Assembly (NCBI RefSeq): GCF_000374125.1
Contig: NZ_KB893643.1
Location: 130,215 to 182,329 of the forward strand
DNA from: Niabella aurantiaca DSM 17617
GTDB taxonomy: Bacteria > Bacteroidota > Bacteroidia > Chitinophagales > Chitinophagaceae
Direction of reading: 5' to 3'
DNA length: 52,115 nucleotides
Positions 1 through 52,115 of this stretch are shown piece after piece. Both the position numbers and the translations under genes were made by a program. The notes beneath the pieces are model-generated. The model searched no databases, was not told the DNA's origin, and saw nothing but the letters and a program-made list of their open reading frames with translations. Within the stretch, counting starts at the first letter, position 1, and each line of letters starts with the position of its first letter.

Positions 1-947
1 ATCCGCGGGAAATACCACCCGCAGATCTACGCGGATGATATGCAGGCAGCGATCAACGGGTACAGCGAAAAGATCAGCGAAAATCAGCGGGAAATACTAC
101 CCGCAGATCTACGCAGATGAAAGGCAGGCAGCGATCAATGGGTACAGCCAAAAGATCAGCGAGGATCCGCGGGAAATACCACCCGCAGATCTACGCGGAT
201 GATATGCAGGCAGCAATCAACGGGTACAACGAAAAGATCAGCGAAAATCAGCGGGAAATACTGCCCGCAGATCTACGCAGATGAAATGCAGGCAACGATC
301 AACGGGTACAGCGAAAAGATCAGCGTAAATCCGCGGGAAACACTGCCCACAGATCTACGCGGATGAAATGCAGGCAGCGATCAATGGGAACAGCCAAAAG
401 ATCAGCGAGGAGCCGCGGGAAATACCACCCGCAGATCTACGCAGATGAAATGCAGGCAGCGATCAACGGGAACAGCGAAAAGATCAGCGAAAATCAGCGG
501 GAAATACTACCCGCAGATCTACGCAGATGAAAGGCAGGCAGCGATCAACGGGAACAGCCAAAAGATCAGCGAGGATCCGCGGGAAATACCACCCGCAGAT
601 CTACGCGGATGATATGCAGGCAGCGATCAACGGGTACAGCGAAAAGATCAGCGAAAATCAGCGGGAAATACTACCCGCAGATCTACGCAGATGAAAGGCA
701 GGCAGCGATCAATGGGAACAGCCAAAAGATCAGCGAGGAGCCGCGGGAAATACTACCCGCAGATCTACGCAGATGGAATGCAGGCAGCGATCAACGGGTA
801 CAGCGAAAAGATCTGCGTAAATCCGCGGGAAATACTACCCGCAGATCTACGCAGATGAAATGCAGGCACCAATCAATGGGTACAGCCAAAAGATCAGCGA
901 GGATCCGCGGGAAACGCTGCCCGCAGATCTACGCGGATGATATGCAG
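1..947. repeat. 82-bp tandem repeat array, left block (12 units)
   Basis: The motif GCAGATCT recurs at 21, 103, 185, 267 and so on to 923 at exactly 82-bp intervals; one copy (unit 5) reads ACAGATCT. Each unit carries an imperfect dyad with two nested levels, ATCAGCG..ATCCGCGGG facing CCCGCAGAT..CGCGGAT, then a spacer with GCAGGCAGCGATCAACGGG. Units differ by a few substitutions (GATATG/GAAATG/GAAAGG; TACAGC/AACAGC). Unit 8 (575-656) is identical to unit 1 (1-82). Because 82 is not a multiple of three, long ORFs through it are artefacts. The array starts before the window and is cut at about 947 by the GxxExxY gene. It contains no gene. Confidence 0.97.
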
Positions 948-972
948 AAATAGAATTCATGAGAGTAGCCGC

Positions 973-1350
973 TCACAACCGGTTTACTTTCCGGAAGATT
1001 CCTTTAGTTATATTATCAACATTAAAATTAACAAGTATGGCTAATTTTAACCCGGATAGTTTCAGATGAGTGATCACCTGTTTATGATGTACGTTCAACA
1101 GCGTCTCAACCGATTTTATTTCAATAATCACTTTTTGTTCAACTAAAATATCAATCCGATATCCGATATCAAGTTTTATTGACGCATATACCATTGGTAA
1201 GGCCACCTGCCTGTTGATGCATAATCCTTTTTGCTGCAGCTCAAACGCAAGGGCGGCTTCGTACGCTGACTCCAGCAATCCCGGCCCCAAGTTGTTATAT
1301 ATTTTGAAAATGCATCCACGGATCTCGTAGGATAATTCATTTTCGGTCAT
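973..1350 (-). CDS. GxxExxY family protein (PD-(D/E)XK nuclease-like fold)
   Basis: A 125-residue protein, typical length for the GxxExxY family. The signature is G24-x-x-E27-x-x-Y30. A nuclease-like core follows: D67 in YRIDIL, then E77 and K79 in IEIK, and a conserved H88-x-x-Q region before a C-terminal strand ending in LVNFN. The family is widespread in Bacteroidota; a PD-(D/E)XK fold is predicted for it, but no activity is established that I know of. The gene sits inside an 82-bp repeat array, replacing about half of one unit. It is on the strand opposite to argS and has no operon partner. I infer only that it might act on nucleic acid. Confidence 0.88.
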   Translation of the reverse strand: MTENELSYEIRGCIFKIYNNLGPGLLESAYEAALAFELQQKGLCINRQVALPMVYASIKLDIGYRIDILVEQKVIIEIKSVETLLNVHHKQVITHLKLSGLKLAILVNFNVDNITKGIFRKVNRL

Positions 1351-1425
1351 GATTCATTAGGTTTTAAGCGTTATAAATAAAATTACTGTATATTTTTCAA
1401 TAACGGGTAATTTTTCCAGGAAAGA

Positions 1426-1948
1426 TCACCGAAAATCCGCGGGAAATACCACCCGCAGATCTACGCAGATGAAATGCGGGCAGCGATCAACGGGAACAGC
1501 GAAAAGATCAGCGAGGATCCGCAGGAAACACTACCCGCAGATCTACACGGATGAAAGGCAGGCAACGATCAACGAAAACATCGAAAAGATCACCGAAAAT
1601 CCGCGGGAAATACTACCCGCAGATCTACGCGGATGAAATGCAGGCAGCGATCAACGGGTACAGCGAAAAGATCAGCGAGGATCCGCGGGAAACGCTGCCC
1701 GCTGATCTACGCAGATCAAATGCAGGCAACGATCAACGGGTACAGCAAAAGATCAGCGAAAATCCGCGGGAAACACTGCCCGCAGATCTACGCGGATGAA
1801 AGGCAGGGAACGATCAACAGGAACAGCGTAAAGATCTGCGAGGATCCGCGGGAAACACTACCCGCAGATCTACACAGATGAAATGCAGGGAATGATCAAT
1901 GGGTACATCGAAAAGATCACCGTAAATCCGCGGGAAACACTGCCCGCT
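1426..1948. repeat. 82-bp tandem repeat array, right block (7 units)
   Basis: The same unit as the left block resumes after the GxxExxY gene, with cores at 1455, 1537, 1619, 1701, 1782, 1864 and 1946. Six steps average 82 bp; one is 81 bp because a G is missing in TACAGCAAAAG. These copies are more diverged than those on the left (for example GATCACCG, CTACACGG and CTGATCTACG variants). The last unit stops at CCCGC and passes into unique DNA. The stretch 1351-1425 between gene and repeats is AT-rich with no feature I can name. Confidence 0.96.
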
Positions 1949-1976
1949 TTAAACAGTGGCTAAGGTTTTATACACT

Positions 1977-2507
1977 TTACCGGTCTGACCGGTCATCGTC
2001 CAGGTAGGTAGGCTCCGGCACCCGCTTAAAGCTGAAATGCCGCTGCGCCAGGTAGCTGAGCAATATCACCACTACCGTAGTGCCGATCTGCGCAAAAACA
2101 GGATAGATCCCCCATGCTTCCACCAGGATCTTGAGCAGCACAAAATTAATGGTAAGATTAAACACACAAACCAGCAGGTAACGGAACAGCTGCACCCGTC
2201 CCCGGATCCGGCTGTCGTCGAATACCACATATTTCATCAGGAAAAAACCCACCAGGAAACTGACCACAAAAGAAACCGCCAGCGCCGCCACATGCGATTT
2301 CAGGGCATAAAAACCAAAATGAAAATCATGCCCCTGCAAAATGAACTTATATGTGATATAATAAGACAATAGTCCCAGGAATGTGTTTGAAGCCCCGGAA
2401 ACTGCATACCGGAAGGTTTGCAGCGGCATGATCCGCCTGAACGGCGGATAAAAAAAATCGATCAGCGGGAGAATATGGTCCCGCACACTATGCAGATGTT
2501 GCCTCAT
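1977..2507 (-). CDS. GtrA-like four-helix membrane protein
   Basis: A 176-residue protein with four predicted membrane segments, at about residues 33-54, 70-96, 107-127 and 134-155. GtrA-family hallmarks are visible: FRYAVSGASNT at the start of helix 1, FLMKYVVF after helix 2, QLFRYLLV at helix 3, and a final LAQRHFSFKR. GtrA-like proteins are thought to move lipid-linked sugars across the inner membrane for surface polysaccharide or teichoic-type modification. No glycosyltransferase partner lies next to it, so the substrate is unknown. It is divergent from argS with only about 70 bp between start codons. Confidence 0.85.
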   Translation of the reverse strand: MRQHLHSVRDHILPLIDFFYPPFRRIMPLQTFRYAVSGASNTFLGLLSYYITYKFILQGHDFHFGFYALKSHVAALAVSFVVSFLVGFFLMKYVVFDDSRIRGRVQLFRYLLVCVFNLTINFVLLKILVEAWGIYPVFAQIGTTVVVILLSYLAQRHFSFKRVPEPTYLDDDRSDR

Positions 2508-2556
2508 CGGCGGCGAAGATATTCCTTATTAAAATGATTTCTGCGCCGGCGTTCCT

Positions 2557-2564
2557 TATTTTTG
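2557..2564 (+). promoter_or_regulatory. Candidate -7 element (TATTTTTG) for argS
   Basis: TATTTTTG fits the Bacteroidota TAnnTTTG -7 consensus. It would start transcription about 10 nt before the ATG at 2581. I see no TTG at the expected -33 distance. Confidence 0.5.
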
Positions 2565-2580
2565 CACAAAATTGTTAAGA

Positions 2581-4356
2581 ATGAGTATTGTAGATACATT
2601 GAGGCCGGTTGTTGCAGCTGCATTAAAAGAATTGTATCAAAAGGAAATCGAAGTTTCATCGATTGCGATCAATAGCACCAAACCTGAGTTCGAAGGTGAT
2701 TATACCGTTGTTTTATTCTCGTTTATCAAAGAGCTGAAAAAAAAACCGGAGGAGCTGGGTACGGAGATCGGGCAATACCTGGTTGACCACCGGGCAGACC
2801 TGGTTCATTCCTTTAATGTCATCAAAGGGTTCCTGAACCTGAGCATCGCAGAAAGCTTCTGGACCGGCTTTCTGGATCAGCATTATAAAGATCCTTCTCC
2901 GGGCAGGGAAGCGCAACAGACCTCGAAGGTGATGGTAGAATACTCCTCTCCCAATACCAATAAACCGCTGCACCTGGGCCATCTGCGGAATAATTTCCTG
3001 GGTTGGTCCATTGCTGAAATACTGGCCTATACCGGCAGCACCGTGCAGAAATGCTGCATCTCCAACGACCGGGGCATTCACATCTCCAAATCAATGGTGG
3101 CCTGGCAGCTTTATAGCAACGGCGCTACGCCGGAGTCTACCGGCATTAAGGGCGACCACCTCGTGGGTGATTACTATGTATTGTTCGGCGTAAAACACAA
3201 AGAGCAGATGGCAGCGCTTCTGCAACAAGGCATGAGTAAGGAGGAAGCCGAAAAGAATGCTCCGATCATGAAGGCCGCCCAGGAGATGCTGGTAAACTGG
3301 GAAAAAGGGGATCCGGAAGTGATCGCGCTCTGGAAAAAAATGAACGCGTGGGTATATGAAGGGTTCGACCAGACCTATAAACGCATCGGTACCGACTTTG
3401 ACAAGATCTACTATGAAAGCGATACCTATATTTTAGGAAAGCAATTTGTGGAAGAAGGACTGAAGGACGGCGTGTTCTTTAAAAAGGAAGACGGCAGTGT
3501 ATGGATCGATCTTACCGCCGAAGGGCTGGATGAAAAACTGGTGCTGCGCAAGGATGGAACAGCCGTTTACATTACCCAGGACCTGGGACTGGCCGATGAA
3601 AAGTATAAGGATTTTCCGTACGACCAGAGCATCTACGTGATTGCCGATGAGCAAAATTACCATATGAAAGTATTGCAGCTGATCCTGCAAAAGCTGAACA
3701 AACCCTATGCAGGCGGCATCTACCATATGAGCTATGGCATGGTGGAGCTGCCCAGCGGACGCATGAAAACCCGGGAGGGCACCGTGGTGGATGCCGACGA
3801 TCTGCTGGATGAACTGGTAAAAGTAGCCGCCGCAAAAACAGAAGAACTGGGGAAGGTAAAAGACTTTTCCGAAACGGAACTAAAAGAGCTGCACGATACC
3901 ATTGCGCTGGGCGCCTTAAAATTCTTCCTGCTGCGGGTAGATCCCAAAAAAAGGATGGTGTTCAACCCCGAAGAAAGTATCGACTTCCAGGGATTTACCG
4001 GGCCTTTCATCCAATATACGCATGCGCGCATCAGATCCATCCTCCGGAATGAAGCACCGGCTGCGGATACAGGAGCACCTGGCCCGTTACTGCCGCTGGA
4101 AAAAGAGCTGATCATTTTGCTGGAGCAGTTTCAGACACAAGTACAGCAGGCGGCCGGTGAGCACAACCCTTCGCTGCTGGCCATCTATGCCTTTACCATT
4201 TCCAAACTGTTCAACAGCTTTTATACGGCGCACTCGGTACGCAATGCGGAAAGCCCGGAGAAGAAAGATCTGCGGTTAAAGATCTGCACGCTCGCTGCAG
4301 CCACCATTGCCGCCTCCATGAACTTGCTGGGAATCCGGGTACCGGAACGGATGTAA
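2581..4356 (+). CDS. argS: Arginine--tRNA ligase
   Basis: Class I arginyl-tRNA synthetase, 591 residues, charging tRNA-Arg with arginine using ATP in the cytoplasm. The N-terminal additional domain (about residues 1-110) contacts the tRNA D-loop. The HIGH-type motif is HLGHLRN, preceded by VEYSSPNTNKPLH. The KMSKS-like loop is the degenerate GRMKTREG, as is usual in ArgRS. The C-terminal helical anticodon-binding (DALR-type) domain ends in LLGIRVPERM. I start at the ATG at 2581 (MSIVDTLRP); an in-frame TTG nine bases upstream lies too close to the predicted transcription start. A convergent hairpin terminator separates it from mdh. Confidence 0.97.
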   Translation: MSIVDTLRPVVAAALKELYQKEIEVSSIAINSTKPEFEGDYTVVLFSFIKELKKKPEELGTEIGQYLVDHRADLVHSFNVIKGFLNLSIAESFWTGFLDQHYKDPSPGREAQQTSKVMVEYSSPNTNKPLHLGHLRNNFLGWSIAEILAYTGSTVQKCCISNDRGIHISKSMVAWQLYSNGATPESTGIKGDHLVGDYYVLFGVKHKEQMAALLQQGMSKEEAEKNAPIMKAAQEMLVNWEKGDPEVIALWKKMNAWVYEGFDQTYKRIGTDFDKIYYESDTYILGKQFVEEGLKDGVFFKKEDGSVWIDLTAEGLDEKLVLRKDGTAVYITQDLGLADEKYKDFPYDQSIYVIADEQNYHMKVLQLILQKLNKPYAGGIYHMSYGMVELPSGRMKTREGTVVDADDLLDELVKVAAAKTEELGKVKDFSETELKELHDTIALGALKFFLLRVDPKKRMVFNPEESIDFQGFTGPFIQYTHARIRSILRNEAPAADTGAPGPLLPLEKELIILLEQFQTQVQQAAGEHNPSLLAIYAFTISKLFNSFYTAHSVRNAESPEKKDLRLKICTLAAATIAASMNLLGIRVPERM

Positions 4357-4363
4357 ATCAAAA

Positions 4364-4395
4364 GACCTGTCAGGTTTTTAAAAGCCTGACAGGTC
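4364..4395. terminator. Bidirectional hairpin terminator between argS and mdh
   Basis: A perfect 11-bp stem, GACCTGTCAGG facing CCTGACAGGTC, encloses a T- and A-rich loop. It lies between two convergent genes, so it can end both transcripts. Confidence 0.8.
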
Positions 4396-4406
4396 CTCCT
4401 AAAAGA

Positions 4407-5336
4407 TCACAAGGTCTTCAGCACATCATTCATATTGCGGACAGCGTCTGCGCTTTTATTAAAGGCCGCCTGTTCTGCTTCCGACAATTTAAAGTCAAGG
4501 ATCCGTTCCCATCCGTTCCGGCCGATGATCACCGGTACCACCAGGGAAATATCGCTCTGACCATATTCGCCGTCCAGGGCCACACCACAGGAGATCAGTT
4601 TTTTCTCGTCACGCAGGATGCTCTCCACCATGGCAGCGGTGCCGGCGCCCGGTGCATACCAGGCCGAAGTGCCGATGAGCTTGGTTAATGTGGCGCCCCC
4701 TACCATTGTAGCGGCCACGATCTTATCCTGCTGCTCCTGTGATAAGAAATTGGTAACCGGTGTGCTGTTCCAGGTAGCATGCTTAATCAGCGGGATCATT
4801 GTAGTATCGCCGTGCCCGCCGATCACCACTGCGTTCAGATCCGCAGGCGAGCAACCCAGCTCCTGGCTAAGGTAATACCGGAAACGTGCCGAGTCCAGTG
4901 CCCCGCCCATACCCAGTACCCGGTTCTTAGGCAACCCGGAGGTTTGCAGGGTAAGATAATTCATGGTATCCATAGGATTGGAAACCACAATGATAATGGT
5001 ATCGGGGGAATGCTTCAGGATATTTTCCGTAACACTTTTTACAATCCCGGCATTTACACCGATCAGTTCTTCGCGCGTCATGCCCGGCTTACGGGGCAAA
5101 CCGGAGGTAACCACCACTACATCGGAATGTTCGGTGGCCGCATAATCGTTGGTAACCCCTTTTATCTTTGTATCAAATCCCAACAAGGCAGCGGTCTGCA
5201 TCATGTCGATCGCCTTTCCTTCGGCTACGCCCTCTTTAATATCCAGCAAAACCAATTCGGACGCCAATTCTTTTCTGGCAATGTTGTCCGCACAGGTAGC
5301 GCCTACCGCTCCGGCACCTACTACAGTAACTTTCAT
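4407..5336 (-). CDS. mdh: Malate dehydrogenase (NAD-dependent)
   Basis: A 309-residue member of the LDH/MDH superfamily, which interconverts malate and oxaloacetate in the TCA cycle. The N-terminal Rossmann motif is GAGAVG (residues 7-12) with the NAD-binding acidic residue in LLDIKEG. The mobile substrate loop is GLPRKPGMTR; the Arg where lactate dehydrogenases have Gln marks it as a malate enzyme. Further conserved pieces are VVSNPMD and the catalytic IGGHGDTTMIP His-Asp site. Length matches the LDH-like bacterial MDH group. It is convergent with argS and transcribed as a single gene; a TAAATTTG element lies 32 bp upstream of its start. Confidence 0.96.
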   Translation of the reverse strand: MKVTVVGAGAVGATCADNIARKELASELVLLDIKEGVAEGKAIDMMQTAALLGFDTKIKGVTNDYAATEHSDVVVVTSGLPRKPGMTREELIGVNAGIVKSVTENILKHSPDTIIIVVSNPMDTMNYLTLQTSGLPKNRVLGMGGALDSARFRYYLSQELGCSPADLNAVVIGGHGDTTMIPLIKHATWNSTPVTNFLSQEQQDKIVAATMVGGATLTKLIGTSAWYAPGAGTAAMVESILRDEKKLISCGVALDGEYGQSDISLVVPVIIGRNGWERILDFKLSEAEQAAFNKSADAVRNMNDVLKTL

Positions 5337-5367
5337 ATAATCGTTTTAAAAATGAATTGAATAGAAA

Positions 5368-5375
5368 CAAATTTA
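5368..5375 (-). promoter_or_regulatory. Candidate -7 element (TAAATTTG) for mdh
   Basis: On the minus strand TAAATTTG matches TAnnTTTG and lies 32 bp before the mdh ATG. A TTG at 5399-5397 is 21 nt further upstream, slightly long for the usual spacer. Confidence 0.5.
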
Positions 5376-5526
5376 ACTGATTAAGTTTCAATAAACCAAC
5401 GCCCGCAAAAATTCCATTATTAAATAAAAAAAATCGAAAAAAATATACAGAAACATATGGTTACAACAATTGAATCCCCTATTTTTGCAATCCCAAATCT
5501 GACACCTGTCAGCATAAAGGGCGGAT

Positions 5527-5597
5527 TGACCCATGGTGTAACGGTAGCACTACTGATTTTGGTTCAGTCAGTTAAGGTTCGAATCCTTATGGGTCAA
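5527..5597 (+). tRNA. tRNA-Gln (anticodon TTG)
   Basis: A cloverleaf reads directly. The acceptor stem is TGACCCA/TGGGTCA with discriminator A. The anticodon stem ACTGA/TCAGT encloses a TTTTGGT loop, giving anticodon TTG, and the T-loop is TTCGAAT. The 3' CCA is not encoded. A TATTTTTG element lies at 5480-5487 upstream. A tyrosine integrase gene begins 113 bp downstream, so the 3' part of this tRNA is the probable phage attachment site; the gene remains intact. Confidence 0.95.
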
Positions 5598-5600
5598 CTC

Positions 5601-5627
5601 AAGGGCGTTGTAAATCAACGCCCTTTT
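5601..5627 (+). terminator. Hairpin terminator after tRNA-Gln
   Basis: A perfect stem AAGGGCGTTG / CAACGCCCTT with loop TAAAT is followed by TTTTCTATTTTA. It ends the tRNA-Gln transcript and may belong to the phage attachment arm. Confidence 0.85.
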
Positions 5628-5648
5628 CTATTTTAGCCTGTATTTCAA

Positions 5649-5721
5649 CACCAGATAGCACCAGATAGCACCAAAATTATTATTTTTATGCCTCAAAATA
5701 CGCCTCAAAAATGCCTCAAAA
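5649..5721. repeat. Two short direct-repeat sets before the integrase
   Basis: CACCAGATAG is repeated head to tail at 5649-5668, with a further CACCA. GCCTCAAAA then occurs three times, starting at 5690, 5702 and 5713, the last inside the integrase start. Spacings of about 10-12 bp place the copies on one DNA face. Such repeats near an integrase are often arm-type integrase or excisionase sites, which is inference here. Confidence 0.6.
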
Positions 5722-6817
5722 ATATCATATAGGTTTTATGCTCGGCAACGCCGGAAAAGAAGACTTCTGTAAGGTTTATGTCCGTGTTACAGGCGGCGGC
5801 GCCGACTTCCGGCTGCCGACCACAGTTAAGGTAAAAAAAGAAGACTTTACGGGTAAAAAAATAACTGGTGTTCATAACCGAAAACAACTGAACGACCTGA
5901 TACAAAAAGAACGGCATCGGGTGGAAACTTTGATTCTTGACGCTATTCTAAAAGACATAGCCATTACCCTGGAATTACTTTCAGAGGATTCGGGCAGCCG
6001 GGATAAGCTATCAACATATATTAAAAAATACCTGGAAGACACTCCCGGACTTAATACGAGAAGGACCCTTAAATCCATTTATAAAAAGCTGCCCGAAGTT
6101 TCAATAAACAGAATAGGCGTTGACTTTTTACAGGATCATGAAAAAATGCTGAGAGGTCAGAATTTGGATCAAAATACCCTTTACAATCAAACAAAAAAAG
6201 TAAAGCAGCTGCTTTTGTCGCTTATAGACAAAGACAAAATCACAAACCCGAAAGTAATTAAAGCAATCACTAAATACTCACCTCCGCCGGGCGTTAAAAA
6301 TATACCTGAATTTCTTACTATTAAGGAGGTTAACGACTGGATGACTGTAACAAAATCACTCGTAAATCCAAATAAAAAAACCGCAGGATATTACTTTCTA
6401 CTATCGTGTCACGGAGGATACCGGATCAGTGACCTTTACAGGTTCGACTATGATAAATGGGTTAAAGACGATATTTTGATTGTCCGGGCGAACAAGAACA
6501 AGAAGATAGTGTCTATCCCAATCTATAAGCCACTGGATGAAATTCTGCTTTATTGCAAAAACCACACCTTAAAAATGTCTGAAAAAGAATTTAGGGAATT
6601 TATCAGGGATGTGGCTAAGGATATAGGAATAAACCTCGCTAAAAGAAACATTACTCCCCATACAGGGAGGCACTCATTCGCAATGATGATGTTAAAGAAA
6701 GGCTTAAATATCGACGAGGTAAGCGAATTACTCGGCGATACCCCGGATGTTGCCAGAGTATATGCCAGGATCCTAAACGAACAGATTGCCGGTAAAATAA
6801 AAAAACATTTAGATTGA
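5711..6817 (+). CDS. int: Tyrosine-type site-specific integrase
   Basis: A 368-residue tyrosine recombinase with the layout usual in Bacteroidota phages: an N-terminal arm-binding region (about 1-100), a SAM-like core-binding domain (about 105-200) and a C-terminal catalytic domain. Catalytic residues seen are the first Arg in GGYRISDL, the basic strand residues in NKNKKIVSIP, H-x-x-R in HTGRHSF and the nucleophile Tyr in VYARI. The usual His in the LGH motif is Asp here (LLGDTPDV). It lies beside tRNA-Gln and points into the prophage, fitting integration at that tRNA. ATG at 5711 is chosen; the ATG at 5688 is out of frame. Confidence 0.93.
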   Translation: MPQKYHIGFMLGNAGKEDFCKVYVRVTGGGADFRLPTTVKVKKEDFTGKKITGVHNRKQLNDLIQKERHRVETLILDAILKDIAITLELLSEDSGSRDKLSTYIKKYLEDTPGLNTRRTLKSIYKKLPEVSINRIGVDFLQDHEKMLRGQNLDQNTLYNQTKKVKQLLLSLIDKDKITNPKVIKAITKYSPPPGVKNIPEFLTIKEVNDWMTVTKSLVNPNKKTAGYYFLLSCHGGYRISDLYRFDYDKWVKDDILIVRANKNKKIVSIPIYKPLDEILLYCKNHTLKMSEKEFREFIRDVAKDIGINLAKRNITPHTGRHSFAMMMLKKGLNIDEVSELLGDTPDVARVYARILNEQIAGKIKKHLD

Positions 6818-7033
6818 TTTTTCCATCGCATCTCGAATTTTTTCCAAATGCTCTACCCGGCACCAGGCAATTATTTCCACAAATGACCCATCTTTTAGCA
6901 TTCGCAAGGTTTCTGAAACAAACTCTTGGGGGTTGTATTGAGTTGAAGCGGCGTCGAGATGCAGCATCTCTGGCAATTTTCGTCCTGCGAAAAAAGCTTC
7001 CAGTGCTTCTATTCTCGATAAAGGAGGTCTCAT
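6809..7033 (-). CDS. Small protein resembling the DUF6965 family
   Basis: 74 residues. The opening RIEALEAFFAGRKLP followed by a central helix (PQEFVSETLRMLKDG) resembles small Bacteroidota phage and plasmid proteins that I know as DUF6965; this match is from memory and moderate. Function is unknown. Its 3' end overlaps the integrase 3' end by 9 bp on the opposite strand, so the two genes are tail to tail. Cytosolic, with no membrane segment. Confidence 0.6.
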   Translation of the reverse strand: MRPPLSRIEALEAFFAGRKLPEMLHLDAASTQYNPQEFVSETLRMLKDGSFVEIIAWCRVEHLEKIRDAMEKSI

Positions 7034-7079
7034 AACACAAATGTATGAAAATCAAGTCCTCAAAAAATGATTTTGAAAT

Positions 7080-7094
7080 ACTAAATATTTTAGT
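7080..7094. promoter_or_regulatory. Perfect dyad ACTAAA-TAT-TTTAGT, candidate operator
   Basis: A 15-bp perfect inverted repeat lies in the divergent interval between the genes starting at 7033 (minus) and 7122 (plus). It is positioned as an operator for either; no regulator is identified. Confidence 0.4.
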
Positions 7095-7121
7095 AAATAT
7101 TTGTGGTGAAAATGTATCATT

Positions 7122-7649
7122 ATGCTGCAGCCGTTGGAGGTGTTCACGACCTTAAAAATAAACAGTTTTGCTATTCATGAGGTGAACTACCTGGTGTCGC
7201 AAACCTATTATCGGGCTTTCAACCCACTAACCAACCAGTTAAAAATACCCATATTGCTCACCCCCTATAAAAACAAGGAAGATGCAGAGTTTCACAAGAT
7301 AAAGATCAAAAACGACCGTTATGCGGCAATAATCCATGTCGGCAGCCCTGCACACATGGAGAAGGTTAAGGAAATGATGCGTATCGATGGCCGGTATCAG
7401 CTCTACTATGCTACATTTAGATTGGCCGATCAAAATAATACGAGAGAGTTGGCCGCAAAATTATTTAGACATAAAATCGTCAACTGGCTTTCAAAAAATG
7501 AAAATGTATATGTAAACCCAAAATCGGAGATAAAGCTTGACTTTTTGGTTCAGTACGGCATAGTATACGCGGCTGTTTCAATTCAGAAAAAATGGTACAA
7601 AATGCCCCTGGATGAGATTGAGGATTATAGTGAGGTTCCAATGATCTAA
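7122..7649 (+). CDS. Unknown accessory protein (175 residues)
   Basis: I do not recognise the family. The protein is an alpha/beta type without signal peptide or membrane helix. A middle part (NDRYAAIIHVGSPAHMEKVKEMM) looks like a compact beta-alpha unit, and the end is acidic (LDEIEDYSEVP). It is one of few prophage genes on the plus strand, sits alone between divergent and convergent neighbours, and its stop overlaps the SRAP gene stop by 4 bp. This cargo position near attL suggests a gene expressed in the lysogen, which is inference. Confidence 0.7.
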   Translation: MLQPLEVFTTLKINSFAIHEVNYLVSQTYYRAFNPLTNQLKIPILLTPYKNKEDAEFHKIKIKNDRYAAIIHVGSPAHMEKVKEMMRIDGRYQLYYATFRLADQNNTRELAAKLFRHKIVNWLSKNENVYVNPKSEIKLDFLVQYGIVYAAVSIQKKWYKMPLDEIEDYSEVPMI

Positions 7650-8398
7650 ATCACAATTTCCGGCACCTGGTCATAATGGGCCGGCGCTTGTGGATTAGCT
7701 GCTGTTTTAAAGTCTTTTGCTATAGTATAGTATTCGAGCTCCGTATCTGGGAGGCTTACGGAAGCAAATGCCGATATTTCCGCATCTGTCAAATTAGGAT
7801 CTAACCATTTTGCCGCTCTGTCTTCATCCAGGATTACAGGCATCCGGTGCTTGGGTTTCCCGGTTTTTGCATCCAATTTATTGTGAATCGCCTGCATGAC
7901 TTTGTTTGCTGGCTGCGTGCAAATAGTAAATGTGTTCAGGAATTGACCATTCCGATCCCACGGGTTCCATATCCCGGCCATAAAGAACACCTCCTTACCT
8001 TTCTCTTTAATAAAGTAAGGGAATGCTTCTGTTGTCTTCAGCAGCTCCCCCTTCTTCCCTATTTTTGGCAAATGGCGCCATTCGTAAAATCCGGAAGAAA
8101 GCACCAGACACCGGTGCTTTTTTACGGCTCCTTTAAATGAATTCTTATTAAACACATCTTCCAGGACGGCGTTCTGTGTGCTGTATCTAGCAGCCTCTTC
8201 AACGCTATTTGCCCAGGAAGGTATCAGCGTCCAATTCATTAATGTAGTGTCGTAACCGCTATCTGTTTTAACAACCACGGGCCACTCTGGGAACTCATGG
8301 AAACCGGCAAGTGGTATATTTATGTCGGGCTGCTTAACTTCGAATCCCTGGAGGCGGACCTCCTCTTTTGACATTTTGTAGCTGTTGAAATTGCACAT
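7646..8398 (-). CDS. SRAP-family abasic-site processing protein (YedK/HMCES type)
   Basis: 250 residues with the SRAP layout. Cys2 after the removed Met is the residue that forms a thiazolidine crosslink to abasic sites in single-stranded DNA. Other family positions visible are the TQNAVLEDV segment (Asn and Glu of the active site), SGFYEWRH, and the late His in KHRMPVIL. The family shields abasic sites at stalled forks. Phages and prophages often carry it, perhaps to protect replicating DNA. It probably shares a transcript with the downstream-reading neighbour from 8899, with a 3-bp gap. Confidence 0.92.
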   Translation of the reverse strand: MCNFNSYKMSKEEVRLQGFEVKQPDINIPLAGFHEFPEWPVVVKTDSGYDTTLMNWTLIPSWANSVEEAARYSTQNAVLEDVFNKNSFKGAVKKHRCLVLSSGFYEWRHLPKIGKKGELLKTTEAFPYFIKEKGKEVFFMAGIWNPWDRNGQFLNTFTICTQPANKVMQAIHNKLDAKTGKPKHRMPVILDEDRAAKWLDPNLTDAEISAFASVSLPDTELEYYTIAKDFKTAANPQAPAHYDQVPEIVI

Positions 8399-8401
8399 AG
8401 C

Positions 8402-8899
8402 TTAACCTTTAATTTTCGCGTTGTATTCTTTAATCGCCTGACTGATGGCGTCTATTTCCAGGCTATCGAGCGCCGGCATACCTTCAGCCACATTATACAT
8501 TTCGTTCTCCGCATCCAGCTCAAGGCGGGTGACAATGCTGCCTTTTTTCGGGTGAAGGAGATAAACATCCACCGACCCGTCGGGCGCAATTCCGTCATAA
8601 TCCTCAAAATAATGAAAGTTGCAGGAGGCGTAATACCTATTATTTTCATCCTCCAACGGCACAATAAAATGACCATAAAGCGTATAATCGACCTTGTCAT
8701 TTTTTATGTACTCATTCACCTGGACCACGATCTCGTCCGGAAGCAAATCACCTGAAACCCGGAGATAAAGATCCAAATTCGGATCATGCTCCATAACAGC
8801 AGATCTCCCTTCATAGGAAACGGCAAACGAGTCAGAATGAGGATCAAACTTTATCTGAACATCAACAATACGTGAATCCGGCAACCTGAAAAACGGCAT
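8402..8899 (-). CDS. Unknown acidic protein upstream of SRAP
   Basis: 165 residues, acidic and beta-rich, with no recognised motif; it begins MPFFRLPDSRIVDVQIKF and ends in a Lys-rich tail. It precedes the SRAP gene by 3 bp on the same strand, so the two are likely co-transcribed and may act in the same DNA-damage response. The assignment is contextual only. Confidence 0.75.
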   Translation of the reverse strand: MPFFRLPDSRIVDVQIKFDPHSDSFAVSYEGRSAVMEHDPNLDLYLRVSGDLLPDEIVVQVNEYIKNDKVDYTLYGHFIVPLEDENNRYYASCNFHYFEDYDGIAPDGSVDVYLLHPKKGSIVTRLELDAENEMYNVAEGMPALDSLEIDAISQAIKEYNAKIKG

Positions 8900-8957
8900 A
8901 AATCAAACTTTCGTTCGAATTTATGTAATTTTTGTCAAGTATTTTATAAGCAAATTG

Positions 8958-8979
8958 GCTAATAACGTTATATATTAGC
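8958..8979. promoter_or_regulatory. Nested dyad GCTAATA..TATTAGC with inner ATAACGTTAT
   Basis: Seven-base arms at 8958-8964 and 8973-8979 enclose a perfect 10-bp palindrome at 8962-8971. It lies about 60 bp upstream of the start at 8899 and is a plausible operator. Confidence 0.45.
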
Positions 8980-9052
8980 GAAGCAAATAATAAGAGACAT
9001 CAAGATAAAGACCATTATTTCTCATTTACCGGCCGGGGCGAAAGTTCCGGCT

Positions 9053-9241
9053 TTATTGTCGGGTGAGCACCTCCCACACCACCTCCCAAGCCCGGTCCTG
9101 GTCTTTCTCCGGGACGGCCAGCTGCCGGTCTCTCCCCGAATGGATCAGGAAGACTTCAAAGCCGGCCAGCTGCAGCGCTTCTTTTACTTGGTCCAGGGTG
9201 TCCAGTTCGCGATGGGTGATGTAAACAGTGCATAGTATCAT
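9053..9241 (-). CDS. Small unknown protein (62 residues)
   Basis: A short alpha/beta ORF (MILCTVYITHRELD...) with a helix DQVKEALQLAGFEVFLI, resembling a small ferredoxin-like or ACT-like fold in pattern only. A perfect hairpin (CGGCGC..GCGCCG, 9242-9261) abuts its start codon. The ORF could be real or chance; codon use fits the neighbours. Confidence 0.5.
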   Translation of the reverse strand: MILCTVYITHRELDTLDQVKEALQLAGFEVFLIHSGRDRQLAVPEKDQDRAWEVVWEVLTRQ

Positions 9242-9290
9242 CGGCGCAAGGTAAGGCGCCGGGAAGGGGGATTTTTACGGGAATCCGGAA

Positions 9291-9575
9291 TTAGGTCCCT
9301 TTTAGATACACCTGCTCTTCTTCGTCCCACACAACGGTATTGCCGCAACTGCAATTAAAAGTAACCACACCCCCAACACTTATCCGGTGTTTCCGGAACA
9401 GGCGGGCACGGCATTTAGGACAGTTAATAAAATTACTATCCTCTGTTAAATACAAGAATACTGCATCTTCAATTATTTCATTCCGAGGCACATTCATGCT
9501 TTCGGAGCTTTCCTGCAGCAAATCGAAAATCTGTTTCGTGGTGCGCAGATCTATACGCTTGTTTTTCTTTGCCAT
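9291..9575 (-). CDS. Small protein with ribbon-helix-helix-like N-terminus and zinc ribbon
   Basis: 94 residues. The N-terminal part (KRIDLRTTKQIFDLLQ, then NVPRNEIIEDAVFLYL) has the strand-helix-helix pattern of a ribbon-helix-helix DNA-binding fold. The C-terminal part has CPKC and CSCG pairs, a four-Cys zinc ribbon, then an acidic WDEEEQVY stretch. A DNA-binding regulator is likely. It lies in the left-arm control region near several palindromes that could be its sites; that link is not shown. Confidence 0.72.
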   Translation of the reverse strand: MAKKNKRIDLRTTKQIFDLLQESSESMNVPRNEIIEDAVFLYLTEDSNFINCPKCRARLFRKHRISVGGVVTFNCSCGNTVVWDEEEQVYLKGT

Positions 9576-9626
9576 ATCTTTGTTCTTTGAGCTGGTTAAT
9601 AATTGTTTTGTCGCTCAAAAATTTAG

Positions 9627-9648
9627 CCCCCGGCTTGCAGGCTGGGGG
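9627..9648 (-). terminator. Rho-independent terminator after the 88-residue gene
   Basis: On the minus strand CCCCCAGCC/GCCGGGGG forms a strong stem, followed by CTAAATTTTTG. It lies 9 bp after the stop at 9657. Confidence 0.78.
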
Positions 9649-9656
9649 ATTTTGTT

Positions 9657-9923
9657 TTAACCGAAAGTTTCTTCTAATTCTTCTTTATCGTAGCCGTCTG
9701 CTTCAAAATCCTCGTTTTCAACCCAGTTGGTTATAAATTTTTCGTTCGGTCTTTCAGGTTTTTCAAATTCGTAGTAGGTCGCGATAATATCATCATCCCA
9801 ATTTCTCCAGGCCCAGCACAACGCTTCATCTATCTTTCTTAATAAATCGGAAAAAGGACCGTAGTGCCCACCGTTGTTAAGGCCATCCAATTGTCTGATG
9901 ATTTCGTTTTTGTAAGCTTCCAT
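9657..9923 (-). CDS. Unknown acidic protein (88 residues)
   Basis: Starts at the ATG at 9923 (MEAYKNEIIRQLDGL); a longer reading from 10049 would run through the promoter and is rejected. The protein is acidic, with a Trp-rich centre (CWAWRNWDDD) and a Glu-rich end. No family recognised. It has its own promoter at 9970-10000 with a perfect 10-bp palindrome in the spacer, and its own terminator, so it is a separately controlled single-gene unit. Confidence 0.75.
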   Translation of the reverse strand: MEAYKNEIIRQLDGLNNGGHYGPFSDLLRKIDEALCWAWRNWDDDIIATYYEFEKPERPNEKFITNWVENEDFEADGYDKEELEETFG

Positions 9924-9969
9924 TTTGTTTTGTTTTGTGCCGTTGCAGCGGCGGTTAATAATTGTACAG

Positions 9970-10000
9970 CAAATATAGTATTTGTACGTACAGAAAACAA
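9970..10000 (-). promoter_or_regulatory. Promoter TTG-N20-TATATTTG with spacer palindrome
   Basis: The -33 TTG is at 10000-9998 and TATATTTG at 9977-9970 on the minus strand, a full match to the Bacteroidota consensus. TGTACGTACA, a perfect palindrome at 9983-9992, lies within the spacer and looks like a repressor site. Confidence 0.75.
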
Positions 10001-10150
10001 GAAGAAGAGCAATTATTTTAAAAAAATACCCCAGATGTGGTATAAGCAAAAATCCCAGCCTGAAAAAGCCGGGAGTACCAGTAACTCTATAGATTTAACT
10101 AAAGAGTAGGTAATAAAGATAAGGCTTCTTTTAAATACCGGAAAATGAAA

Positions 10151-10172
10151 AACCCGGCGCTGGGCCGGGGTT
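10151..10172 (-). terminator. Terminator of the two-gene unit 10173-10675
   Basis: A GC-rich hairpin (CCCCGGC..GCCGGG on the minus strand) followed by TTTTTC begins directly after the stop codon at 10173. Confidence 0.75.
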
Positions 10173-10355
10173 TTACGGCAGTGTTGCATTTTTCAGCATT
10201 TTTTTAATTGCGGCACGAATGGCCCTTTTTTCTTCTGTAGAAAATTCAGTTGGATTACCACGACCGTTCTTGCCTCTAATTTTGTGCTTGTGGCTTTTTA
10301 TATGTGGCAGATAGTCTCTAAAAAAACTATCTGCCTTTATGTATTCCCAAATCAT
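10173..10355 (-). CDS. Small basic protein (60 residues)
   Basis: A Lys/Arg-rich protein with a central KSHKHKIRGKNGRG stretch and a C-terminal helix (FSTEEKRAIRAAIKKML). No family recognised; the charge suggests nucleic-acid binding. Its ATG overlaps the stop of the upstream gene (ATGA, 10352-10355), so the pair is translationally coupled, in the manner of a two-gene regulatory or toxin-antitoxin module. That role is inference. Confidence 0.7.
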   Translation of the reverse strand: MIWEYIKADSFFRDYLPHIKSHKHKIRGKNGRGNPTEFSTEEKRAIRAAIKKMLKNATLP

Positions 10356-10675
10356 GCAGCTAATTTATGATATATTATGGCTTCTGTTCTTTTTATTAGT
10401 TTCATCCCTTCTTTTGTATCTGCGTAGTATTCTTTGGCTGCCTCTACACACACAGCCTGGTCTGCGTAATACTCTTTAGCGATAGTATTGCAGGCACCAT
10501 CTAAACGTGCTACCACTTTCCAAGACAAAAGGGTTGACCAGGTAGTATTTTTTACGAATTTCTCAATCACCGTAGACTCAATATTATGTACATCGTCAAC
10601 AGTAATGTACATTTTGTTAACCATAATTGAAGTTGCCCCTTGGTTTTTCTGTTTTGTTTCGATGTAAAGTTCCAT
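10352..10675 (-). CDS. Unknown protein under operator-bearing promoter (107 residues)
   Basis: Begins MELYIETKQKNQG and is mostly helical, with a repeated KEYYAD element (twice, about residues 68-90) suggesting an internal duplication. No family recognised. First gene of a two-gene unit with a strong promoter whose -33/-7 spacer is exactly a 20-bp perfect dyad (10705-10724), and with a terminator after the second gene. Such control is typical of autoregulated modules; the regulator could be this protein, its basic partner or another phage factor. Confidence 0.75.
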   Translation of the reverse strand: MELYIETKQKNQGATSIMVNKMYITVDDVHNIESTVIEKFVKNTTWSTLLSWKVVARLDGACNTIAKEYYADQAVCVEAAKEYYADTKEGMKLIKRTEAIIYHKLAA

Positions 10676-10696
10676 TGTTATTTGTTTTTGTTAAAA

Positions 10697-10727
10697 CAAA
10701 GATAGTGTAACGTTTTAGTTACACCAA
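10697..10727 (-). promoter_or_regulatory. Promoter TTG-N20-TATCTTTG whose spacer is a perfect operator dyad
   Basis: TTG is at 10727-10725 and TATCTTTG at 10704-10697 on the minus strand. The 20 bases between are GTGTAAC-GTTTTA-GTTACAC, a perfect inverted repeat filling the spacer. The half-site TGTAAC is also the iteron of the probable phage origin at 48.4-48.6 kb. Confidence 0.8.
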
Positions 10728-10770
10728 ATATTTTATAGTTTTTTTTGAAAAATATTTTTTATCACTAAAA

Positions 10771-10792
10771 ACCCGGCGTAGAAACACCGGGT
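10771..10792 (-). terminator. Terminator after lysozyme and tRNA-Trp
   Basis: On the minus strand a 9-bp stem (ACCCGGTGT/ACGCCGGGT, one G-T pair) is followed by TTTTTAG. It should end the late transcript that includes the muramidase and the tRNA. Confidence 0.82.
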
Positions 10793-10815
10793 AAACGATT
10801 GCTTGCCATATGAAG

Positions 10816-10886
10816 CACCGGGGGTAGGAATCGAACCCACATCAAAGGTTTTGGAGGCCCTTGTTCTACCATTGAACTACCCCGAT
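10816..10886 (-). tRNA. tRNA-Trp-like gene (anticodon CCA), phage-borne
   Basis: On the minus strand the acceptor stem is ATCGGGG/CCCCGGT (one T-G pair) with discriminator G. The D-arm is GTTC/GAAC, the anticodon loop CTCCAAA gives CCA, and the T-arm is GTGGG-TTCGATT-CCTAC. The anticodon stem AGGGC/ACCTT has a C-A mismatch at 31-39 and a G-T pair, so it is weaker than a typical host tRNA-Trp. No CCA end is encoded. It starts 4 bp after the muramidase stop, inside the late transcript. Confidence 0.85.
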
Positions 10887-10890
10887 ATAT

Positions 10891-11457
10891 TTATTGCGAA
10901 TACTTCCTATACGCCGCTGCCATCTTCTCATCATACCGGTTCTTCGCGTACCCAGTACCATTGTATCCCCGTGCGAATGCCGCCCAGTTTTTAGCCTTTA
11001 AGGCCGGCAGAAGGCCGGTATTCCGGATGAAATTACAGAAGGCCATTAGGTGCGCGGGTTCTCCGGAATACATTGCGTTTATGAACAGCTGCAGTGTCGC
11101 GAACCCTGCCAGTTTGAAGTTTGATCCCATGATCTGAAATTTCCCGTAGCTTGCCGATTGTAGCGCTGCGTCCCGGTCCAGGGCGGCAGCCTTTTCTAAC
11201 CGGTCGTGCTGGTGCTGGCCGCCGGGTCCGTATGATCCGGTCTTGTATGGTCCGGAAATATCCGGACCAACTTTATCATACTTACCTCCGGTCAACCGGT
11301 GGAAATAATGCCGTTCAAAAAGGATTTTCGGCTGTCCATCCGGCAGGAACCCAGCCCCTGCGCTTTCCACCTGTGCCACGGCTTTTATCGCGGCCACCTC
11401 CACGCCCAATATTCGGGCCGCATCCTGGTAGTCTTTATCTGTAAGAATAGACTTCAT
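10891..11457 (-). CDS. Phage endolysin, N-acetylmuramidase domain
   Basis: 188 residues matching the N-acetylmuramidase family (DUF3380/PF11860). The hallmark VAQVESAGAGF with the catalytic Glu is at about residue 31, followed by PKILFERHYFHR and later SYGKFQIMG. It hydrolyses the glycan backbone of peptidoglycan to release phage particles. No signal peptide, so it needs a holin; small membrane proteins encoded upstream (13.7-15.1 kb) are candidates. Last protein gene of the late operon, 1 bp after the preceding gene. Confidence 0.93.
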   Translation of the reverse strand: MKSILTDKDYQDAARILGVEVAAIKAVAQVESAGAGFLPDGQPKILFERHYFHRLTGGKYDKVGPDISGPYKTGSYGPGGQHQHDRLEKAAALDRDAALQSASYGKFQIMGSNFKLAGFATLQLFINAMYSGEPAHLMAFCNFIRNTGLLPALKAKNWAAFARGYNGTGYAKNRYDEKMAAAYRKYSQ

Positions 11458-11880
11458 TTAGTATATTTTTTCCTGTCCCGGCATAAACGGATCGCAAGAA
11501 TTAATAAAAATTTGTTTTGTTGGTAACGGAGTAATTGAAATGTCCAGATACCACTGCTCATCAGTGTATTGATTATACCTACCTCCCCGGTTCAGGTTGA
11601 TGACGTAACCGTGCCGACCACCTGGTAACACGGAGAACAAGTACCCTCTTTCCACTGATTCGTCAGTATAGGAAACTCCACGCAACCAGCGATCCAATGC
11701 TTGAATTAATTCAGCTTCCGGCTTCGGATCATCAACCCAAGGGATTGCCACCAGGTCCATATCCCGGTTCAGGCTTCCGTGAACAATTAAGTTATAGCCC
11801 AAATCTTTTGCGATTTCCTGCATCGGAAGCAGGCAGCAGGCATAAAAATGAGGCTTAGCTTTTACAGGTTTATCGCTCAT
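11458..11880 (-). CDS. Conserved phage protein next to endolysin (140 residues)
   Basis: Has an N-terminal PHFYACCLLPMQEIAKDLGY helix and the central motif VHGSLNRDMDLVAIPW, which recurs in prophages beside lysis genes. The HGS..D.D arrangement recalls a shortened nucleotidyltransferase motif, but the spacing is too short for confident assignment. Function unknown. It overlaps the upstream gene by 4 bp (ATGA) and is followed by the endolysin, so it belongs to the lysis cassette. Confidence 0.78.
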   Translation of the reverse strand: MSDKPVKAKPHFYACCLLPMQEIAKDLGYNLIVHGSLNRDMDLVAIPWVDDPKPEAELIQALDRWLRGVSYTDESVERGYLFSVLPGGRHGYVINLNRGGRYNQYTDEQWYLDISITPLPTKQIFINSCDPFMPGQEKIY

Positions 11881-12305
11881 TTTTTGACAATTCCTTTATA
11901 AACCATCTGCCCAAGGTCGATAGCCTCGCTCAAATCGATCTTTCCATCTGCCAAATGCTGAATCAGCCGCCCGGCGAGCTCCGCGTAAAAATCCCCCCGA
12001 TCGGACTCAATCTTTGTCTTCAAAAAATCGATCAAGGAAAGTATTGGGGTGTTGGACTCTAGTATTCCAACTGCAGCCAGTATTTCCGGGGCGGCCTTCT
12101 CATAGGCCTTCATTAGCCGGCTTTTTATCTCTTGCCCTAAATCATCAGGCAGTAATTCCGAAAACCACTGAAACTCCTTTCCTTCCACGATGCTTTTGAA
12201 TATGTTTACCGCGTCCACCGCAACATGAGCGAAAGGTCTTGCCTTTTCGATTGCTCTTTTGGCTGAATTAAACAGGCTCATAAACCAATTGATTATTTTT
12301 TTCAT
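11877..12305 (-). CDS. Unknown helical protein of the lysis cassette (142 residues)
   Basis: Begins with a short amphipathic helix MKKIINWFMSLFNSAKRAIEKA and is otherwise helical, with a conserved-looking end (DLSEAIDLGQMVYKGIVKK). No clear transmembrane segment. ATGA overlap with the gene below. It may associate with the membrane peripherally; a pinholin or accessory role is possible but unsupported. Confidence 0.72.
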   Translation of the reverse strand: MKKIINWFMSLFNSAKRAIEKARPFAHVAVDAVNIFKSIVEGKEFQWFSELLPDDLGQEIKSRLMKAYEKAAPEILAAVGILESNTPILSLIDFLKTKIESDRGDFYAELAGRLIQHLADGKIDLSEAIDLGQMVYKGIVKK

Positions 12306-12328
12306 GATATTGTTTTGTTGTTTTTAAA

Positions 12329-12523
12329 TTAAGGTTCCAAATCCGAATCCGGCGTGTAGTCGATCAGATCCACGATGTCGCCAACGGTTAGGTATTGCGC
12401 CTCCACTAGGGATATGAACCACCGCGTATCCGGCATCTGCACTGGGTTGTACTGCACACCTGGTCCGTATTCCGTACCGGCAAGTTCCCCGGCTTTTTCT
12501 TCTGTGATTATTGCTACTATCAT
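12329..12523 (-). CDS. Small acidic protein (64 residues)
   Basis: A 64-residue ORF starting MIVAIITEEKAGELAG, acidic, with the closing stretch DIVDLIDYTPDSDLEP. Short spacing on both sides within the late operon supports it being real. No family recognised; perhaps a tail-fibre accessory protein or chaperone, by position only. Confidence 0.6.
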   Translation of the reverse strand: MIVAIITEEKAGELAGTEYGPGVQYNPVQMPDTRWFISLVEAQYLTVGDIVDLIDYTPDSDLEP

Positions 12524-12532
12524 ATTGTTTTA

Positions 12533-13384
12533 TTATGCCACTGCGGTTAAACCCAAGGCGGTTAAATAAGTGTTCGTTGCGGAACGGAGCGTGGAAACAT
12601 TCGTGCTCGTCAGCGCTGCACCCATCAGGTAGCTGGCGATCGTGCCCTTTCCGAAATTCACGGACCCGGTAGACAACAGCCGCTGCGTGCTATTGTCGAT
12701 CACTGTTGAGGCGATCGTTGCCGTTGACATGACGCCTTTATTGTACAGCTCCACCCCGGCGCTCGTCTTCCTCTGAATGATCTTTAGTCCCGTTCCTCCC
12801 AGGTCCACGGCTGCCGGCAGGCTGTTTCCGGACTGGTTGATCTTGTGGCCGGATGCCGAAAGAGAAAAAAGGCTGTTCGCGTTGGAAGCGCCACCGGAAA
12901 TATCGACAATGTTGTCATACCAATTCGCGCCGTTAACTGCATACACTACGCCACCATGCACCGCGTCGTTCAGTTGGTACTTTTGCCCCGCAGGCAGCAA
13001 AGAAGGATTGAAATTCGTGTTTACGTAGGCGTTCGTTCCGTTGCCCTGCACGCCCCCGCTCAACCAGGTAAGACCCCCTAAACCGGTTCCGTTGTAGGTT
13101 CCCGGTTTCACGACGTTGATCAGCTTAAAGCCCGTCCCGCCATCGCCGCATAAGATATAATACAGATCCAGTTTTGCAAGGACCACCTCCACGCCCCGGA
13201 TATGTGCATCATAAGCCCCAAGATCAGACGGCAATGTATAGCCCTGCCCTGTGGCATAGGATAATACCGCCTGCGTAATCGCGTGCAGGCTGTTGTCAAA
13301 CACCAGGGATCCGTTCCGGTACGCTTTACCAATCTCGACGCCTCCGTGGTAGATTCTCGCTGTTTCCTGTCCTAAATAATACAT
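12533..13384 (-). CDS. Probable tail-associated structural protein (283 residues)
   Basis: Low-charge, Gly/Ser/Asn-rich beta protein. The start (YLGQETARIYHGGVEIGKAY) resembles N-terminal elements of phage tail appendage proteins, and the middle has the aromatic/Asn pattern of a concanavalin-like (laminin G-type) domain. It lies in the run of small tail and lysis genes after the collagen-like fibre. A host-binding role is plausible; no catalytic motif is seen. Confidence 0.65.
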   Translation of the reverse strand: MYYLGQETARIYHGGVEIGKAYRNGSLVFDNSLHAITQAVLSYATGQGYTLPSDLGAYDAHIRGVEVVLAKLDLYYILCGDGGTGFKLINVVKPGTYNGTGLGGLTWLSGGVQGNGTNAYVNTNFNPSLLPAGQKYQLNDAVHGGVVYAVNGANWYDNIVDISGGASNANSLFSLSASGHKINQSGNSLPAAVDLGGTGLKIIQRKTSAGVELYNKGVMSTATIASTVIDNSTQRLLSTGSVNFGKGTIASYLMGAALTSTNVSTLRSATNTYLTALGLTAVA

Positions 13385-13387
13385 GGC

Positions 13388-13747
13388 TTACACAATAGGG
13401 ATTAAGTAAAGCGTTCCGTTTTCTTTTTCTTCCGTCGTCAGCCCGTCGTACTCCGCCTGGGTTTTGTTCTGGATCTTCGCATCCAACTGCTCGGCGGTCA
13501 CACCGGATGCTTTAGGAAAATTTGTGTTGATATATTCGATCACCGCCTGCCGGGAGGCAAATGGGTTGCCACTCTCGTCAATAAAGTCGGTGTATTCGTA
13601 CCGGTCGAAGTTCGTCAGCGCCGATATTGCGAACACGACGCCGGTGTCAGTCGCATCCTCATAGGCTCTTACCTGGCCTTTGGCAGCCGGGTACCTCCTG
13701 CCGTTTATTGTTACGATCCCTGCCGGATCTAATTTAACTGTTGCCAT
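13388..13747 (-). CDS. Small tail-fibre-type protein (119 residues)
   Basis: Contains the C-terminal pattern AEYDGLTTEEKENGTLYLIPIV, common at the ends or joints of phage fibre proteins, and an N-terminal beta unit (GIVTINGRRYPAAKGQVRAY). It is encoded 3 bp upstream of the 283-residue protein and likely works with it in the virion. Assignment rests on pattern and position. Confidence 0.65.
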   Translation of the reverse strand: MATVKLDPAGIVTINGRRYPAAKGQVRAYEDATDTGVVFAISALTNFDRYEYTDFIDESGNPFASRQAVIEYINTNFPKASGVTAEQLDAKIQNKTQAEYDGLTTEEKENGTLYLIPIV

Positions 13748-14341
13748 TTATTTCTTTTTAAATAGTTGAATAATTTTAGGAATTCCCTTGATCAGCGCCA
13801 CGATCCAGCCGCCTTTTGAGCCGACGAAGCCCATTAAGACAGTGCCCAGGATCCCGGCACCGGCCACCCACCACAGGACCTTATTTGTTTTTTGAGCGCC
13901 TTTTTTTGCCTTGCTTATTTCAGCCACAACCTTGCTTAACGAATCAGCACGCTTCCTTTCTAAATCAACCGCCGCGCTGTCCAGTACCCGGTGATTAATG
14001 TCGTAATACACAGTATCGGGGGCCTTTTCAGCGCATTTGCAAGGCGCCAGAACTGTATCAATTTTGCCGTCATTATCCTTCAGGAATATATATTGCCAAT
14101 CGGTCACTGTATCTTGCTTACCGGGTACAAACCTGATCACCGAATCAACCGGCTTGTCAATACAGGGAAACGAATCGCGGGCGAACCTTGCTACCATTCC
14201 GGGACTATGTCTGTACGCCCATTGCAGCTTATTTGCGGCCCGCTTAGCTGGATTGCAGGACAGTAGTCCAATGCCCATTAAGATCCACATAACAATTACC
14301 ACAATCCACCAGAACGCTGTATTATTGCTTAGCTTCTTCAT
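13748..14341 (-). CDS. Membrane/lipoprotein-like lysis protein candidate (197 residues)
   Basis: An N-terminal hydrophobic segment (about 10-28) ends in GLLSCNPAKRA, a near-match to a lipobox with Cys29. A middle coiled-coil region (LERKRADSLSKVVAEISKAKKG) follows, then a second hydrophobic segment (about 157-176) and a Lys-rich amphipathic end. This layout fits a spanin- or holin-type protein. It overlaps the upstream gene by 20 bp. Which lysis role it has cannot be decided from sequence. Confidence 0.62.
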   Translation of the reverse strand: MKKLSNNTAFWWIVVIVMWILMGIGLLSCNPAKRAANKLQWAYRHSPGMVARFARDSFPCIDKPVDSVIRFVPGKQDTVTDWQYIFLKDNDGKIDTVLAPCKCAEKAPDTVYYDINHRVLDSAAVDLERKRADSLSKVVAEISKAKKGAQKTNKVLWWVAGAGILGTVLMGFVGSKGGWIVALIKGIPKIIQLFKKK

Positions 14342-14816
14342 GTAAATATTTTTCGTAAAGTCGATAGGATTTATTTTGAAGTAAGCCCCGCTGCATCTTC
14401 CATTCTGCGTAACTATACGGCCGGAAGGAATCGCCGCCGTAAGACCTGCACGCCTGGTAAATAATGATTGCGCGATTAACGTACTGGCCTTCCGTTAGCC
14501 AGATGTTCTCATCCCGACAAACAGGAACTTCAACCGGCACCCTCACAATTATTTTCTTTATCTGCGTCCTTGTTACAACCTTTGGCTTAGTATCGGGCTT
14601 GCTTAGGAAAGCGAGTAGTATCTGCGTCTTAATTGTATTAGAATCGACCTTATTCTCCGTAACCTCAATTTTGCTTTCAATCCGGTTTATTTTTGTGGAA
14701 ACCGAATCAGTGCGTATCGGCTGTGCAGGCGACTGATACGGCGGAATAAACGAAATAATGACACCAAAAACGAATGCTGCAACAATGGGCAGCACAAAGT
14801 GTTTATTTGTCTGCAT
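14322..14816 (-). CDS. Single-pass membrane protein, possible spanin (164 residues)
   Basis: One N-terminal transmembrane helix (about 8-25, FVLPIVAAFVFGVIISFI) is followed by a coiled-coil-prone periplasmic part (INRIESKIEVTENKVDS) and a beta/helical end. The order of inner-membrane anchor and coiled coil, overlapping on both sides with membrane-protein genes, resembles an Rz-type inner spanin next to a lipoprotein partner encoded downstream (13748-14341). Confidence 0.58.
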   Translation of the reverse strand: MQTNKHFVLPIVAAFVFGVIISFIPPYQSPAQPIRTDSVSTKINRIESKIEVTENKVDSNTIKTQILLAFLSKPDTKPKVVTRTQIKKIIVRVPVEVPVCRDENIWLTEGQYVNRAIIIYQACRSYGGDSFRPYSYAEWKMQRGLLQNKSYRLYEKYLHEEAKQ

Positions 14817-15114
14817 TGTTTTTAATTTTTATTGCTTTATTTAAAATAGTTTCATTGTCGTCGGTCTTTTGCCTCACCTGCTCAAGACGCATCTCCAAAG
14901 AATCGAGCTTGGGATTTAGTACCCGCTCATACTTATACAACTTCGCCTCCCTCCTAACGGCCTCATCCATGCAATCCTTGTATGATGATTTAGGCACCGT
15001 TGTTTTCGCCAGCCACACAATGGCAATCGTCTGCAACGTCAATATGCCGATGACTAACCCCCGCTTCCACGCGGCACTTATAAATCCGTATTTATTTAAA
15101 TCACTCTCCGACAT
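14803..15114 (-). CDS. Single-pass membrane protein with coiled coil (103 residues)
   Basis: A helix at about residues 19-36 (LVIGILTLQTIAIVWLA) then a long charged heptad region (LDSLEMRLEQVRQKTDDNETILNKAIKIK). First of three overlapping membrane-protein genes. Candidate holin-associated or spanin component; no family match is claimed. Confidence 0.6.
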   Translation of the reverse strand: MSESDLNKYGFISAAWKRGLVIGILTLQTIAIVWLAKTTVPKSSYKDCMDEAVRREAKLYKYERVLNPKLDSLEMRLEQVRQKTDDNETILNKAIKIKNNADK

Positions 15115-15132
15115 CGGGTTTCAGTTTATTAT

Positions 15133-15519
15133 CTATAATACAATTTGCCGTATGTCATCGCCGGGGATTACACCAGCCTGCCGGTCGAATACGGACGCGC
15201 TGGTAGGGCTATCTGCAAGCTCGTTATCGGCCAGCTGGTTGTTTTCTGCGTCAAACGGATCTGCCGTCTCCAAAACGGGCGTTGAGTTGTTATAAGAGCT
15301 CACGAAATCCGAAATGTATCCCGCAGACACGATGCCTCTTTCCAGGATCCGCTTGGCTAACTCTTTTCTTTTCCGGGTCGCCTCATTATACCCCTCAAAA
15401 GTGGAGATCGGGAAGCTATTCCAATACTGCGCCGTCTTTGTTGCTGCGGCGTGTAATCGGTTCTGAAAACGGGTGCTGTTTTTCAACGCAGCTCTTTGTG
15501 TTAAGTTTAATTCTGCCAT
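15133..15519 (-). CDS. Unknown late protein (128 residues)
   Basis: A helical N-terminal half (LTQRAALKNSTRFQNRLHAAATKTAQYW) and an acidic, low-complexity C-terminal half. The pattern is reminiscent of small head or tail assembly proteins, but I do not recognise it. It lies between the collagen-like fibre gene and the membrane cassette. Confidence 0.65.
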   Translation of the reverse strand: MAELNLTQRAALKNSTRFQNRLHAAATKTAQYWNSFPISTFEGYNEATRKRKELAKRILERGIVSAGYISDFVSSYNNSTPVLETADPFDAENNQLADNELADSPTSASVFDRQAGVIPGDDIRQIVL

Positions 15520-15540
15520 TTTACTGTACTTTGATACTTT

Positions 15541-16449
15541 TTAAGAAACACGAACGATTTCAAGGCTCGTCCCATTCACATCCAGATCGACAACCTCCTG
15601 CGAAAAGACAAATGGATACACAGAGACGCCTTCAGACAACGCCATAATACGCGAATTCGAAAATGACGTTCGGCCTACCGGGACGTTTGTTGACCAGGAA
15701 AAGGTTGAGTTGTCTGCAATCGCGGTATGAACCCCAAGCCCGAAGGAGGTTGTTGAGTCGTCGTCGACTACTCTTGCCTTTAAGACAAAGAGGTATGTCC
15801 CTGTAGCGGGGATAATGAACTTCTTATTCGTATTATCCCATTCGGCCGCAGCATTTACGAAAGCTATCGATTCAAAGGCCTGCGAAACCAGTGTCTGCGC
15901 CGAAGAAATACCCAACGATAAAAGAAACGGAGTAATTGCACCGGGGCCCGTTGCACCGGTGTCGCCTTTGTCACCCTTATCGCCCTTCGGAAGGGTAAGG
16001 TTTAGTGTTTGGTTTGGAGCGGTGCCGGTTATTGTTGCTCCAGCAGAAGCGCCGCCCGCAACCGTTCCGATGCTCAAAGTGTTGGCAGGGCCGGTGGATC
16101 CGGTTGCGCCAGTGTCGCCTTTTTCCCCTGTAGCTCCGGTTTCTCCGGCCGGGCCGGTCGCGCCAGTATCTCCTTTAAGCTCCTCTTTTTGCTCCGGTGT
16201 AAGGTCCTCAAAATTCATTGAGCCATCTGCGCCCTTCGGCCCCTGCGGCCCTTGCTGCAAAACAAAATTTACAGTCCTGCCAATAATAGAAACGGATGGG
16301 GAGGAACCCGATGTTACCGTACCCACAATAAATAGATTTGTTGGGTCTAGCTGCTCTTTTGTTGACTGCGATAGCTCCCCCGGTGACATGATTACTAAGT
16401 CTGTATCGTTGCCGGTTATTAAATCTTTTACTCTAACTGTTGTACTCAT
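15541..16449 (-). CDS. Collagen-like tail fibre with C1q/TNF-like head
   Basis: 302 residues. The N-terminal part (1-65) is a probable attachment domain. Gly-X-Y repeats follow in two blocks at about 68-122 (GPQGPKGADG, GDTGATGPAGETGATGEKGD) and 153-168, split by a short beta insert. The C-terminal 130 residues (FVNAAAEWDNTNKKFIIPATGTY...) have the jelly-roll pattern of C1q/TNF-like trimers. Such proteins form trimeric fibres for host contact. Repeats of this type mutate by slippage, which could shift fibre length. Confidence 0.85.
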   Translation of the reverse strand: MSTTVRVKDLITGNDTDLVIMSPGELSQSTKEQLDPTNLFIVGTVTSGSSPSVSIIGRTVNFVLQQGPQGPKGADGSMNFEDLTPEQKEELKGDTGATGPAGETGATGEKGDTGATGSTGPANTLSIGTVAGGASAGATITGTAPNQTLNLTLPKGDKGDKGDTGATGPGAITPFLLSLGISSAQTLVSQAFESIAFVNAAAEWDNTNKKFIIPATGTYLFVLKARVVDDDSTTSFGLGVHTAIADNSTFSWSTNVPVGRTSFSNSRIMALSEGVSVYPFVFSQEVVDLDVNGTSLEIVRVS

Positions 16450-16943
16450 GATGCACCAATTATGTTGTATGCGCCACCGCCTGCACCAACTACGGGTATG
16501 CCTGTTTGGTTTTCGTGCTGCGCTTCTAAATAAATTTCAACTTTAATGTATACCGGATTAGTAAACCTGATGCGCGTTAACCTTTCTGGAACCCTTACGG
16601 GCTGCTTACAAAACACATAGTGCGTAAGATTGCTCTCGGTGTGATACAATGCCATTGTGCCCGCAGACTTTAGCTTATTGGCTAATGCCGCCCTTTTAGA
16701 CGCGTAGTCACTTTCCGAAACCGCCTGTATGTAGCCTTTTAAAGTGATCGGTTTATTAGCGAGTTGTGGCGGTACGTCCAGATCTGTTTCTGTGCCGTTC
16801 TCGTCTTTCCAGTCGTGAGAATAGCGCTCTTTGAAGGGGAAGTCGGAAATTATATCAATAGAGCACTGTGGCTCCGGAACGAACCCATAGGCAGTGTACA
16901 TATCCACCCCATCTAAGTAATATAGATCGTTACATGGAGCCAT
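16446..16943 (-). CDS. Probable tail-tip or distal tail accessory protein (165 residues)
   Basis: A beta-rich protein with a DGVDMYTAYGFVPEP opening and a segment ITLKGYIQAVSESDYASKRAALANKL, resembling the first domain of distal tail proteins in which a small molecule-length ring domain carries a helix between strands. Overlaps the fibre gene start by 4 bp and the upstream gene by 14 bp. Probably part of the tail tip that carries the fibre. Confidence 0.6.
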   Translation of the reverse strand: MAPCNDLYYLDGVDMYTAYGFVPEPQCSIDIISDFPFKERYSHDWKDENGTETDLDVPPQLANKPITLKGYIQAVSESDYASKRAALANKLKSAGTMALYHTESNLTHYVFCKQPVRVPERLTRIRFTNPVYIKVEIYLEAQHENQTGIPVVGAGGGAYNIIGAS

Positions 16944-17202
16944 TGATAAAGTTTGTGAATTGATAAGCCAGGAACGGGCTTAATTTATCTTTAATCACAG
17001 ACAGAACGGCGTCTTTTTCGGTATCTGTTAGTTCAACCGACCCATTATTGTAAAGTGCCCGCATCTTTTCAAACAGTCCAATATCTTTAACATTGAAACA
17101 GACCGTGTTTGCAATAAATTGGTGATGCTGGGCGTCTGTTAATACTACCCGCTTTTTACCCCCGGCGTCCGTAAACGCGAAGTTGGTTAAATCCAGTGTC
17201 AT
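16930..17202 (-). CDS. Small late protein (90 residues)
   Basis: A helical protein (LDLTNFAFTDAGGKKRVVLTD, then ELTDTEKDAVLSVIKDKL) with no family I recognise. Located between the large tail-tip gene and the distal tail-like gene, overlapping the latter by 14 bp. A tail-assembly role is inferred from position. Confidence 0.65.
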   Translation of the reverse strand: MTLDLTNFAFTDAGGKKRVVLTDAQHHQFIANTVCFNVKDIGLFEKMRALYNNGSVELTDTEKDAVLSVIKDKLSPFLAYQFTNFINGSM

Positions 17203-17270
17203 AGGTCAACAAAGTTTGTTGTTAGCAGATTCAAAATTACTCTTTTATTCATAATGATTATACTTATTAT

Positions 17271-20200
17271 TTAAAAAGTTGAGTCGTCGATATACAATAC
17301 TTTATTCGTCCCGTCTGACTTCCATTTTACGCGACCCTTGGCCGATGTCCCGGATGAGTTCTTGACATTATCCATGTAGATAAACCCATTAAGCACACGC
17401 AACGCTATGTCGCCTGAATCGTATTTACCAGAAGAATCCAATGAGTGTTTTTCTGCATTCAGCGACAATAGCGTCTTATTCTCGTTGAAGTCAGATTTAT
17501 AAGAAGAAGTCTCTTTTCCCAGGTTGAAGCCTTTGCTATAAAACCAACCCGAAACCTCGCTAATTACGCCGTAACTAATTCCGGTCGCATTTATACTTAC
17601 GCCATCAGCAAATAACCCGTCATTATTGATCGAAAGAGACCCTATTTCCCCGCTTGTCGCATAAACAGTCGCATCTACGGTCAAATCCCCAGCAGTATTC
17701 CAACTTATATTCCCTCCAGCCAGCCATCCGGAACCATCCCGCAGGATCGCCACTTTCTGCGTTTCGGTTGTCAGCCCAAAATTGGAAACCCCGGCTGCAA
17801 AACAGATTTGCGAAGGGCTTGACCCGATTGTGTAATCTGATCCGTTCATATAAGCTGTAACGGTCCCTGAAGAGTTTTTTGCGCCTATTACACCGGACAA
17901 AACAAGCCCCTTTGTAATTTCGGTACTAATATCCAGTAGCGCGTCATTCAAATAATCGGCCACAGCCCCGGATGGATCAGACCCTACTACCCCTTCGGTC
18001 CATGCAGATCCATTCCAATACCACAGTTTGCCTCCGCTGGCATTTGTTTCCAGCCAGGTATCATACAATTTAAAATCGGAACCGGATGGTGCGGTGTTCC
18101 CCACATATGAAGTGCTGGCACCATAATTCACTTCGCCAAAGTCGGTTACCACATCACCCGTATTTCCAGACGCGCGGTATATCTTGCCCGAATAAAACGT
18201 CTTGGACCCAATTGTGAAATTGGAAGACGGGATAATCATATCCCCCGCTTTGTAGGGCATGGGGTTAGTCCAAAACACATTAGCTGCAGGCACTTCTAAA
18301 AAGTCAGCCGAAACACTTCCGGTATTCCCTGTTGCCTGGTAAACTTTGTCGCTGGAAAATGTGATACCGCCAATAACCGTTGTAGTCGTGGGCCTAAAAA
18401 GATCGTCTGTACTCCACCCTGAAGGAGCGGAGCGGTAATAATCTCCCGATGTCACTTCTAAAAAGTCGGCCGGAATATCGCCCGTCTTGGAAGCTGCCCG
18501 GTACGCTTTATCAACATAGAATATTGTACTCCCTATGGCTGTCGTTGTATTCGGGATGAACAGGCTGCCGATTTCGTAAGCCACCGGCGATTGGGAATAT
18601 ACTTTAGAGTCGGGCGATCCTTTTTCAATCCAATTGGATCCGTCGAAGAACTTTTGAATATTGCCTTTAGAAGTGTCAACCCATAGAGCGTTCGTCAGGG
18701 CCGTTTTCGTTTGTGGCGCCGTACCCTGTACATAGATCATTTTCTCGTTCTTCCAGTGGGTTGCACTGAAAGATGTGGCCGTCATTTGGGAAATATACCG
18801 ATCGCCAGCTGTAAACTGGATACCGCTTATAACGGTTGATGATGCTACATCCCAGATATCACCCTTTACATAGCTTGTAGGCTGCGTTGTGTAAATCTGA
18901 GCGCCCGGCTTATAATCCACTTCCACAAATGCCGTATCAACGGTCCCGGAGGCGCTTGTGGCCCGGTATACCTTGCCTATGTAGAATGTTTTGCCGTTGA
19001 TAGTTACTTGCGTAGACGGGATATATAGATCGCCAACCTTCCACCCGGATGGCAGGCTGGTAAAAATGGTCGCTCCGGTGTAGTCGATTTCAGCAAAATC
19101 GGTGTCCACTGTACCGGCATTGGTAGTTGCCCTGTACACTTTATTGGCGTAGAATGTCCGGCCGTTGATCGTTTGATTGGCGGAAGGGATGTACAGATCT
19201 CCAGTCTTATATCCACTGGGCAAAGTTGTGAACACCGTTGCCCCGGACGCATCCGTTATAGTCCAGGTTGATCCGTTGTAGGTTTTTGTGATGTTACCTA
19301 TCGATGTATCGATCCATATTGCCCCAACAAACGTTGTTGAATTTTGCGGCTGGGTGGACTGTACATACACCATCGTGTCCATCTTCCAGTCGGCTGCCGT
19401 GAAGGATGACCGGGTGAACTGGGTTACGTAGGTTTTTCCGGCTTTAAATACCACCTCGCTAATAGTTGTATCAGCCGCGGGGATCCATCGATCCTGAACT
19501 TTGTAAGCCGTCGGAGTGGCAGTATAAACGGTTATCATACCGCCTCCGGATCCTCCACCGATCGTGAGTGTATTATTGTCCAGGTCAATAACAAACGATG
19601 TTCCATCGGCGCTTTGGATCTTACCTGTGGTAATCGTATCCCCCAGGATCGTGGTCACCCCCTTTACAAAGTAGTACCGGCGTTTGCCGTCCACCACTTT
19701 CATGAGTGTACCGATGTGGATGATATAGTACCCGGTAACAGCATCGTACAGCATTTTATTCTCGCTGATGATCCAATCCGTATCCACCACGCTTGTTTTG
19801 CTGATTTTCGCATATACATAGTACAGCTTCGTGGGATCCAGCCCGGAAACCGTCGTTGCCGACATTGTCCAGGTGTAATGCGTCTCATCTACTTTATAGA
19901 TGTAATGAATCAGGCTGCCGGCAGAGATATTGATTTTGTTCTCGTCGTTTTCAAAATTTGGCGAAAAGGTAACGCCGTCAAAGTCCAGGTTCTGGTTGTC
20001 GGTGCCGAATTTAGCGGCCAGGGCCAATATATTCTGAAGATCCCCACCGGTAGGGTCAAACAACGTTTTCAGCAGGTCGTTAAAGTCGGCATAGTACTGT
20101 CTCGCAGTCCGGGTATTAATATTCAGTCGGGCAGTCACCCCGTTTTTGTAGATTTCATTCTCCTTTTCTTCCAGCTGGGTCAGCGACTGATAAGAAGCAG

Positions 20201-21566
20201 AAACAACGGAAGATAGTTCGCAATTAATCTTGTAAATATCAACCGGGGAATCAGCATTACTTATCGGCCGGGAAACGGAATTCACCCGAAGGACCTCATC
20301 AATACCCAAAGCCTCGTCAATTACCCGAATATTTTTCTCCGTAGTTGGCTCAATATAATTCCGGCGGATGTGCAGGGGATCTACTTCCAAACCATACAGG
20401 TAGCGCTTTTCGAGCGCTTTGTTTTCATCAAAATAATTCTGTCCTTCCGTAAGTAGCTCAAGCTCCGCATTGTCGATATAGGTCTGAGGCATCAGGATGT
20501 CGTAAATCCCGTACTTATCTCCGACCTGAGGGTAGAATGTTGCGCCGGGTTTTTCAGCCAGTTTTTCGCTGGTATTAACCTCTAAGGTGATGGTCTTAGT
20601 GGCATGATCATATGAAACCAAAGAGAGGTCATAACCCGCCAGGAGGCCGGTTTCAAAATGGATCACTGGCTTAACCGGTTGCTCCGGCGTTCCCAGTATG
20701 TGATCGTTAATATCGAAGTCGATGGAGCTATCATTAAATACCAGCCGGTTGCCGGCGTCGATGGCGGTCACCGTACCATATCGCTTCGGAAAAATGTCGT
20801 CAAATGTCTTTTCCTGCTCTATTACTCCCCCATACTCAGTAATCAGTGCGTCATCCTTAATGAACGTCCCCGATGGTAACCGCAGGCGGTCAGACCCATA
20901 ATCCGGCGGGATATTGCGCGTACCGCCCTTTACATATAGCTTATTAAACGGATTTGCAGTGAATTTATTCTTACGGGAAAGAGAGTACAATCCGTTCCCG
21001 CGACCGTATTTCATTGTGTAGGCGGTGGCCAAGGTCCGCAATCCGAAATTTATCGTCGTGCCGCTGATCCAGAACTCCAGCTTATAGGTATCAAAAAGCT
21101 TAACCAAAGCCTCCATACAGTTTTGGTTCGAAAAATCAAACTGCTTTTCGTCGGTGGCGTCGCACTGGCCAACCGTGTAGCCGGTATAACCGGCGGCCGT
21201 CATGTTCGAAACGATTAGAGCAAGCACCCCCGCCGCATCGATAGTAACCGAGCTTTCGGTAACAGTCAAATTATCGAAGCTATCCGGAAACTTGAACAGC
21301 ACCCGGTTCAGATCGTACCATTTAGCTTCAAAAATAAGTTTGTAAACATGATCCCTCGATGATTGCTTTTCGTATTCTCCGGGTATATTCAAAAAGTAAT
21401 CCTTGCCAAAAACAGTGATCTTATCCCCGGGCTTAAATTCCACGGGAGCCGTTAGCCGAAAGCTCACCTCCACGTAATCGTTCTGCATCACCGTAGTCTT
21501 CGCCGCCCCGGTTACTTTCAGGTTTTCAATAATCTTCGTCGCCCCTCTGTATATCGTGTACTTCAT
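17271..21566 (-). CDS. Large tail-tip (Tal/hub-like) protein with seven repeat modules
   Basis: 1431 residues. The first 450 residues resemble the hub domains of siphovirus tail-tip proteins (Tal, gp27/gp44 fold): an early two-barrel region with KPGDKITVFGKDYFLN and a later block including RNYIEPTTEKNIRVID. Residues about 680-1150 hold seven related modules: two long (about 90 residues, with a W-x-D-T-S-x-GNI core) and five short (about 46 residues, with GDLYIPS..TINGRTFY..KVYRAT..GTVDTDFAEI). The C-terminal 250 residues carry strand-rich repeats typical of appendage stalks. Start and tape-measure stop share one base (TAATG). It likely forms the tail spike that contacts the cell. Confidence 0.82.
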   Translation of the reverse strand: MKYTIYRGATKIIENLKVTGAAKTTVMQNDYVEVSFRLTAPVEFKPGDKITVFGKDYFLNIPGEYEKQSSRDHVYKLIFEAKWYDLNRVLFKFPDSFDNLTVTESSVTIDAAGVLALIVSNMTAAGYTGYTVGQCDATDEKQFDFSNQNCMEALVKLFDTYKLEFWISGTTINFGLRTLATAYTMKYGRGNGLYSLSRKNKFTANPFNKLYVKGGTRNIPPDYGSDRLRLPSGTFIKDDALITEYGGVIEQEKTFDDIFPKRYGTVTAIDAGNRLVFNDSSIDFDINDHILGTPEQPVKPVIHFETGLLAGYDLSLVSYDHATKTITLEVNTSEKLAEKPGATFYPQVGDKYGIYDILMPQTYIDNAELELLTEGQNYFDENKALEKRYLYGLEVDPLHIRRNYIEPTTEKNIRVIDEALGIDEVLRVNSVSRPISNADSPVDIYKINCELSSVVSASYQSLTQLEEKENEIYKNGVTARLNINTRTARQYYADFNDLLKTLFDPTGGDLQNILALAAKFGTDNQNLDFDGVTFSPNFENDENKINISAGSLIHYIYKVDETHYTWTMSATTVSGLDPTKLYYVYAKISKTSVVDTDWIISENKMLYDAVTGYYIIHIGTLMKVVDGKRRYYFVKGVTTILGDTITTGKIQSADGTSFVIDLDNNTLTIGGGSGGGMITVYTATPTAYKVQDRWIPAADTTISEVVFKAGKTYVTQFTRSSFTAADWKMDTMVYVQSTQPQNSTTFVGAIWIDTSIGNITKTYNGSTWTITDASGATVFTTLPSGYKTGDLYIPSANQTINGRTFYANKVYRATTNAGTVDTDFAEIDYTGATIFTSLPSGWKVGDLYIPSTQVTINGKTFYIGKVYRATSASGTVDTAFVEVDYKPGAQIYTTQPTSYVKGDIWDVASSTVISGIQFTAGDRYISQMTATSFSATHWKNEKMIYVQGTAPQTKTALTNALWVDTSKGNIQKFFDGSNWIEKGSPDSKVYSQSPVAYEIGSLFIPNTTTAIGSTIFYVDKAYRAASKTGDIPADFLEVTSGDYYRSAPSGWSTDDLFRPTTTTVIGGITFSSDKVYQATGNTGSVSADFLEVPAANVFWTNPMPYKAGDMIIPSSNFTIGSKTFYSGKIYRASGNTGDVVTDFGEVNYGASTSYVGNTAPSGSDFKLYDTWLETNASGGKLWYWNGSAWTEGVVGSDPSGAVADYLNDALLDISTEITKGLVLSGVIGAKNSSGTVTAYMNGSDYTIGSSPSQICFAAGVSNFGLTTETQKVAILRDGSGWLAGGNISWNTAGDLTVDATVYATSGEIGSLSINNDGLFADGVSINATGISYGVISEVSGWFYSKGFNLGKETSSYKSDFNENKTLLSLNAEKHSLDSSGKYDSGDIALRVLNGFIYMDNVKNSSGTSAKGRVKWKSDGTNKVLYIDDSTF

Positions 21567-24500
21567 TATATTCCTGTTAGCCTGTTATTATTTGTAGTAT
21601 CGGTCATTTTACCGTCCATGCTTTTCAAATACTTTACAGCATTATCCAGGCGTTCAACTGTGTTATACGTATTCCTCTCGATCTTTTGAAGGTTGTCCAG
21701 ACTTCTGTTTGCAATGTCGTTCAGCGACACAAAGCCCGTTTTTAAAAGGTCATTGGTAGTTAGCTGGGCAACACGCATTCCCATTGACTGCGCCGTCAGT
21801 AGATCAATGCTTTGCTGTGATGCCTGAGCATAAGCCCCCGACAAATTATTTACTGATTTCCCGCCCTTCGGATCAGAAAGACTGATGCCGGTAGATTCTT
21901 CCAGCATTTTAGCCCGGGCATTGTTTCGTTCAATCATGTCCTTATACCCCTGATTCAAAACATTCTTTTCAGTAGCATCGATAACGCCATCCGCAGCAGC
22001 GGCGGCAAACTGATCATACCAATCCTGGGCGGCTTTTTCCATAGCCGGATCGTACCGCAGGCTGTTCAGTAATGCTTCGCGCATAAGTAACTCAAAATCC
22101 CCGGCAAAATCAGCTGCGGATCTCTTGCCGTCGCGGAACCCCTGAACGATTGAATCGGAGATGGCAGAGGCGGTGGTGGCGGTTGCTATTTCCTTTTCTT
22201 CAGCCGCAATATCGGCTAGCACATTGCGAACATCCACCCCCTGTTGTTCAAGTGCGGCGAGCTGATCATATAGCGCTTTTGTTGATCCCTCGAGAAGACC
22301 CTTAGCGTTAAGGTCCTTCAATTCATCCCAAGTGACCTTAATTCGCTTACCTGAAGCATCGAGCTGGCTTATGGCTTCATGAAAAGACTTCATGCCCTGC
22401 GAGTTCTTCTGCCCAAACAATCCCTTAATATCTAAGTCGTCCAAGGCTGCTCTTGATATTGTACCTCCCTGCCCATACTTATTTACGATATCATTCAAAA
22501 TATTAAGATCTCCATACCCAGCCGCCTTCATATAGGCTATAAAATCCTCCGTTTTATATGATCCTAAACCGCCGTACCTTGTTTTCGTTGTAGCTTTCCC
22601 GCCAAAAAGTTTATTAAGCCCACCCGGTTTGTCGATATAGCGATAATAAACCTGTTCGCCGCCCTGGATTTCCTCCAGCAGACGCTTAGTCTCGTCCTGG
22701 ATTTGCTTATCATTTTCCTCTGCAACCTTCCTGCGTGCCGCAAGCTGCTCTTTCGTCAGCTTGATGCCTTCTGCTCGAAGCATATTTTGCTCACGCAATT
22801 GCTCAGATATCTTATACTCTCCAAGAATCAGGTCCGAATTTTGATCGGCAAGCGCCCTTTGGGCTTCTATAAGAGAATCCTTGTATCGTTTTCCAGCCCC
22901 AAACAGGCTAACAACAATATTGATAATAGCCAGAATCGCGCCCCAAAGGTCATTTGACTCCAGCAAGTTCGTTACTACGTCTTTGCCAGATTTAATTGCA
23001 TCCTTTGCCGTTTTCACGACCTTGCTAATACTCGTATATGCGGTGCTTATATTTATTAGCAACTCACCCATTCGAGAAACCGTCTCCCCCATACTCCCAT
23101 CTCCGGCGCTCGACAACGCGCCCCCTATTCCTGTCAGCGCTTGCCCAACTTTATCCAAATCAACCGCAACCCTGCCTATCTTAGAGCTTGTGATCTGTAT
23201 GCCAATAATCTGCTCAATAATACCTTTTAATTGCTCCTTGGCCGAAGCCAGCCTTATTAACACATCAGGTGGAACGTCAACCATTTTGCCGGTGGCGTCT
23301 TTTAATTTACCGGTGCGAAGAGCTTCATCCAGATCTTTAATGATTCCCTGAATCTGCTCCTTAGATCCGGTTTCTACATCGCTATTTAGCTTTTTAAATA
23401 GATCGGATTCGAAAATGCTCAGCTCCTTGGTGCCCTTCTCATAGGCCTTATTTATTATCGCGAACCGGCGTTTATACTCTTCTTCACCTATATGCGTTCT
23501 GTCCCGTTCCAGTGCGGCCATACGGGCGGTGCGTTCCTTTTCAAGTAAATCGACCTGCACCTGGTAGTTCCCGGCCTTTTGAAGTAGATCCAGATACATT
23601 TTGGTTTCGATTTCTACGCGCCGCTTGGCCATTTGTTCGCTCTCAAATGCTGCTTCAGTAGCCAATTGCTTAACCTGCACCAATCTTGCCTTACCCGCTG
23701 AATCCAGCCTTCCAGACTCGTCGGCTTTAGTCATACTGTATTCTAACAGCTTCAATTCTTGATAATACGACTCCCCTTTTGTAAGAAGGTCTGAATACAG
23801 GCGATCAGCCGAATCTTTACCGTATTTTAACTTAAAATCTTCATAGTCCTTGTATGCGGCCTTATCCTGTTGAAGTTGTTTAAATAAATTTTGAGACCCC
23901 TGGTCAAAATCAGCGAGACCAAGCGCATGCTTTCTGTTATTTTCTATATCTGCAAAAGCGGTCTTGGAATCAATAAGGTGTAGTTTATTCTTTGGGTTAG
24001 AATTAAATGCTATTACATCACGCTTCAGGCCGTTGAAGTATCCATTAATCTTATCCTGTTCGCTCTCGATATTGCTTCCGAATTGAATATCAAATTTCCC
24101 TTTAGAGTCTGCTATTTTCTGACGTAGGTCTTCAAGCGCCTTTTTAGCCGCAAATTCGGCCTGGTCTGTATTTTTTGGCGTTCTGCCCTTACCTGACCCT
24201 CGTCCAGCATCTGTTCCGGAGGTGGTGAGATTACCCATTTTTGCCTGAATAGATGTAATCTGCCCCGCATAGGCATCCAGCTGCTTAGTATTCGCTTGCT
24301 GTTGGGTGTAAACCTCCTTCCAGCTATCCTTTATTGCTTTTACTTTAGTCGAAGCGATATCCTCCTGATCAGGACCCCTGTTCACGGCAGCAAATCCAAC
24401 ATCATTTCCCTCCCGTTTATTCTTTTTGCGTATTTCTGCAAGGTCCTGCTCTGCTTTGTTCTGCTCTTTCGCTATACGCAACATCTCGTCATCGAGATCC

Positions 24501-25543
24501 AGGTTTTGTGTAGTAAGGGCATCCATTCTGGATTGCAACGCTCTGGCTTTTGAAGCTGCTACTATCGCAGGTATAAGCTGCGTGTTTATAACATTTGCTA
24601 CATTTCCCGTCTTTTCGTACTCGTCCCGGAGTTGATCCGCATACGAAGGATAAAGTTTAACCAGCTCATCATATGCCCCCTTTTTTGCCTTAGCCGATGC
24701 GGTGGTTGACTGTAAAACTGCGTTTAATGAATGCAGTTGCCCTATTTGCTCTCCAGCCGTTTTGTTTGCATCCTTTTGGGCTGATTTCAAATCATCCAGT
24801 TCTTTCTTCAATCGCTGAACAGCCTCACTCCCCTTTAATATCCTTGAAAACAGGTTAACTATCGGGTCAATTAAAATACCTATCAAACCTGCAATACCCA
24901 ACCCAGGTATTATGTAGGCTAGTTTTCTAAGCGCTCCCCACGCAGCAGAAGCGCCCGAAGAAACCTTACTCCCCATGGTTGTCGCCGTCTTTCCTACATC
25001 GTCAAGTGGCTTTTTAGCTTGCTCAAGGGCTACCTTAGCCGTTCCGAGTTCCTTCTGAAGTGTTTGCCCGACAAGTGCTTTCTGTTCCGCTTGAGATAGC
25101 TGATTATAACTTAGCGTAAGAAGTTTAACCCGGGCATCTAAGGCCGCCACGGATCCAGCGCCCGCAGTCTGTTCTATACGTTGTTGTTGCAACACTTTTG
25201 TGACAAAAGACACTTCACTTGCCAGCTGAGCTTCCTTCGCAAGATATTCGGCGGTAACCTTTTCTCCATTTTTTAGGGATGCTGAGTGAGCGTTTTGCTC
25301 ATTTATGAGTGTGGCTAAGAATTTTTCATTCTCAGCTATTGTCCCCGTCAGGCGATCAATAACATTTTTGTACTGCTCAACATGCTTAGCCTTGAAAGCC
25401 TGATCCATCTTGCTCCCAGCCTTCTCGGCCTCAGAAGAAATCTTCTGAAATGCATCAACAGCATCTTTCACCCCCTTGCCATGCAGGTCTGACGTATCTG
25501 CCGTAATTTTATAATGCGCGCTACCTTCTTCTATCTCTGCCAT
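21566..25543 (-). CDS. Tail tape measure protein
   Basis: 1325 residues, long helical and coiled-coil, in the standard place after the tail chaperones and before the tail-tip gene. Hydrophobic stretches near residue 225 (IPGLGIAGLIGILIDPIV) and 870 (LWGAILAIINIVVSLFGAG) are of the kind thought to enter the host membrane during DNA ejection. At about 0.15 nm per residue the length predicts a tail near 200 nm, which agrees with a siphovirus. No lytic transglycosylase or peptidase motif was noticed in it. Confidence 0.92.
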   Translation of the reverse strand: MAEIEEGSAHYKITADTSDLHGKGVKDAVDAFQKISSEAEKAGSKMDQAFKAKHVEQYKNVIDRLTGTIAENEKFLATLINEQNAHSASLKNGEKVTAEYLAKEAQLASEVSFVTKVLQQQRIEQTAGAGSVAALDARVKLLTLSYNQLSQAEQKALVGQTLQKELGTAKVALEQAKKPLDDVGKTATTMGSKVSSGASAAWGALRKLAYIIPGLGIAGLIGILIDPIVNLFSRILKGSEAVQRLKKELDDLKSAQKDANKTAGEQIGQLHSLNAVLQSTTASAKAKKGAYDELVKLYPSYADQLRDEYEKTGNVANVINTQLIPAIVAASKARALQSRMDALTTQNLDLDDEMLRIAKEQNKAEQDLAEIRKKNKREGNDVGFAAVNRGPDQEDIASTKVKAIKDSWKEVYTQQQANTKQLDAYAGQITSIQAKMGNLTTSGTDAGRGSGKGRTPKNTDQAEFAAKKALEDLRQKIADSKGKFDIQFGSNIESEQDKINGYFNGLKRDVIAFNSNPKNKLHLIDSKTAFADIENNRKHALGLADFDQGSQNLFKQLQQDKAAYKDYEDFKLKYGKDSADRLYSDLLTKGESYYQELKLLEYSMTKADESGRLDSAGKARLVQVKQLATEAAFESEQMAKRRVEIETKMYLDLLQKAGNYQVQVDLLEKERTARMAALERDRTHIGEEEYKRRFAIINKAYEKGTKELSIFESDLFKKLNSDVETGSKEQIQGIIKDLDEALRTGKLKDATGKMVDVPPDVLIRLASAKEQLKGIIEQIIGIQITSSKIGRVAVDLDKVGQALTGIGGALSSAGDGSMGETVSRMGELLINISTAYTSISKVVKTAKDAIKSGKDVVTNLLESNDLWGAILAIINIVVSLFGAGKRYKDSLIEAQRALADQNSDLILGEYKISEQLREQNMLRAEGIKLTKEQLAARRKVAEENDKQIQDETKRLLEEIQGGEQVYYRYIDKPGGLNKLFGGKATTKTRYGGLGSYKTEDFIAYMKAAGYGDLNILNDIVNKYGQGGTISRAALDDLDIKGLFGQKNSQGMKSFHEAISQLDASGKRIKVTWDELKDLNAKGLLEGSTKALYDQLAALEQQGVDVRNVLADIAAEEKEIATATTASAISDSIVQGFRDGKRSAADFAGDFELLMREALLNSLRYDPAMEKAAQDWYDQFAAAAADGVIDATEKNVLNQGYKDMIERNNARAKMLEESTGISLSDPKGGKSVNNLSGAYAQASQQSIDLLTAQSMGMRVAQLTTNDLLKTGFVSLNDIANRSLDNLQKIERNTYNTVERLDNAVKYLKSMDGKMTDTTNNNRLTGI

Positions 25544-25549
25544 TTATTT

Positions 25550-25708
25550 TTATTGTTGCATTAATGAATTGGCCATTCTTGCTGCCGGAGAAAGCCCATC
25601 GCTTTCGTTATCTACTGAATGATCCGGAATCGTTGCCATGAGCATGCAGATGTTGGCCCAGCTACGTTCATGCATAATCTCATCCCATGACATCCTGAAA
25701 TACTTCAT
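25550..25708 (-). CDS. Second tail chaperone segment (T-like), 52 residues or frameshift product
   Basis: Read from ATG 25708 after a strong GGAGGAG ribosome site, this ORF begins MKYFRMSWDEIMHERSWANI and ends MANSLMQQ. Its frame stays open upstream through GAAACAATAGGAGGAGTA back into the end of the G-like gene, so the protein can also be made as a C-terminal extension by a -1 shift at a CCCC run (25756-25759). The W/M-rich helix pattern suits the T part of lambda-type G/GT chaperones. It stops just before the tape measure start, the usual place. Confidence 0.72.
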   Translation of the reverse strand: MKYFRMSWDEIMHERSWANICMLMATIPDHSVDNESDGLSPAARMANSLMQQ

Positions 25709-25746
25709 TACTCCTCCTATTGTTTCCCAAGTGCTATAGCTCTCAC

Positions 25747-26229
25747 TCAGGCGCTGGGGTTCACCTTGTTTAGGCTTATGCCTTTCATCAAGATTATACC
25801 ATTGACGAAAGGGACCATATCCGAATCCCTGTAAGCGATATTTAATATCTGGGCGTACTGTTCATGGCTCAACTCTGTTTTAACAAAATCAATAAGCCAT
25901 TTTGTAGGTTCCTTCCTGGGATGGGATAACAGCACGGCAATGCAGTAAACAATATCCTCGTAGTGGGCCGTGATCATCTTTGAAAACACCAATGCTAAGG
26001 GCTCATTGTTATGAAATGGAGTTTCGTCAAGATCAGCCAACCGGTTTTGGATCCGGTGCTGTTGTGCGCCCCGAATGGGTACCACATCAAAGGAATACTT
26101 TACAACCCTTTCCTTTTTCCAAAACTGCCACCATTTCGGGGTTTCTTTCACTACAGCCGAAACGACCGCAGACCTTTCCAGCAGAACCTCCGCTTCCCTC
26201 CGGTCGATATACTCTTTTCTTATGTCCAT
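25747..26229 (-). CDS. Tail assembly chaperone (G-like)
   Basis: 160 residues. Starts MDIRKEYIDRREAEVLLER and contains a positive WWQFWKKERVVKYSF stretch and helices typical of tail chaperones, which coat the tape measure while the tube polymerises. Located between the tail tube and the tape measure gene. Its last codons GTG-AAC-CCC-AGC contain four Cs where a -1 slip keeps perfect pairing of the CCC-decoding tRNA and enters the downstream T-like frame. Confidence 0.8.
   Translation of the reverse strand: MDIRKEYIDRREAEVLLERSAVVSAVVKETPKWWQFWKKERVVKYSFDVVPIRGAQQHRIQNRLADLDETPFHNNEPLALVFSKMITAHYEDIVYCIAVLLSHPRKEPTKWLIDFVKTELSHEQYAQILNIAYRDSDMVPFVNGIILMKGISLNKVNPSA
25755..25762 (-). other. Probable -1 programmed frameshift site (CCCC)
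   Basis: On the minus strand the frame reads AAC-CCC-AGC. Slipping back one base re-pairs on CCC, and the -1 frame is then open for 68 codons to the stop at 25550-25552. The position, six codons before the G-like stop... reading GCC-TGA shortly after, matches tail-chaperone genes that make a G-T fusion. Confidence 0.55.
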
Positions 26230-26239
26230 AAAATAAATA

Positions 26240-26262
26240 GGGCGGCGATTAGCTCACCGCCC
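26240..26262 (-). terminator. Hairpin between tail tube and chaperone genes
   Basis: GGGCGG facing CCGCCC (loop 11 nt), followed on the minus strand by TATTTATTTTATG. A partial terminator here would keep tail tube mRNA high and chaperone mRNA low. Confidence 0.6.
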
Positions 26263-26287
26263 ATTGGGTTCAGATTAGGTTAATTAA

Positions 26288-26818
26288 TTAAGCTACCGGA
26301 GGTTCTGTTTCGATAACCGGGAAGTAGGTTGCGTCAACAGCCTGAGCCGTAAATGTGACCTGCCATTCAGGTAATCCAGATTTTTGGGTAATCGTATTTT
26401 CAACGAAAGAAACACTCGCATTGAAAATCTCAATAGTCTTACCCTGAATCAATTCAATTTTGATATACCGGTTAATCGCTTGCTGCTGAACCGGGGGGGA
26501 ATACTTTGCCCCCACCGCAGGAGGTCCGGCAGATCCGGCCGTATATGTTCCGCCTTCCAGGTACGCCTTTAATTCAAGGTCGTTGCAATAGGTGGTTACA
26601 AGATAAGTCCGCGGACCAACTTGCGTTTTCAAGCGCGTCAGCGGAATATCACTCTCTTCAACGGGAATATCGTTAAACGAATCTTCGGCCTTGCCGTATA
26701 CCGCTGTGTCAACCTTTGTGAAGGGCAACTCCTTTAATGAGGCGGGGGGCGTATTGTTTGCCACCGCATCACCCACCTTTAATATTTTAATACCATAAAA
26801 CGGTTTGAAATTTGCCAT
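26288..26818 (-). CDS. Major tail tube protein
   Basis: 176 residues, beta-rich and of low charge, upstream of the chaperones and downstream of the connector genes, as expected for the tube subunit. It contains a Gly/Pro-rich loop (GSAGPPAVGAKYSPP) that could sit in the inter-subunit arm. Ends in an acidic ETEPPVA tail. Assignment is mainly by gene order. Confidence 0.8.
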   Translation of the reverse strand: MANFKPFYGIKILKVGDAVANNTPPASLKELPFTKVDTAVYGKAEDSFNDIPVEESDIPLTRLKTQVGPRTYLVTTYCNDLELKAYLEGGTYTAGSAGPPAVGAKYSPPVQQQAINRYIKIELIQGKTIEIFNASVSFVENTITQKSGLPEWQVTFTAQAVDATYFPVIETEPPVA

Positions 26819-26820
26819 GT

Positions 26821-27243
26821 TTACAATTTTATATTTTGTTGTTGATTCAAATTAACCGCCTGAACTAACAGGCGTTGATTATAAAAAGTATATTGTTTAT
26901 CTTCCTCTCTAAGGATATTAATCCTTCCAAGTTTTGTATTGATTAAAGAAGTGTACGCATCTTCAAGTAGCGGCTTAATGGCATTGTGGACAACATCCAA
27001 TCCGTTCCCGTCCATTACTCCATATAAGTCCGGAGCGTATATGTTGACATTCAAAATCACATCCTGAAGCTGCTCAAAATCGCCGGTAAGGAAATTGACA
27101 ACCACAAACTTCTCTTTTGCATTAAAGGCCCGATCGTATTCACTCAATGCTACTTCACCAGGATAAACATTCTTTACCAGGGCTTTCACCAATGGCACCC
27201 AAATAAGGGATCGGACTTCTTGTATGGCTTGGAATGGGGTCAT
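26821..27243 (-). CDS. Tail terminator / tail completion protein
   Basis: 140 residues with the alpha-beta pattern of tail terminators: an N-terminal helix (PFQAIQEVRSLIWVPLVKALV), a strand pair KFVVVNFLTGDFEQLQDVILNVNIYAP and a C-terminal strand YNQRLLVQAVNL. The protein caps the tube and joins it to the head. ATGA overlap with the upstream neck gene. Confidence 0.75.
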   Translation of the reverse strand: MTPFQAIQEVRSLIWVPLVKALVKNVYPGEVALSEYDRAFNAKEKFVVVNFLTGDFEQLQDVILNVNIYAPDLYGVMDGNGLDVVHNAIKPLLEDAYTSLINTKLGRINILREEDKQYTFYNQRLLVQAVNLNQQQNIKL

Positions 27244-27713
27244 GCGGCTCTACTGATCTTCTTGTGAATTTTAAACATCCTATCCTTAATAAACCTGGCG
27301 GCTTCTCTTGCTCCGCCAGTTATCACGTCATATCCTTTTGCTTCGACATATAGAGCGTACTCCATTCCAGCAGTAACTACTATGATAAATCCTTTACGTG
27401 GCGCAAATTGCTGAGCTACTTCAATCGCTAATCCTTTGCCAATCGATGCGCCCACCTTTGGGCCTTCTTTTGGCCCAGAAGCATCATTAGGGTAGCTTTC
27501 AAAAGCCAGCTCCCCGTCCTTGTATATAATATACCCTTCCGAGTTGCGCAGGTTCGCTGTCTGGTCTTTAAACGTGTTTAACGACCTCATGTAAGCAACG
27601 GCCTTCTCTCCTGTTCTCTTGAACGCATCCAGAATAGTAGCTTCATACCGCTCAATATTCTTCAGCATGTATTCCTTTATCTGGAATGTGGTAAACTGCG
27701 GTACTATTGGCAT
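27240..27713 (-). CDS. Neck protein, HK97-gp10-like
   Basis: 157 residues: N-terminal helix (KEYMLKNIERYEATILDAFKRTGEKAVAYMR), then strands with a typical IIVVTAGMEYALYVEAKGYDVI segment and a C-terminal helix. This is the pattern of the HK97 gp10 family, which sits at the head-tail interface. It overlaps the flanking genes by 4 and 10 bp. Confidence 0.8.
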   Translation of the reverse strand: MPIVPQFTTFQIKEYMLKNIERYEATILDAFKRTGEKAVAYMRSLNTFKDQTANLRNSEGYIIYKDGELAFESYPNDASGPKEGPKVGASIGKGLAIEVAQQFAPRKGFIIVVTAGMEYALYVEAKGYDVITGGAREAARFIKDRMFKIHKKISRAA

Positions 27714-28027
27714 AACACGTAAGCGTTTAAGCGACCTTTATTGAACTGGGTTACAACACCTTTGTAAGTTTGTCCGGACGTGCTATCGAAAACACTCAAT
27801 TCTACGTCGAGTGGAACAACCGGAGTACTCAAGGGCATGTAAAACACAAACGATGGGGCCGTGTAATTACCATCTTCGCCACGCTGGATAAAACGCTTAA
27901 CATTCGTATCATACCTACCTGTCAAATTCACAACAACACTCGTTCCAGAAGTAGGTAGTCCGCTTTCCGGATCGTACCCGCCGCCTGTTACTTGTGTGAA
28001 CGTCGCTGTGTCATCATACCAAATCAT
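27704..28027 (-). CDS. Head-closure (stopper) protein
   Basis: 107 residues, beta-barrel type, with DTATFTQVTGGGYDPESG opening and strands to YKGVVTQFNKGRLNAYVLCQ. Length and place between adaptor and gp10-like gene fit a head-tail stopper such as SPP1 gp16. Assignment by order and length. Confidence 0.72.
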   Translation of the reverse strand: MIWYDDTATFTQVTGGGYDPESGLPTSGTSVVVNLTGRYDTNVKRFIQRGEDGNYTAPSFVFYMPLSTPVVPLDVELSVFDSTSGQTYKGVVTQFNKGRLNAYVLCQ

Positions 28028-28389
28028 GGACGGTAGAGTAAGTGTGAAATGTCCCTAATTTTTGGACGCATGCTATACCTATCAATCAAAGAGCTACAAC
28101 CACTATCACTTACCAAACCGTTTATTCTGGCTTTCAAATAAGGGGATGCCGAATCGTAAGAGATACTCATCCCGCCTTCTGAAATTGATCGAATGCCTGT
28201 ATTAGCGTTCGCCGATTTCAAAACCTGATTGATCAGCGCATCATAAAAGGCGCAATTGATAGGGTTCGATTTTGACTTTACCCAGGAGCCGTTAGGATCT
28301 ATACCAGACACATTCAGTATATCCGAAATACGCTGATCCGGAATTGCCGAATCGTCCAGTAACACCTTGAAGGCTTCCAGGTTGGTCAT
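28024..28389 (-). CDS. Head-tail adaptor protein
   Basis: 121 residues, helical (LEAFKVLLDDSAIPDQRISDILNV; NCAFYDALINQVLKSA). Matches the helical-bundle adaptor class (gp6/gp15-like) that binds under the portal. ATGA overlap with the stopper gene. Confidence 0.72.
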   Translation of the reverse strand: MTNLEAFKVLLDDSAIPDQRISDILNVSGIDPNGSWVKSKSNPINCAFYDALINQVLKSANANTGIRSISEGGMSISYDSASPYLKARINGLVSDSGCSSLIDRYSMRPKIRDISHLLYRP

Positions 28390-28697
28390 TATTTTTCTTT
28401 AATCAGTCCGAGCTTTAAAAGATCTGCGATCCTTTGCTTATCGAAAGAGGCCGGGATGTCATCCCCCACGTTATACGCCTTGCTGAAGTTGTCTTTATCG
28501 ACAAATTGAGCCGCGATGACATAGGATTTTGACTGTGATGGATCCGGTGCTTCAATAATCACCGAGCTGTCGGCAGGTATTAAACCCGTTGTAATTCCTT
28601 CGCCATCCACTACCGAATCGGAATCCGGGATTACCGGGTCAACAATTGAACCCTCAATACCCGGATCAAACTGGGCCTGTTTTCTTGGTCGTGCCAT
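28389..28697 (-). CDS. Small head-module protein (102 residues)
   Basis: Acidic, proline- and aspartate-rich first half and a KRIADLLKLGLIKEK-type helical end (SFDKQRIADLLKLGL). This resembles short proteins between capsid and connector genes in many phages, often with a FtsZ- or lambda FI-like role, but no family is certain. Start and stop share a base with both neighbours. Confidence 0.65.
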   Translation of the reverse strand: MARPRKQAQFDPGIEGSIVDPVIPDSDSVVDGEGITTGLIPADSSVIIEAPDPSQSKSYVIAAQFVDKDNFSKAYNVGDDIPASFDKQRIADLLKLGLIKEK

Positions 28698-29785
28698 TAT
28701 GCTTGTACTGTTTTAGTGTCAAGAATATAGAGGGCATCTCCATTAATCGCAGGAGCTACACGGGCCTGAGACTTATTGTATTCACGCAGCGACGGTTTAG
28801 AGTCAACCCCGTGAGATACCAGGATGTACTCATTCGGCTTTGTGTATACAACGGACTCGTCTCTGTGGTTATCTTCGGCCAAAGTTGCATAAACCAGGTC
28901 CCCAACATTCCTGTCGGTAAGGAAAGTAATTACACCATCCTGCCACGGGGTTTTATTGGAAATAACGCTGTTCTTTTGCGCCTTAAACTTCCGGTTTACG
29001 ATTTCCAATGTAATGCCCCATTTGCGCTGAAACAGTGCGATTACAGTTTCCTCGTCCAAAACAGGGATAATGGCCTTATCTCCTGCAAAACCCCTAACAA
29101 ATGCAAAATATTGCATGAATTGAGGGTCGGAAAGAAGGGCGGTCACTGCGGTGCGGTCTGCCATAGCATGAACGAACACGTCTCCATTCAGATCGGCCGC
29201 GTCAACAACCTTCTGAATGTCATCCATCCGCTTTGCAGTCGGATCCGACCAAACGATCCCAACACCGCGCTTGTGGTCAACAGGAACCTGGTAATTCAGA
29301 CGAACACCATCAGTTCCGGTATTGTCATCATCTTTGGTAAGACATACCCCGGTGGAAAGTCCTTCCAGCAGCATGTATTCCAATCGTTCATAAATACCAG
29401 ATACAACGTTCACCGCATCAGCAAACAGAGCGGCTACAATCTGCCTATCGGGTACACCTGTTGCTACCATCGTATCCAGTTCTGTAAGTTGGGTTTCATT
29501 CAGGCTAAACTCCATACCCATTTTCGCAATACGCCCGGACGCTCTGGATGAGGTGGGTCGGCTTTTCAGCGGCAAGGATGAATCCATTGCTACCACATCG
29601 GCCATCACCATCCGGTTATTTATGATAACCGTATTCCACATACCTGTTGCGGAATACTTAGGCGTAAGCATTTGAGTGAAACGGTAGGGCTGCAAACGTT
29701 TTTCATCGTTCAGCTTATTAACCACCCGGATCGTAATGCCTGGCAGGTATTTTTCAGCCCATTTTATAAATAAATCTTGTGCCAT
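28697..29785 (-). CDS. Major capsid protein (lambda gpE-like)
   Basis: 362 residues, HK97-fold class. The pattern of the gpE family is visible: N-terminal region with EKYLPGITIRVVNKL and the P-domain/A-domain succession ending in a strong GDALYILDTKTVQA. Its gene order, scaffold then decoration-like protein then capsid, repeats lambda's gpD-gpE arrangement. Forms the icosahedral shell. Confidence 0.88.
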   Translation of the reverse strand: MAQDLFIKWAEKYLPGITIRVVNKLNDEKRLQPYRFTQMLTPKYSATGMWNTVIINNRMVMADVVAMDSSLPLKSRPTSSRASGRIAKMGMEFSLNETQLTELDTMVATGVPDRQIVAALFADAVNVVSGIYERLEYMLLEGLSTGVCLTKDDDNTGTDGVRLNYQVPVDHKRGVGIVWSDPTAKRMDDIQKVVDAADLNGDVFVHAMADRTAVTALLSDPQFMQYFAFVRGFAGDKAIIPVLDEETVIALFQRKWGITLEIVNRKFKAQKNSVISNKTPWQDGVITFLTDRNVGDLVYATLAEDNHRDESVVYTKPNEYILVSHGVDSKPSLREYNKSQARVAPAINGDALYILDTKTVQA

Positions 29786-29810
29786 TTAATCGGTTAATTT
29801 TAATTGTCAA

Positions 29811-30479
29811 TTACTTGTCATCGCTGCGGAAATCAATTGCCGGCGATAATGCTGTTTTGAGAGCTGATAAAATGCTGGATGAGTCAAACTGCATAGCCTT
29901 GGGGTTCACTGTACCGCGCACCATGATACCGGCGAAAGGAGCCTTAGCGGGAATGGTTGCAATTAGGATACCGGCATAAGTATGACCGCCGGGAAGTGCC
30001 CCATAGGAAACCGCATCCATGCTAACAGATGCCACGCGAATAGCGAACCCAGAACCACCTGTACCAATGTTTGCAGCAGAGGCGCTAAGATTATCATTCG
30101 CGGCATAACCGGATCCAGGATTTGTAATTGTCACGCCGGTCACAGCCCCGCCGGCTACAACTACCGTAGCTTGTGCGCCACTTCCAGAACCTCCTGTAAG
30201 AGATACATTAGTATATGTCCCCGCATTGGTGTATCCGGATCCGGGAGTAAGTGTCCCTAAAGCCAGAATAGCACCAGACAGAACGACGGGTAGCGGCTTA
30301 TACTCGCTTGTGGCGGTTTCCTTGATGATCGGATGACCACCCCAGACGTGAGATGGCGCAAAACCCGTAACATCGAGTGTACGTCCGCCCCGGATAGTTT
30401 GGAAGTTATCAACGATGACAATGCTGTCATTCGGATTGATAAAGTCCTCCTGGGGGTTTATTAAATCAACTGTTGCCAT
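29811..30479 (-). CDS. Head decoration-type protein with Gly-rich insert
   Basis: 222 residues. The ends look like a small capsid-decoration or DUF2190-like protein (VLSGAILALGTLTP; YAGILIATIPAKAPFAGIMVRGTVN). Residues about 75-130 are an extra Gly/Ser/Thr-rich domain with repeated GSGYT/GSGYAAND turns, as found in phage fibres. It lies directly upstream of the capsid gene, where lambda encodes gpD. Probably displayed on the outer shell. Confidence 0.72.
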   Translation of the reverse strand: MATVDLINPQEDFINPNDSIVIVDNFQTIRGGRTLDVTGFAPSHVWGGHPIIKETATSEYKPLPVVLSGAILALGTLTPGSGYTNAGTYTNVSLTGGSGSGAQATVVVAGGAVTGVTITNPGSGYAANDNLSASAANIGTGGSGFAIRVASVSMDAVSYGALPGGHTYAGILIATIPAKAPFAGIMVRGTVNPKAMQFDSSSILSALKTALSPAIDFRSDDK

Positions 30480-30492
30480 TTAATTTTTTGTT

Positions 30493-31131
30493 TTAAATTT
30501 TAAAAGTGTCCACAACGGCGTCAAGCTCTGCATCGGGCACCTTGCCGCTGGTGGGTTGGCTGCCCTTCATCAGACCGCCGGTCTTTAAAACTTCCTGATT
30601 GTGTTGAGTGAGGTACTCTTTTTCTTTTTCGATGAACGAATTGTAATCCTCATCATCTTTGAATGCCAGGCGATCGAAATGCTCCAGTTTATTGGCTTTC
30701 ATTTTATCGTCTTTCACATCGGCAAAAAGAGCTTCATAGCCTGATTTCCGCGTATTTGTCTGCTTCTCCTTCAGGAGTGAGTCAAAACGTTGATCATTCT
30801 TTGCCGCGTAATCCTTAAACCATGCAGGCGCTTCTTCACCTGGGTTAGGTTTTGGATCTGGTGCAGGCTTCGGATCTTCAGGTGTTGGAGTGGGTGCCGG
30901 GTCTGCTTTAGGAGGTGCCTTTAATTTGTTTTCCAGCTCAGCGATTTTGTCGTCTTGCTTTGCAATGTCTGCGAACGGGAATAGCGAATCAAAGTCCGTC
31001 ACCGCTGCGTCTATTTCTGTTTCGTCTTTAACCCTTGCTTCAAGTTTAGCCGCAATAGCGTCCAACCTTGTTTTGCGCAGATTCAAAGCCGGGAATTTGG
31101 CTTTAATAGCCGCTACAATCTTTTCCTTCAT
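30493..31131 (-). CDS. Capsid scaffolding protein
   Basis: 212 residues: helical N-terminal third, a Pro-rich linker (about 92-125, PAPTPTPEDPKPAPDPKP), and a charged helical C-terminal half ending in VDTFKI. No protease motif. Position immediately before decoration and capsid genes supports a scaffold. Upstream, 31132-31290 is a gene-free control region with an ATAGC-AATA-GCTAT hairpin (31228-31241); a promoter is expected there but none matches the consensus fully. Confidence 0.78.
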   Translation of the reverse strand: MKEKIVAAIKAKFPALNLRKTRLDAIAAKLEARVKDETEIDAAVTDFDSLFPFADIAKQDDKIAELENKLKAPPKADPAPTPTPEDPKPAPDPKPNPGEEAPAWFKDYAAKNDQRFDSLLKEKQTNTRKSGYEALFADVKDDKMKANKLEHFDRLAFKDDEDYNSFIEKEKEYLTQHNQEVLKTGGLMKGSQPTSGKVPDAELDAVVDTFKI

Positions 31132-31290
31132 GCTTTTTGAAAGTTTGTTTTAAAGAACTATTTCAAGGCAAAAATTGGAAATGCATGAAGCGCCTGAAAG
31201 CGCATGTGTACAATAGTTGAAATAGTTATAGCAATAGCTATGGGCCATACGTAAATGGCACCAACTTCCGGTAGATAGGGTCATAATAAA

Positions 31291-31316
31291 ACCCCAGCCT
31301 AAGACTAAGCCGGGGT
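31291..31316 (-). terminator. Rho-independent terminator before the capsid operon
   Basis: On the minus strand ACCCCGGCTTAG/CTAAGGCTGGGGT-type pairing forms a long stem followed by TTTATTATG. It ends the portal-MuF transcript after the gene at 31340, so scaffold and capsid genes probably have their own promoter. Confidence 0.8.
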
Positions 31317-31339
31317 AAACTATCTATGAGAAAAAACAT

Positions 31340-31573
31340 TTATTCTTTTATGTTGGCCAGTTTTTGAGCCTCAATAATAAAATCTGATACTTTGGAAAAG
31401 TTATCGTCCTCTTTTTTGTCACGATAAAAAGGAACTCCATCCCTAATCCCATATACCAATTTATTGCCTCCGATCATTGGTAGATTAAAATGCAGGCTGC
31501 GATTAAAGCAGGCGATAACATAATCAGATGCGACATCCCCATCTTTGTATTCAAATAAATATTCCATAATCAA
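31340..31573 (-). CDS. Small unknown protein after MuF gene (77 residues)
   Basis: Begins MIMEYLFEYKDGDVASDY; ATG at 31573 overlaps the MuF stop (ATGA), though the second Met (31567) could be the start. No family recognised. Followed by a strong terminator, so it closes this transcription unit. Confidence 0.65.
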   Translation of the reverse strand: MIMEYLFEYKDGDVASDYVIACFNRSLHFNLPMIGGNKLVYGIRDGVPFYRDKKEDDNFSKVSDFIIEAQKLANIKE

Positions 31574-32550
31574 AATTTAGTTTTAATATATTTCGAGTTT
31601 TCCGTAACCCAGTCGGGTAAGTTCTTCCATCCGCTCATGCGCTCTTTATTTTCGGATATCCATTCAATCATTGAGGACGGCGGATCGATCACATACCTGA
31701 TCTTTGGCGGATCTTTGCGCAGCCCAAGCATATAGTCCTCATACCTGGACTGCTCGGCCTCGGAAACAAGAATAGGAATGGCTGCGCAGAGGCATTGTGT
31801 ATGCCATCCTGGGAAAAGAAAGTCTCTGGGATACCGGCGGGCTAGCTTATCGCAGATATCATACCGTGGGTGAGAGTTACTCAACCTCACCTCAATACAC
31901 TTAATGTACCACGCGTCTTTCCAGCGTTCATAGTCTGCTTTCTGATAGGCTTTATTGATCGTTGTCCGAGTAAGCCTCTCAGCGTTCTTGCGCGGGTCGT
32001 TGTACACTCCGGGACCGCTGCCTGCGTTTTTATAATGCGCCGTAACGAGCATTTTAGCAGCACTCTTGGCGGATCTACCTGTCTTCAGGGTGTCCACCAT
32101 TACGTTTTCGATGCGCTTACGGTAGTTCTTATTCTGTTTCCAGATCCGATCTGAGAACTTCTTGCCAAAGTCCTTTTCTTTTAGGATCGATCTTACTGCA
32201 GCGCCGCTTCCTTTTTGAAATATCGCCTTTGCCGGTACCTTCAGGCGTTTAAACAGGTTTTTCTCGACGGAATAATTGAAATTGGATGAAAATGTACCGG
32301 CGTTTAATACCTGGCGTTCAATTTCCGCTCCGATGGTCTTAAACAGCTCATCTACAAGTTTGGCGATCTTATTTCTTGTAAGCGCGTCCAACCTGCGGCC
32401 ATTGATCAGCCTGGCTTTTGCAATAAGTTGACCAACATCCGTAAACGAACGGCCAAAAAGCCGGTTAATTTTATTAACCAGCCTCAATATATCGCCACGC
32501 TTCTTTGCTTCGTAGGCTTTAATTATTCTTTCAAGGTCGCGCTGGGTCAT
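31570..32550 (-). CDS. MuF-like (SPP1 gp7) head morphogenesis protein
   Basis: 326 residues. The C-terminal MuF signature is clear: RTTINKAYQKADYERW, then SNSHPRYDICDKLA and FPGWHTQCLCAAIPILVS, with the usual His and Cys positions. Such proteins enter the procapsid with the portal and can be ejected with DNA. Placed after the portal and before the scaffold, as in SPP1-like phages. Confidence 0.9.
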   Translation of the reverse strand: MTQRDLERIIKAYEAKKRGDILRLVNKINRLFGRSFTDVGQLIAKARLINGRRLDALTRNKIAKLVDELFKTIGAEIERQVLNAGTFSSNFNYSVEKNLFKRLKVPAKAIFQKGSGAAVRSILKEKDFGKKFSDRIWKQNKNYRKRIENVMVDTLKTGRSAKSAAKMLVTAHYKNAGSGPGVYNDPRKNAERLTRTTINKAYQKADYERWKDAWYIKCIEVRLSNSHPRYDICDKLARRYPRDFLFPGWHTQCLCAAIPILVSEAEQSRYEDYMLGLRKDPPKIRYVIDPPSSMIEWISENKERMSGWKNLPDWVTENSKYIKTKF

Positions 32551-32849
32551 TTCTTGTATGGTACAATATATATACCCATGTCGCCGTCGGTAGATATTTC
32601 AACACGATTTATGTCATCGTGTTTCTGTACTGCTTCTTTAAAATCTCTTATCAACTTTCGCTTGTTTATTTCATGGCGTTCCTTTATGAATTTCGCGAAC
32701 CAAAAGGTTATAAAAAACACCTTTACTTCTACCTGAAAAGATACTTTTATTCCAGGCTGAAGCCCGCATCTGTTAATCATAAAGCCAAATCCGCAAAACA
32801 CCTTCGTGAACAGTAAGCCAATTGAATAACTTTTCGTTTGATTCATCAT
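32547..32849 (-). CDS. Small protein with hydrophobic N-terminal half (100 residues)
   Basis: Hydrophobic stretches (YSIGLLFTKVFCGFGFMI; VFFITFWFAKFI) are followed by a charged helix (KERHEINKRKLIRDFKEAV). It may be a small membrane protein, though its place in the head module is odd for one. ATGA overlap with MuF supports translation. Not recognised. Confidence 0.58.
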   Translation of the reverse strand: MMNQTKSYSIGLLFTKVFCGFGFMINRCGLQPGIKVSFQVEVKVFFITFWFAKFIKERHEINKRKLIRDFKEAVQKHDDINRVEISTDGDMGIYIVPYKK

Positions 32850-32859
32850 AAAAATAGTT

Positions 32860-33354
32860 TTATCTTAGTGCAGCAATGTGGCGTTTAGCTTCGGCTACCG
32901 TAAATACCGGCGCCCTCATTCGCTCTATAAATGACTTCGCATTTTGTTTTATCGTCTTCTGTTTTTCACTAAAAGCTTTAGATGACCGCTCAACATCCGC
33001 AGCTACCCCGCTGCTCTTTTTAGGCCCCTTTTTTCTTCGGATATAAACTTTTCGTCCATCCAGGCGCTCAACCGCATTGACAAGGTGCCTGAATACTCCC
33101 ACGCGTCCTGCCCGGCTTAAATATCGTCTCACAGCCATGAGTGCCCCCCTTATATCCCGGTTTAATATTTTCACATGAAACTTTTCAGATGCCGGGTAAG
33201 GAACCCCAACAAGTCTGAAATAGCTCGTAAAATCAGTCTTGAGTCTGTATTCAGCCTCATTGATTGGGAAGTTGTCCAATTTATCGCTGATGCCGACTTC
33301 CGGACTGTCCTTTGTTGTGTGAGGCCTGTCTATTGATGGCAATCTCTCAGTCAT
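32860..33354 (-). CDS. Unknown basic protein in head module (164 residues)
   Basis: Has a basic, presumably disordered middle (YIRRKKGPKKSSGVAADVERSSKAFSEKQKTIK) flanked by helices. ATGA overlap with the HNH gene. No family recognised; nucleic-acid contact is possible from charge. Confidence 0.68.
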   Translation of the reverse strand: MTERLPSIDRPHTTKDSPEVGISDKLDNFPINEAEYRLKTDFTSYFRLVGVPYPASEKFHVKILNRDIRGALMAVRRYLSRAGRVGVFRHLVNAVERLDGRKVYIRRKKGPKKSSGVAADVERSSKAFSEKQKTIKQNAKSFIERMRAPVFTVAEAKRHIAALR

Positions 33355-33668
33355 AGTTTATATTTACATATTTGCTTGCCCTTAAAGAATTTCATCCAGT
33401 GGTTAATGCTGCCAATTATCTGTTTGTAGTCAATTATCTGGTAGTTTTTCACCCTGGTTCTGTGTTTTAATAGCCGCTGCACCTCGGTAAGCCATATGTC
33501 CGGCTGTTTGTCAGCTTTCCACTGGTTGCACTCGTGGCAGCATTGAAGTATATTATCCGTATCATTCCCCGTTCTGCTCTTTGGGATAAAATGATCCCTG
33601 GTGCGTGGGTTAGCATCCGAAAATCTCCGCCTGCAGTAGCAGCAGTGGGAATGCAGAATATTACTCAT
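33351..33668 (-). CDS. HNH endonuclease
   Basis: 105 residues with a full HNH core: CCYC pair, RTRDHFIPKSRTG (the DH of the motif), NILQCCHECNQWKADK with the second Cys pair and the Asn. HNH proteins near terminases help cos-site cleavage in many phages. Here it is next to the portal gene and overlaps its 3' end by 8 bp. Confidence 0.9.
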   Translation of the reverse strand: MSNILHSHCCYCRRRFSDANPRTRDHFIPKSRTGNDTDNILQCCHECNQWKADKQPDIWLTEVQRLLKHRTRVKNYQIIDYKQIIGSINHWMKFFKGKQICKYKL

Positions 33669-35097
33669 CCTGATTCATTTGCATATCCAACTCGGCTGGG
33701 TCTGAGTCCTTCGCCTCCTTTTCCTTTTTTATACGGTTGTATTCAGCTAAAGCATCTTCAAACCACGGATTGAGCTTACATGCTGTTTCCAGGGAGATCA
33801 TGCCGGCCTGATACAACTCTATCAGTGTTTGTATTTTGGTTATATCGTCCCCAGCCATATACGGTATAACCTTGACGCTGACTTTAATTTCATTCATTGA
33901 ATTAGACCAAGCCTTATTCATTACACCAAGGATGCGCTTCACAATATTATATCTGCGAGTGAAATACACATCAAAATCCTCCATTTTGTTGAACACCTCC
34001 AAATGCGGGTCCATAAGTGCAGTTTTCAGCCCCTCACCAGAAAGAATGTTACCCATCCCTTTCATGGCGTCAAATGACATCATTGGTGTTCTGGTAAGGG
34101 AGTAGATTTTGCTTTCATTTCGGCTGAACTCAGAATCCACAGATTGTGTCGCGTTGTCCCATGCGATATAATCCAAGTCGGCATCCGGCCCCTCGATCTG
34201 TACAAAGTCGTCTATTTTGGAGGTAACTGTTGCATTTTTCGCTTTAAGAATGGGTATCGAGTGACGGTCATTAATGTCGCCATGGTTAGACGCAAGCGTG
34301 TCGTTTCTATCGCAAAGGCGCTGTACTTTATAATATTCAGTGTGCTTTTGGTACCCCCAAACCACAGGAATTAACCCCAGCTCCTTTACTCTGGAGTTTT
34401 CAAGGCTAACGAACGGGGATACATCTTGAGTCCATCCAGTATCTGATTTAAAATATCGCGCGTAGCTATCTTTGGTCCATGTCTCAAAATATTCTATTTC
34501 TTTTCCTTCAACATTTGTAATCACATACCCACGGGAAAAAGCGACCAGATCTCCAAGATCATCAAAAAACGGATAGAGCCTATCTCCGTCATCAGGCTTA
34601 AAAACCTGTAAACGAAACTTAATTTCGCTTTCAAATCCATATCTGTCTTGCTTATCCGCTTGCGATGTCGCCCAATATTCAGCGACCTCATAGTAAGAGA
34701 ACTTTGTTCTTGCTATTTCTCTGTTCCGGCTATCAATCTTTACGTCTTCATTTACTTTCTGGATTGCTTCGAGAACCTTCTTTGCGTTGGCGTTAGTTGA
34801 ATTGGTGCTTACAAGCAATGGATTCCCAAACATAAAGGAAACGCGCTTATCAATAATATCTGATTGATAGGCAAATGGAGTTCGGTTAACCTCTTTATAT
34901 TCGACCTTAGTTTCAGAGCCTTCAACCTTGGTTACTTTTCGTTTCTCTCTCTTAGTAAGATCAGTAACAGCATGCAAATTGGGATCCAATTGCTTCTTGG
35001 CCTCCTCAATTTTATCATCAGTGGTTTTTCTTTGGGACTGTAAGTATTGTATCCTTTTATTAAGATCTTCTTCCTGTAGTATTTCCTCAATCTGCAT
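33661..35097 (-). CDS. Portal protein (SPP1 gp6 type)
   Basis: 478 residues. The start with a charged coiled coil (EEDLNKRIQYLQSQRKTTDDKIEEAKKQ) and blocks such as DIIDKRVSFMFGNP, EIEYFETWTKDSYARYF and NDRHSIPILKAKNATV are typical of the SPP1-type portal family. It forms the dodecameric DNA gate and binds terminase. The start codon lies inside an 8-bp-arm inverted repeat (35093-35116). Confidence 0.92.
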   Translation of the reverse strand: MQIEEILQEEDLNKRIQYLQSQRKTTDDKIEEAKKQLDPNLHAVTDLTKREKRKVTKVEGSETKVEYKEVNRTPFAYQSDIIDKRVSFMFGNPLLVSTNSTNANAKKVLEAIQKVNEDVKIDSRNREIARTKFSYYEVAEYWATSQADKQDRYGFESEIKFRLQVFKPDDGDRLYPFFDDLGDLVAFSRGYVITNVEGKEIEYFETWTKDSYARYFKSDTGWTQDVSPFVSLENSRVKELGLIPVVWGYQKHTEYYKVQRLCDRNDTLASNHGDINDRHSIPILKAKNATVTSKIDDFVQIEGPDADLDYIAWDNATQSVDSEFSRNESKIYSLTRTPMMSFDAMKGMGNILSGEGLKTALMDPHLEVFNKMEDFDVYFTRRYNIVKRILGVMNKAWSNSMNEIKVSVKVIPYMAGDDITKIQTLIELYQAGMISLETACKLNPWFEDALAEYNRIKKEKEAKDSDPAELDMQMNQDE

Positions 35098-35116
35098 GAA
35101 TTATGCGTTTCATGCA
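35093..35116. promoter_or_regulatory. Perfect dyad TGCATGAA-N8-TTCATGCA over the portal start
   Basis: Eight-base arms at 35093-35100 and 35109-35116. The portal ATG (35097-35095) is inside one arm, so the mRNA hairpin would hide the start codon; it could equally be a protein-binding operator. Confidence 0.55.
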
Positions 35117-35183
35117 AGTTGGTTTATGTTTTAAGGGTAACGAAATATGATAAGATAAGGATTGCAATAATTATTAAAAGCGA

Positions 35184-35206
35184 AAGCCGCTCTCTTAGAA
35201 CGGCTT
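35184..35206 (-). terminator. Hairpin terminator before the portal gene
   Basis: On the minus strand a 10-bp stem AAGCCGTTCT/AGAGCGGCTT with loop AAG is followed by TCGCTTTTAATAATT. It lies after the zinc-ribbon gene and separates terminase and portal units. Confidence 0.68.
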
Positions 35207-35242
35207 CTATACTACAGCAACACGTGGTTGCTAAGTTCTGTA

Positions 35243-35425
35243 TTATTTACCCAGCCTTACGGTCCATAAATCAAATTCCATACTCAAATCCTCACCAAAA
35301 TACGAATCATATTCGATAATTAAATCGGCTAAACATTCAGGACACTTTGCATTTACGCTCTCATACCTTTTAGCTTCCAATTCAATATTTAGCCCACAAG
35401 AAGGGCAGTCGTATTCAATTTCCAT
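35243..35425 (-). CDS. Small zinc-ribbon protein (60 residues)
   Basis: Two CxxC pairs (YDCPSCGLN and AKCPECLAD) form a zinc ribbon; the rest is acidic. Overlaps the upstream gene by 11 bp. Possibly a small regulator or terminase accessory; not assignable further. Confidence 0.68.
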   Translation of the reverse strand: MEIEYDCPSCGLNIELEAKRYESVNAKCPECLADLIIEYDSYFGEDLSMEFDLWTVRLGK

Positions 35426-35804
35426 TAGTCATAACCATTTTGAAGTTCCAATGCCCGTTTTCGCGTAGAAAGACACCCCTCTTGTATGCAGGCTGATTCA
35501 AAGGCACCCATACATCTCCGTCCTTTGGATTAGGGGGCTCGTCTTGCCTGCAAAATACCGAAGACTTGGGTTGATCCATGCCATTCAAATACTGATTAAT
35601 GTGCCTCTCCCAAATCTCCTGCGCTCTTTCTTTTGCATGATCCAAACTAATAAAGCCATTGGGCCCAGCGGTTGACGGATCAGAATACACACAATACAGA
35701 TGACCTTCTTTATAAATTCTCAAGTCGATCGGGCAATTGACAGCCTTAATCGAAATCAAGTTATTAAACACCCACTCCAACGGTTTTATTGTGTACTGCT
35801 TCAT
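35415..35804 (-). CDS. Unknown protein after large terminase (129 residues)
   Basis: Starts MKQYTIKPLEWVFNN, a pattern known from phage proteins that begin IKPLEW with a beta-sheet body (YCVYSDPSTAGPNGFISLDHAKERAQEIWERH). These recur in phage genomes without known role. A C-terminal region DGDVWVPLNQPAYKRGVFLRENGHW is Trp-rich. Spaced 18 bp from TerL. Confidence 0.68.
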   Translation of the reverse strand: MKQYTIKPLEWVFNNLISIKAVNCPIDLRIYKEGHLYCVYSDPSTAGPNGFISLDHAKERAQEIWERHINQYLNGMDQPKSSVFCRQDEPPNPKDGDVWVPLNQPAYKRGVFLRENGHWNFKMVMTNGN

Positions 35805-35822
35805 ATTCCAAATTTACAATTT

Positions 35823-37289
35823 TTAAAACCCTCCAGCAAAAACCTTGGAAAGATCCTGGGCTCCTTTTAACAGCTCCCTTTTCACTATTGCGCTCAGGCA
35901 GTCGGCGTATTCGTCATGTAATGCTTTAGGAAATGAAATAACCTGGCTTACAAACTCATCGTTCCATCCGCCAAACTCCAAAGAGACGCGGCCCGCCTCC
36001 ACCTTCGGGCTTATTATGTGGACATTGGTTAATTTATCCTCCTTGGGGGGATCAGATATTGTCATGTTCAGATTGGTTGTTTTCTTAACCTGCTGCACAA
36101 CGCTGAGGCCTGATGCTTTAGGCTCCGTGTATATCATTGATCCTTGCGTATATCCAACTCCGGTTAAATAGCTCGGTAGCCATGCGATAAAGTCCGGGAA
36201 TTCCTTCCAAACGCTTATTGCAGATGTCAAAAAAACCTGATTGTTTAAAACATAGTACCCCAATATACCGGTAGGGTCATTAGTTGTTTTTTCTGTGTAC
36301 GCCGGATCTATCTGGAAGCACATCCTCACTTTTGGCGGGCGAGAATTAACCACTGGAAACCATTCTTTCTTAAGTATCCCACCGCCTTCCGGTGCCGGGC
36401 GCTGCATCATCTGACCAGCGTACCCATAACTACCCAAATCCTCCTTTTGTGTGATTAGCACCTGCCGGGATGCCCTTACGGGGTCAAATAGTCCGTCCTG
36501 GTAATACTCTTTTAGTTCGGCAGGTTTTACATCTTCAGACAATTCGGCAGGAATGCAGATGTGTTTTATCCTTAATCCCTTTTTAGCAAGCAAATACCCG
36601 GTAGTATCAGCCTCGTGGAGCCGCTGCATAACGATTATGGTCACTGTCAAATCCTTGTCCACATTCCGGGAACCTAACGTTTGACTTATCCATTTGTTAG
36701 CCCTGTCTCTTTCCAAATCAGACGCAGCAATTTGCGGTGACATCGGATCATCCACAATCTTCAAATGGGCGTGAATCCCAGTAATTCCCGATCCGGTTGA
36801 GGTAGTATACCTTTCGCCCTTTAATCCATTTTTGAAGTTTGTTTTACCCCCGGTGGTGTTTTTCACCAGGTCCGGGTACATCTCCCTGAATTTATCGCTC
36901 GTGTAGATCTTGTAACACTTATCGGCTATATCCTCAGCCGGTGTTGAGGCGTAAGATCCACATATGTACCTAAATGACGGATCGACCGTCCAGCCCCATA
37001 TTGGCAGCATTTCGGATATTATAGTTGATTTTGAGGATCCAGGGGGAACATTGATGATAAAGTAATCGTATTCTTTCTTTTCTCTCCGGGCCAGGCGTTC
37101 AACGACACACTGCAGCTCATCGCAAATTAGTTTGATATGCCAATTCCAAATAGGATCTTCGGCTATTATTGTGTCCCAAAAGTATTTAACAAACTCGTAA
37201 AATCCAGATTCTCCGGCAAACAATTGCTTATAAAGCAGTGTTACCGGAATGCTATTAATCAGATCTTCGAGTTCATTATTTCGCGACAC
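35823..37289 (-). CDS. Large terminase subunit (ATPase/nuclease)
   Basis: 488 residues. ATPase domain: Walker A VPPGSSKST at residues 81-89 and Walker B LKIVDDP near 178, preceded by TSTGSGITGIHAHLK. RNase H-like nuclease domain from about 325: FQIDPAYTEKTTNDPTG gives the first acidic residues, and DEYADCLSAI near the end a later one. It cuts concatemers and pumps DNA into the procapsid. Overlaps the small subunit gene by 14 bp. Confidence 0.95.
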   Translation of the reverse strand: MSRNNELEDLINSIPVTLLYKQLFAGESGFYEFVKYFWDTIIAEDPIWNWHIKLICDELQCVVERLARREKKEYDYFIINVPPGSSKSTIISEMLPIWGWTVDPSFRYICGSYASTPAEDIADKCYKIYTSDKFREMYPDLVKNTTGGKTNFKNGLKGERYTTSTGSGITGIHAHLKIVDDPMSPQIAASDLERDRANKWISQTLGSRNVDKDLTVTIIVMQRLHEADTTGYLLAKKGLRIKHICIPAELSEDVKPAELKEYYQDGLFDPVRASRQVLITQKEDLGSYGYAGQMMQRPAPEGGGILKKEWFPVVNSRPPKVRMCFQIDPAYTEKTTNDPTGILGYYVLNNQVFLTSAISVWKEFPDFIAWLPSYLTGVGYTQGSMIYTEPKASGLSVVQQVKKTTNLNMTISDPPKEDKLTNVHIISPKVEAGRVSLEFGGWNDEFVSQVISFPKALHDEYADCLSAIVKRELLKGAQDLSKVFAGGF

Positions 37290-37827
37290 CTTTTAACTTT
37301 ATCAGCTCTTTTATGGTTGATTGACTAAGATTGTCCAGCTTAACAGTAGTGGTATTTGTATTTTCAGTTTTAACGTTAGCGTCAACCTCCTGCACCATCT
37401 TATCCATATACCCGTAATGGTTTTTGAGCAGAAATATATCCATTATTTCCCCCGAATAGGCTAAACGTAAGCGGCAAATATCCTTTATTTTCTTTATTAG
37501 CCCCAAAACGACCCCATCTTTTGGTAGTTTACTTTGAAATTCTTTCTCATTCCAATAGTCCCAGGAACGAAGATCTACGCCTGCGCACATAACAGCCTCT
37601 TCGGCGAACTTTATATCATTCGCTCTTACGATATTCGTGTTTTCCAGGCCGTTATCATCCGTCCCTAACACAGCAAGTATCTTGTTGAGTTCAGGAATCA
37701 TTGTTTCGTCCGTCCACTTCACCGCTGCCTGATTCCCCGGCTTGAACCTTACGCCTCCGGTCTTTTCCTGCTTATGAACCGCTTTTTTCTTAGCTGGAAC
37801 CTTCCTTATGTTATCCTTTTTTGCCAT
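37276..37827 (-). CDS. Small terminase subunit
   Basis: 183 residues, basic N-terminus (KKDNIRKVPAKKKAVHKQEK) then KPGNQAAVKW, and a helical body with a C-terminal TTVKLDNLSQSTIKELIKL segment that would contact the large subunit. Immediately upstream of TerL with overlap. DNA recognition role for packaging; family match by context and general pattern. Confidence 0.82.
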   Translation of the reverse strand: MAKKDNIRKVPAKKKAVHKQEKTGGVRFKPGNQAAVKWTDETMIPELNKILAVLGTDDNGLENTNIVRANDIKFAEEAVMCAGVDLRSWDYWNEKEFQSKLPKDGVVLGLIKKIKDICRLRLAYSGEIMDIFLLKNHYGYMDKMVQEVDANVKTENTNTTTVKLDNLSQSTIKELIKLKGVAK

Positions 37828-37830
37828 AGT

Positions 37831-37849
37831 AAAAAAGGGCCGAAGCCCT
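37831..37849 (-). terminator. UUCG-loop terminator just before small terminase
   Basis: On the minus strand AGGGC-TTCG-GCCCT is followed by TTTTTTAC and then, within a few bases, the terminase ATG. C(UUCG)G is an unusually stable loop. Transcripts from upstream must read through it to express the packaging genes. Confidence 0.82.
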
Positions 37850-37856
37850 GTTAAGT

Positions 37857-37955
37857 TTAGCTACCCTGAGTTGATCTACTCACTCTTGGCCTTCCTCCGG
37901 CCGCTCTGCTCCTACGGGATGTGATAGGGGCGACCCTTCTGATACGTCTGCGCAT
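37857..37955 (-). CDS. Arginine-rich 32-residue ORF before terminase
   Basis: ATG at 37955 to TAA at 37857 encodes MRRRIRRVAPITSRRSRAAG followed by GRPRVSRSTQGS: 11 of 32 residues are Arg and none is acidic. Too short for ordinary gene callers. The order is this ORF, 7 bp, then the UUCG terminator, then terminase. Arg-rich peptides of this size can bind RNA hairpins (as lambda N does through its N-terminal motif) or DNA. Translation is unproven; there is no clear ribosome site. Confidence 0.5.
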   Translation of the reverse strand: MRRRIRRVAPITSRRSRAAGGRPRVSRSTQGS

Positions 37956-37986
37956 GTGTTTTAAGATTTATTGGTTAAGAAATATG

Positions 37987-38349
37987 TTACAATGTCATAT
38001 CCTTTAATTTGCTATTAACCTTAAACGATCCCGGAGGATTTTTGTCTGGAGTTGTTATTTCAATTCCCAGTTTCTTTGCCAGGGCTTTCCCGTCAATGTA
38101 CTGCTTGTCAGACGGGTTTATCCCTAACTTATTAAAGAACTCTGTCAGCTGCTTTGAATTATTAAACGTCACTACTGTGAAGTAATTGGCATCCACATTG
38201 TCCTTGAACTTATCGCGTTCAGCCTTAGCCTTAGCTGAATATTCCATCACCTCTTCCAGGCTATCCTGCTCAATGTTGCCCGGGTTACCTTCGGATTTCT
38301 TTACAGGGGCTTTCTTTGATATTTTGTTATTTGAGTAATTAATAGCCAT
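37987..38349 (-). CDS. Partner of PP-loop protein, unknown (120 residues)
   Basis: A basic, disordered start (NNKISKKAPVKKSEGNPG), a charged helix, and a compact end (YFTVVTFNNSKQLTEFFNKLGI ... KPPGSFK type). Overlaps the PP-loop gene by 11 bp. Phage genes in this spot often accompany a PAPS-reductase-like protein, but I cannot assign a function. Confidence 0.7.
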   Translation of the reverse strand: MAINYSNNKISKKAPVKKSEGNPGNIEQDSLEEVMEYSAKAKAERDKFKDNVDANYFTVVTFNNSKQLTEFFNKLGINPSDKQYIDGKALAKKLGIEITTPDKNPPGSFKVNSKLKDMTL

Positions 38350-39031
38350 ATCTTTTCAATTCTACGTCAATTAATGGGAATAATTGTTTCAGTTTTTCAT
38401 AATCATTCGGGAAATTATCCTTTAATGGCTTAATAAACCTGAAATCCAACCCGTCAAACGACTTTCCCCAAATCTTATAGTCAACAGGAAGTTTAATACC
38501 CGAATCCTCTATTTCCTGAACGAGCTTTTCCATATTCCAGTCGTAAACAGGGTAAAACGTTTGTCGTTTATCGTTCACAGCCCCATACATCATTATTGCC
38601 CGCCGCCTATTGAGTGAATCCGATGATCTGACCCCGATTGCCGTGTAAACATTCTGATCAATGCCTAAATCTTCTTTAATCATTGTATTTACATCATCAT
38701 TATCAAAATTAGGAAGCCCCATTTTTTTTATCACCGCCCAATTTAGCTTATCCTGGAATAACCCACTGTTGAGGTGCTTGTAAAGCATCTGGTTCGGCAC
38801 CCGGTAAATATGTGTCCCCATTACCCCCTCATAGTATTCCAGCGACTTGTTTATAAAATCCAAATCAGGGTGTAGGTAATGGTAAATCGGAATAATGGTA
38901 TGAAAGTAACGTTTCAGCTGGATATAAGAAGCTATTGCGTCCTTTCCGCATGAAAAGCGAAGCAACGTAATACCACTCTGTCGTTCAGCCATTAACTGAC
39001 ATAGTTCTTTTGAGTTTTTGTACTCCATCAA
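38339..39031 (-). CDS. PP-loop ATPase, PAPS-reductase/DndC-like
   Basis: 230 residues. The PP-loop LLRFSCGKDAIASY (about residues 23-36, SxGKD form) binds ATP and activates substrates by adenylation. The later block TAIGVRSSDSLNRRRAIM resembles the second motif of phage PAPS-reductase-like proteins. True assimilatory function is unlikely in a phage; relatives act in DNA phosphorothioation or in base/tRNA thiolation. No sulphur-transfer partner (cysteine desulphurase, DndBDE) is in the window. It is encoded 28 bp after a tRNA-like gene. Confidence 0.85.
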   Translation of the reverse strand: MMEYKNSKELCQLMAERQSGITLLRFSCGKDAIASYIQLKRYFHTIIPIYHYLHPDLDFINKSLEYYEGVMGTHIYRVPNQMLYKHLNSGLFQDKLNWAVIKKMGLPNFDNDDVNTMIKEDLGIDQNVYTAIGVRSSDSLNRRRAIMMYGAVNDKRQTFYPVYDWNMEKLVQEIEDSGIKLPVDYKIWGKSFDGLDFRFIKPLKDNFPNDYEKLKQLFPLIDVELKRYGY

Positions 39032-39059
39032 GAATTAAAATTTTCAAATAACAATTTGG

Positions 39060-39132
39060 TTGCGGGGGCAGTAATCGAAACTGCGATTTCCTCTTAGTCG
39101 GAGAGGCGAGATAACCACTTCTCTACCCCGCG
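39060..39132 (-). tRNA. tRNA-like gene with unusual anticodon loop (GAC by position)
   Basis: On the minus strand a cloverleaf forms: acceptor CGCGGGG/CCCCGCA (six pairs plus a C-A mismatch at the end), D-arm GAGA/TCTC, anticodon stem CCTCT/AGAGG, T-arm GCAGT-TTCGATT-ACTGC. The loop is CCGACTA: positions 34-36 read GAC (Val), but position 33 is C instead of the near-universal T, and 37 is T instead of a purine. It is therefore a diverged or specialised tRNA; isotype is uncertain. Confidence 0.7.
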
Positions 39133-39135
39133 ATA

Positions 39136-39573
39136 TTAAAGATCAAATAAAGTCTGCTGACAGGGTTCAGTGTATCCTAACTTAAAAAACACCTCATCAG
39201 CCAATTTTCGTAAATCACTATCTTTTGTAGTCAGGTTTAGCCTGACCGCCTTAAATGCGTCTGAAAAGTTCGGCGGCTGCATGTGTAGCAGCTCACACAT
39301 CCGCTCTCCAAATCCTACAAACTTTAGCGCCTTATCATCGCTCTTGTACGCTTGGGGGTAAAACACTTTAAACGCTAATGCAATAAACAACCACCGATCA
39401 TCGCCTTTTAAATCCGAAATAGTCCCATACTTACCCTCAAACCGTTCTTTCAAGAACCTCAAACTATCAAACCTATAAGCCGCATCCATTGCGTTTAGCT
39501 TGCTAATTGCCGCCGCAGCTTCAACCGGGTTACTTCTGTACCACATCTTCAGCGCCGCTGTGCTTTTTGACAT
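39136..39573 (-). CDS. Unknown first gene of the late side (145 residues)
   Basis: Start taken at ATG 39573 (MSKSTAALKMWYRSN); an upstream in-frame ATG at 39594 is possible. A helical protein (FSDAFKAVRLNLTTKDSDLRKLADEVFFKLGY) ending in the beta-clamp-like tail QQTLFDL, which is the shape of a sliding-clamp-binding peptide (QxxLFxL). It lies just downstream of the divergent control region, so it may be delayed-early. No family recognised. Confidence 0.68.
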   Translation of the reverse strand: MSKSTAALKMWYRSNPVEAAAAISKLNAMDAAYRFDSLRFLKERFEGKYGTISDLKGDDRWLFIALAFKVFYPQAYKSDDKALKFVGFGERMCELLHMQPPNFSDAFKAVRLNLTTKDSDLRKLADEVFFKLGYTEPCQQTLFDL

Positions 39574-39623
39574 CTTTAACCCGCCTATCTTCAAAGCTTG
39601 AATGTTTTACGTGCAAAATACAA

Positions 39624-39648
39624 ATTATTTATTCAATAATCAAACTTA
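39624..39648 (-). promoter_or_regulatory. Candidate late-side promoter (-7 TAAGTTTG) with operator dyad
   Basis: TAAGTTTG on the minus strand (39648-39641) matches TAnnTTTG; no good -33 is seen. A perfect dyad ATTATT-TATTC-AATAAT (39624-39640) adjoins it downstream, where a repressor would block transcription. It would drive the gene starting at 39573. Confidence 0.5.
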
Positions 39649-39689
39649 TTATTTTTATAACTTCTAATAGTCATTAATGGCTAAATTGA

Positions 39690-39719
39690 TTGTATTGGGG
39701 TACAGGGGCCTTATTTTTG
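39690..39719 (+). promoter_or_regulatory. Immunity-operon promoter TTG-N19-TATTTTTG
   Basis: TTG at 39690-39692 and TATTTTTG at 39712-39719 give an ideal spacer. The start of transcription should fall about 39724, the first base of the GTG start codon of the first gene, so the message may be leaderless. Confidence 0.72.
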
Positions 39720-39723
39720 CCTC

Positions 39724-40149
39724 GTGTTACCTGATTTGTACAATAAATACGACTTATTAAAGCATGTAGGCTTAACCCGTCATCAGTTCGACAAGATGAA
39801 AGATGAGGATATTGCCAGGGAGTTTATGTGGGCGGGCTTTGTGGCAGATACTAAGAAAAAGGATAAACAAACTGCTATGTCGCTCTATTGGATCGGCATG
39901 CAGGCGGCCTGGAAGGCAAAATGGGAGCCGCACCGGTGGGCTACATTATTTGAACGGGTGTTAATCATACTTAGAAAAAACAAAAACTATGAGATTGAAC
40001 TACAGGTACTGGATGATGTTATTCCCCGGTTCGCTTATCTCGCAAAATATCACAAATGGGAATCGCGAAGAGAAAAAGTAAAACAGCTCATTCAGAAAAA
40101 ATCTGGAATAAAAGGATTTTTGAACTTGTTGCTGAGCGTGTTTCCCTAA
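39724..40149 (+). CDS. Unknown first protein of immunity operon (141 residues)
   Basis: Begins with GTG (MLPDLYNKYDLLKHVGLTRHQF). Helical, Trp-rich (SLYWIGMQAAWKAKWEPHRWATLFERVL), cytosolic. Not recognised. The promoter predicts transcription starting at or very near the GTG, as for repressor messages made from lambda's maintenance promoter. Overlaps the repressor gene by 94 bp in another frame, a long overlap for a phage. Confidence 0.68.
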   Translation: MLPDLYNKYDLLKHVGLTRHQFDKMKDEDIAREFMWAGFVADTKKKDKQTAMSLYWIGMQAAWKAKWEPHRWATLFERVLIILRKNKNYEIELQVLDDVIPRFAYLAKYHKWESRREKVKQLIQKKSGIKGFLNLLLSVFP

Positions 40150-40424
40150 CCCGCGAACCCGAAAAGGAAATCTTTGCCCTGATTGGTCTTGAGGCCTCTA
40201 ATGCTCACGCTGTCCGCAACGGGAAGCAGTCCTTTACAGTAGATCAGATTGTTTCTGCTGCGCGGCTCTTTGGGGTTTCACTGGATTGGATCGCAGGCAT
40301 TATAGACACTCGAAACACCGTAAATATCCCGCTATCGAATCAACTTATAGACATCATAGCCAAAGAAGTGAAAAATCAAATTAGCGATCATTTTGCAACA
40401 AAAAACCATAACTCAAATGCCTAA
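40056..40424 (+). CDS. Cro/C1-type HTH repressor
   Basis: 122 residues. After a basic N-terminus (MGIAKRKSKTAHSEK) comes an HTH of the Cro/C1 type: about residues 20-75, with the turn IGLEASNAHAVRNGKQSFTVDQIVSAARLFGVSLDWIAGI. A C-terminal helical tail probably dimerises. No peptidase (LexA-like) domain is present, so induction would not be by RecA-driven self-cleavage. Sits between divergent early and late units, the place of the lysogeny repressor. Confidence 0.82.
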   Translation: MGIAKRKSKTAHSEKIWNKRIFELVAERVSLTREPEKEIFALIGLEASNAHAVRNGKQSFTVDQIVSAARLFGVSLDWIAGIIDTRNTVNIPLSNQLIDIIAKEVKNQISDHFATKNHNSNA

Positions 40425-40971
40425 AAAAGAGACTGAAATAATAAATACCTGGGACGACATTGTAAAGGACTGGGAACTACTCCCATTAGAAACATTAATA
40501 TTTATATTTACCCAGGCAAAAGATCGGTATGAAGAACTTTTATCCGAATCTGAATCAATAACCAACAAAACATTTTTCTTCATTAAAACGACGACCGCAT
40601 CCTCTATTGCCGCAACGGTTTACTTTCTCAAAACCCCTTCGTATCACAGATTTATATGGATTGCAGCAATTCTCTTTGTGGTAACATTTTCAATTTATAT
40701 TTATCTACTTTCACCTAAAAAAGTGATTTACAGGGGGTCTTCCCCAAAAGAAATTTTCATTTCCTATTTAGACAACAAATCGTATGCTACGGAAGAAAAA
40801 ACTAAATTAGCTTATTACCACGAATTAATACGATACCAGGACAGAATTGAAAGTATGACTGGGAGAAATGATGAGAGAAACATGTGGTACAAAATAGCAT
40901 TGGTTCTCTCGGTGTCTATATTCATCTTGTTTACAAGTATGCTTATTTCGTCTATTTTGCGCCTTTCGTAG
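40417..40971 (+). CDS. Three-helix membrane protein in immunity operon
   Basis: Start taken at ATG 40417 (MPKKETEIINTWDD), overlapping the repressor stop by 8 bp; an upstream TTG is less likely. About 184 residues: a soluble helix, a pair of membrane helices at about 52-68 and 77-97, a charged linker including KEIFISYLDNKSY, and a third helix at about 158-180. This resembles the architecture of 2TM/3TM effectors (SLATT, Pycsar-type) and of superinfection-exclusion proteins. Expressed with the repressor, so likely made in the lysogen. Function inferred only. Confidence 0.65.
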   Translation: MPKKETEIINTWDDIVKDWELLPLETLIFIFTQAKDRYEELLSESESITNKTFFFIKTTTASSIAATVYFLKTPSYHRFIWIAAILFVVTFSIYIYLLSPKKVIYRGSSPKEIFISYLDNKSYATEEKTKLAYYHELIRYQDRIESMTGRNDERNMWYKIALVLSVSIFILFTSMLISSILRLS

Positions 40972-41103
40972 AAGTGTTTGTTGTATTCGGTTTGGTCGTC
41001 CCTGTTTCTTTCGCCATATTTTTGTATATTTTCTGTCCACAATGTCAGGCACCCGCCAGACAATTGTCGCTACAAAGATAAATAATTTTGAATACAAACA
41101 AAA

Positions 41104-41125
41104 ACCAGCGGTAGAAACCGCCGGT
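41104..41125 (-). terminator. Terminator of the early operon
   Basis: On the minus strand ACCGGCGGT/ACCGCTGGT (9-bp stem, one mismatch) is followed by TTTTTGTTTGT. It ends the long minus-strand operon before the convergent immunity genes. Confidence 0.8.
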
Positions 41126-41157
41126 CTCCATTAATCATACTTAAAAAACCAAAGAAT

Positions 41158-41652
41158 TCAATATTCTTTTATCTCCCAAACGCCTTTCACCAGCTTCACA
41201 ACCTTTAAAGGGAAAGGATACATTGCTGCTACTGCGCGTATTTTCACGAGTGCATCATCAGTCATCCATCCTTTTGTTTCGTGTAATTCCAATGAGCGAT
41301 CGGCCATCATAACCAGGAAGTCGGGCCTATAAAAACAGTTGTCACCTATTCTTAGGTTAATCGCCTCAAACCAGTAATTCTGAATCACCCCGGCACGCTT
41401 CTCTAACTCCAGATGATCACGGTATAGGGCCTCCGTTTTATTCATTTTCCCGGTCTTCAGTCTCCCCAAGGCGAAAGATGCAATTTTGAATTTTCCGGAA
41501 TTTCCGGAATCTCCACCCGGAATTATCGGAATTTGAGGGGAATTACCCGCTTTTTCGGAAGCGACCGCCGGAATACCCGGAATTTTCGGGGGTATTTGCC
41601 CACTCTTGGCGTTGAAGGCGTCGACATCCGCCCGGGTCCATCTGGTGTTCAT
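41158..41652 (-). CDS. DUF1064-like phage nuclease (Holliday-junction resolvase type)
   Basis: Start taken at ATG 41652 (MNTRWTRADVDAFNAK) because the longer form would overlap the upstream gene. The C-terminal 95 residues (ALYRDHLELEKRAG, YRPDFLVMMADRSLELHETKGW, TDDALVKIRAVAAMYP) match the DUF1064 pattern: D in PDFL and E-x-K in HETKG form a PD-(D/E)XK site. Residues about 20-60 are a Pro/Gly linker encoded by GGAAT-type repeats. Probably resolves or trims branched replication intermediates. Confidence 0.82.
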   Translation of the reverse strand: MNTRWTRADVDAFNAKSGQIPPKIPGIPAVASEKAGNSPQIPIIPGGDSGNSGKFKIASFALGRLKTGKMNKTEALYRDHLELEKRAGVIQNYWFEAINLRIGDNCFYRPDFLVMMADRSLELHETKGWMTDDALVKIRAVAAMYPFPLKVVKLVKGVWEIKEY

Positions 41653-41656
41653 AGTC

Positions 41657-41983
41657 TTAATTGTTTTCAGCCTCCCATTCCTCTCTTGTCGCATGGATGA
41701 CTTTGCCTTTTGTTATCGCCTCATACTCTTCTTTCATGACGCAGAAATTATTCGGCATCTTGTACTTAATATATCCCGCCAGACTTTCGCCACACCACAT
41801 GAACGTCGCGGGATGATCAAACCATTCCCGGTACAACCGGTCGAAAACCTTCGGGTCCGTAATGTCAGTAACCAGCGTAAAAACACCATTCACATCCATT
41901 GTATATTCGGCCAACCTGGTAACCGGCGGCTTTGCCACGGTGTTTTTTGTTGTCGTGTGAGACCTTTTGCGTTTCTTACTCAT
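41657..41983 (-). CDS. Unknown protein with basic N-terminus (108 residues)
   Basis: Begins MSKKRKRSHTTTKN then a compact alpha/beta part (DPKVFDRLYREWFDHPATFMWCG). No family recognised. Precedes the resolvase-like gene in the early operon. Confidence 0.66.
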   Translation of the reverse strand: MSKKRKRSHTTTKNTVAKPPVTRLAEYTMDVNGVFTLVTDITDPKVFDRLYREWFDHPATFMWCGESLAGYIKYKMPNNFCVMKEEYEAITKGKVIHATREEWEAENN

Positions 41984-42022
41984 TTTACCTTTTTAAACAG
42001 GGCGCATGCCCGGTCAGTTACT

Positions 42023-42214
42023 TTAATTTATTTTCAAACTTGCCAGTTTGTCCGTATACAAACTCTTGATCTCTTTACATAGGGCTAAGGCGATGTTGGC
42101 TACCTGATCATGATCGCCATCCTTATGCAGTCTCATTATCTTGGCATGGGCGTTTCCGTACTCGCGGATTGTTTTTAACAAGTATTCAATATGCTCCGCC
42201 TCATCTATTGTCAT
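42023..42214 (-). CDS. Small helical protein (63 residues)
   Basis: An all-helical, charged protein (TIDEAEHIEYLLKTIREYGN, HDQVANIALALCKEIKSLY). ATGA overlap with the upstream gene supports it. Unknown function. Confidence 0.65.
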   Translation of the reverse strand: MTIDEAEHIEYLLKTIREYGNAHAKIMRLHKDGDHDQVANIALALCKEIKSLYTDKLASLKIN

Positions 42215-42447
42215 AAATACCTCCTTTTTAATTTGTCCTGAAGATTTTCAACCAATAATTCCAATTCAGATATATGCGCTTTCATTTTCTCCACCTGCTC
42301 CTTGAAGGCCTTACGCTCGAAACCAGCCCACGTAACCGGCCTTTTGTCGCACACACAGTCTTCGATTTTATCAATATAGTCCCCAGTACCACACCCAGGA
42401 ATCAGTATCTTTTCCCCTTTATCGTAGATATAGTGGCAGCGCATCAT
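42211..42447 (-). CDS. Small protein with Cys-rich start and coiled-coil end (78 residues)
   Basis: Start at ATG 42447 (MMRCHYIYDKGEKILIPGCGTGDY) rather than 42474, because the upstream micropeptide stop overlaps it as ATGA. Conserved-looking Cys residues (CHY, GCGTG, CVC) then a coiled coil (KMKAHISELELLVENLQDKL). Unknown. Confidence 0.66.
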   Translation of the reverse strand: MMRCHYIYDKGEKILIPGCGTGDYIDKIEDCVCDKRPVTWAGFERKAFKEQVEKMKAHISELELLVENLQDKLKRRYL

Positions 42448-42527
42448 CTCCTTTTCCCTTTTATCACCGCCCATCCAACCCCGGCCGAATAAAAGGCCAG
42501 GAAGGCGGTTAGAATTATTGTTGTCAT
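42444..42527 (-). CDS. 27-residue single-helix membrane micropeptide
   Basis: ATG 42527 overlaps the previous stop (ATGA), and its own TGA (42444-42446) overlaps the next start. Sequence: MTTIILTAFLAFYSAGVGWA followed by VIKGKRR, one hydrophobic helix and a basic end. Below usual gene-calling length. One of three alike in this operon. Confidence 0.68.
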   Translation of the reverse strand: MTTIILTAFLAFYSAGVGWAVIKGKRR

Positions 42528-43045
42528 GGCCGGTATCTCAGTTTTTCATTTTGAAAATACAGGCCTGGAATGTCTTTTAGTTTTTTATTAAAGTCGTCGA
42601 TCAGCGCTTCCATCTTAGATGGCAATTCGCCATCTTCTGTTGATTGATCACTCCAATATTCATAATCCAGAGGGATAAATGGCTTTCTTTCTGCGGCATA
42701 CAGATACATGTCTTCCATTTCCAAATCGTTATCCTCCAGATACTCTTCCAAATCGCCTTCATCCCAAAAGAAATGATTATCATCGTCACAAATCGGGAAT
42801 TCGCTCGTAGTGGGAAGGGCCATGTACCGCTCCCGAGCCTTCTTTGACCGGCAACTAAAGCAGTCACCTCCTTTGTATTCAGAATCATTTATGCCACAGG
42901 TTTTGCACTTAGTGTGAGTGATATTATCGTAAATAGCCCTATCCTTAAAATAGTGAGCGTATATTTTACCATTAGGGGCTTTAAGGCAGTCCAATTTTAC
43001 AGGCTCCAAAACCACGTCTTCCGGGTATATTTTCTTCGATTCCAT
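42524..43045 (-). CDS. Unknown protein with four-Cys zinc site (173 residues)
   Basis: Residues about 42-63 read CKTCGINDSEYKGGDCFSC, a zinc-binding knuckle pair, with basic SKKARERY after it. The rest is acidic (DDNHFFWDEGDLEEYLEDND). Known-type phage protein without clear role. Stop overlaps the micropeptide start. Confidence 0.7.
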   Translation of the reverse strand: MESKKIYPEDVVLEPVKLDCLKAPNGKIYAHYFKDRAIYDNITHTKCKTCGINDSEYKGGDCFSCRSKKARERYMALPTTSEFPICDDDNHFFWDEGDLEEYLEDNDLEMEDMYLYAAERKPFIPLDYEYWSDQSTEDGELPSKMEALIDDFNKKLKDIPGLYFQNEKLRYRP

Positions 43046-43047
43046 AA

Positions 43048-43545
43048 TTAATGTTTTAAAAGCTCATTATTCTCATGAATGTTGCCAGCCCGATGTAACT
43101 TTTCAATATCATCTGGTTCAATATTGAAAGGCATCATTCTATCAAGATGCTCAATTCCGGTATCAATGTATTCGTCCTTTTCTGAAATCGATAGCAAAGA
43201 GAACATTGCCCATTCGTTTATCCAGGTAACAACAAAATAGTTGCGCTCATCTCCGTGATCCTGTTCTATTTCTTCAAAGAATATATCCCCCTCAAAGATC
43301 ATTTTACCGTTCTTGTCCTTTAAGCCGGTGTACTGGCCCACTGTTTCGGGCATGACTTCAATTATGTTTCCACAGTCCTCCAGATCTTCCCAGCATTCGT
43401 AGTCATTCAAACGGGCGATAATCTCAACGGTGGCCACACCCGGCGAATCGGTCAGCTCAGATTTTACCCACAGGTTATTTACCAGGCATCCGTAAACCCA
43501 TTCGCCGTTATCTACCCGCTTCCCCCGGAATATGTATTCTCTCAT
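43048..43545 (-). CDS. YopX-family protein
   Basis: 165 residues with the YopX (PF09643) pattern: MREYIFRGKRVDNGEWVYG at the start and VGQYTGLKDKNGKMIFEGDI in the middle. The family is common in phages of Gram-positives and Bacteroidota; function unknown. ATG overlaps the stop of a 29-residue micropeptide gene. Confidence 0.9.
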   Translation of the reverse strand: MREYIFRGKRVDNGEWVYGCLVNNLWVKSELTDSPGVATVEIIARLNDYECWEDLEDCGNIIEVMPETVGQYTGLKDKNGKMIFEGDIFFEEIEQDHGDERNYFVVTWINEWAMFSLLSISEKDEYIDTGIEHLDRMMPFNIEPDDIEKLHRAGNIHENNELLKH

Positions 43546-43631
43546 TTCTTTCTATTTTTAATAAACCAATAAACGATACCGTTGATCAGGCCGCCAATGA
43601 GGCCTATAATGATTGCTTCTGTCATTTTCAT
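43542..43631 (-). CDS. 29-residue single-helix membrane micropeptide
   Basis: ATG 43631, TGA 43542-43544 inside the YopX start (ATGA). Sequence: MKMTEAIIIGLIGGLINGIV followed by YWFIKNRKK. One hydrophobic helix and a basic end, like the peptides at 42444 and 47811. Coupling to the next gene supports translation. Confidence 0.68.
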   Translation of the reverse strand: MKMTEAIIIGLIGGLINGIVYWFIKNRKK

Positions 43632-43659
43632 TTATCGCCCTTCCGGGCCGGTTGATCGT

Positions 43660-43836
43660 TTAAAATTCTCCCCATTTAGGCAGTTCCGACCAAGACAGAT
43701 CGGGTTGCAACTCTTTTCCATCAGACAGCCTGATAATAGTTAATACACCGGATGACAGCCCTGCTAAATCATCGTCTGTGTATGTGTCAGTAATATAGTG
43801 CTGCCCATCTTCGAATGTGATAATATATTTTTCCAT
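43660..43836 (-). CDS. Small unknown protein (58 residues)
   Basis: ATG 43836 to TAA 43660. Starts MEKYIITFEDGQHYITDTYT and ends SWSELPKWGEF; beta-rich and acidic. Fills the gap between the 69-residue gene and the micropeptide on the same strand, with typical spacing. Not recognised. Confidence 0.68.
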   Translation of the reverse strand: MEKYIITFEDGQHYITDTYTDDDLAGLSSGVLTIIRLSDGKELQPDLSWSELPKWGEF

Positions 43837-43846
43837 AAATAGTTGT

Positions 43847-44056
43847 TTAATATTCCAAAACCTGATTTATCATATCTCTTATTGCTGTTAACTCCTTGCG
43901 ATTTACGTTGAAATAAACTTCCTCGCCGGGGTCGTCCTCGTCGATAGCAACGGTCACCTGCACTTGGCTGCAATCGTTTTGAATTGTTACCTTATAGTCC
44001 CCCTGATCATCAAAGGAGGTGAAGATTGTCTGATGCTTTGTTTTTTCTACTCTCAT
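43847..44056 (-). CDS. Small unknown beta-rich protein (69 residues)
   Basis: Starts MRVEKTKHQTIFTSFDDQGD with alternating strands (YKVTIQNDCSQVQVTVAID) and a closing helix. Short spacing to both neighbours. Not recognised. Confidence 0.68.
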   Translation of the reverse strand: MRVEKTKHQTIFTSFDDQGDYKVTIQNDCSQVQVTVAIDEDDPGEEVYFNVNRKELTAIRDMINQVLEY

Positions 44057-44087
44057 ATACTTTTATTTGTGGCCGTATCCGGGTTAA

Positions 44088-44453
44088 TTATCTACAAAAC
44101 TCATCTTCAGCCCACTGGTCAAACGTTCGCCCTTGGTCGTCTCTGGGTTCATTGTCTATGTGATTCACGACGCCCCGTTCGTCCGGTTTACCCCACTTTC
44201 GGTTAAGGTTTTTCTGAAACTTTTTATCAATGAAATCAACGATATCATCGTAGCTCATTCCGGCTTTATAAGCGGCGCCAAACAGAAGAAAGAAGGCGTC
44301 AGCGAATTCCTCCCGAGGGTCGCCCATTATCATTACTTCGTCTTCTATTTCCCTGATCTCATCTTTTAGATGGGCTAAACGGGAATGCACTGTTGAATCA
44401 GGGAATGTTTTGTCTTGCCATTCTGTAATGGCTAAAAATTGTTCATGTGTCAT
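44088..44453 (-). CDS. MazG-like nucleotide pyrophosphohydrolase (DUF550-type)
   Basis: 121 residues with the MazG-fold pattern: HLKDEIREIEDEV carries the first acidic cluster (E-x-x-E) and EEFADAFFLLFGAAYKAG the second (E-x-x-D). Such enzymes hydrolyse (d)NTPs to monophosphates in a Mg-dependent reaction and tune phage nucleotide pools. Confidence 0.85.
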   Translation of the reverse strand: MTHEQFLAITEWQDKTFPDSTVHSRLAHLKDEIREIEDEVMIMGDPREEFADAFFLLFGAAYKAGMSYDDIVDFIDKKFQKNLNRKWGKPDERGVVNHIDNEPRDDQGRTFDQWAEDEFCR

Positions 44454-44494
44454 ATTCTATTTTTAATTGTCAAGTATTACTTGACGGTTGGTGA

Positions 44495-44752
44495 TTAATG
44501 TTCAAACCCTTCAATATCAAACTGCTGTTTGCATTTTGGGCATTCAACCTCGTAAGTGCTATCAATCCCATCGGACGGAAAACTCGGCATATAATTCTCC
44601 CACCATTCACGATCCCAATAATCATCCAGATGTTTGTCGCAGTGAGGGCAATAGACGCTGTATGAGATCGAAATATTGCCGGTTGTTTTTGGCACAACCC
44701 CTCCGGTGCGCTGGCTGTCATTAATGTGTTGCTGATTATCGGCCATAAACAA
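44495..44752 (-). CDS. Zinc-ribbon protein (85 residues)
   Basis: Two CxxC knuckles, YCPHCDKHLDDYW and VECPKCKQQFD, form a zinc ribbon after a disordered start. Overlaps the HTH gene by 17 bp. A possible transcription or recombination accessory; not identified further. Confidence 0.72.
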   Translation of the reverse strand: MFMADNQQHINDSQRTGGVVPKTTGNISISYSVYCPHCDKHLDDYWDREWWENYMPSFPSDGIDSTYEVECPKCKQQFDIEGFEH

Positions 44753-45050
44753 TACTTTTAGCTTTTAAAAACTCGATTTCATGCTCCAAATCCGAAACCC
44801 GTTCTTCCAGGGTCTTTTTCATGGGCACCGGCATTACACGCTGATCATCTTTGATATACCCGGCATCGATCAGCAGATCCTCAACATTAGTGCTATACAG
44901 CTTTGCGAGCACATACAATGCCTGTGCGCTGGGATGCTTTATTTTGCCTGTTTCTAACTGTGACAGATAGGCATTGCTCAATCCGGTAGCTTCTTCGACT
45001 TGCCGCAGCGTTAAGCCCGATCTGTTGCGTAGAACTCTAAGTTGTATCAT
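44736..45050 (-). CDS. Cro/C1-type HTH regulator with coiled coil (104 residues)
   Basis: Start at ATG 45050, overlapping the upstream stop (ATGA); a longer frame from 45095 is rejected. HTH: LRVLRNRSGLTLRQVEEATGLSNAYLSQLETGKIKHPS (helices 2-3 with LSQLETG). A C-terminal heptad part (LEERVSDLEHEIEFLKAK) should dimerise. An early-operon regulator, Cro-like in position. Confidence 0.85.
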   Translation of the reverse strand: MIQLRVLRNRSGLTLRQVEEATGLSNAYLSQLETGKIKHPSAQALYVLAKLYSTNVEDLLIDAGYIKDDQRVMPVPMKKTLEERVSDLEHEIEFLKAKSIVYGR

Positions 45051-45268
45051 TCTCCACCTCCTTCCTTTTTTAAGTGTGTGAATTTTTGTTCCCACACAAT
45101 ACCCGTTCCCCTACAGGACCTACACTGCTCAGGTGTTGCATCAGAAGAACTGCTCCATTGTCCAGAAACCTGACGATAGAAACCATTCGGTACCGTTCCT
45201 GTTCCGCTACATATCGGGCAACAATGAGGCTTACTTTCACTTACCAAAGTCATTTTTTGACTGCTCAT
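45047..45268 (-). CDS. DnaJ-type zinc-finger protein (73 residues)
   Basis: Two CxxCxGxG elements, CPICSGTGTV and CRSCRGTGIV, as in the Cys-rich region of DnaJ but without a J domain. Such small proteins occur in phage early operons; role unknown. ATGA overlaps at both ends. Confidence 0.78.
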   Translation of the reverse strand: MSSQKMTLVSESKPHCCPICSGTGTVPNGFYRQVSGQWSSSSDATPEQCRSCRGTGIVWEQKFTHLKKEGGGE

Positions 45269-45711
45269 TTTGATTGCTTTATTTGGTTGATTATTTCGCC
45301 TTCTGAATACATATAATCTATTCCGATCGTTTCTACTTCGGTAGTGCCAAAAAGATCTTCCAGGCAGAATATCTCTCCGTTATCAAATCCTTTTCTTGCC
45401 ATTCTTATTGCTTCTATCACCTGCCCCTCCGTATACATCCCCGCCACCTTCCCAGCGGCATATTCGGCTGCCCGGGTGTTGAGGTATTTTTGAATGGCTT
45501 TTGCACCATACTCTTCGGCGATGTAATCACTAAGCAACCCGCTCACTTCATCCAGTGGAAATGCTTCGCCCTGTTCCTGAATGCGGGCGGCGTGGTAGGC
45601 TTCGGCATACTCCTGCATAGCCTGGCCAACGGCGTTAGAGTAATTATCTGGATTAAGTCCCGCGGACCTCCATATGTGCTTTCTTTCTTCCATTAATTCT
45701 GTAGTGTTCAT
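45265..45711 (-). CDS. Unknown early protein, AYHAAR family (148 residues)
   Basis: Contains YAEAYHAARIQEQGEAFPLDEV, a block shared with the next gene, plus helical and acidic parts (MYTEGQVIEAIRMARKGFDNG; a second MYSEGEIINQIKQSK). The two MYxEGxxI elements suggest an internal repeat. Known as a frequent phage early-gene type without assigned function. Confidence 0.72.
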   Translation of the reverse strand: MNTTELMEERKHIWRSAGLNPDNYSNAVGQAMQEYAEAYHAARIQEQGEAFPLDEVSGLLSDYIAEEYGAKAIQKYLNTRAAEYAAGKVAGMYTEGQVIEAIRMARKGFDNGEIFCLEDLFGTTEVETIGIDYMYSEGEIINQIKQSK

Positions 45712-46046
45712 CGCTTTGATTTTAATTGTTGTTCGATCTCGATTGCCTTATCAGCAACACCTCTCCATATTTCCCACATCTGACGGTAGTCACTGCCTTG
45801 AAACTGGTTTGCCATATGCTTATCCATAGAAAGAATGTGATCGGCCAGATACATAAGTCTTAAAAGGTTTGTTTTACCTTCCTGAAGTTTTGCGGCGTGG
45901 TAGGCTTCGGCTACCTGATCATAATGAAACTCGCGTTGATGAAAAGGAGTGTCTGATATAAAGTGATCCCAATCCGGATAATTTGGGTAATGCTCCTTTG
46001 CGTATTCATCCTTTACCTGCTGTAGCAGGTCTGTTTGTTTATCCAT
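45708..46046 (-). CDS. Unknown early protein, AYHAAK family (112 residues)
   Basis: Start at ATG 46046 (MDKQTDLLQQVKDEYAKEHY), overlapping the upstream stop by 8 bp. Shares VAEAYHAAKLQEG with its neighbour, so the two arose by duplication. Helical; unknown role. Confidence 0.72.
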   Translation of the reverse strand: MDKQTDLLQQVKDEYAKEHYPNYPDWDHFISDTPFHQREFHYDQVAEAYHAAKLQEGKTNLLRLMYLADHILSMDKHMANQFQGSDYRQMWEIWRGVADKAIEIEQQLKSKR

Positions 46047-46512
46047 TGTCTTTGAATTTTTTAAATACATAAATTCTTTCCAGGTCCAGTACCTTATCCT
46101 GGGCTGATGGCATGCTTATTTCCAATTCCTTGTACTTTTCTTTTATCTTGCCTAAGTGGGCGTTAATGTTGTCATCGGAAATTGAATAACCGGCAGCTTC
46201 TATGGCTGAATCGAATGATTCCGATGCAGTAATATCTCCGTTCCAACCACCAATCCTGTAGTCAATGTAGTATTCACCTGTCTCAAACCACTCTACCAAC
46301 TCGTCAAAATCCTCCTGGTGCATTTCTGATAGACTCCCCACCAATTCGTACCCCTTTGGGAAATACCAGACCTTTTGCCGGCCAATGTGCTCACCATGCA
46401 CAGATGTTGATGTATGAGGACCGAGGGCTGATTTGTCACCAATGGTCCAACCTTCCGGTATTTCCGCAAGAAGCACCGGTACGGGTAGGTTATTTAATTC
46501 AGCTGTTTTCAT
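46039..46512 (-). CDS. Unknown early protein (157 residues)
   Basis: Begins MKTAELNNLPVPVLLAEIPE; a beta part followed by a helix-rich C-terminus (AHLGKIKEKYKELEI). No family recognised. In-frame with operon spacing. Confidence 0.7.
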   Translation of the reverse strand: MKTAELNNLPVPVLLAEIPEGWTIGDKSALGPHTSTSVHGEHIGRQKVWYFPKGYELVGSLSEMHQEDFDELVEWFETGEYYIDYRIGGWNGDITASESFDSAIEAAGYSISDDNINAHLGKIKEKYKELEISMPSAQDKVLDLERIYVFKKFKDNG

Positions 46513-46519
46513 CTTTTTG

Positions 46520-47071
46520 TCATTTCTTCTCCTTTGATTCGTAAAACAAAAATGGTTTCTTAAATACGGTTTCCTCTTCGGCCTGCCAGGCTTGATGCCG
46601 CGATCGGTTAAGCTGATTTGAAAAAGAATCCCTAACCAGCAGCTCCATTCCTCCTATAAGACATGAGGCCTTAGGTGGTTTATCTCCCAACGGGTTCCGC
46701 AGATTCACGTTTGCACGCACCAAAGACTCCAACGACCAACGCGCAATAGAAAACCCAGGACCTCCATTGTTCTCTGGGAAGTAGTTTTTATACTGTATAC
46801 CAGGATTTCGGCAGACAGAATACGACGATTCAACAATCAGTTCCGCCACCTCCTCCGGAACTTCTCCCAGCTTACCGGCGGGGAGCCAGGTGCCGGGATT
46901 AATGGGCTCCTTGCAATACAATGGTATATTGTGCCCAGTTCCATTTAAAACATATGATATCCAGGGCCATTTAGTTTCTTCATCGAACTCAAGGATAACG
47001 TTCTTTACGCCCGCCGGAAGATCCACGATCAGCACGCGGGCCTTTTCTGTTTCAATTAATTTGTGTTTCAT
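46520..47071 (-). CDS. Unknown early protein (183 residues)
   Basis: Begins MKHKLIETEKARVLIVDLP, with a conserved-type block NGGPGFSIARWSLESLVRANVNL and RHQAWQAEEETVFKKPFLFY near the end. ATGA overlap with the methyltransferase gene. Not recognised. Confidence 0.72.
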   Translation of the reverse strand: MKHKLIETEKARVLIVDLPAGVKNVILEFDEETKWPWISYVLNGTGHNIPLYCKEPINPGTWLPAGKLGEVPEEVAELIVESSYSVCRNPGIQYKNYFPENNGGPGFSIARWSLESLVRANVNLRNPLGDKPPKASCLIGGMELLVRDSFSNQLNRSRHQAWQAEEETVFKKPFLFYESKEKK

Positions 47072-47814
47072 GAATAAAGTTTTTCGTATTGATTAATGGC
47101 GCTGAATATGGCCTCCGGTATCTGGCGAACAACCGCATTACCACACCCACCTAACCTTTTAACAACGTCCAGTCTTTTGGGAGCCCCATCATCCACTCTG
47201 AAAATCGGGGGTTCGCTATAGCCTTGTTGAAATCGTAGAAAAGGATGGCATTGTGTATCCAATGCATCCGCTTTGACACTCTTTTCAATGCAGCCTGCTT
47301 TGACACTGTGTAGTATGCCTTTCCATCTGTGTGAAGAGGGGTAGGCAAGTACCCACAGGCGCTTCCTGATGTGCGGCATTCCAAAGTCGGAAGCTGATAT
47401 AATTTCCCATTCTGCATTATACCCGATTTCGGAAAGGTCATAAAGGACTTGCTCGAACCCTCTTTTAAGGAGCAAAGGTGAATTTTCAATAAGGATGTAT
47501 CCAGGATGAATCTCTTTGATACCTCGCGCATACTCACTCCAAAGTCCGCTTCTTGATGCGTAAATCCCCCCCCCAAGCCCCGATGCTGAAATGTCCTGGC
47601 ATGGGAATCCTCCCGAAATAATGTCAATTGCTCCATCATAATCTTTAAAATTTACCGTCTTAATATCCCCGTGTTGCCTGCATTCAGGAAAGTGATGGCT
47701 TGTGAGCCTATTACACCAATCATCTATTTCAACCGACATCACGTTATCCCATCCTACATTGCGGGCTGCCAGTTGAAAACACCCAATCCCGTTGAAAAAT
47801 GCCGCGTGCCTCAT
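47068..47814 (-). CDS. dcm: DNA (cytosine-5-)methyltransferase
   Basis: 248 residues, short for the family (a small target-recognition domain). Motif I FFNGIGCFQLA (AdoMet), motif IV GGFPCQDIS with the catalytic Cys, motif VI ENSPLLL (ENS in place of ENV), motif VIII IRKRLWV, and motif X GCGNAVV are all present. It methylates cytosine C5 in a sequence-specific way, commonly to shield phage DNA. No cognate restriction enzyme is nearby, so it is an orphan. A 163-codon ORF in another frame overlaps most of it. Neighbours overlap by ATGA on both sides. Confidence 0.94.
   Translation of the reverse strand: MRHAAFFNGIGCFQLAARNVGWDNVMSVEIDDWCNRLTSHHFPECRQHGDIKTVNFKDYDGAIDIISGGFPCQDISASGLGGGIYASRSGLWSEYARGIKEIHPGYILIENSPLLLKRGFEQVLYDLSEIGYNAEWEIISASDFGMPHIRKRLWVLAYPSSHRWKGILHSVKAGCIEKSVKADALDTQCHPFLRFQQGYSEPPIFRVDDGAPKRLDVVKRLGGCGNAVVRQIPEAIFSAINQYEKLYS
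47151..47639 (-). CDS. Overlapping-frame protein within dcm
   Basis: 162 residues read in another frame of the same strand, wholly inside dcm. It begins MMEQLTLFREDSHARTF, contains FPKSGIMQNGKLYQLPTLE and a later LPTP, and ends NPRFSEWMMGLPKDWTLLKG. I recall phage proteins of just this pattern (LTLFPEDS...SGMMRNG...PTP...WMMGFPxGWT) annotated as methyltransferase-associated. The frame is the same as dcm's +1/-1 relation throughout: dcm GGFPCQDIS lies over REDSHARTF. Whether it is translated is open; a shadow frame kept open by dcm conservation is the alternative. Confidence 0.5.
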   Translation of the reverse strand: MMEQLTLFREDSHARTFQHRGLGGGFTHQEADFGVSMREVSKRFILDTSLLKIHLCSLKEGSSKSFMTFPKSGIMQNGKLYQLPTLECRTSGSACGYLPTPLHTDGKAYYTVSKQAALKRVSKRMHWIHNAILFYDFNKAIANPRFSEWMMGLPKDWTLLKG

Positions 47815-47903
47815 TTCTTCCTATTTACCTCCGCCACTATACCGGTAATCAAACCGATCATAGCAATCGCGGAGAGGGTTAAAAAAAGGGTTGTAGGGGT
47901 CAT
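47811..47903 (-). CDS. 30-residue single-helix membrane micropeptide
   Basis: ATG 47903 overlaps the DnaA-like stop (TGA 47900-47902), and its own TGA (47811-47813) overlaps the dcm start, both as ATGA. Sequence: MTPTTLFLTLSAIAMIGLIT followed by GIVAEVNRKK. One hydrophobic helix and a basic end; same style as 42444 and 43542. Confidence 0.7.
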   Translation of the reverse strand: MTPTTLFLTLSAIAMIGLITGIVAEVNRKK

Positions 47904-48406
47904 GACACAACTGTAAATAATTTAATAAAGTCAACTTTGTTAAGTTGTATTTCTATCTCATCCCCGTTCGTGATAAAAAACCGGCTTGCATTCCCACAAA
48001 TGGATCTAAACTTGGCAAGCGTCATAGGTCCGGATGACAATTCCTTTATTTTATTTTTGTGCCTATCGTAGATTTCAAATAGGTTATTTATGTGGTAAAC
48101 CACCTTGTAGGCCCTGTCTATTGCTGATATATCAATATCTGAGAATCTACCAAGTATTTCCATGGCTTTTGCATCCCCTGTCTGAACGAGCTCAGAAACT
48201 CGTCTTATGCCATGTATTACAGTTGTATGGTCCACATTGAACATCCGACTTAGCTCAGACTTGTTTAATCCGTAGTACTTATACAGGTAATAATGTGATA
48301 CCTGCCTGGCTAAAGGGGCGTCCCCTCTCCTTGTTGTACTGTTTACGTCATCAAAAGGAACGCCAGCTGCGTCTGCTGCTCTTTTATAAATACTTTGCAC
48401 TGTCAT
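47900..48406 (-). CDS. DnaA domain-IV-like replication protein
   Basis: Start at ATG 48406 (MTVQSIYKRAADAAGV); the longer frame to 48463 runs through origin repeats. 168 residues. Residues 31-70 match the DNA-binding domain of DnaA: PLARQVSHYYLYKYYGLNKS then the DHTTV-type recognition helix NVDHTTVIHGIRRV. No AAA+ domain. It is encoded beside an iteron/AT-rich stretch and the primase-helicase, so it probably binds the phage origin. Confidence 0.88.
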   Translation of the reverse strand: MTVQSIYKRAADAAGVPFDDVNSTTRRGDAPLARQVSHYYLYKYYGLNKSELSRMFNVDHTTVIHGIRRVSELVQTGDAKAMEILGRFSDIDISAIDRAYKVVYHINNLFEIYDRHKNKIKELSSGPMTLAKFRSICGNASRFFITNGDEIEIQLNKVDFIKLFTVVS

Positions 48407-48421
48407 ATTATGATTTTTTAT

Positions 48422-48599
48422 TGTAACTGATGTAATCGATATGTAATCGATTTTGTAACCCATTTCTCATTGATAATCAACTCCGTAACCGATGTAACCG
48501 TTTTTTTGAGAAAAATTTTCTATTTTTTATTTTTCTATTTTTTATTTTATATAAAAGGGTAGAGTGCGAAAAAAGCGTTACATCGGTTACACGGTTACA
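48422..48599. other. Probable phage replication origin: nine TGTAAC-type iterons around an AT-rich core
   Basis: Six direct TGTAAY/CGTAAC copies begin at 48422, 48431, 48442, 48454, 48484 and 48493. Three inverted copies (GTTACA) begin at 48577, 48586 and 48594. Between them 48501-48560 is almost pure A/T with repeated TATTTTTTATTTT tracts, a natural unwinding element. Flanked by the DnaA-like gene and the primase-helicase gene, whose 3' end enters the inverted iterons. Confidence 0.78.
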
Positions 48600-51148
48600 A
48601 AGTCAATACTGGACTGCGTTTCAGCTGTAACCGAAATGCCATTCCCTGCGTCTAAACCCATATATAATCGGTTACCATCCTCCCGAACCTTCTTTTCAAC
48701 CAGTTTCAATGAGAAATTTTCTGAACAGGTTTTAACAGCCTTTTTAAATCTTTTCATTGAATACTCCTTTCCATCCACTCCTGATATTGTCAAAAACTCT
48801 TCCCTTAGGTCAGATACTTTTTGAAGCTTAGAGCAACCATTTGCTGAATAATCCTCAAACCAGCTTACAAACTCTTCACCCCATTGTGATTTTAGTTTCT
48901 TTAATTTATAATTCCTCGACTGCTTCAAATCAACAATTCCATTTTTTAAATAATACCGGATGCAGAAGAACATAAAATTGTAAAACCGGTTCCACTCGTC
49001 ATTATCCCAGTCGTCAAAGAGAAGGTGCCCAAATTCATCGAGCGGCGTTTTGTCCGGGCTGAAGTAGCTGGCAAACTCGATGATCTTAAGCCGCCGCTTG
49101 CTATGGTTCGAATTATCATTTACGGCATAATTAGTGGTCACCAGCAGCTTGGGGCTATCTTTGTAGGGTATAAATAGCTCATCCTGGTTTTTTTTCTCGA
49201 TGGTCGCTCCCTCGGTGATCAGGTTATACAGTGCCTGGAAATCGAAATTATGGATCACGTCTTGCAGAATCACAGCCCTTGTGTTCAATTTTATCCGCTG
49301 GTAGGCGAAATTTTTCTTATTTGGACTGAAAGTTTTACCATCGATGGTAACCACCGGCATCATGTGTTCAAATGCCTTTGTGAATATCCCCTTACCGGTT
49401 CCGCCGCCCTTACTTTCATCTTCCGTCTCTTCGCCCAAAATAACGGCATACGGCCGGGCCGGATCCTTGTACTTATGGAGAACATACCCGATCAGAGATA
49501 TGGCCTGTAAAAGCCTGTTTTGGTCATCTCCGGTAATTTTTTCGACAAACAGGGAGAACTCACACTCATTATCATCATCCTGGGAAATATCAACGTTAAA
49601 ATCGATCAGGTCGCTATCCCATATCACTTTGTGAATCCCCCCGTGATTAAACAGCTTAATTTCATCTTTTGTGATCCGGACAATTCCGTTCCGGTACGGA
49701 ATAAAGCACTCCGTTTTCGTATCCTTTAAAAAATCAATATTGATCGGCTTAAGGAACTCAAAAAGGCTGTCTGAGAAAATATCCCTACTGTGGTATATCT
49801 TCTCCAAAAGGTTTTCCTCAGTGTATTCTACTCCTTCGATACCTAAATCTTTCACATACCCCTCAATGTGCTTTTTAATCCGCTCGGTCGTTGTTTCTTC
49901 CAGGATATTGTCCACGCATTTGACAATTTTGAATATTGGTGACCCCTTGTCGTAGAAAAATAAGCCAAATCCCTGCGCGTTCAAGAACTCCACAAACCGG
50001 GTATACACCAATGATAGCTTTTCAGATTCTTTATCCCAGAACCAAAAATCATCCGTTTCGTCATCCTTATTCAAAGATTTGATCACCTGTTTCGCAGCCT
50101 CTGGAGTCATATTATTGTCCAGCGCTACCCGTTGGGCTATTCTGTCGTCATCCAACCCCTGGTCCTGCATCCGGGCAATATCCCTACGGACCGATTTATT
50201 TAGCTTCTTAAACGGCTCTCCGTAGCCCATTTCAAGGAGTTTTTTTGCAGCGACCTTCCAGTCGTTACCACATTCAAGCATCGCAAACACCGCGGAGGGC
50301 TTATAACCCTTATTGGGTTCAAATTCAGAAGAGGTGGTAAAAACGCTGAAAAGGTTCATTTCGCGGTTAAAATCACCACTGCTTTTTGATGTTGTTTCCC
50401 CGGGGCGAAGGACCACTACTTTTTTTTCATTCTCTTTTACCGTTTTCCATCCGTGCGAATTAAGCAGTCCTACTATATCCCCCCTGTCATTATAATCACT
50501 GAATGGCGACTTCTGGAACGGCTTCTTTTCCGTGTAGTCGTGGTGCTTGTATTCCTCAATGACTTTATTAAATGATCGCGCTATTTCAAGTATCACCCGG
50601 CGTTCATCTTCCGATATCTCTGGAATAGACCCGATATCTCCCTGAGTAAACTTATATCCGGTTGTTGGCGGCGCTATCACATACCCGGACTGCCCCCTGG
50701 TCTCAATCAACACTTTCACTTTCTCATGCGGGTTTTTAGCCTTTTCTTCATCTGTGGTAAATCGCTGGGCCAGCTTTTTATTTCCTTCGATAACTGGGCA
50801 CCGGTAGTAAATGTGATATCCATTGCCTTTTGTCTTTGCGATTACCAGGCGTTGAGCCAAATCAGAATTTGCGTCTGTTATTTCCTGTATGTAGTCCTGG
50901 AATAATGATTTCGTAGTATCATACTTACAATCAATATCGATCACTTCAAGGTTTCCTGAAAGTCTACCACACAGTACAGCGATACCTTCTGTTTTGTGGT
51001 GCCCAAACATTTCCTTCAGATCATCATCGGTTGCAAAATTCAACTCATATTTTTTCCATGGCAGGACGGCTCTCTTATTTGCATCAGTCGCAATAACACT
51101 AACGCCGGACTTAATATATTCTTTCGCTATTTCTATTCTCTTACTCAT
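48587..51148 (-). CDS. Primase-helicase (prim-pol AEP plus SF3-type helicase)
   Basis: 853 residues. The N-terminal prim-pol domain (about 1-200) has DID at 71-73, His112 in GNGYHIYY, and ETRGQSGYVIAPP (149-161). After a linker (primase C-terminal helices about 300-350, YGEPFKKLNKSVRRDI), the DUF5906-like P-loop helicase follows: Walker A GGGTGKG near 585, VILQDV as Walker B and LLVTTNYA as the sensor motif. It would open and prime the origin next to it. The stop codon lies inside the origin iterons. Confidence 0.92.
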   Translation of the reverse strand: MSKRIEIAKEYIKSGVSVIATDANKRAVLPWKKYELNFATDDDLKEMFGHHKTEGIAVLCGRLSGNLEVIDIDCKYDTTKSLFQDYIQEITDANSDLAQRLVIAKTKGNGYHIYYRCPVIEGNKKLAQRFTTDEEKAKNPHEKVKVLIETRGQSGYVIAPPTTGYKFTQGDIGSIPEISEDERRVILEIARSFNKVIEEYKHHDYTEKKPFQKSPFSDYNDRGDIVGLLNSHGWKTVKENEKKVVVLRPGETTSKSSGDFNREMNLFSVFTTSSEFEPNKGYKPSAVFAMLECGNDWKVAAKKLLEMGYGEPFKKLNKSVRRDIARMQDQGLDDDRIAQRVALDNNMTPEAAKQVIKSLNKDDETDDFWFWDKESEKLSLVYTRFVEFLNAQGFGLFFYDKGSPIFKIVKCVDNILEETTTERIKKHIEGYVKDLGIEGVEYTEENLLEKIYHSRDIFSDSLFEFLKPINIDFLKDTKTECFIPYRNGIVRITKDEIKLFNHGGIHKVIWDSDLIDFNVDISQDDDNECEFSLFVEKITGDDQNRLLQAISLIGYVLHKYKDPARPYAVILGEETEDESKGGGTGKGIFTKAFEHMMPVVTIDGKTFSPNKKNFAYQRIKLNTRAVILQDVIHNFDFQALYNLITEGATIEKKNQDELFIPYKDSPKLLVTTNYAVNDNSNHSKRRLKIIEFASYFSPDKTPLDEFGHLLFDDWDNDEWNRFYNFMFFCIRYYLKNGIVDLKQSRNYKLKKLKSQWGEEFVSWFEDYSANGCSKLQKVSDLREEFLTISGVDGKEYSMKRFKKAVKTCSENFSLKLVEKKVREDGNRLYMGLDAGNGISVTAETQSSIDFVTV

Positions 51149-51360
51149 TACAGTGCGTTAAACTCTTTCTCCAGTTCATTTTTCATCTTTATCAATCCCT
51201 TCTTTGTAAAAGCGGTTATGTCCGCTCTTATCTGCTCTCTCAATGGAACATCCAACTTATCCAACACTTTGTCATCTATTGTGTCATGAGTTATTACGCA
51301 CTCTATAATATTTATCCGGCGAAGAATATCCTGCGCCTTGTAAAAGTCCTCCTGCTTCAT
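51148..51360 (-). CDS. Small helical protein (70 residues)
   Basis: All-helical, charged (EDFYKAQDILRRINIIECVIT, MKNELEKEFNAL). Stop shares a base with the primase start (TAATG), so it is translationally coupled. Unknown. Confidence 0.7.
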   Translation of the reverse strand: MKQEDFYKAQDILRRINIIECVITHDTIDDKVLDKLDVPLREQIRADITAFTKKGLIKMKNELEKEFNAL

Positions 51361-51374
51361 AAATTTCCACCTCC

Positions 51375-51644
51375 TTATTTATAATATTTAAACAATTGCT
51401 CGTCGTCAACATTGTCAACCCAAAATGAATCAAATCCGGCTTCTCTTATTTTTCTGTGCCTATACTTCTGTAAATCACTTGGTGTTTCTCCAGGCTTCTT
51501 TACCTCAATAAAGACAGCCTTGCTGTTTTTTAGCGCTATTATATCATGTATGCCGTTTTTGGTGGTCTGAATGAGCTTAATAACAATCCATCCGGATTTT
51601 TCAAGTCTTTTTATGATTTTTGATTGAATGGCGCTTTCCAGCAT
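51375..51644 (-). CDS. VRR-NUC domain nuclease
   Basis: 89 residues, a stand-alone VRR-NUC (PD-(D/E)XK). Helix LESAIQSKIIKRLEKSGW, then K/G..D in KNGIHDIIAL, E-x-K in VFIEVKKPGETPS, and a final helix with QKYRHRKIREAG. Phage members may be structure-specific resolvases. Encoded next to the primase. Confidence 0.9.
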   Translation of the reverse strand: MLESAIQSKIIKRLEKSGWIVIKLIQTTKNGIHDIIALKNSKAVFIEVKKPGETPSDLQKYRHRKIREAGFDSFWVDNVDDEQLFKYYK

Positions 51645-51645
51645 A

Positions 51646-52115
51646 TTACTTCACCTCCTTTAATTCACCACCAACCAGCATGTAAAAGGTATCAGCCTTA
51701 ACAACATCGCCATCCACCTGAAACGATTTTACAGCTGTGCGGTGCCAGTTGATGTTTTCGTCTCTTTTCCATTCAGCTAAAACAATCCAGGACCCTTTGT
51801 TTGCTTTCGCCTTTCCCTCGATGCCTAATGATATTGCCACAGACTCTGCACCCTCAACTGTCGCAGCCGAGTAGTTCCCGGTGTTTGTCGCAGCCGATTG
51901 GTCCCCGGTGTTTGTCGCAGCCGATTGGTCCCCGGTGTTTGTCGCAGCCGAGCGGTTCCCGGTGTTTGTCGCAGCCGATTGGTCCCCGGTGTTTGTCGCA
52001 GCCGATTGGTTCCCGGTGTTTGTCGCAGCCGAGTAGTCCCCGGTGTTTGTCGCAGCCGAGTAGTTCCCGGTGTTTGTCGCAGCCGAGCGGTCCCCGGTGT
52101 TTGTCGCAGCCGAGT
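51646..52115 (-). CDS. Protein with 9-residue repeats, partial (5' end outside window)
   Basis: A GTG at 51840 could be taken as a start, but the frame stays open to the edge (52115). The visible 156 residues are nine to ten copies of SAATNTGxx (xx = NY, DQ, NR, NQ, DY, DR), then VEGAESVAISLGIEGKAKANKGSWIVLAEW and a compact end DTFYMLVGGELKEVK. I recall phage and Bacteroidota proteins of this layout. The nonapeptide pattern (small residues, Gly, Asn) suggests a beta-solenoid. In the early operon; function unknown. Confidence 0.82.
   Translation of the reverse strand, partial: SAATNTGDRSAATNTGNYSAATNTGDYSAATNTGNQSAATNTGDQSAATNTGNRSAATNTGDQSAATNTGDQSAATNTGNYSAATVEGAESVAISLGIEGKAKANKGSWIVLAEWKRDENINWHRTAVKSFQVDGDVVKADTFYMLVGGELKEVK
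51861..52115. repeat. 27-bp in-frame tandem repeat (at least 9.5 copies)
   Basis: TCGCAGCCGA starts at 51861, 51888, 51915 and every 27 bp to 52104. Units differ only in two variable codons. It encodes the nonapeptide repeats of the partial gene and continues past the edge. Confidence 0.97.

Follow-up and report, generated by a model that had tools for sequence, protein, structure and literature searches.

It is rare for two conserved proteins to be encoded in a long overlap on one strand, and gene callers usually drop such overlaps. As a kind, the two-polypeptide C5 methyltransferase is already known; in M.EcoHK31I, as Lee and colleagues reportedly described in 1995, the small subunit is encoded in another frame inside the gene of the large one. 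In a published account, M.EcoHK31I (YGGCCR) consists of a large polypeptide with motifs I-VIII and X and a small polypeptide with motif IX, and its recognition domain is assigned to the large subunit (PMC3404938). The same account gives a different division for M.AquI (CYCGRG), whose large polypeptide contains motifs I-VIII and part of the variable region and whose small polypeptide contains the distal variable region and motifs IX-X (PMC3404938). A further arrangement is that of ShiLan, in which an out-of-frame HNH endonuclease lies as an insertion within a phage methylase gene (PMC11855218). A search of the open-access literature for nested C5 methyltransferase subunits in phages found no description.

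The locus considered here belongs to a prophage and lies in a stretch of 52,115 nucleotides from Niabella aurantiaca DSM 17617 (the window). It probably encodes a two-polypeptide C5-cytosine DNA methyltransferase from a single stretch of DNA, with the dcm product as one subunit (alpha) and the product of a nested ORF as the other (beta), a reading drawn from sequence comparison.

The window locus

The dcm gene of the window (47068-47814, minus strand, as are all features of the locus) encodes a C5-methyltransferase of 248 amino acids that matches PF00145 with E=3e-37. The second ORF (47151-47639) lies entirely within dcm in its +1 frame. The preliminary description had reported it as an ORF of 163 codons, and this agrees with the 162 codons plus stop found here. 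That description had also paired particular motifs of the two frames, and three such pairings hold. Beta EDSHAR (47595-47612) overlaps alpha motif IV, GGFPCQDIS (47587-47613); beta LPTP (47337-47348) comes directly past alpha motif VIII, GMPHIRKRLW (47353-47382); and beta NPRFSEWMMGLPKDWT (47166-47213), which profile alignment places on C5-methyltransferase motif IX, overlies alpha RVDDGAPKR (47173-47199). Within its N-terminal domain beta also carries FPKSGIMQNGKLY (47397-47435), for which the family consensus is SGMMRNGxxYxLP. Between motifs VIII and IX (47214-47352) beta appears constrained in the family and alpha would be an open linker, while the comparison for the window is mixed. Alpha motif X, GNAVV (47128-47142), is in the dcm frame past the end of beta.

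Alpha resembles the monomeric C5 methyltransferases (M.HhaI, PF00145) over motifs I-VIII but is without the C-terminal Pfam half: its match covers positions 4-169 of the 324 in the PF00145 profile, whereas canonical dcm controls (30 loci from the host's phylum) match at about 1-323. Judged by this coverage against the controls, alpha does not hold motifs I-X in one chain as the monomeric type does. Motifs I-VIII and X are present and motif IX was not recognised, as in the large polypeptide of M.EcoHK31I. A regular expression for motif IX likewise matched none of 329 alpha chains of the window's gene layout (class I, below), but it is a weak test that matches just 7 of the 30 canonical dcms.

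Beta matches phrog_1008 in the PHROG library (E=1e-17), as do its relatives, and this family is listed only as 'DNA methyltransferase'. The phage-protein motifs named in the preliminary description belong to it, and a tblastn search with the second protein reached 102 phage records at E<=0.01. Modelled alone, beta gave a poor and uninformative structure (pLDDT 59.9, pTM 0.23); this might be expected if beta folds on alpha and is not counted as evidence.

A DnaA-like helix-turn-helix protein, a Prim-Pol primase and a Cro/C1-type regulator are among the proteins encoded nearby. Four of the seven neighbours given to Pfam and all four given to PADLOC were without a match, and no restriction enzyme was recognised among the neighbouring ORFs with either resource. 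At 47900-51148 the DnaA-type helix-turn-helix protein adjoins the Prim-Pol primase-like protein, likely a phage replication initiation module. Elsewhere in the window, a repeat-like ORF (609-953, plus strand) has recurring QIYAD/NGNSQKIS-like units. The host genome holds a second PF00145 match (G000:C20:78606-78953).

Three gene layouts

Relatives of the locus fall into three layouts. In class I, the window type, dcm has motifs I-VIII and X, and the nested second ORF ends in NPxFxEWMMGFPxxWT or a variant. In class II the gene is split: dcm ends after motif VIII, and the second ORF continues in its own frame with the IX-like EWMMG..GW and a motif X that resembles GNGVVPQQA, with variants among the 9 loci. 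In class III the C-terminal parts are fused in frame with dcm into a single chain (12 loci; 30 loci with 22 distinct proteins in a wider set).

The split and fused layouts suggest what beta is. Against a profile template built from 11 of the 30 canonical control dcms, the C-terminus of class II aligns on canonical motifs IX-X (E=0.0037, HHalign probability 8.9), and that of class I aligns best on canonical motif IX, with weak similarity (E=0.14-0.17) and in the correct position. All five class II proteins scanned match phrog_116 downstream of the part of that profile which dcm matches (E 2e-5 to 7e-9), and one also matches phrog_363. Among three class III chains compared with Pfam, one matches PF00145 over positions 2-315 and two only over motifs I-VIII. 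In the fused chain of locus L052, most of motifs I-VIII and residues 292-379 were modelled well, and the middle is disordered; Foldseek matches to M.HhaI are firm for motifs I-VIII, and those extending to the C-terminus have an rmsd of 10-12 A and carry little weight. The simplest reading of these comparisons is that the C-terminal half of beta would be the missing C-terminal part of the methyltransferase.

In class III the +1 frame still matches beta at 30 of 30 loci, and its N-terminal part scores above all 200 shuffles in each of the nine non-redundant ones. Where the dcm frame starts an LLPTP block, this N-terminal part of beta stops in 14 of 16 class III loci (L052, L062, L071, L075, L087 and others), the exceptions being L063 and L110. 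Such LLPTPxAxDG-like blocks, one to several of them, stand before motif IX in L027, L030, L052, L071, L087 and other class II and III loci, and the repeats recall stacked target-recognition modules. A frameshift origin of class III was considered; inspection by eye of the +1 stop in these 16 loci showed no slippery site shared among them.

Openness of the second frame

The length of the open second frame was compared with chance by permuting dcm codons among synonymous positions, which preserves both the protein and its codon use. In the window, the +1 run is 166 codons long against a mean of 68 in 1000 shuffles (p=0.002), and the +2 frame of the same shuffles gives p=0.36. The test was extended to 102 loci, non-redundant at 70% (74 of class I, 19 of class II and 9 of class III). 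The mean longest +1 run in class I is 218 codons, compared with 100 when shuffled, with a combined p=4e-97 and 68 of the 74 loci at p<=0.05; class II (p=2e-6) and class III (p=0.002) are open beyond chance as well. The +2 frame of the class I loci gives p=0.87, and among the 30 canonical dcm genes +1 openness has p=0.97, with none at p<=0.05.

Profiles of beta were scored against the same kind of shuffle in 62 class I loci outside the seed. The +1 translation lies above all 200 shuffles in 57 of the 62 with the N-terminal profile and in 61 with the C-terminal profile. With the N-terminal profile, shuffled genes retain a mean of 54 bits against an observed median of 101. The worry that the second frame could be a shadow of dcm thus held in part, as about half of this score comes from dcm conservation, and the remainder is unexplained by a shadow. 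As independent proof the profile comparison was dropped: the test is confounded by inherited codons, because the +2-frame profile also beats the shuffles (mean z 2.96 vs 4.1). The case for dual coding rests on openness, the controls and position-specific substitutions.

The dcm frame, for its part, is open across motifs VIII-IX in all 288 distinct segments, where chance, given beta, would leave it open in 8.5% per locus. These segments were drawn from 329 class I loci after the removal of duplicates, short segments and segments with a stop in beta. Class I is itself partly defined by dcm openness across VIII-IX, but 79 of 80 loci collected with a dcm profile fall in this class.

Which frame is constrained where

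In the +1 arrangement, position 3 of a dcm codon is position 2 of the other frame, and position 1 of a dcm codon is the other frame's position 3. Substitutions were compared in a strict set of pairs drawn from 320 distinct loci, in which dcm identity across pairs never reaches 80%, comprising 25 pairs of class I, 10 of class II and 5 of class III. In class I, the values at dcm positions 1, 2 and 3 (p1/p2/p3) are 0.052/0.018/0.338 in the dcm-only 5′ part, 0.061/0.019/0.129 in the overlap before motif IV and 0.052/0.021/0.115 over motifs IV-VIII. They become 0.197/0.070/0.070 between motifs VIII and IX, 0.081/0.031/0.064 at motif IX and 0.155/0.092/0.311 in the dcm-only 3′ part.

Over motifs IV-VIII, dcm third positions thus vary far less than in the dcm-only 5′ part (0.115 vs 0.338, p=4e-22). 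Between VIII and IX the periodicity is inverted, with p1 above p3 in 22 of the 25 pairs and the reverse in one; changes there are 347 synonymous and 212 non-synonymous in the +1 frame, against 68 and 495 in the dcm frame. In the motif IX region the sign test of p1 and p3 is not significant. Both frames appear constrained over IV-VIII, the second frame appears dominant from VIII to IX, both appear constrained at IX and dcm alone after it. A larger, partly redundant set of 41 class I pairs, in which 9 sequences are used more than once, gives the same pattern more sharply (p3/p1 over VIII-IX 0.20 vs 0.36 in the strict set). The preliminary description had expected normal synonymous variation in dcm if the second frame were a shadow; instead, third positions are cut about threefold over IV-VIII, and the inversion over VIII-IX follows.

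Class II shows the same suppression (p3 over IV-VIII 0.139 vs 0.215, p=6e-5, 10 strict pairs). In class III, between motif VIII and the +1 stop, p1 exceeds p3 in three of the five strict pairs and the reverse holds in one, with 26 synonymous and 40 non-synonymous changes in the +1 frame; p3/p1 is 0.81 in this set vs 0.42 (11 pairs) and 0.20 (4 pairs) in earlier ones. For class III, selection on the +1 frame is at most suggested. The window has no close relative, and in comparisons with five relatives of 41-49% dcm identity, p1 exceeds p3 over VIII-IX in three, equals it in one and falls below it in one. The pattern expected of purifying selection on both frames over shared bases is thus found at the level of the family and is mixed for the window alone. 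Dual coding under selection is well supported by these comparisons for the family, and for the window locus by openness. In its choice between two real proteins and a dcm shadow, the preliminary description was right to take dual coding seriously, as openness, the controls and the substitutions support two proteins; the identity of the second was absent from it.

Distribution and annotation

Viral loci fetched with a dcm profile carry a +1 match in 80 of 80 cases (E<=5e-26); these are the best 80 of 600 candidates, and the clade was preselected, since the 11 dcm genes behind the profile had been reached via the second frame. All 160 loci fetched with two single dcm proteins also carry a +1 match (157 nested, 3 counted as split). 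The same is true of 80 loci that the dcm profile reached in bacterial genome records, many of which are metagenome-assembled: 76 are nested and 4 were scored as split. The bacterial loci come from Bacteroidota, Proteobacteria, Actinomycetes, Firmicutes, Planctomycetota, Acidobacteria, Spirochaetes, members of Verrucomicrobia and others, according to record titles, with some phylum names assigned by the author. Premature stops in many members, which the preliminary description had expected of a shadow, did not appear: the second-frame match is stop-free in every one of 369 + 80 loci with a dcm match. Among the 30 canonical dcm controls, a single locus has a marginal second-frame match (E=0.003, 60 codons). 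Left out of the counts were L091 and L102, which have no dcm match, and L032, a copy from the window's own genome. In dcm, L015 and the window are identical.

A search for phrog_1008 among 198 genomes from the host's phylum found it once, in Niabella's own genome. By its sequence matches the system is spread across many phyla, yet in the single host sample searched it was uncommon. In E. coli, a search with the dcm of one enterobacterial class I relative found a relative in 4 of 5426 genomes, where its sole annotation is DNA cytosine methyltransferase. One locus, L190 (about 2438-3181), has a single in-frame stop in the dcm frame before motif VI and an intact nested ORF2; a sequencing error or a decayed alpha is possible.

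Deposited annotations rarely give both genes. Among 14 phage loci inspected, 8 have only dcm deposited as a gene, 3 have only the second frame (in one case partly) and 3 have both, such that one frame alone is annotated in 11 of the 14 records.

Translation and identity of the second protein

In some class I loci, the beta ATG stands 4 nt after that of dcm. In the dcm-profile sets, 7 of 60 viral class I loci and 16 of 55 bacterial ones have this pairing; 3 of 10 loci from phage records also have it, against none of 53 in a set fetched with a single dcm protein. The raw count of 80 in 201 class I loci is inflated, as 70 of the 80 come from a scan whose pattern, MNELALFA, encodes that start. A GGAG-like stretch lies upstream in 58 of 83 distinct paired-start loci. 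In the window, the +1 frame is open only from 47651, four codons upstream of the beta ATG, and entry into it must therefore be inside dcm; the ATG itself is 175 nt into dcm, with no evident ribosome-binding (GGAG-like) stretch. The odds of separate initiation are lowered because the paired-ATG count by source is smaller than the raw one, but a separate start for beta is still the favoured reading of the sequences.

The alternative that survives best, though improbable, is ribosome slippage out of dcm into the +1 frame, giving a single chain whose front bears the alpha motifs and whose back is the beta part. Split relatives do have all their C-terminal motifs in the +1 frame, fused relatives form such a chain without any shift, and most class I loci outside the MNELALFA scan, including the window, have no ATG 4 nt past the dcm start. 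However, suppression of dcm third positions spans IV-VIII, and also the part before motif IV in loci open that far, and a late shift needs neither. The paired ATGs of some loci, a class I dcm frame kept open to its own motif X and the absence, judged by eye, of a shared slippery sequence at the +1 stops of 16 class III loci argue against slippage as well.

Beta could also be an unrelated overprinted protein, such as a regulator or a counter-defence factor, tied to dcm by its DNA only. By sequence it has no match in Pfam (nor do seven further second-frame proteins), in PADLOC or among PDB sequences, and the +1 frame persists in all 30 class III loci though the catalytic chain there has its own C-terminal motifs. 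This is nonetheless quite unlikely, as the beta C-terminus aligns in the right position with the IX-X part of C5 methyltransferases, and class III has a homologue of beta in the frame of dcm. That conserved dcm motifs passively force a look-alike +1 translation that is never made can be set aside almost entirely: second-frame homologues do coincide with dcm in the examined loci, as the preliminary description had foreseen for a shadow, and shuffled dcm keeps part of the N-terminal profile score, but class I openness, third-position suppression with inverted periodicity, the C-terminal profile result and canonical dcms without excess openness all speak against it.

A probable methyltransferase divided between two frames

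In the two-polypeptide reading, alpha would provide the AdoMet-binding and catalytic motifs I-VIII, a poorly conserved linker and then motif X. Beta would be translated from its own start within dcm and would contribute its N-terminal domain, the LPTP segment at the target-recognition position and a putative motif IX, to which its C-terminus has a weak similarity in the correct position. The two chains would assemble post-translationally, and the resulting single modification enzyme would probably serve as an orphan prophage methylase protecting the phage DNA. The subunit assignment is drawn from comparative evidence; from it we infer separate initiation, assembly, a recognition region held by beta and methylation activity.

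This division resembles M.EcoHK31I in that alpha holds motifs I-VIII and X, like the large polypeptide of that enzyme, and in that beta is encoded in another frame inside the alpha gene; beta would correspond to the small polypeptide if its weakly matching C-terminus is motif IX. It differs, in a comparison made by description only, in that the recognition segment between VIII and IX appears to evolve as beta here, whereas in M.EcoHK31I it is placed in the large subunit, and in that no restriction gene was recognised near the window locus. The split of M.AquI is the layout of the class II relatives; the window locus differs from it by full nesting and by having motif X still in alpha. The ShiLan gene likewise has a second protein in another frame of a phage methylase gene, but there as a mobile insertion, while here the second frame overlies core methyltransferase motifs.

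A more specific scheme has about an even chance of being correct. In it, the recognition region would have moved from the catalytic chain to the nested gene, leaving alpha between VIII and IX as merely an open linker to motif X, and the N-terminal domain of beta would have a role of its own, kept in the +1 frame even where alpha has the recognition region, IX and X fused to it. Confidence in it was reduced because the strict class III result is weaker.

Implications

Within the searches made, three aspects appear new: the breadth of the system, the shift of the main coding frame to beta over the recognition region, and the retention of the N-terminal part of beta in fused genes. Same-strand dual coding of this kind is found repeatedly, both in phages and in bacterial records from many phyla. 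If the two-polypeptide reading is true, many of the phage genes annotated as 'dcm' encode only half an enzyme and would seem inactive if expressed on their own. Taken together, the nested, split and fused forms would then show the division of an enzyme across two reading frames.
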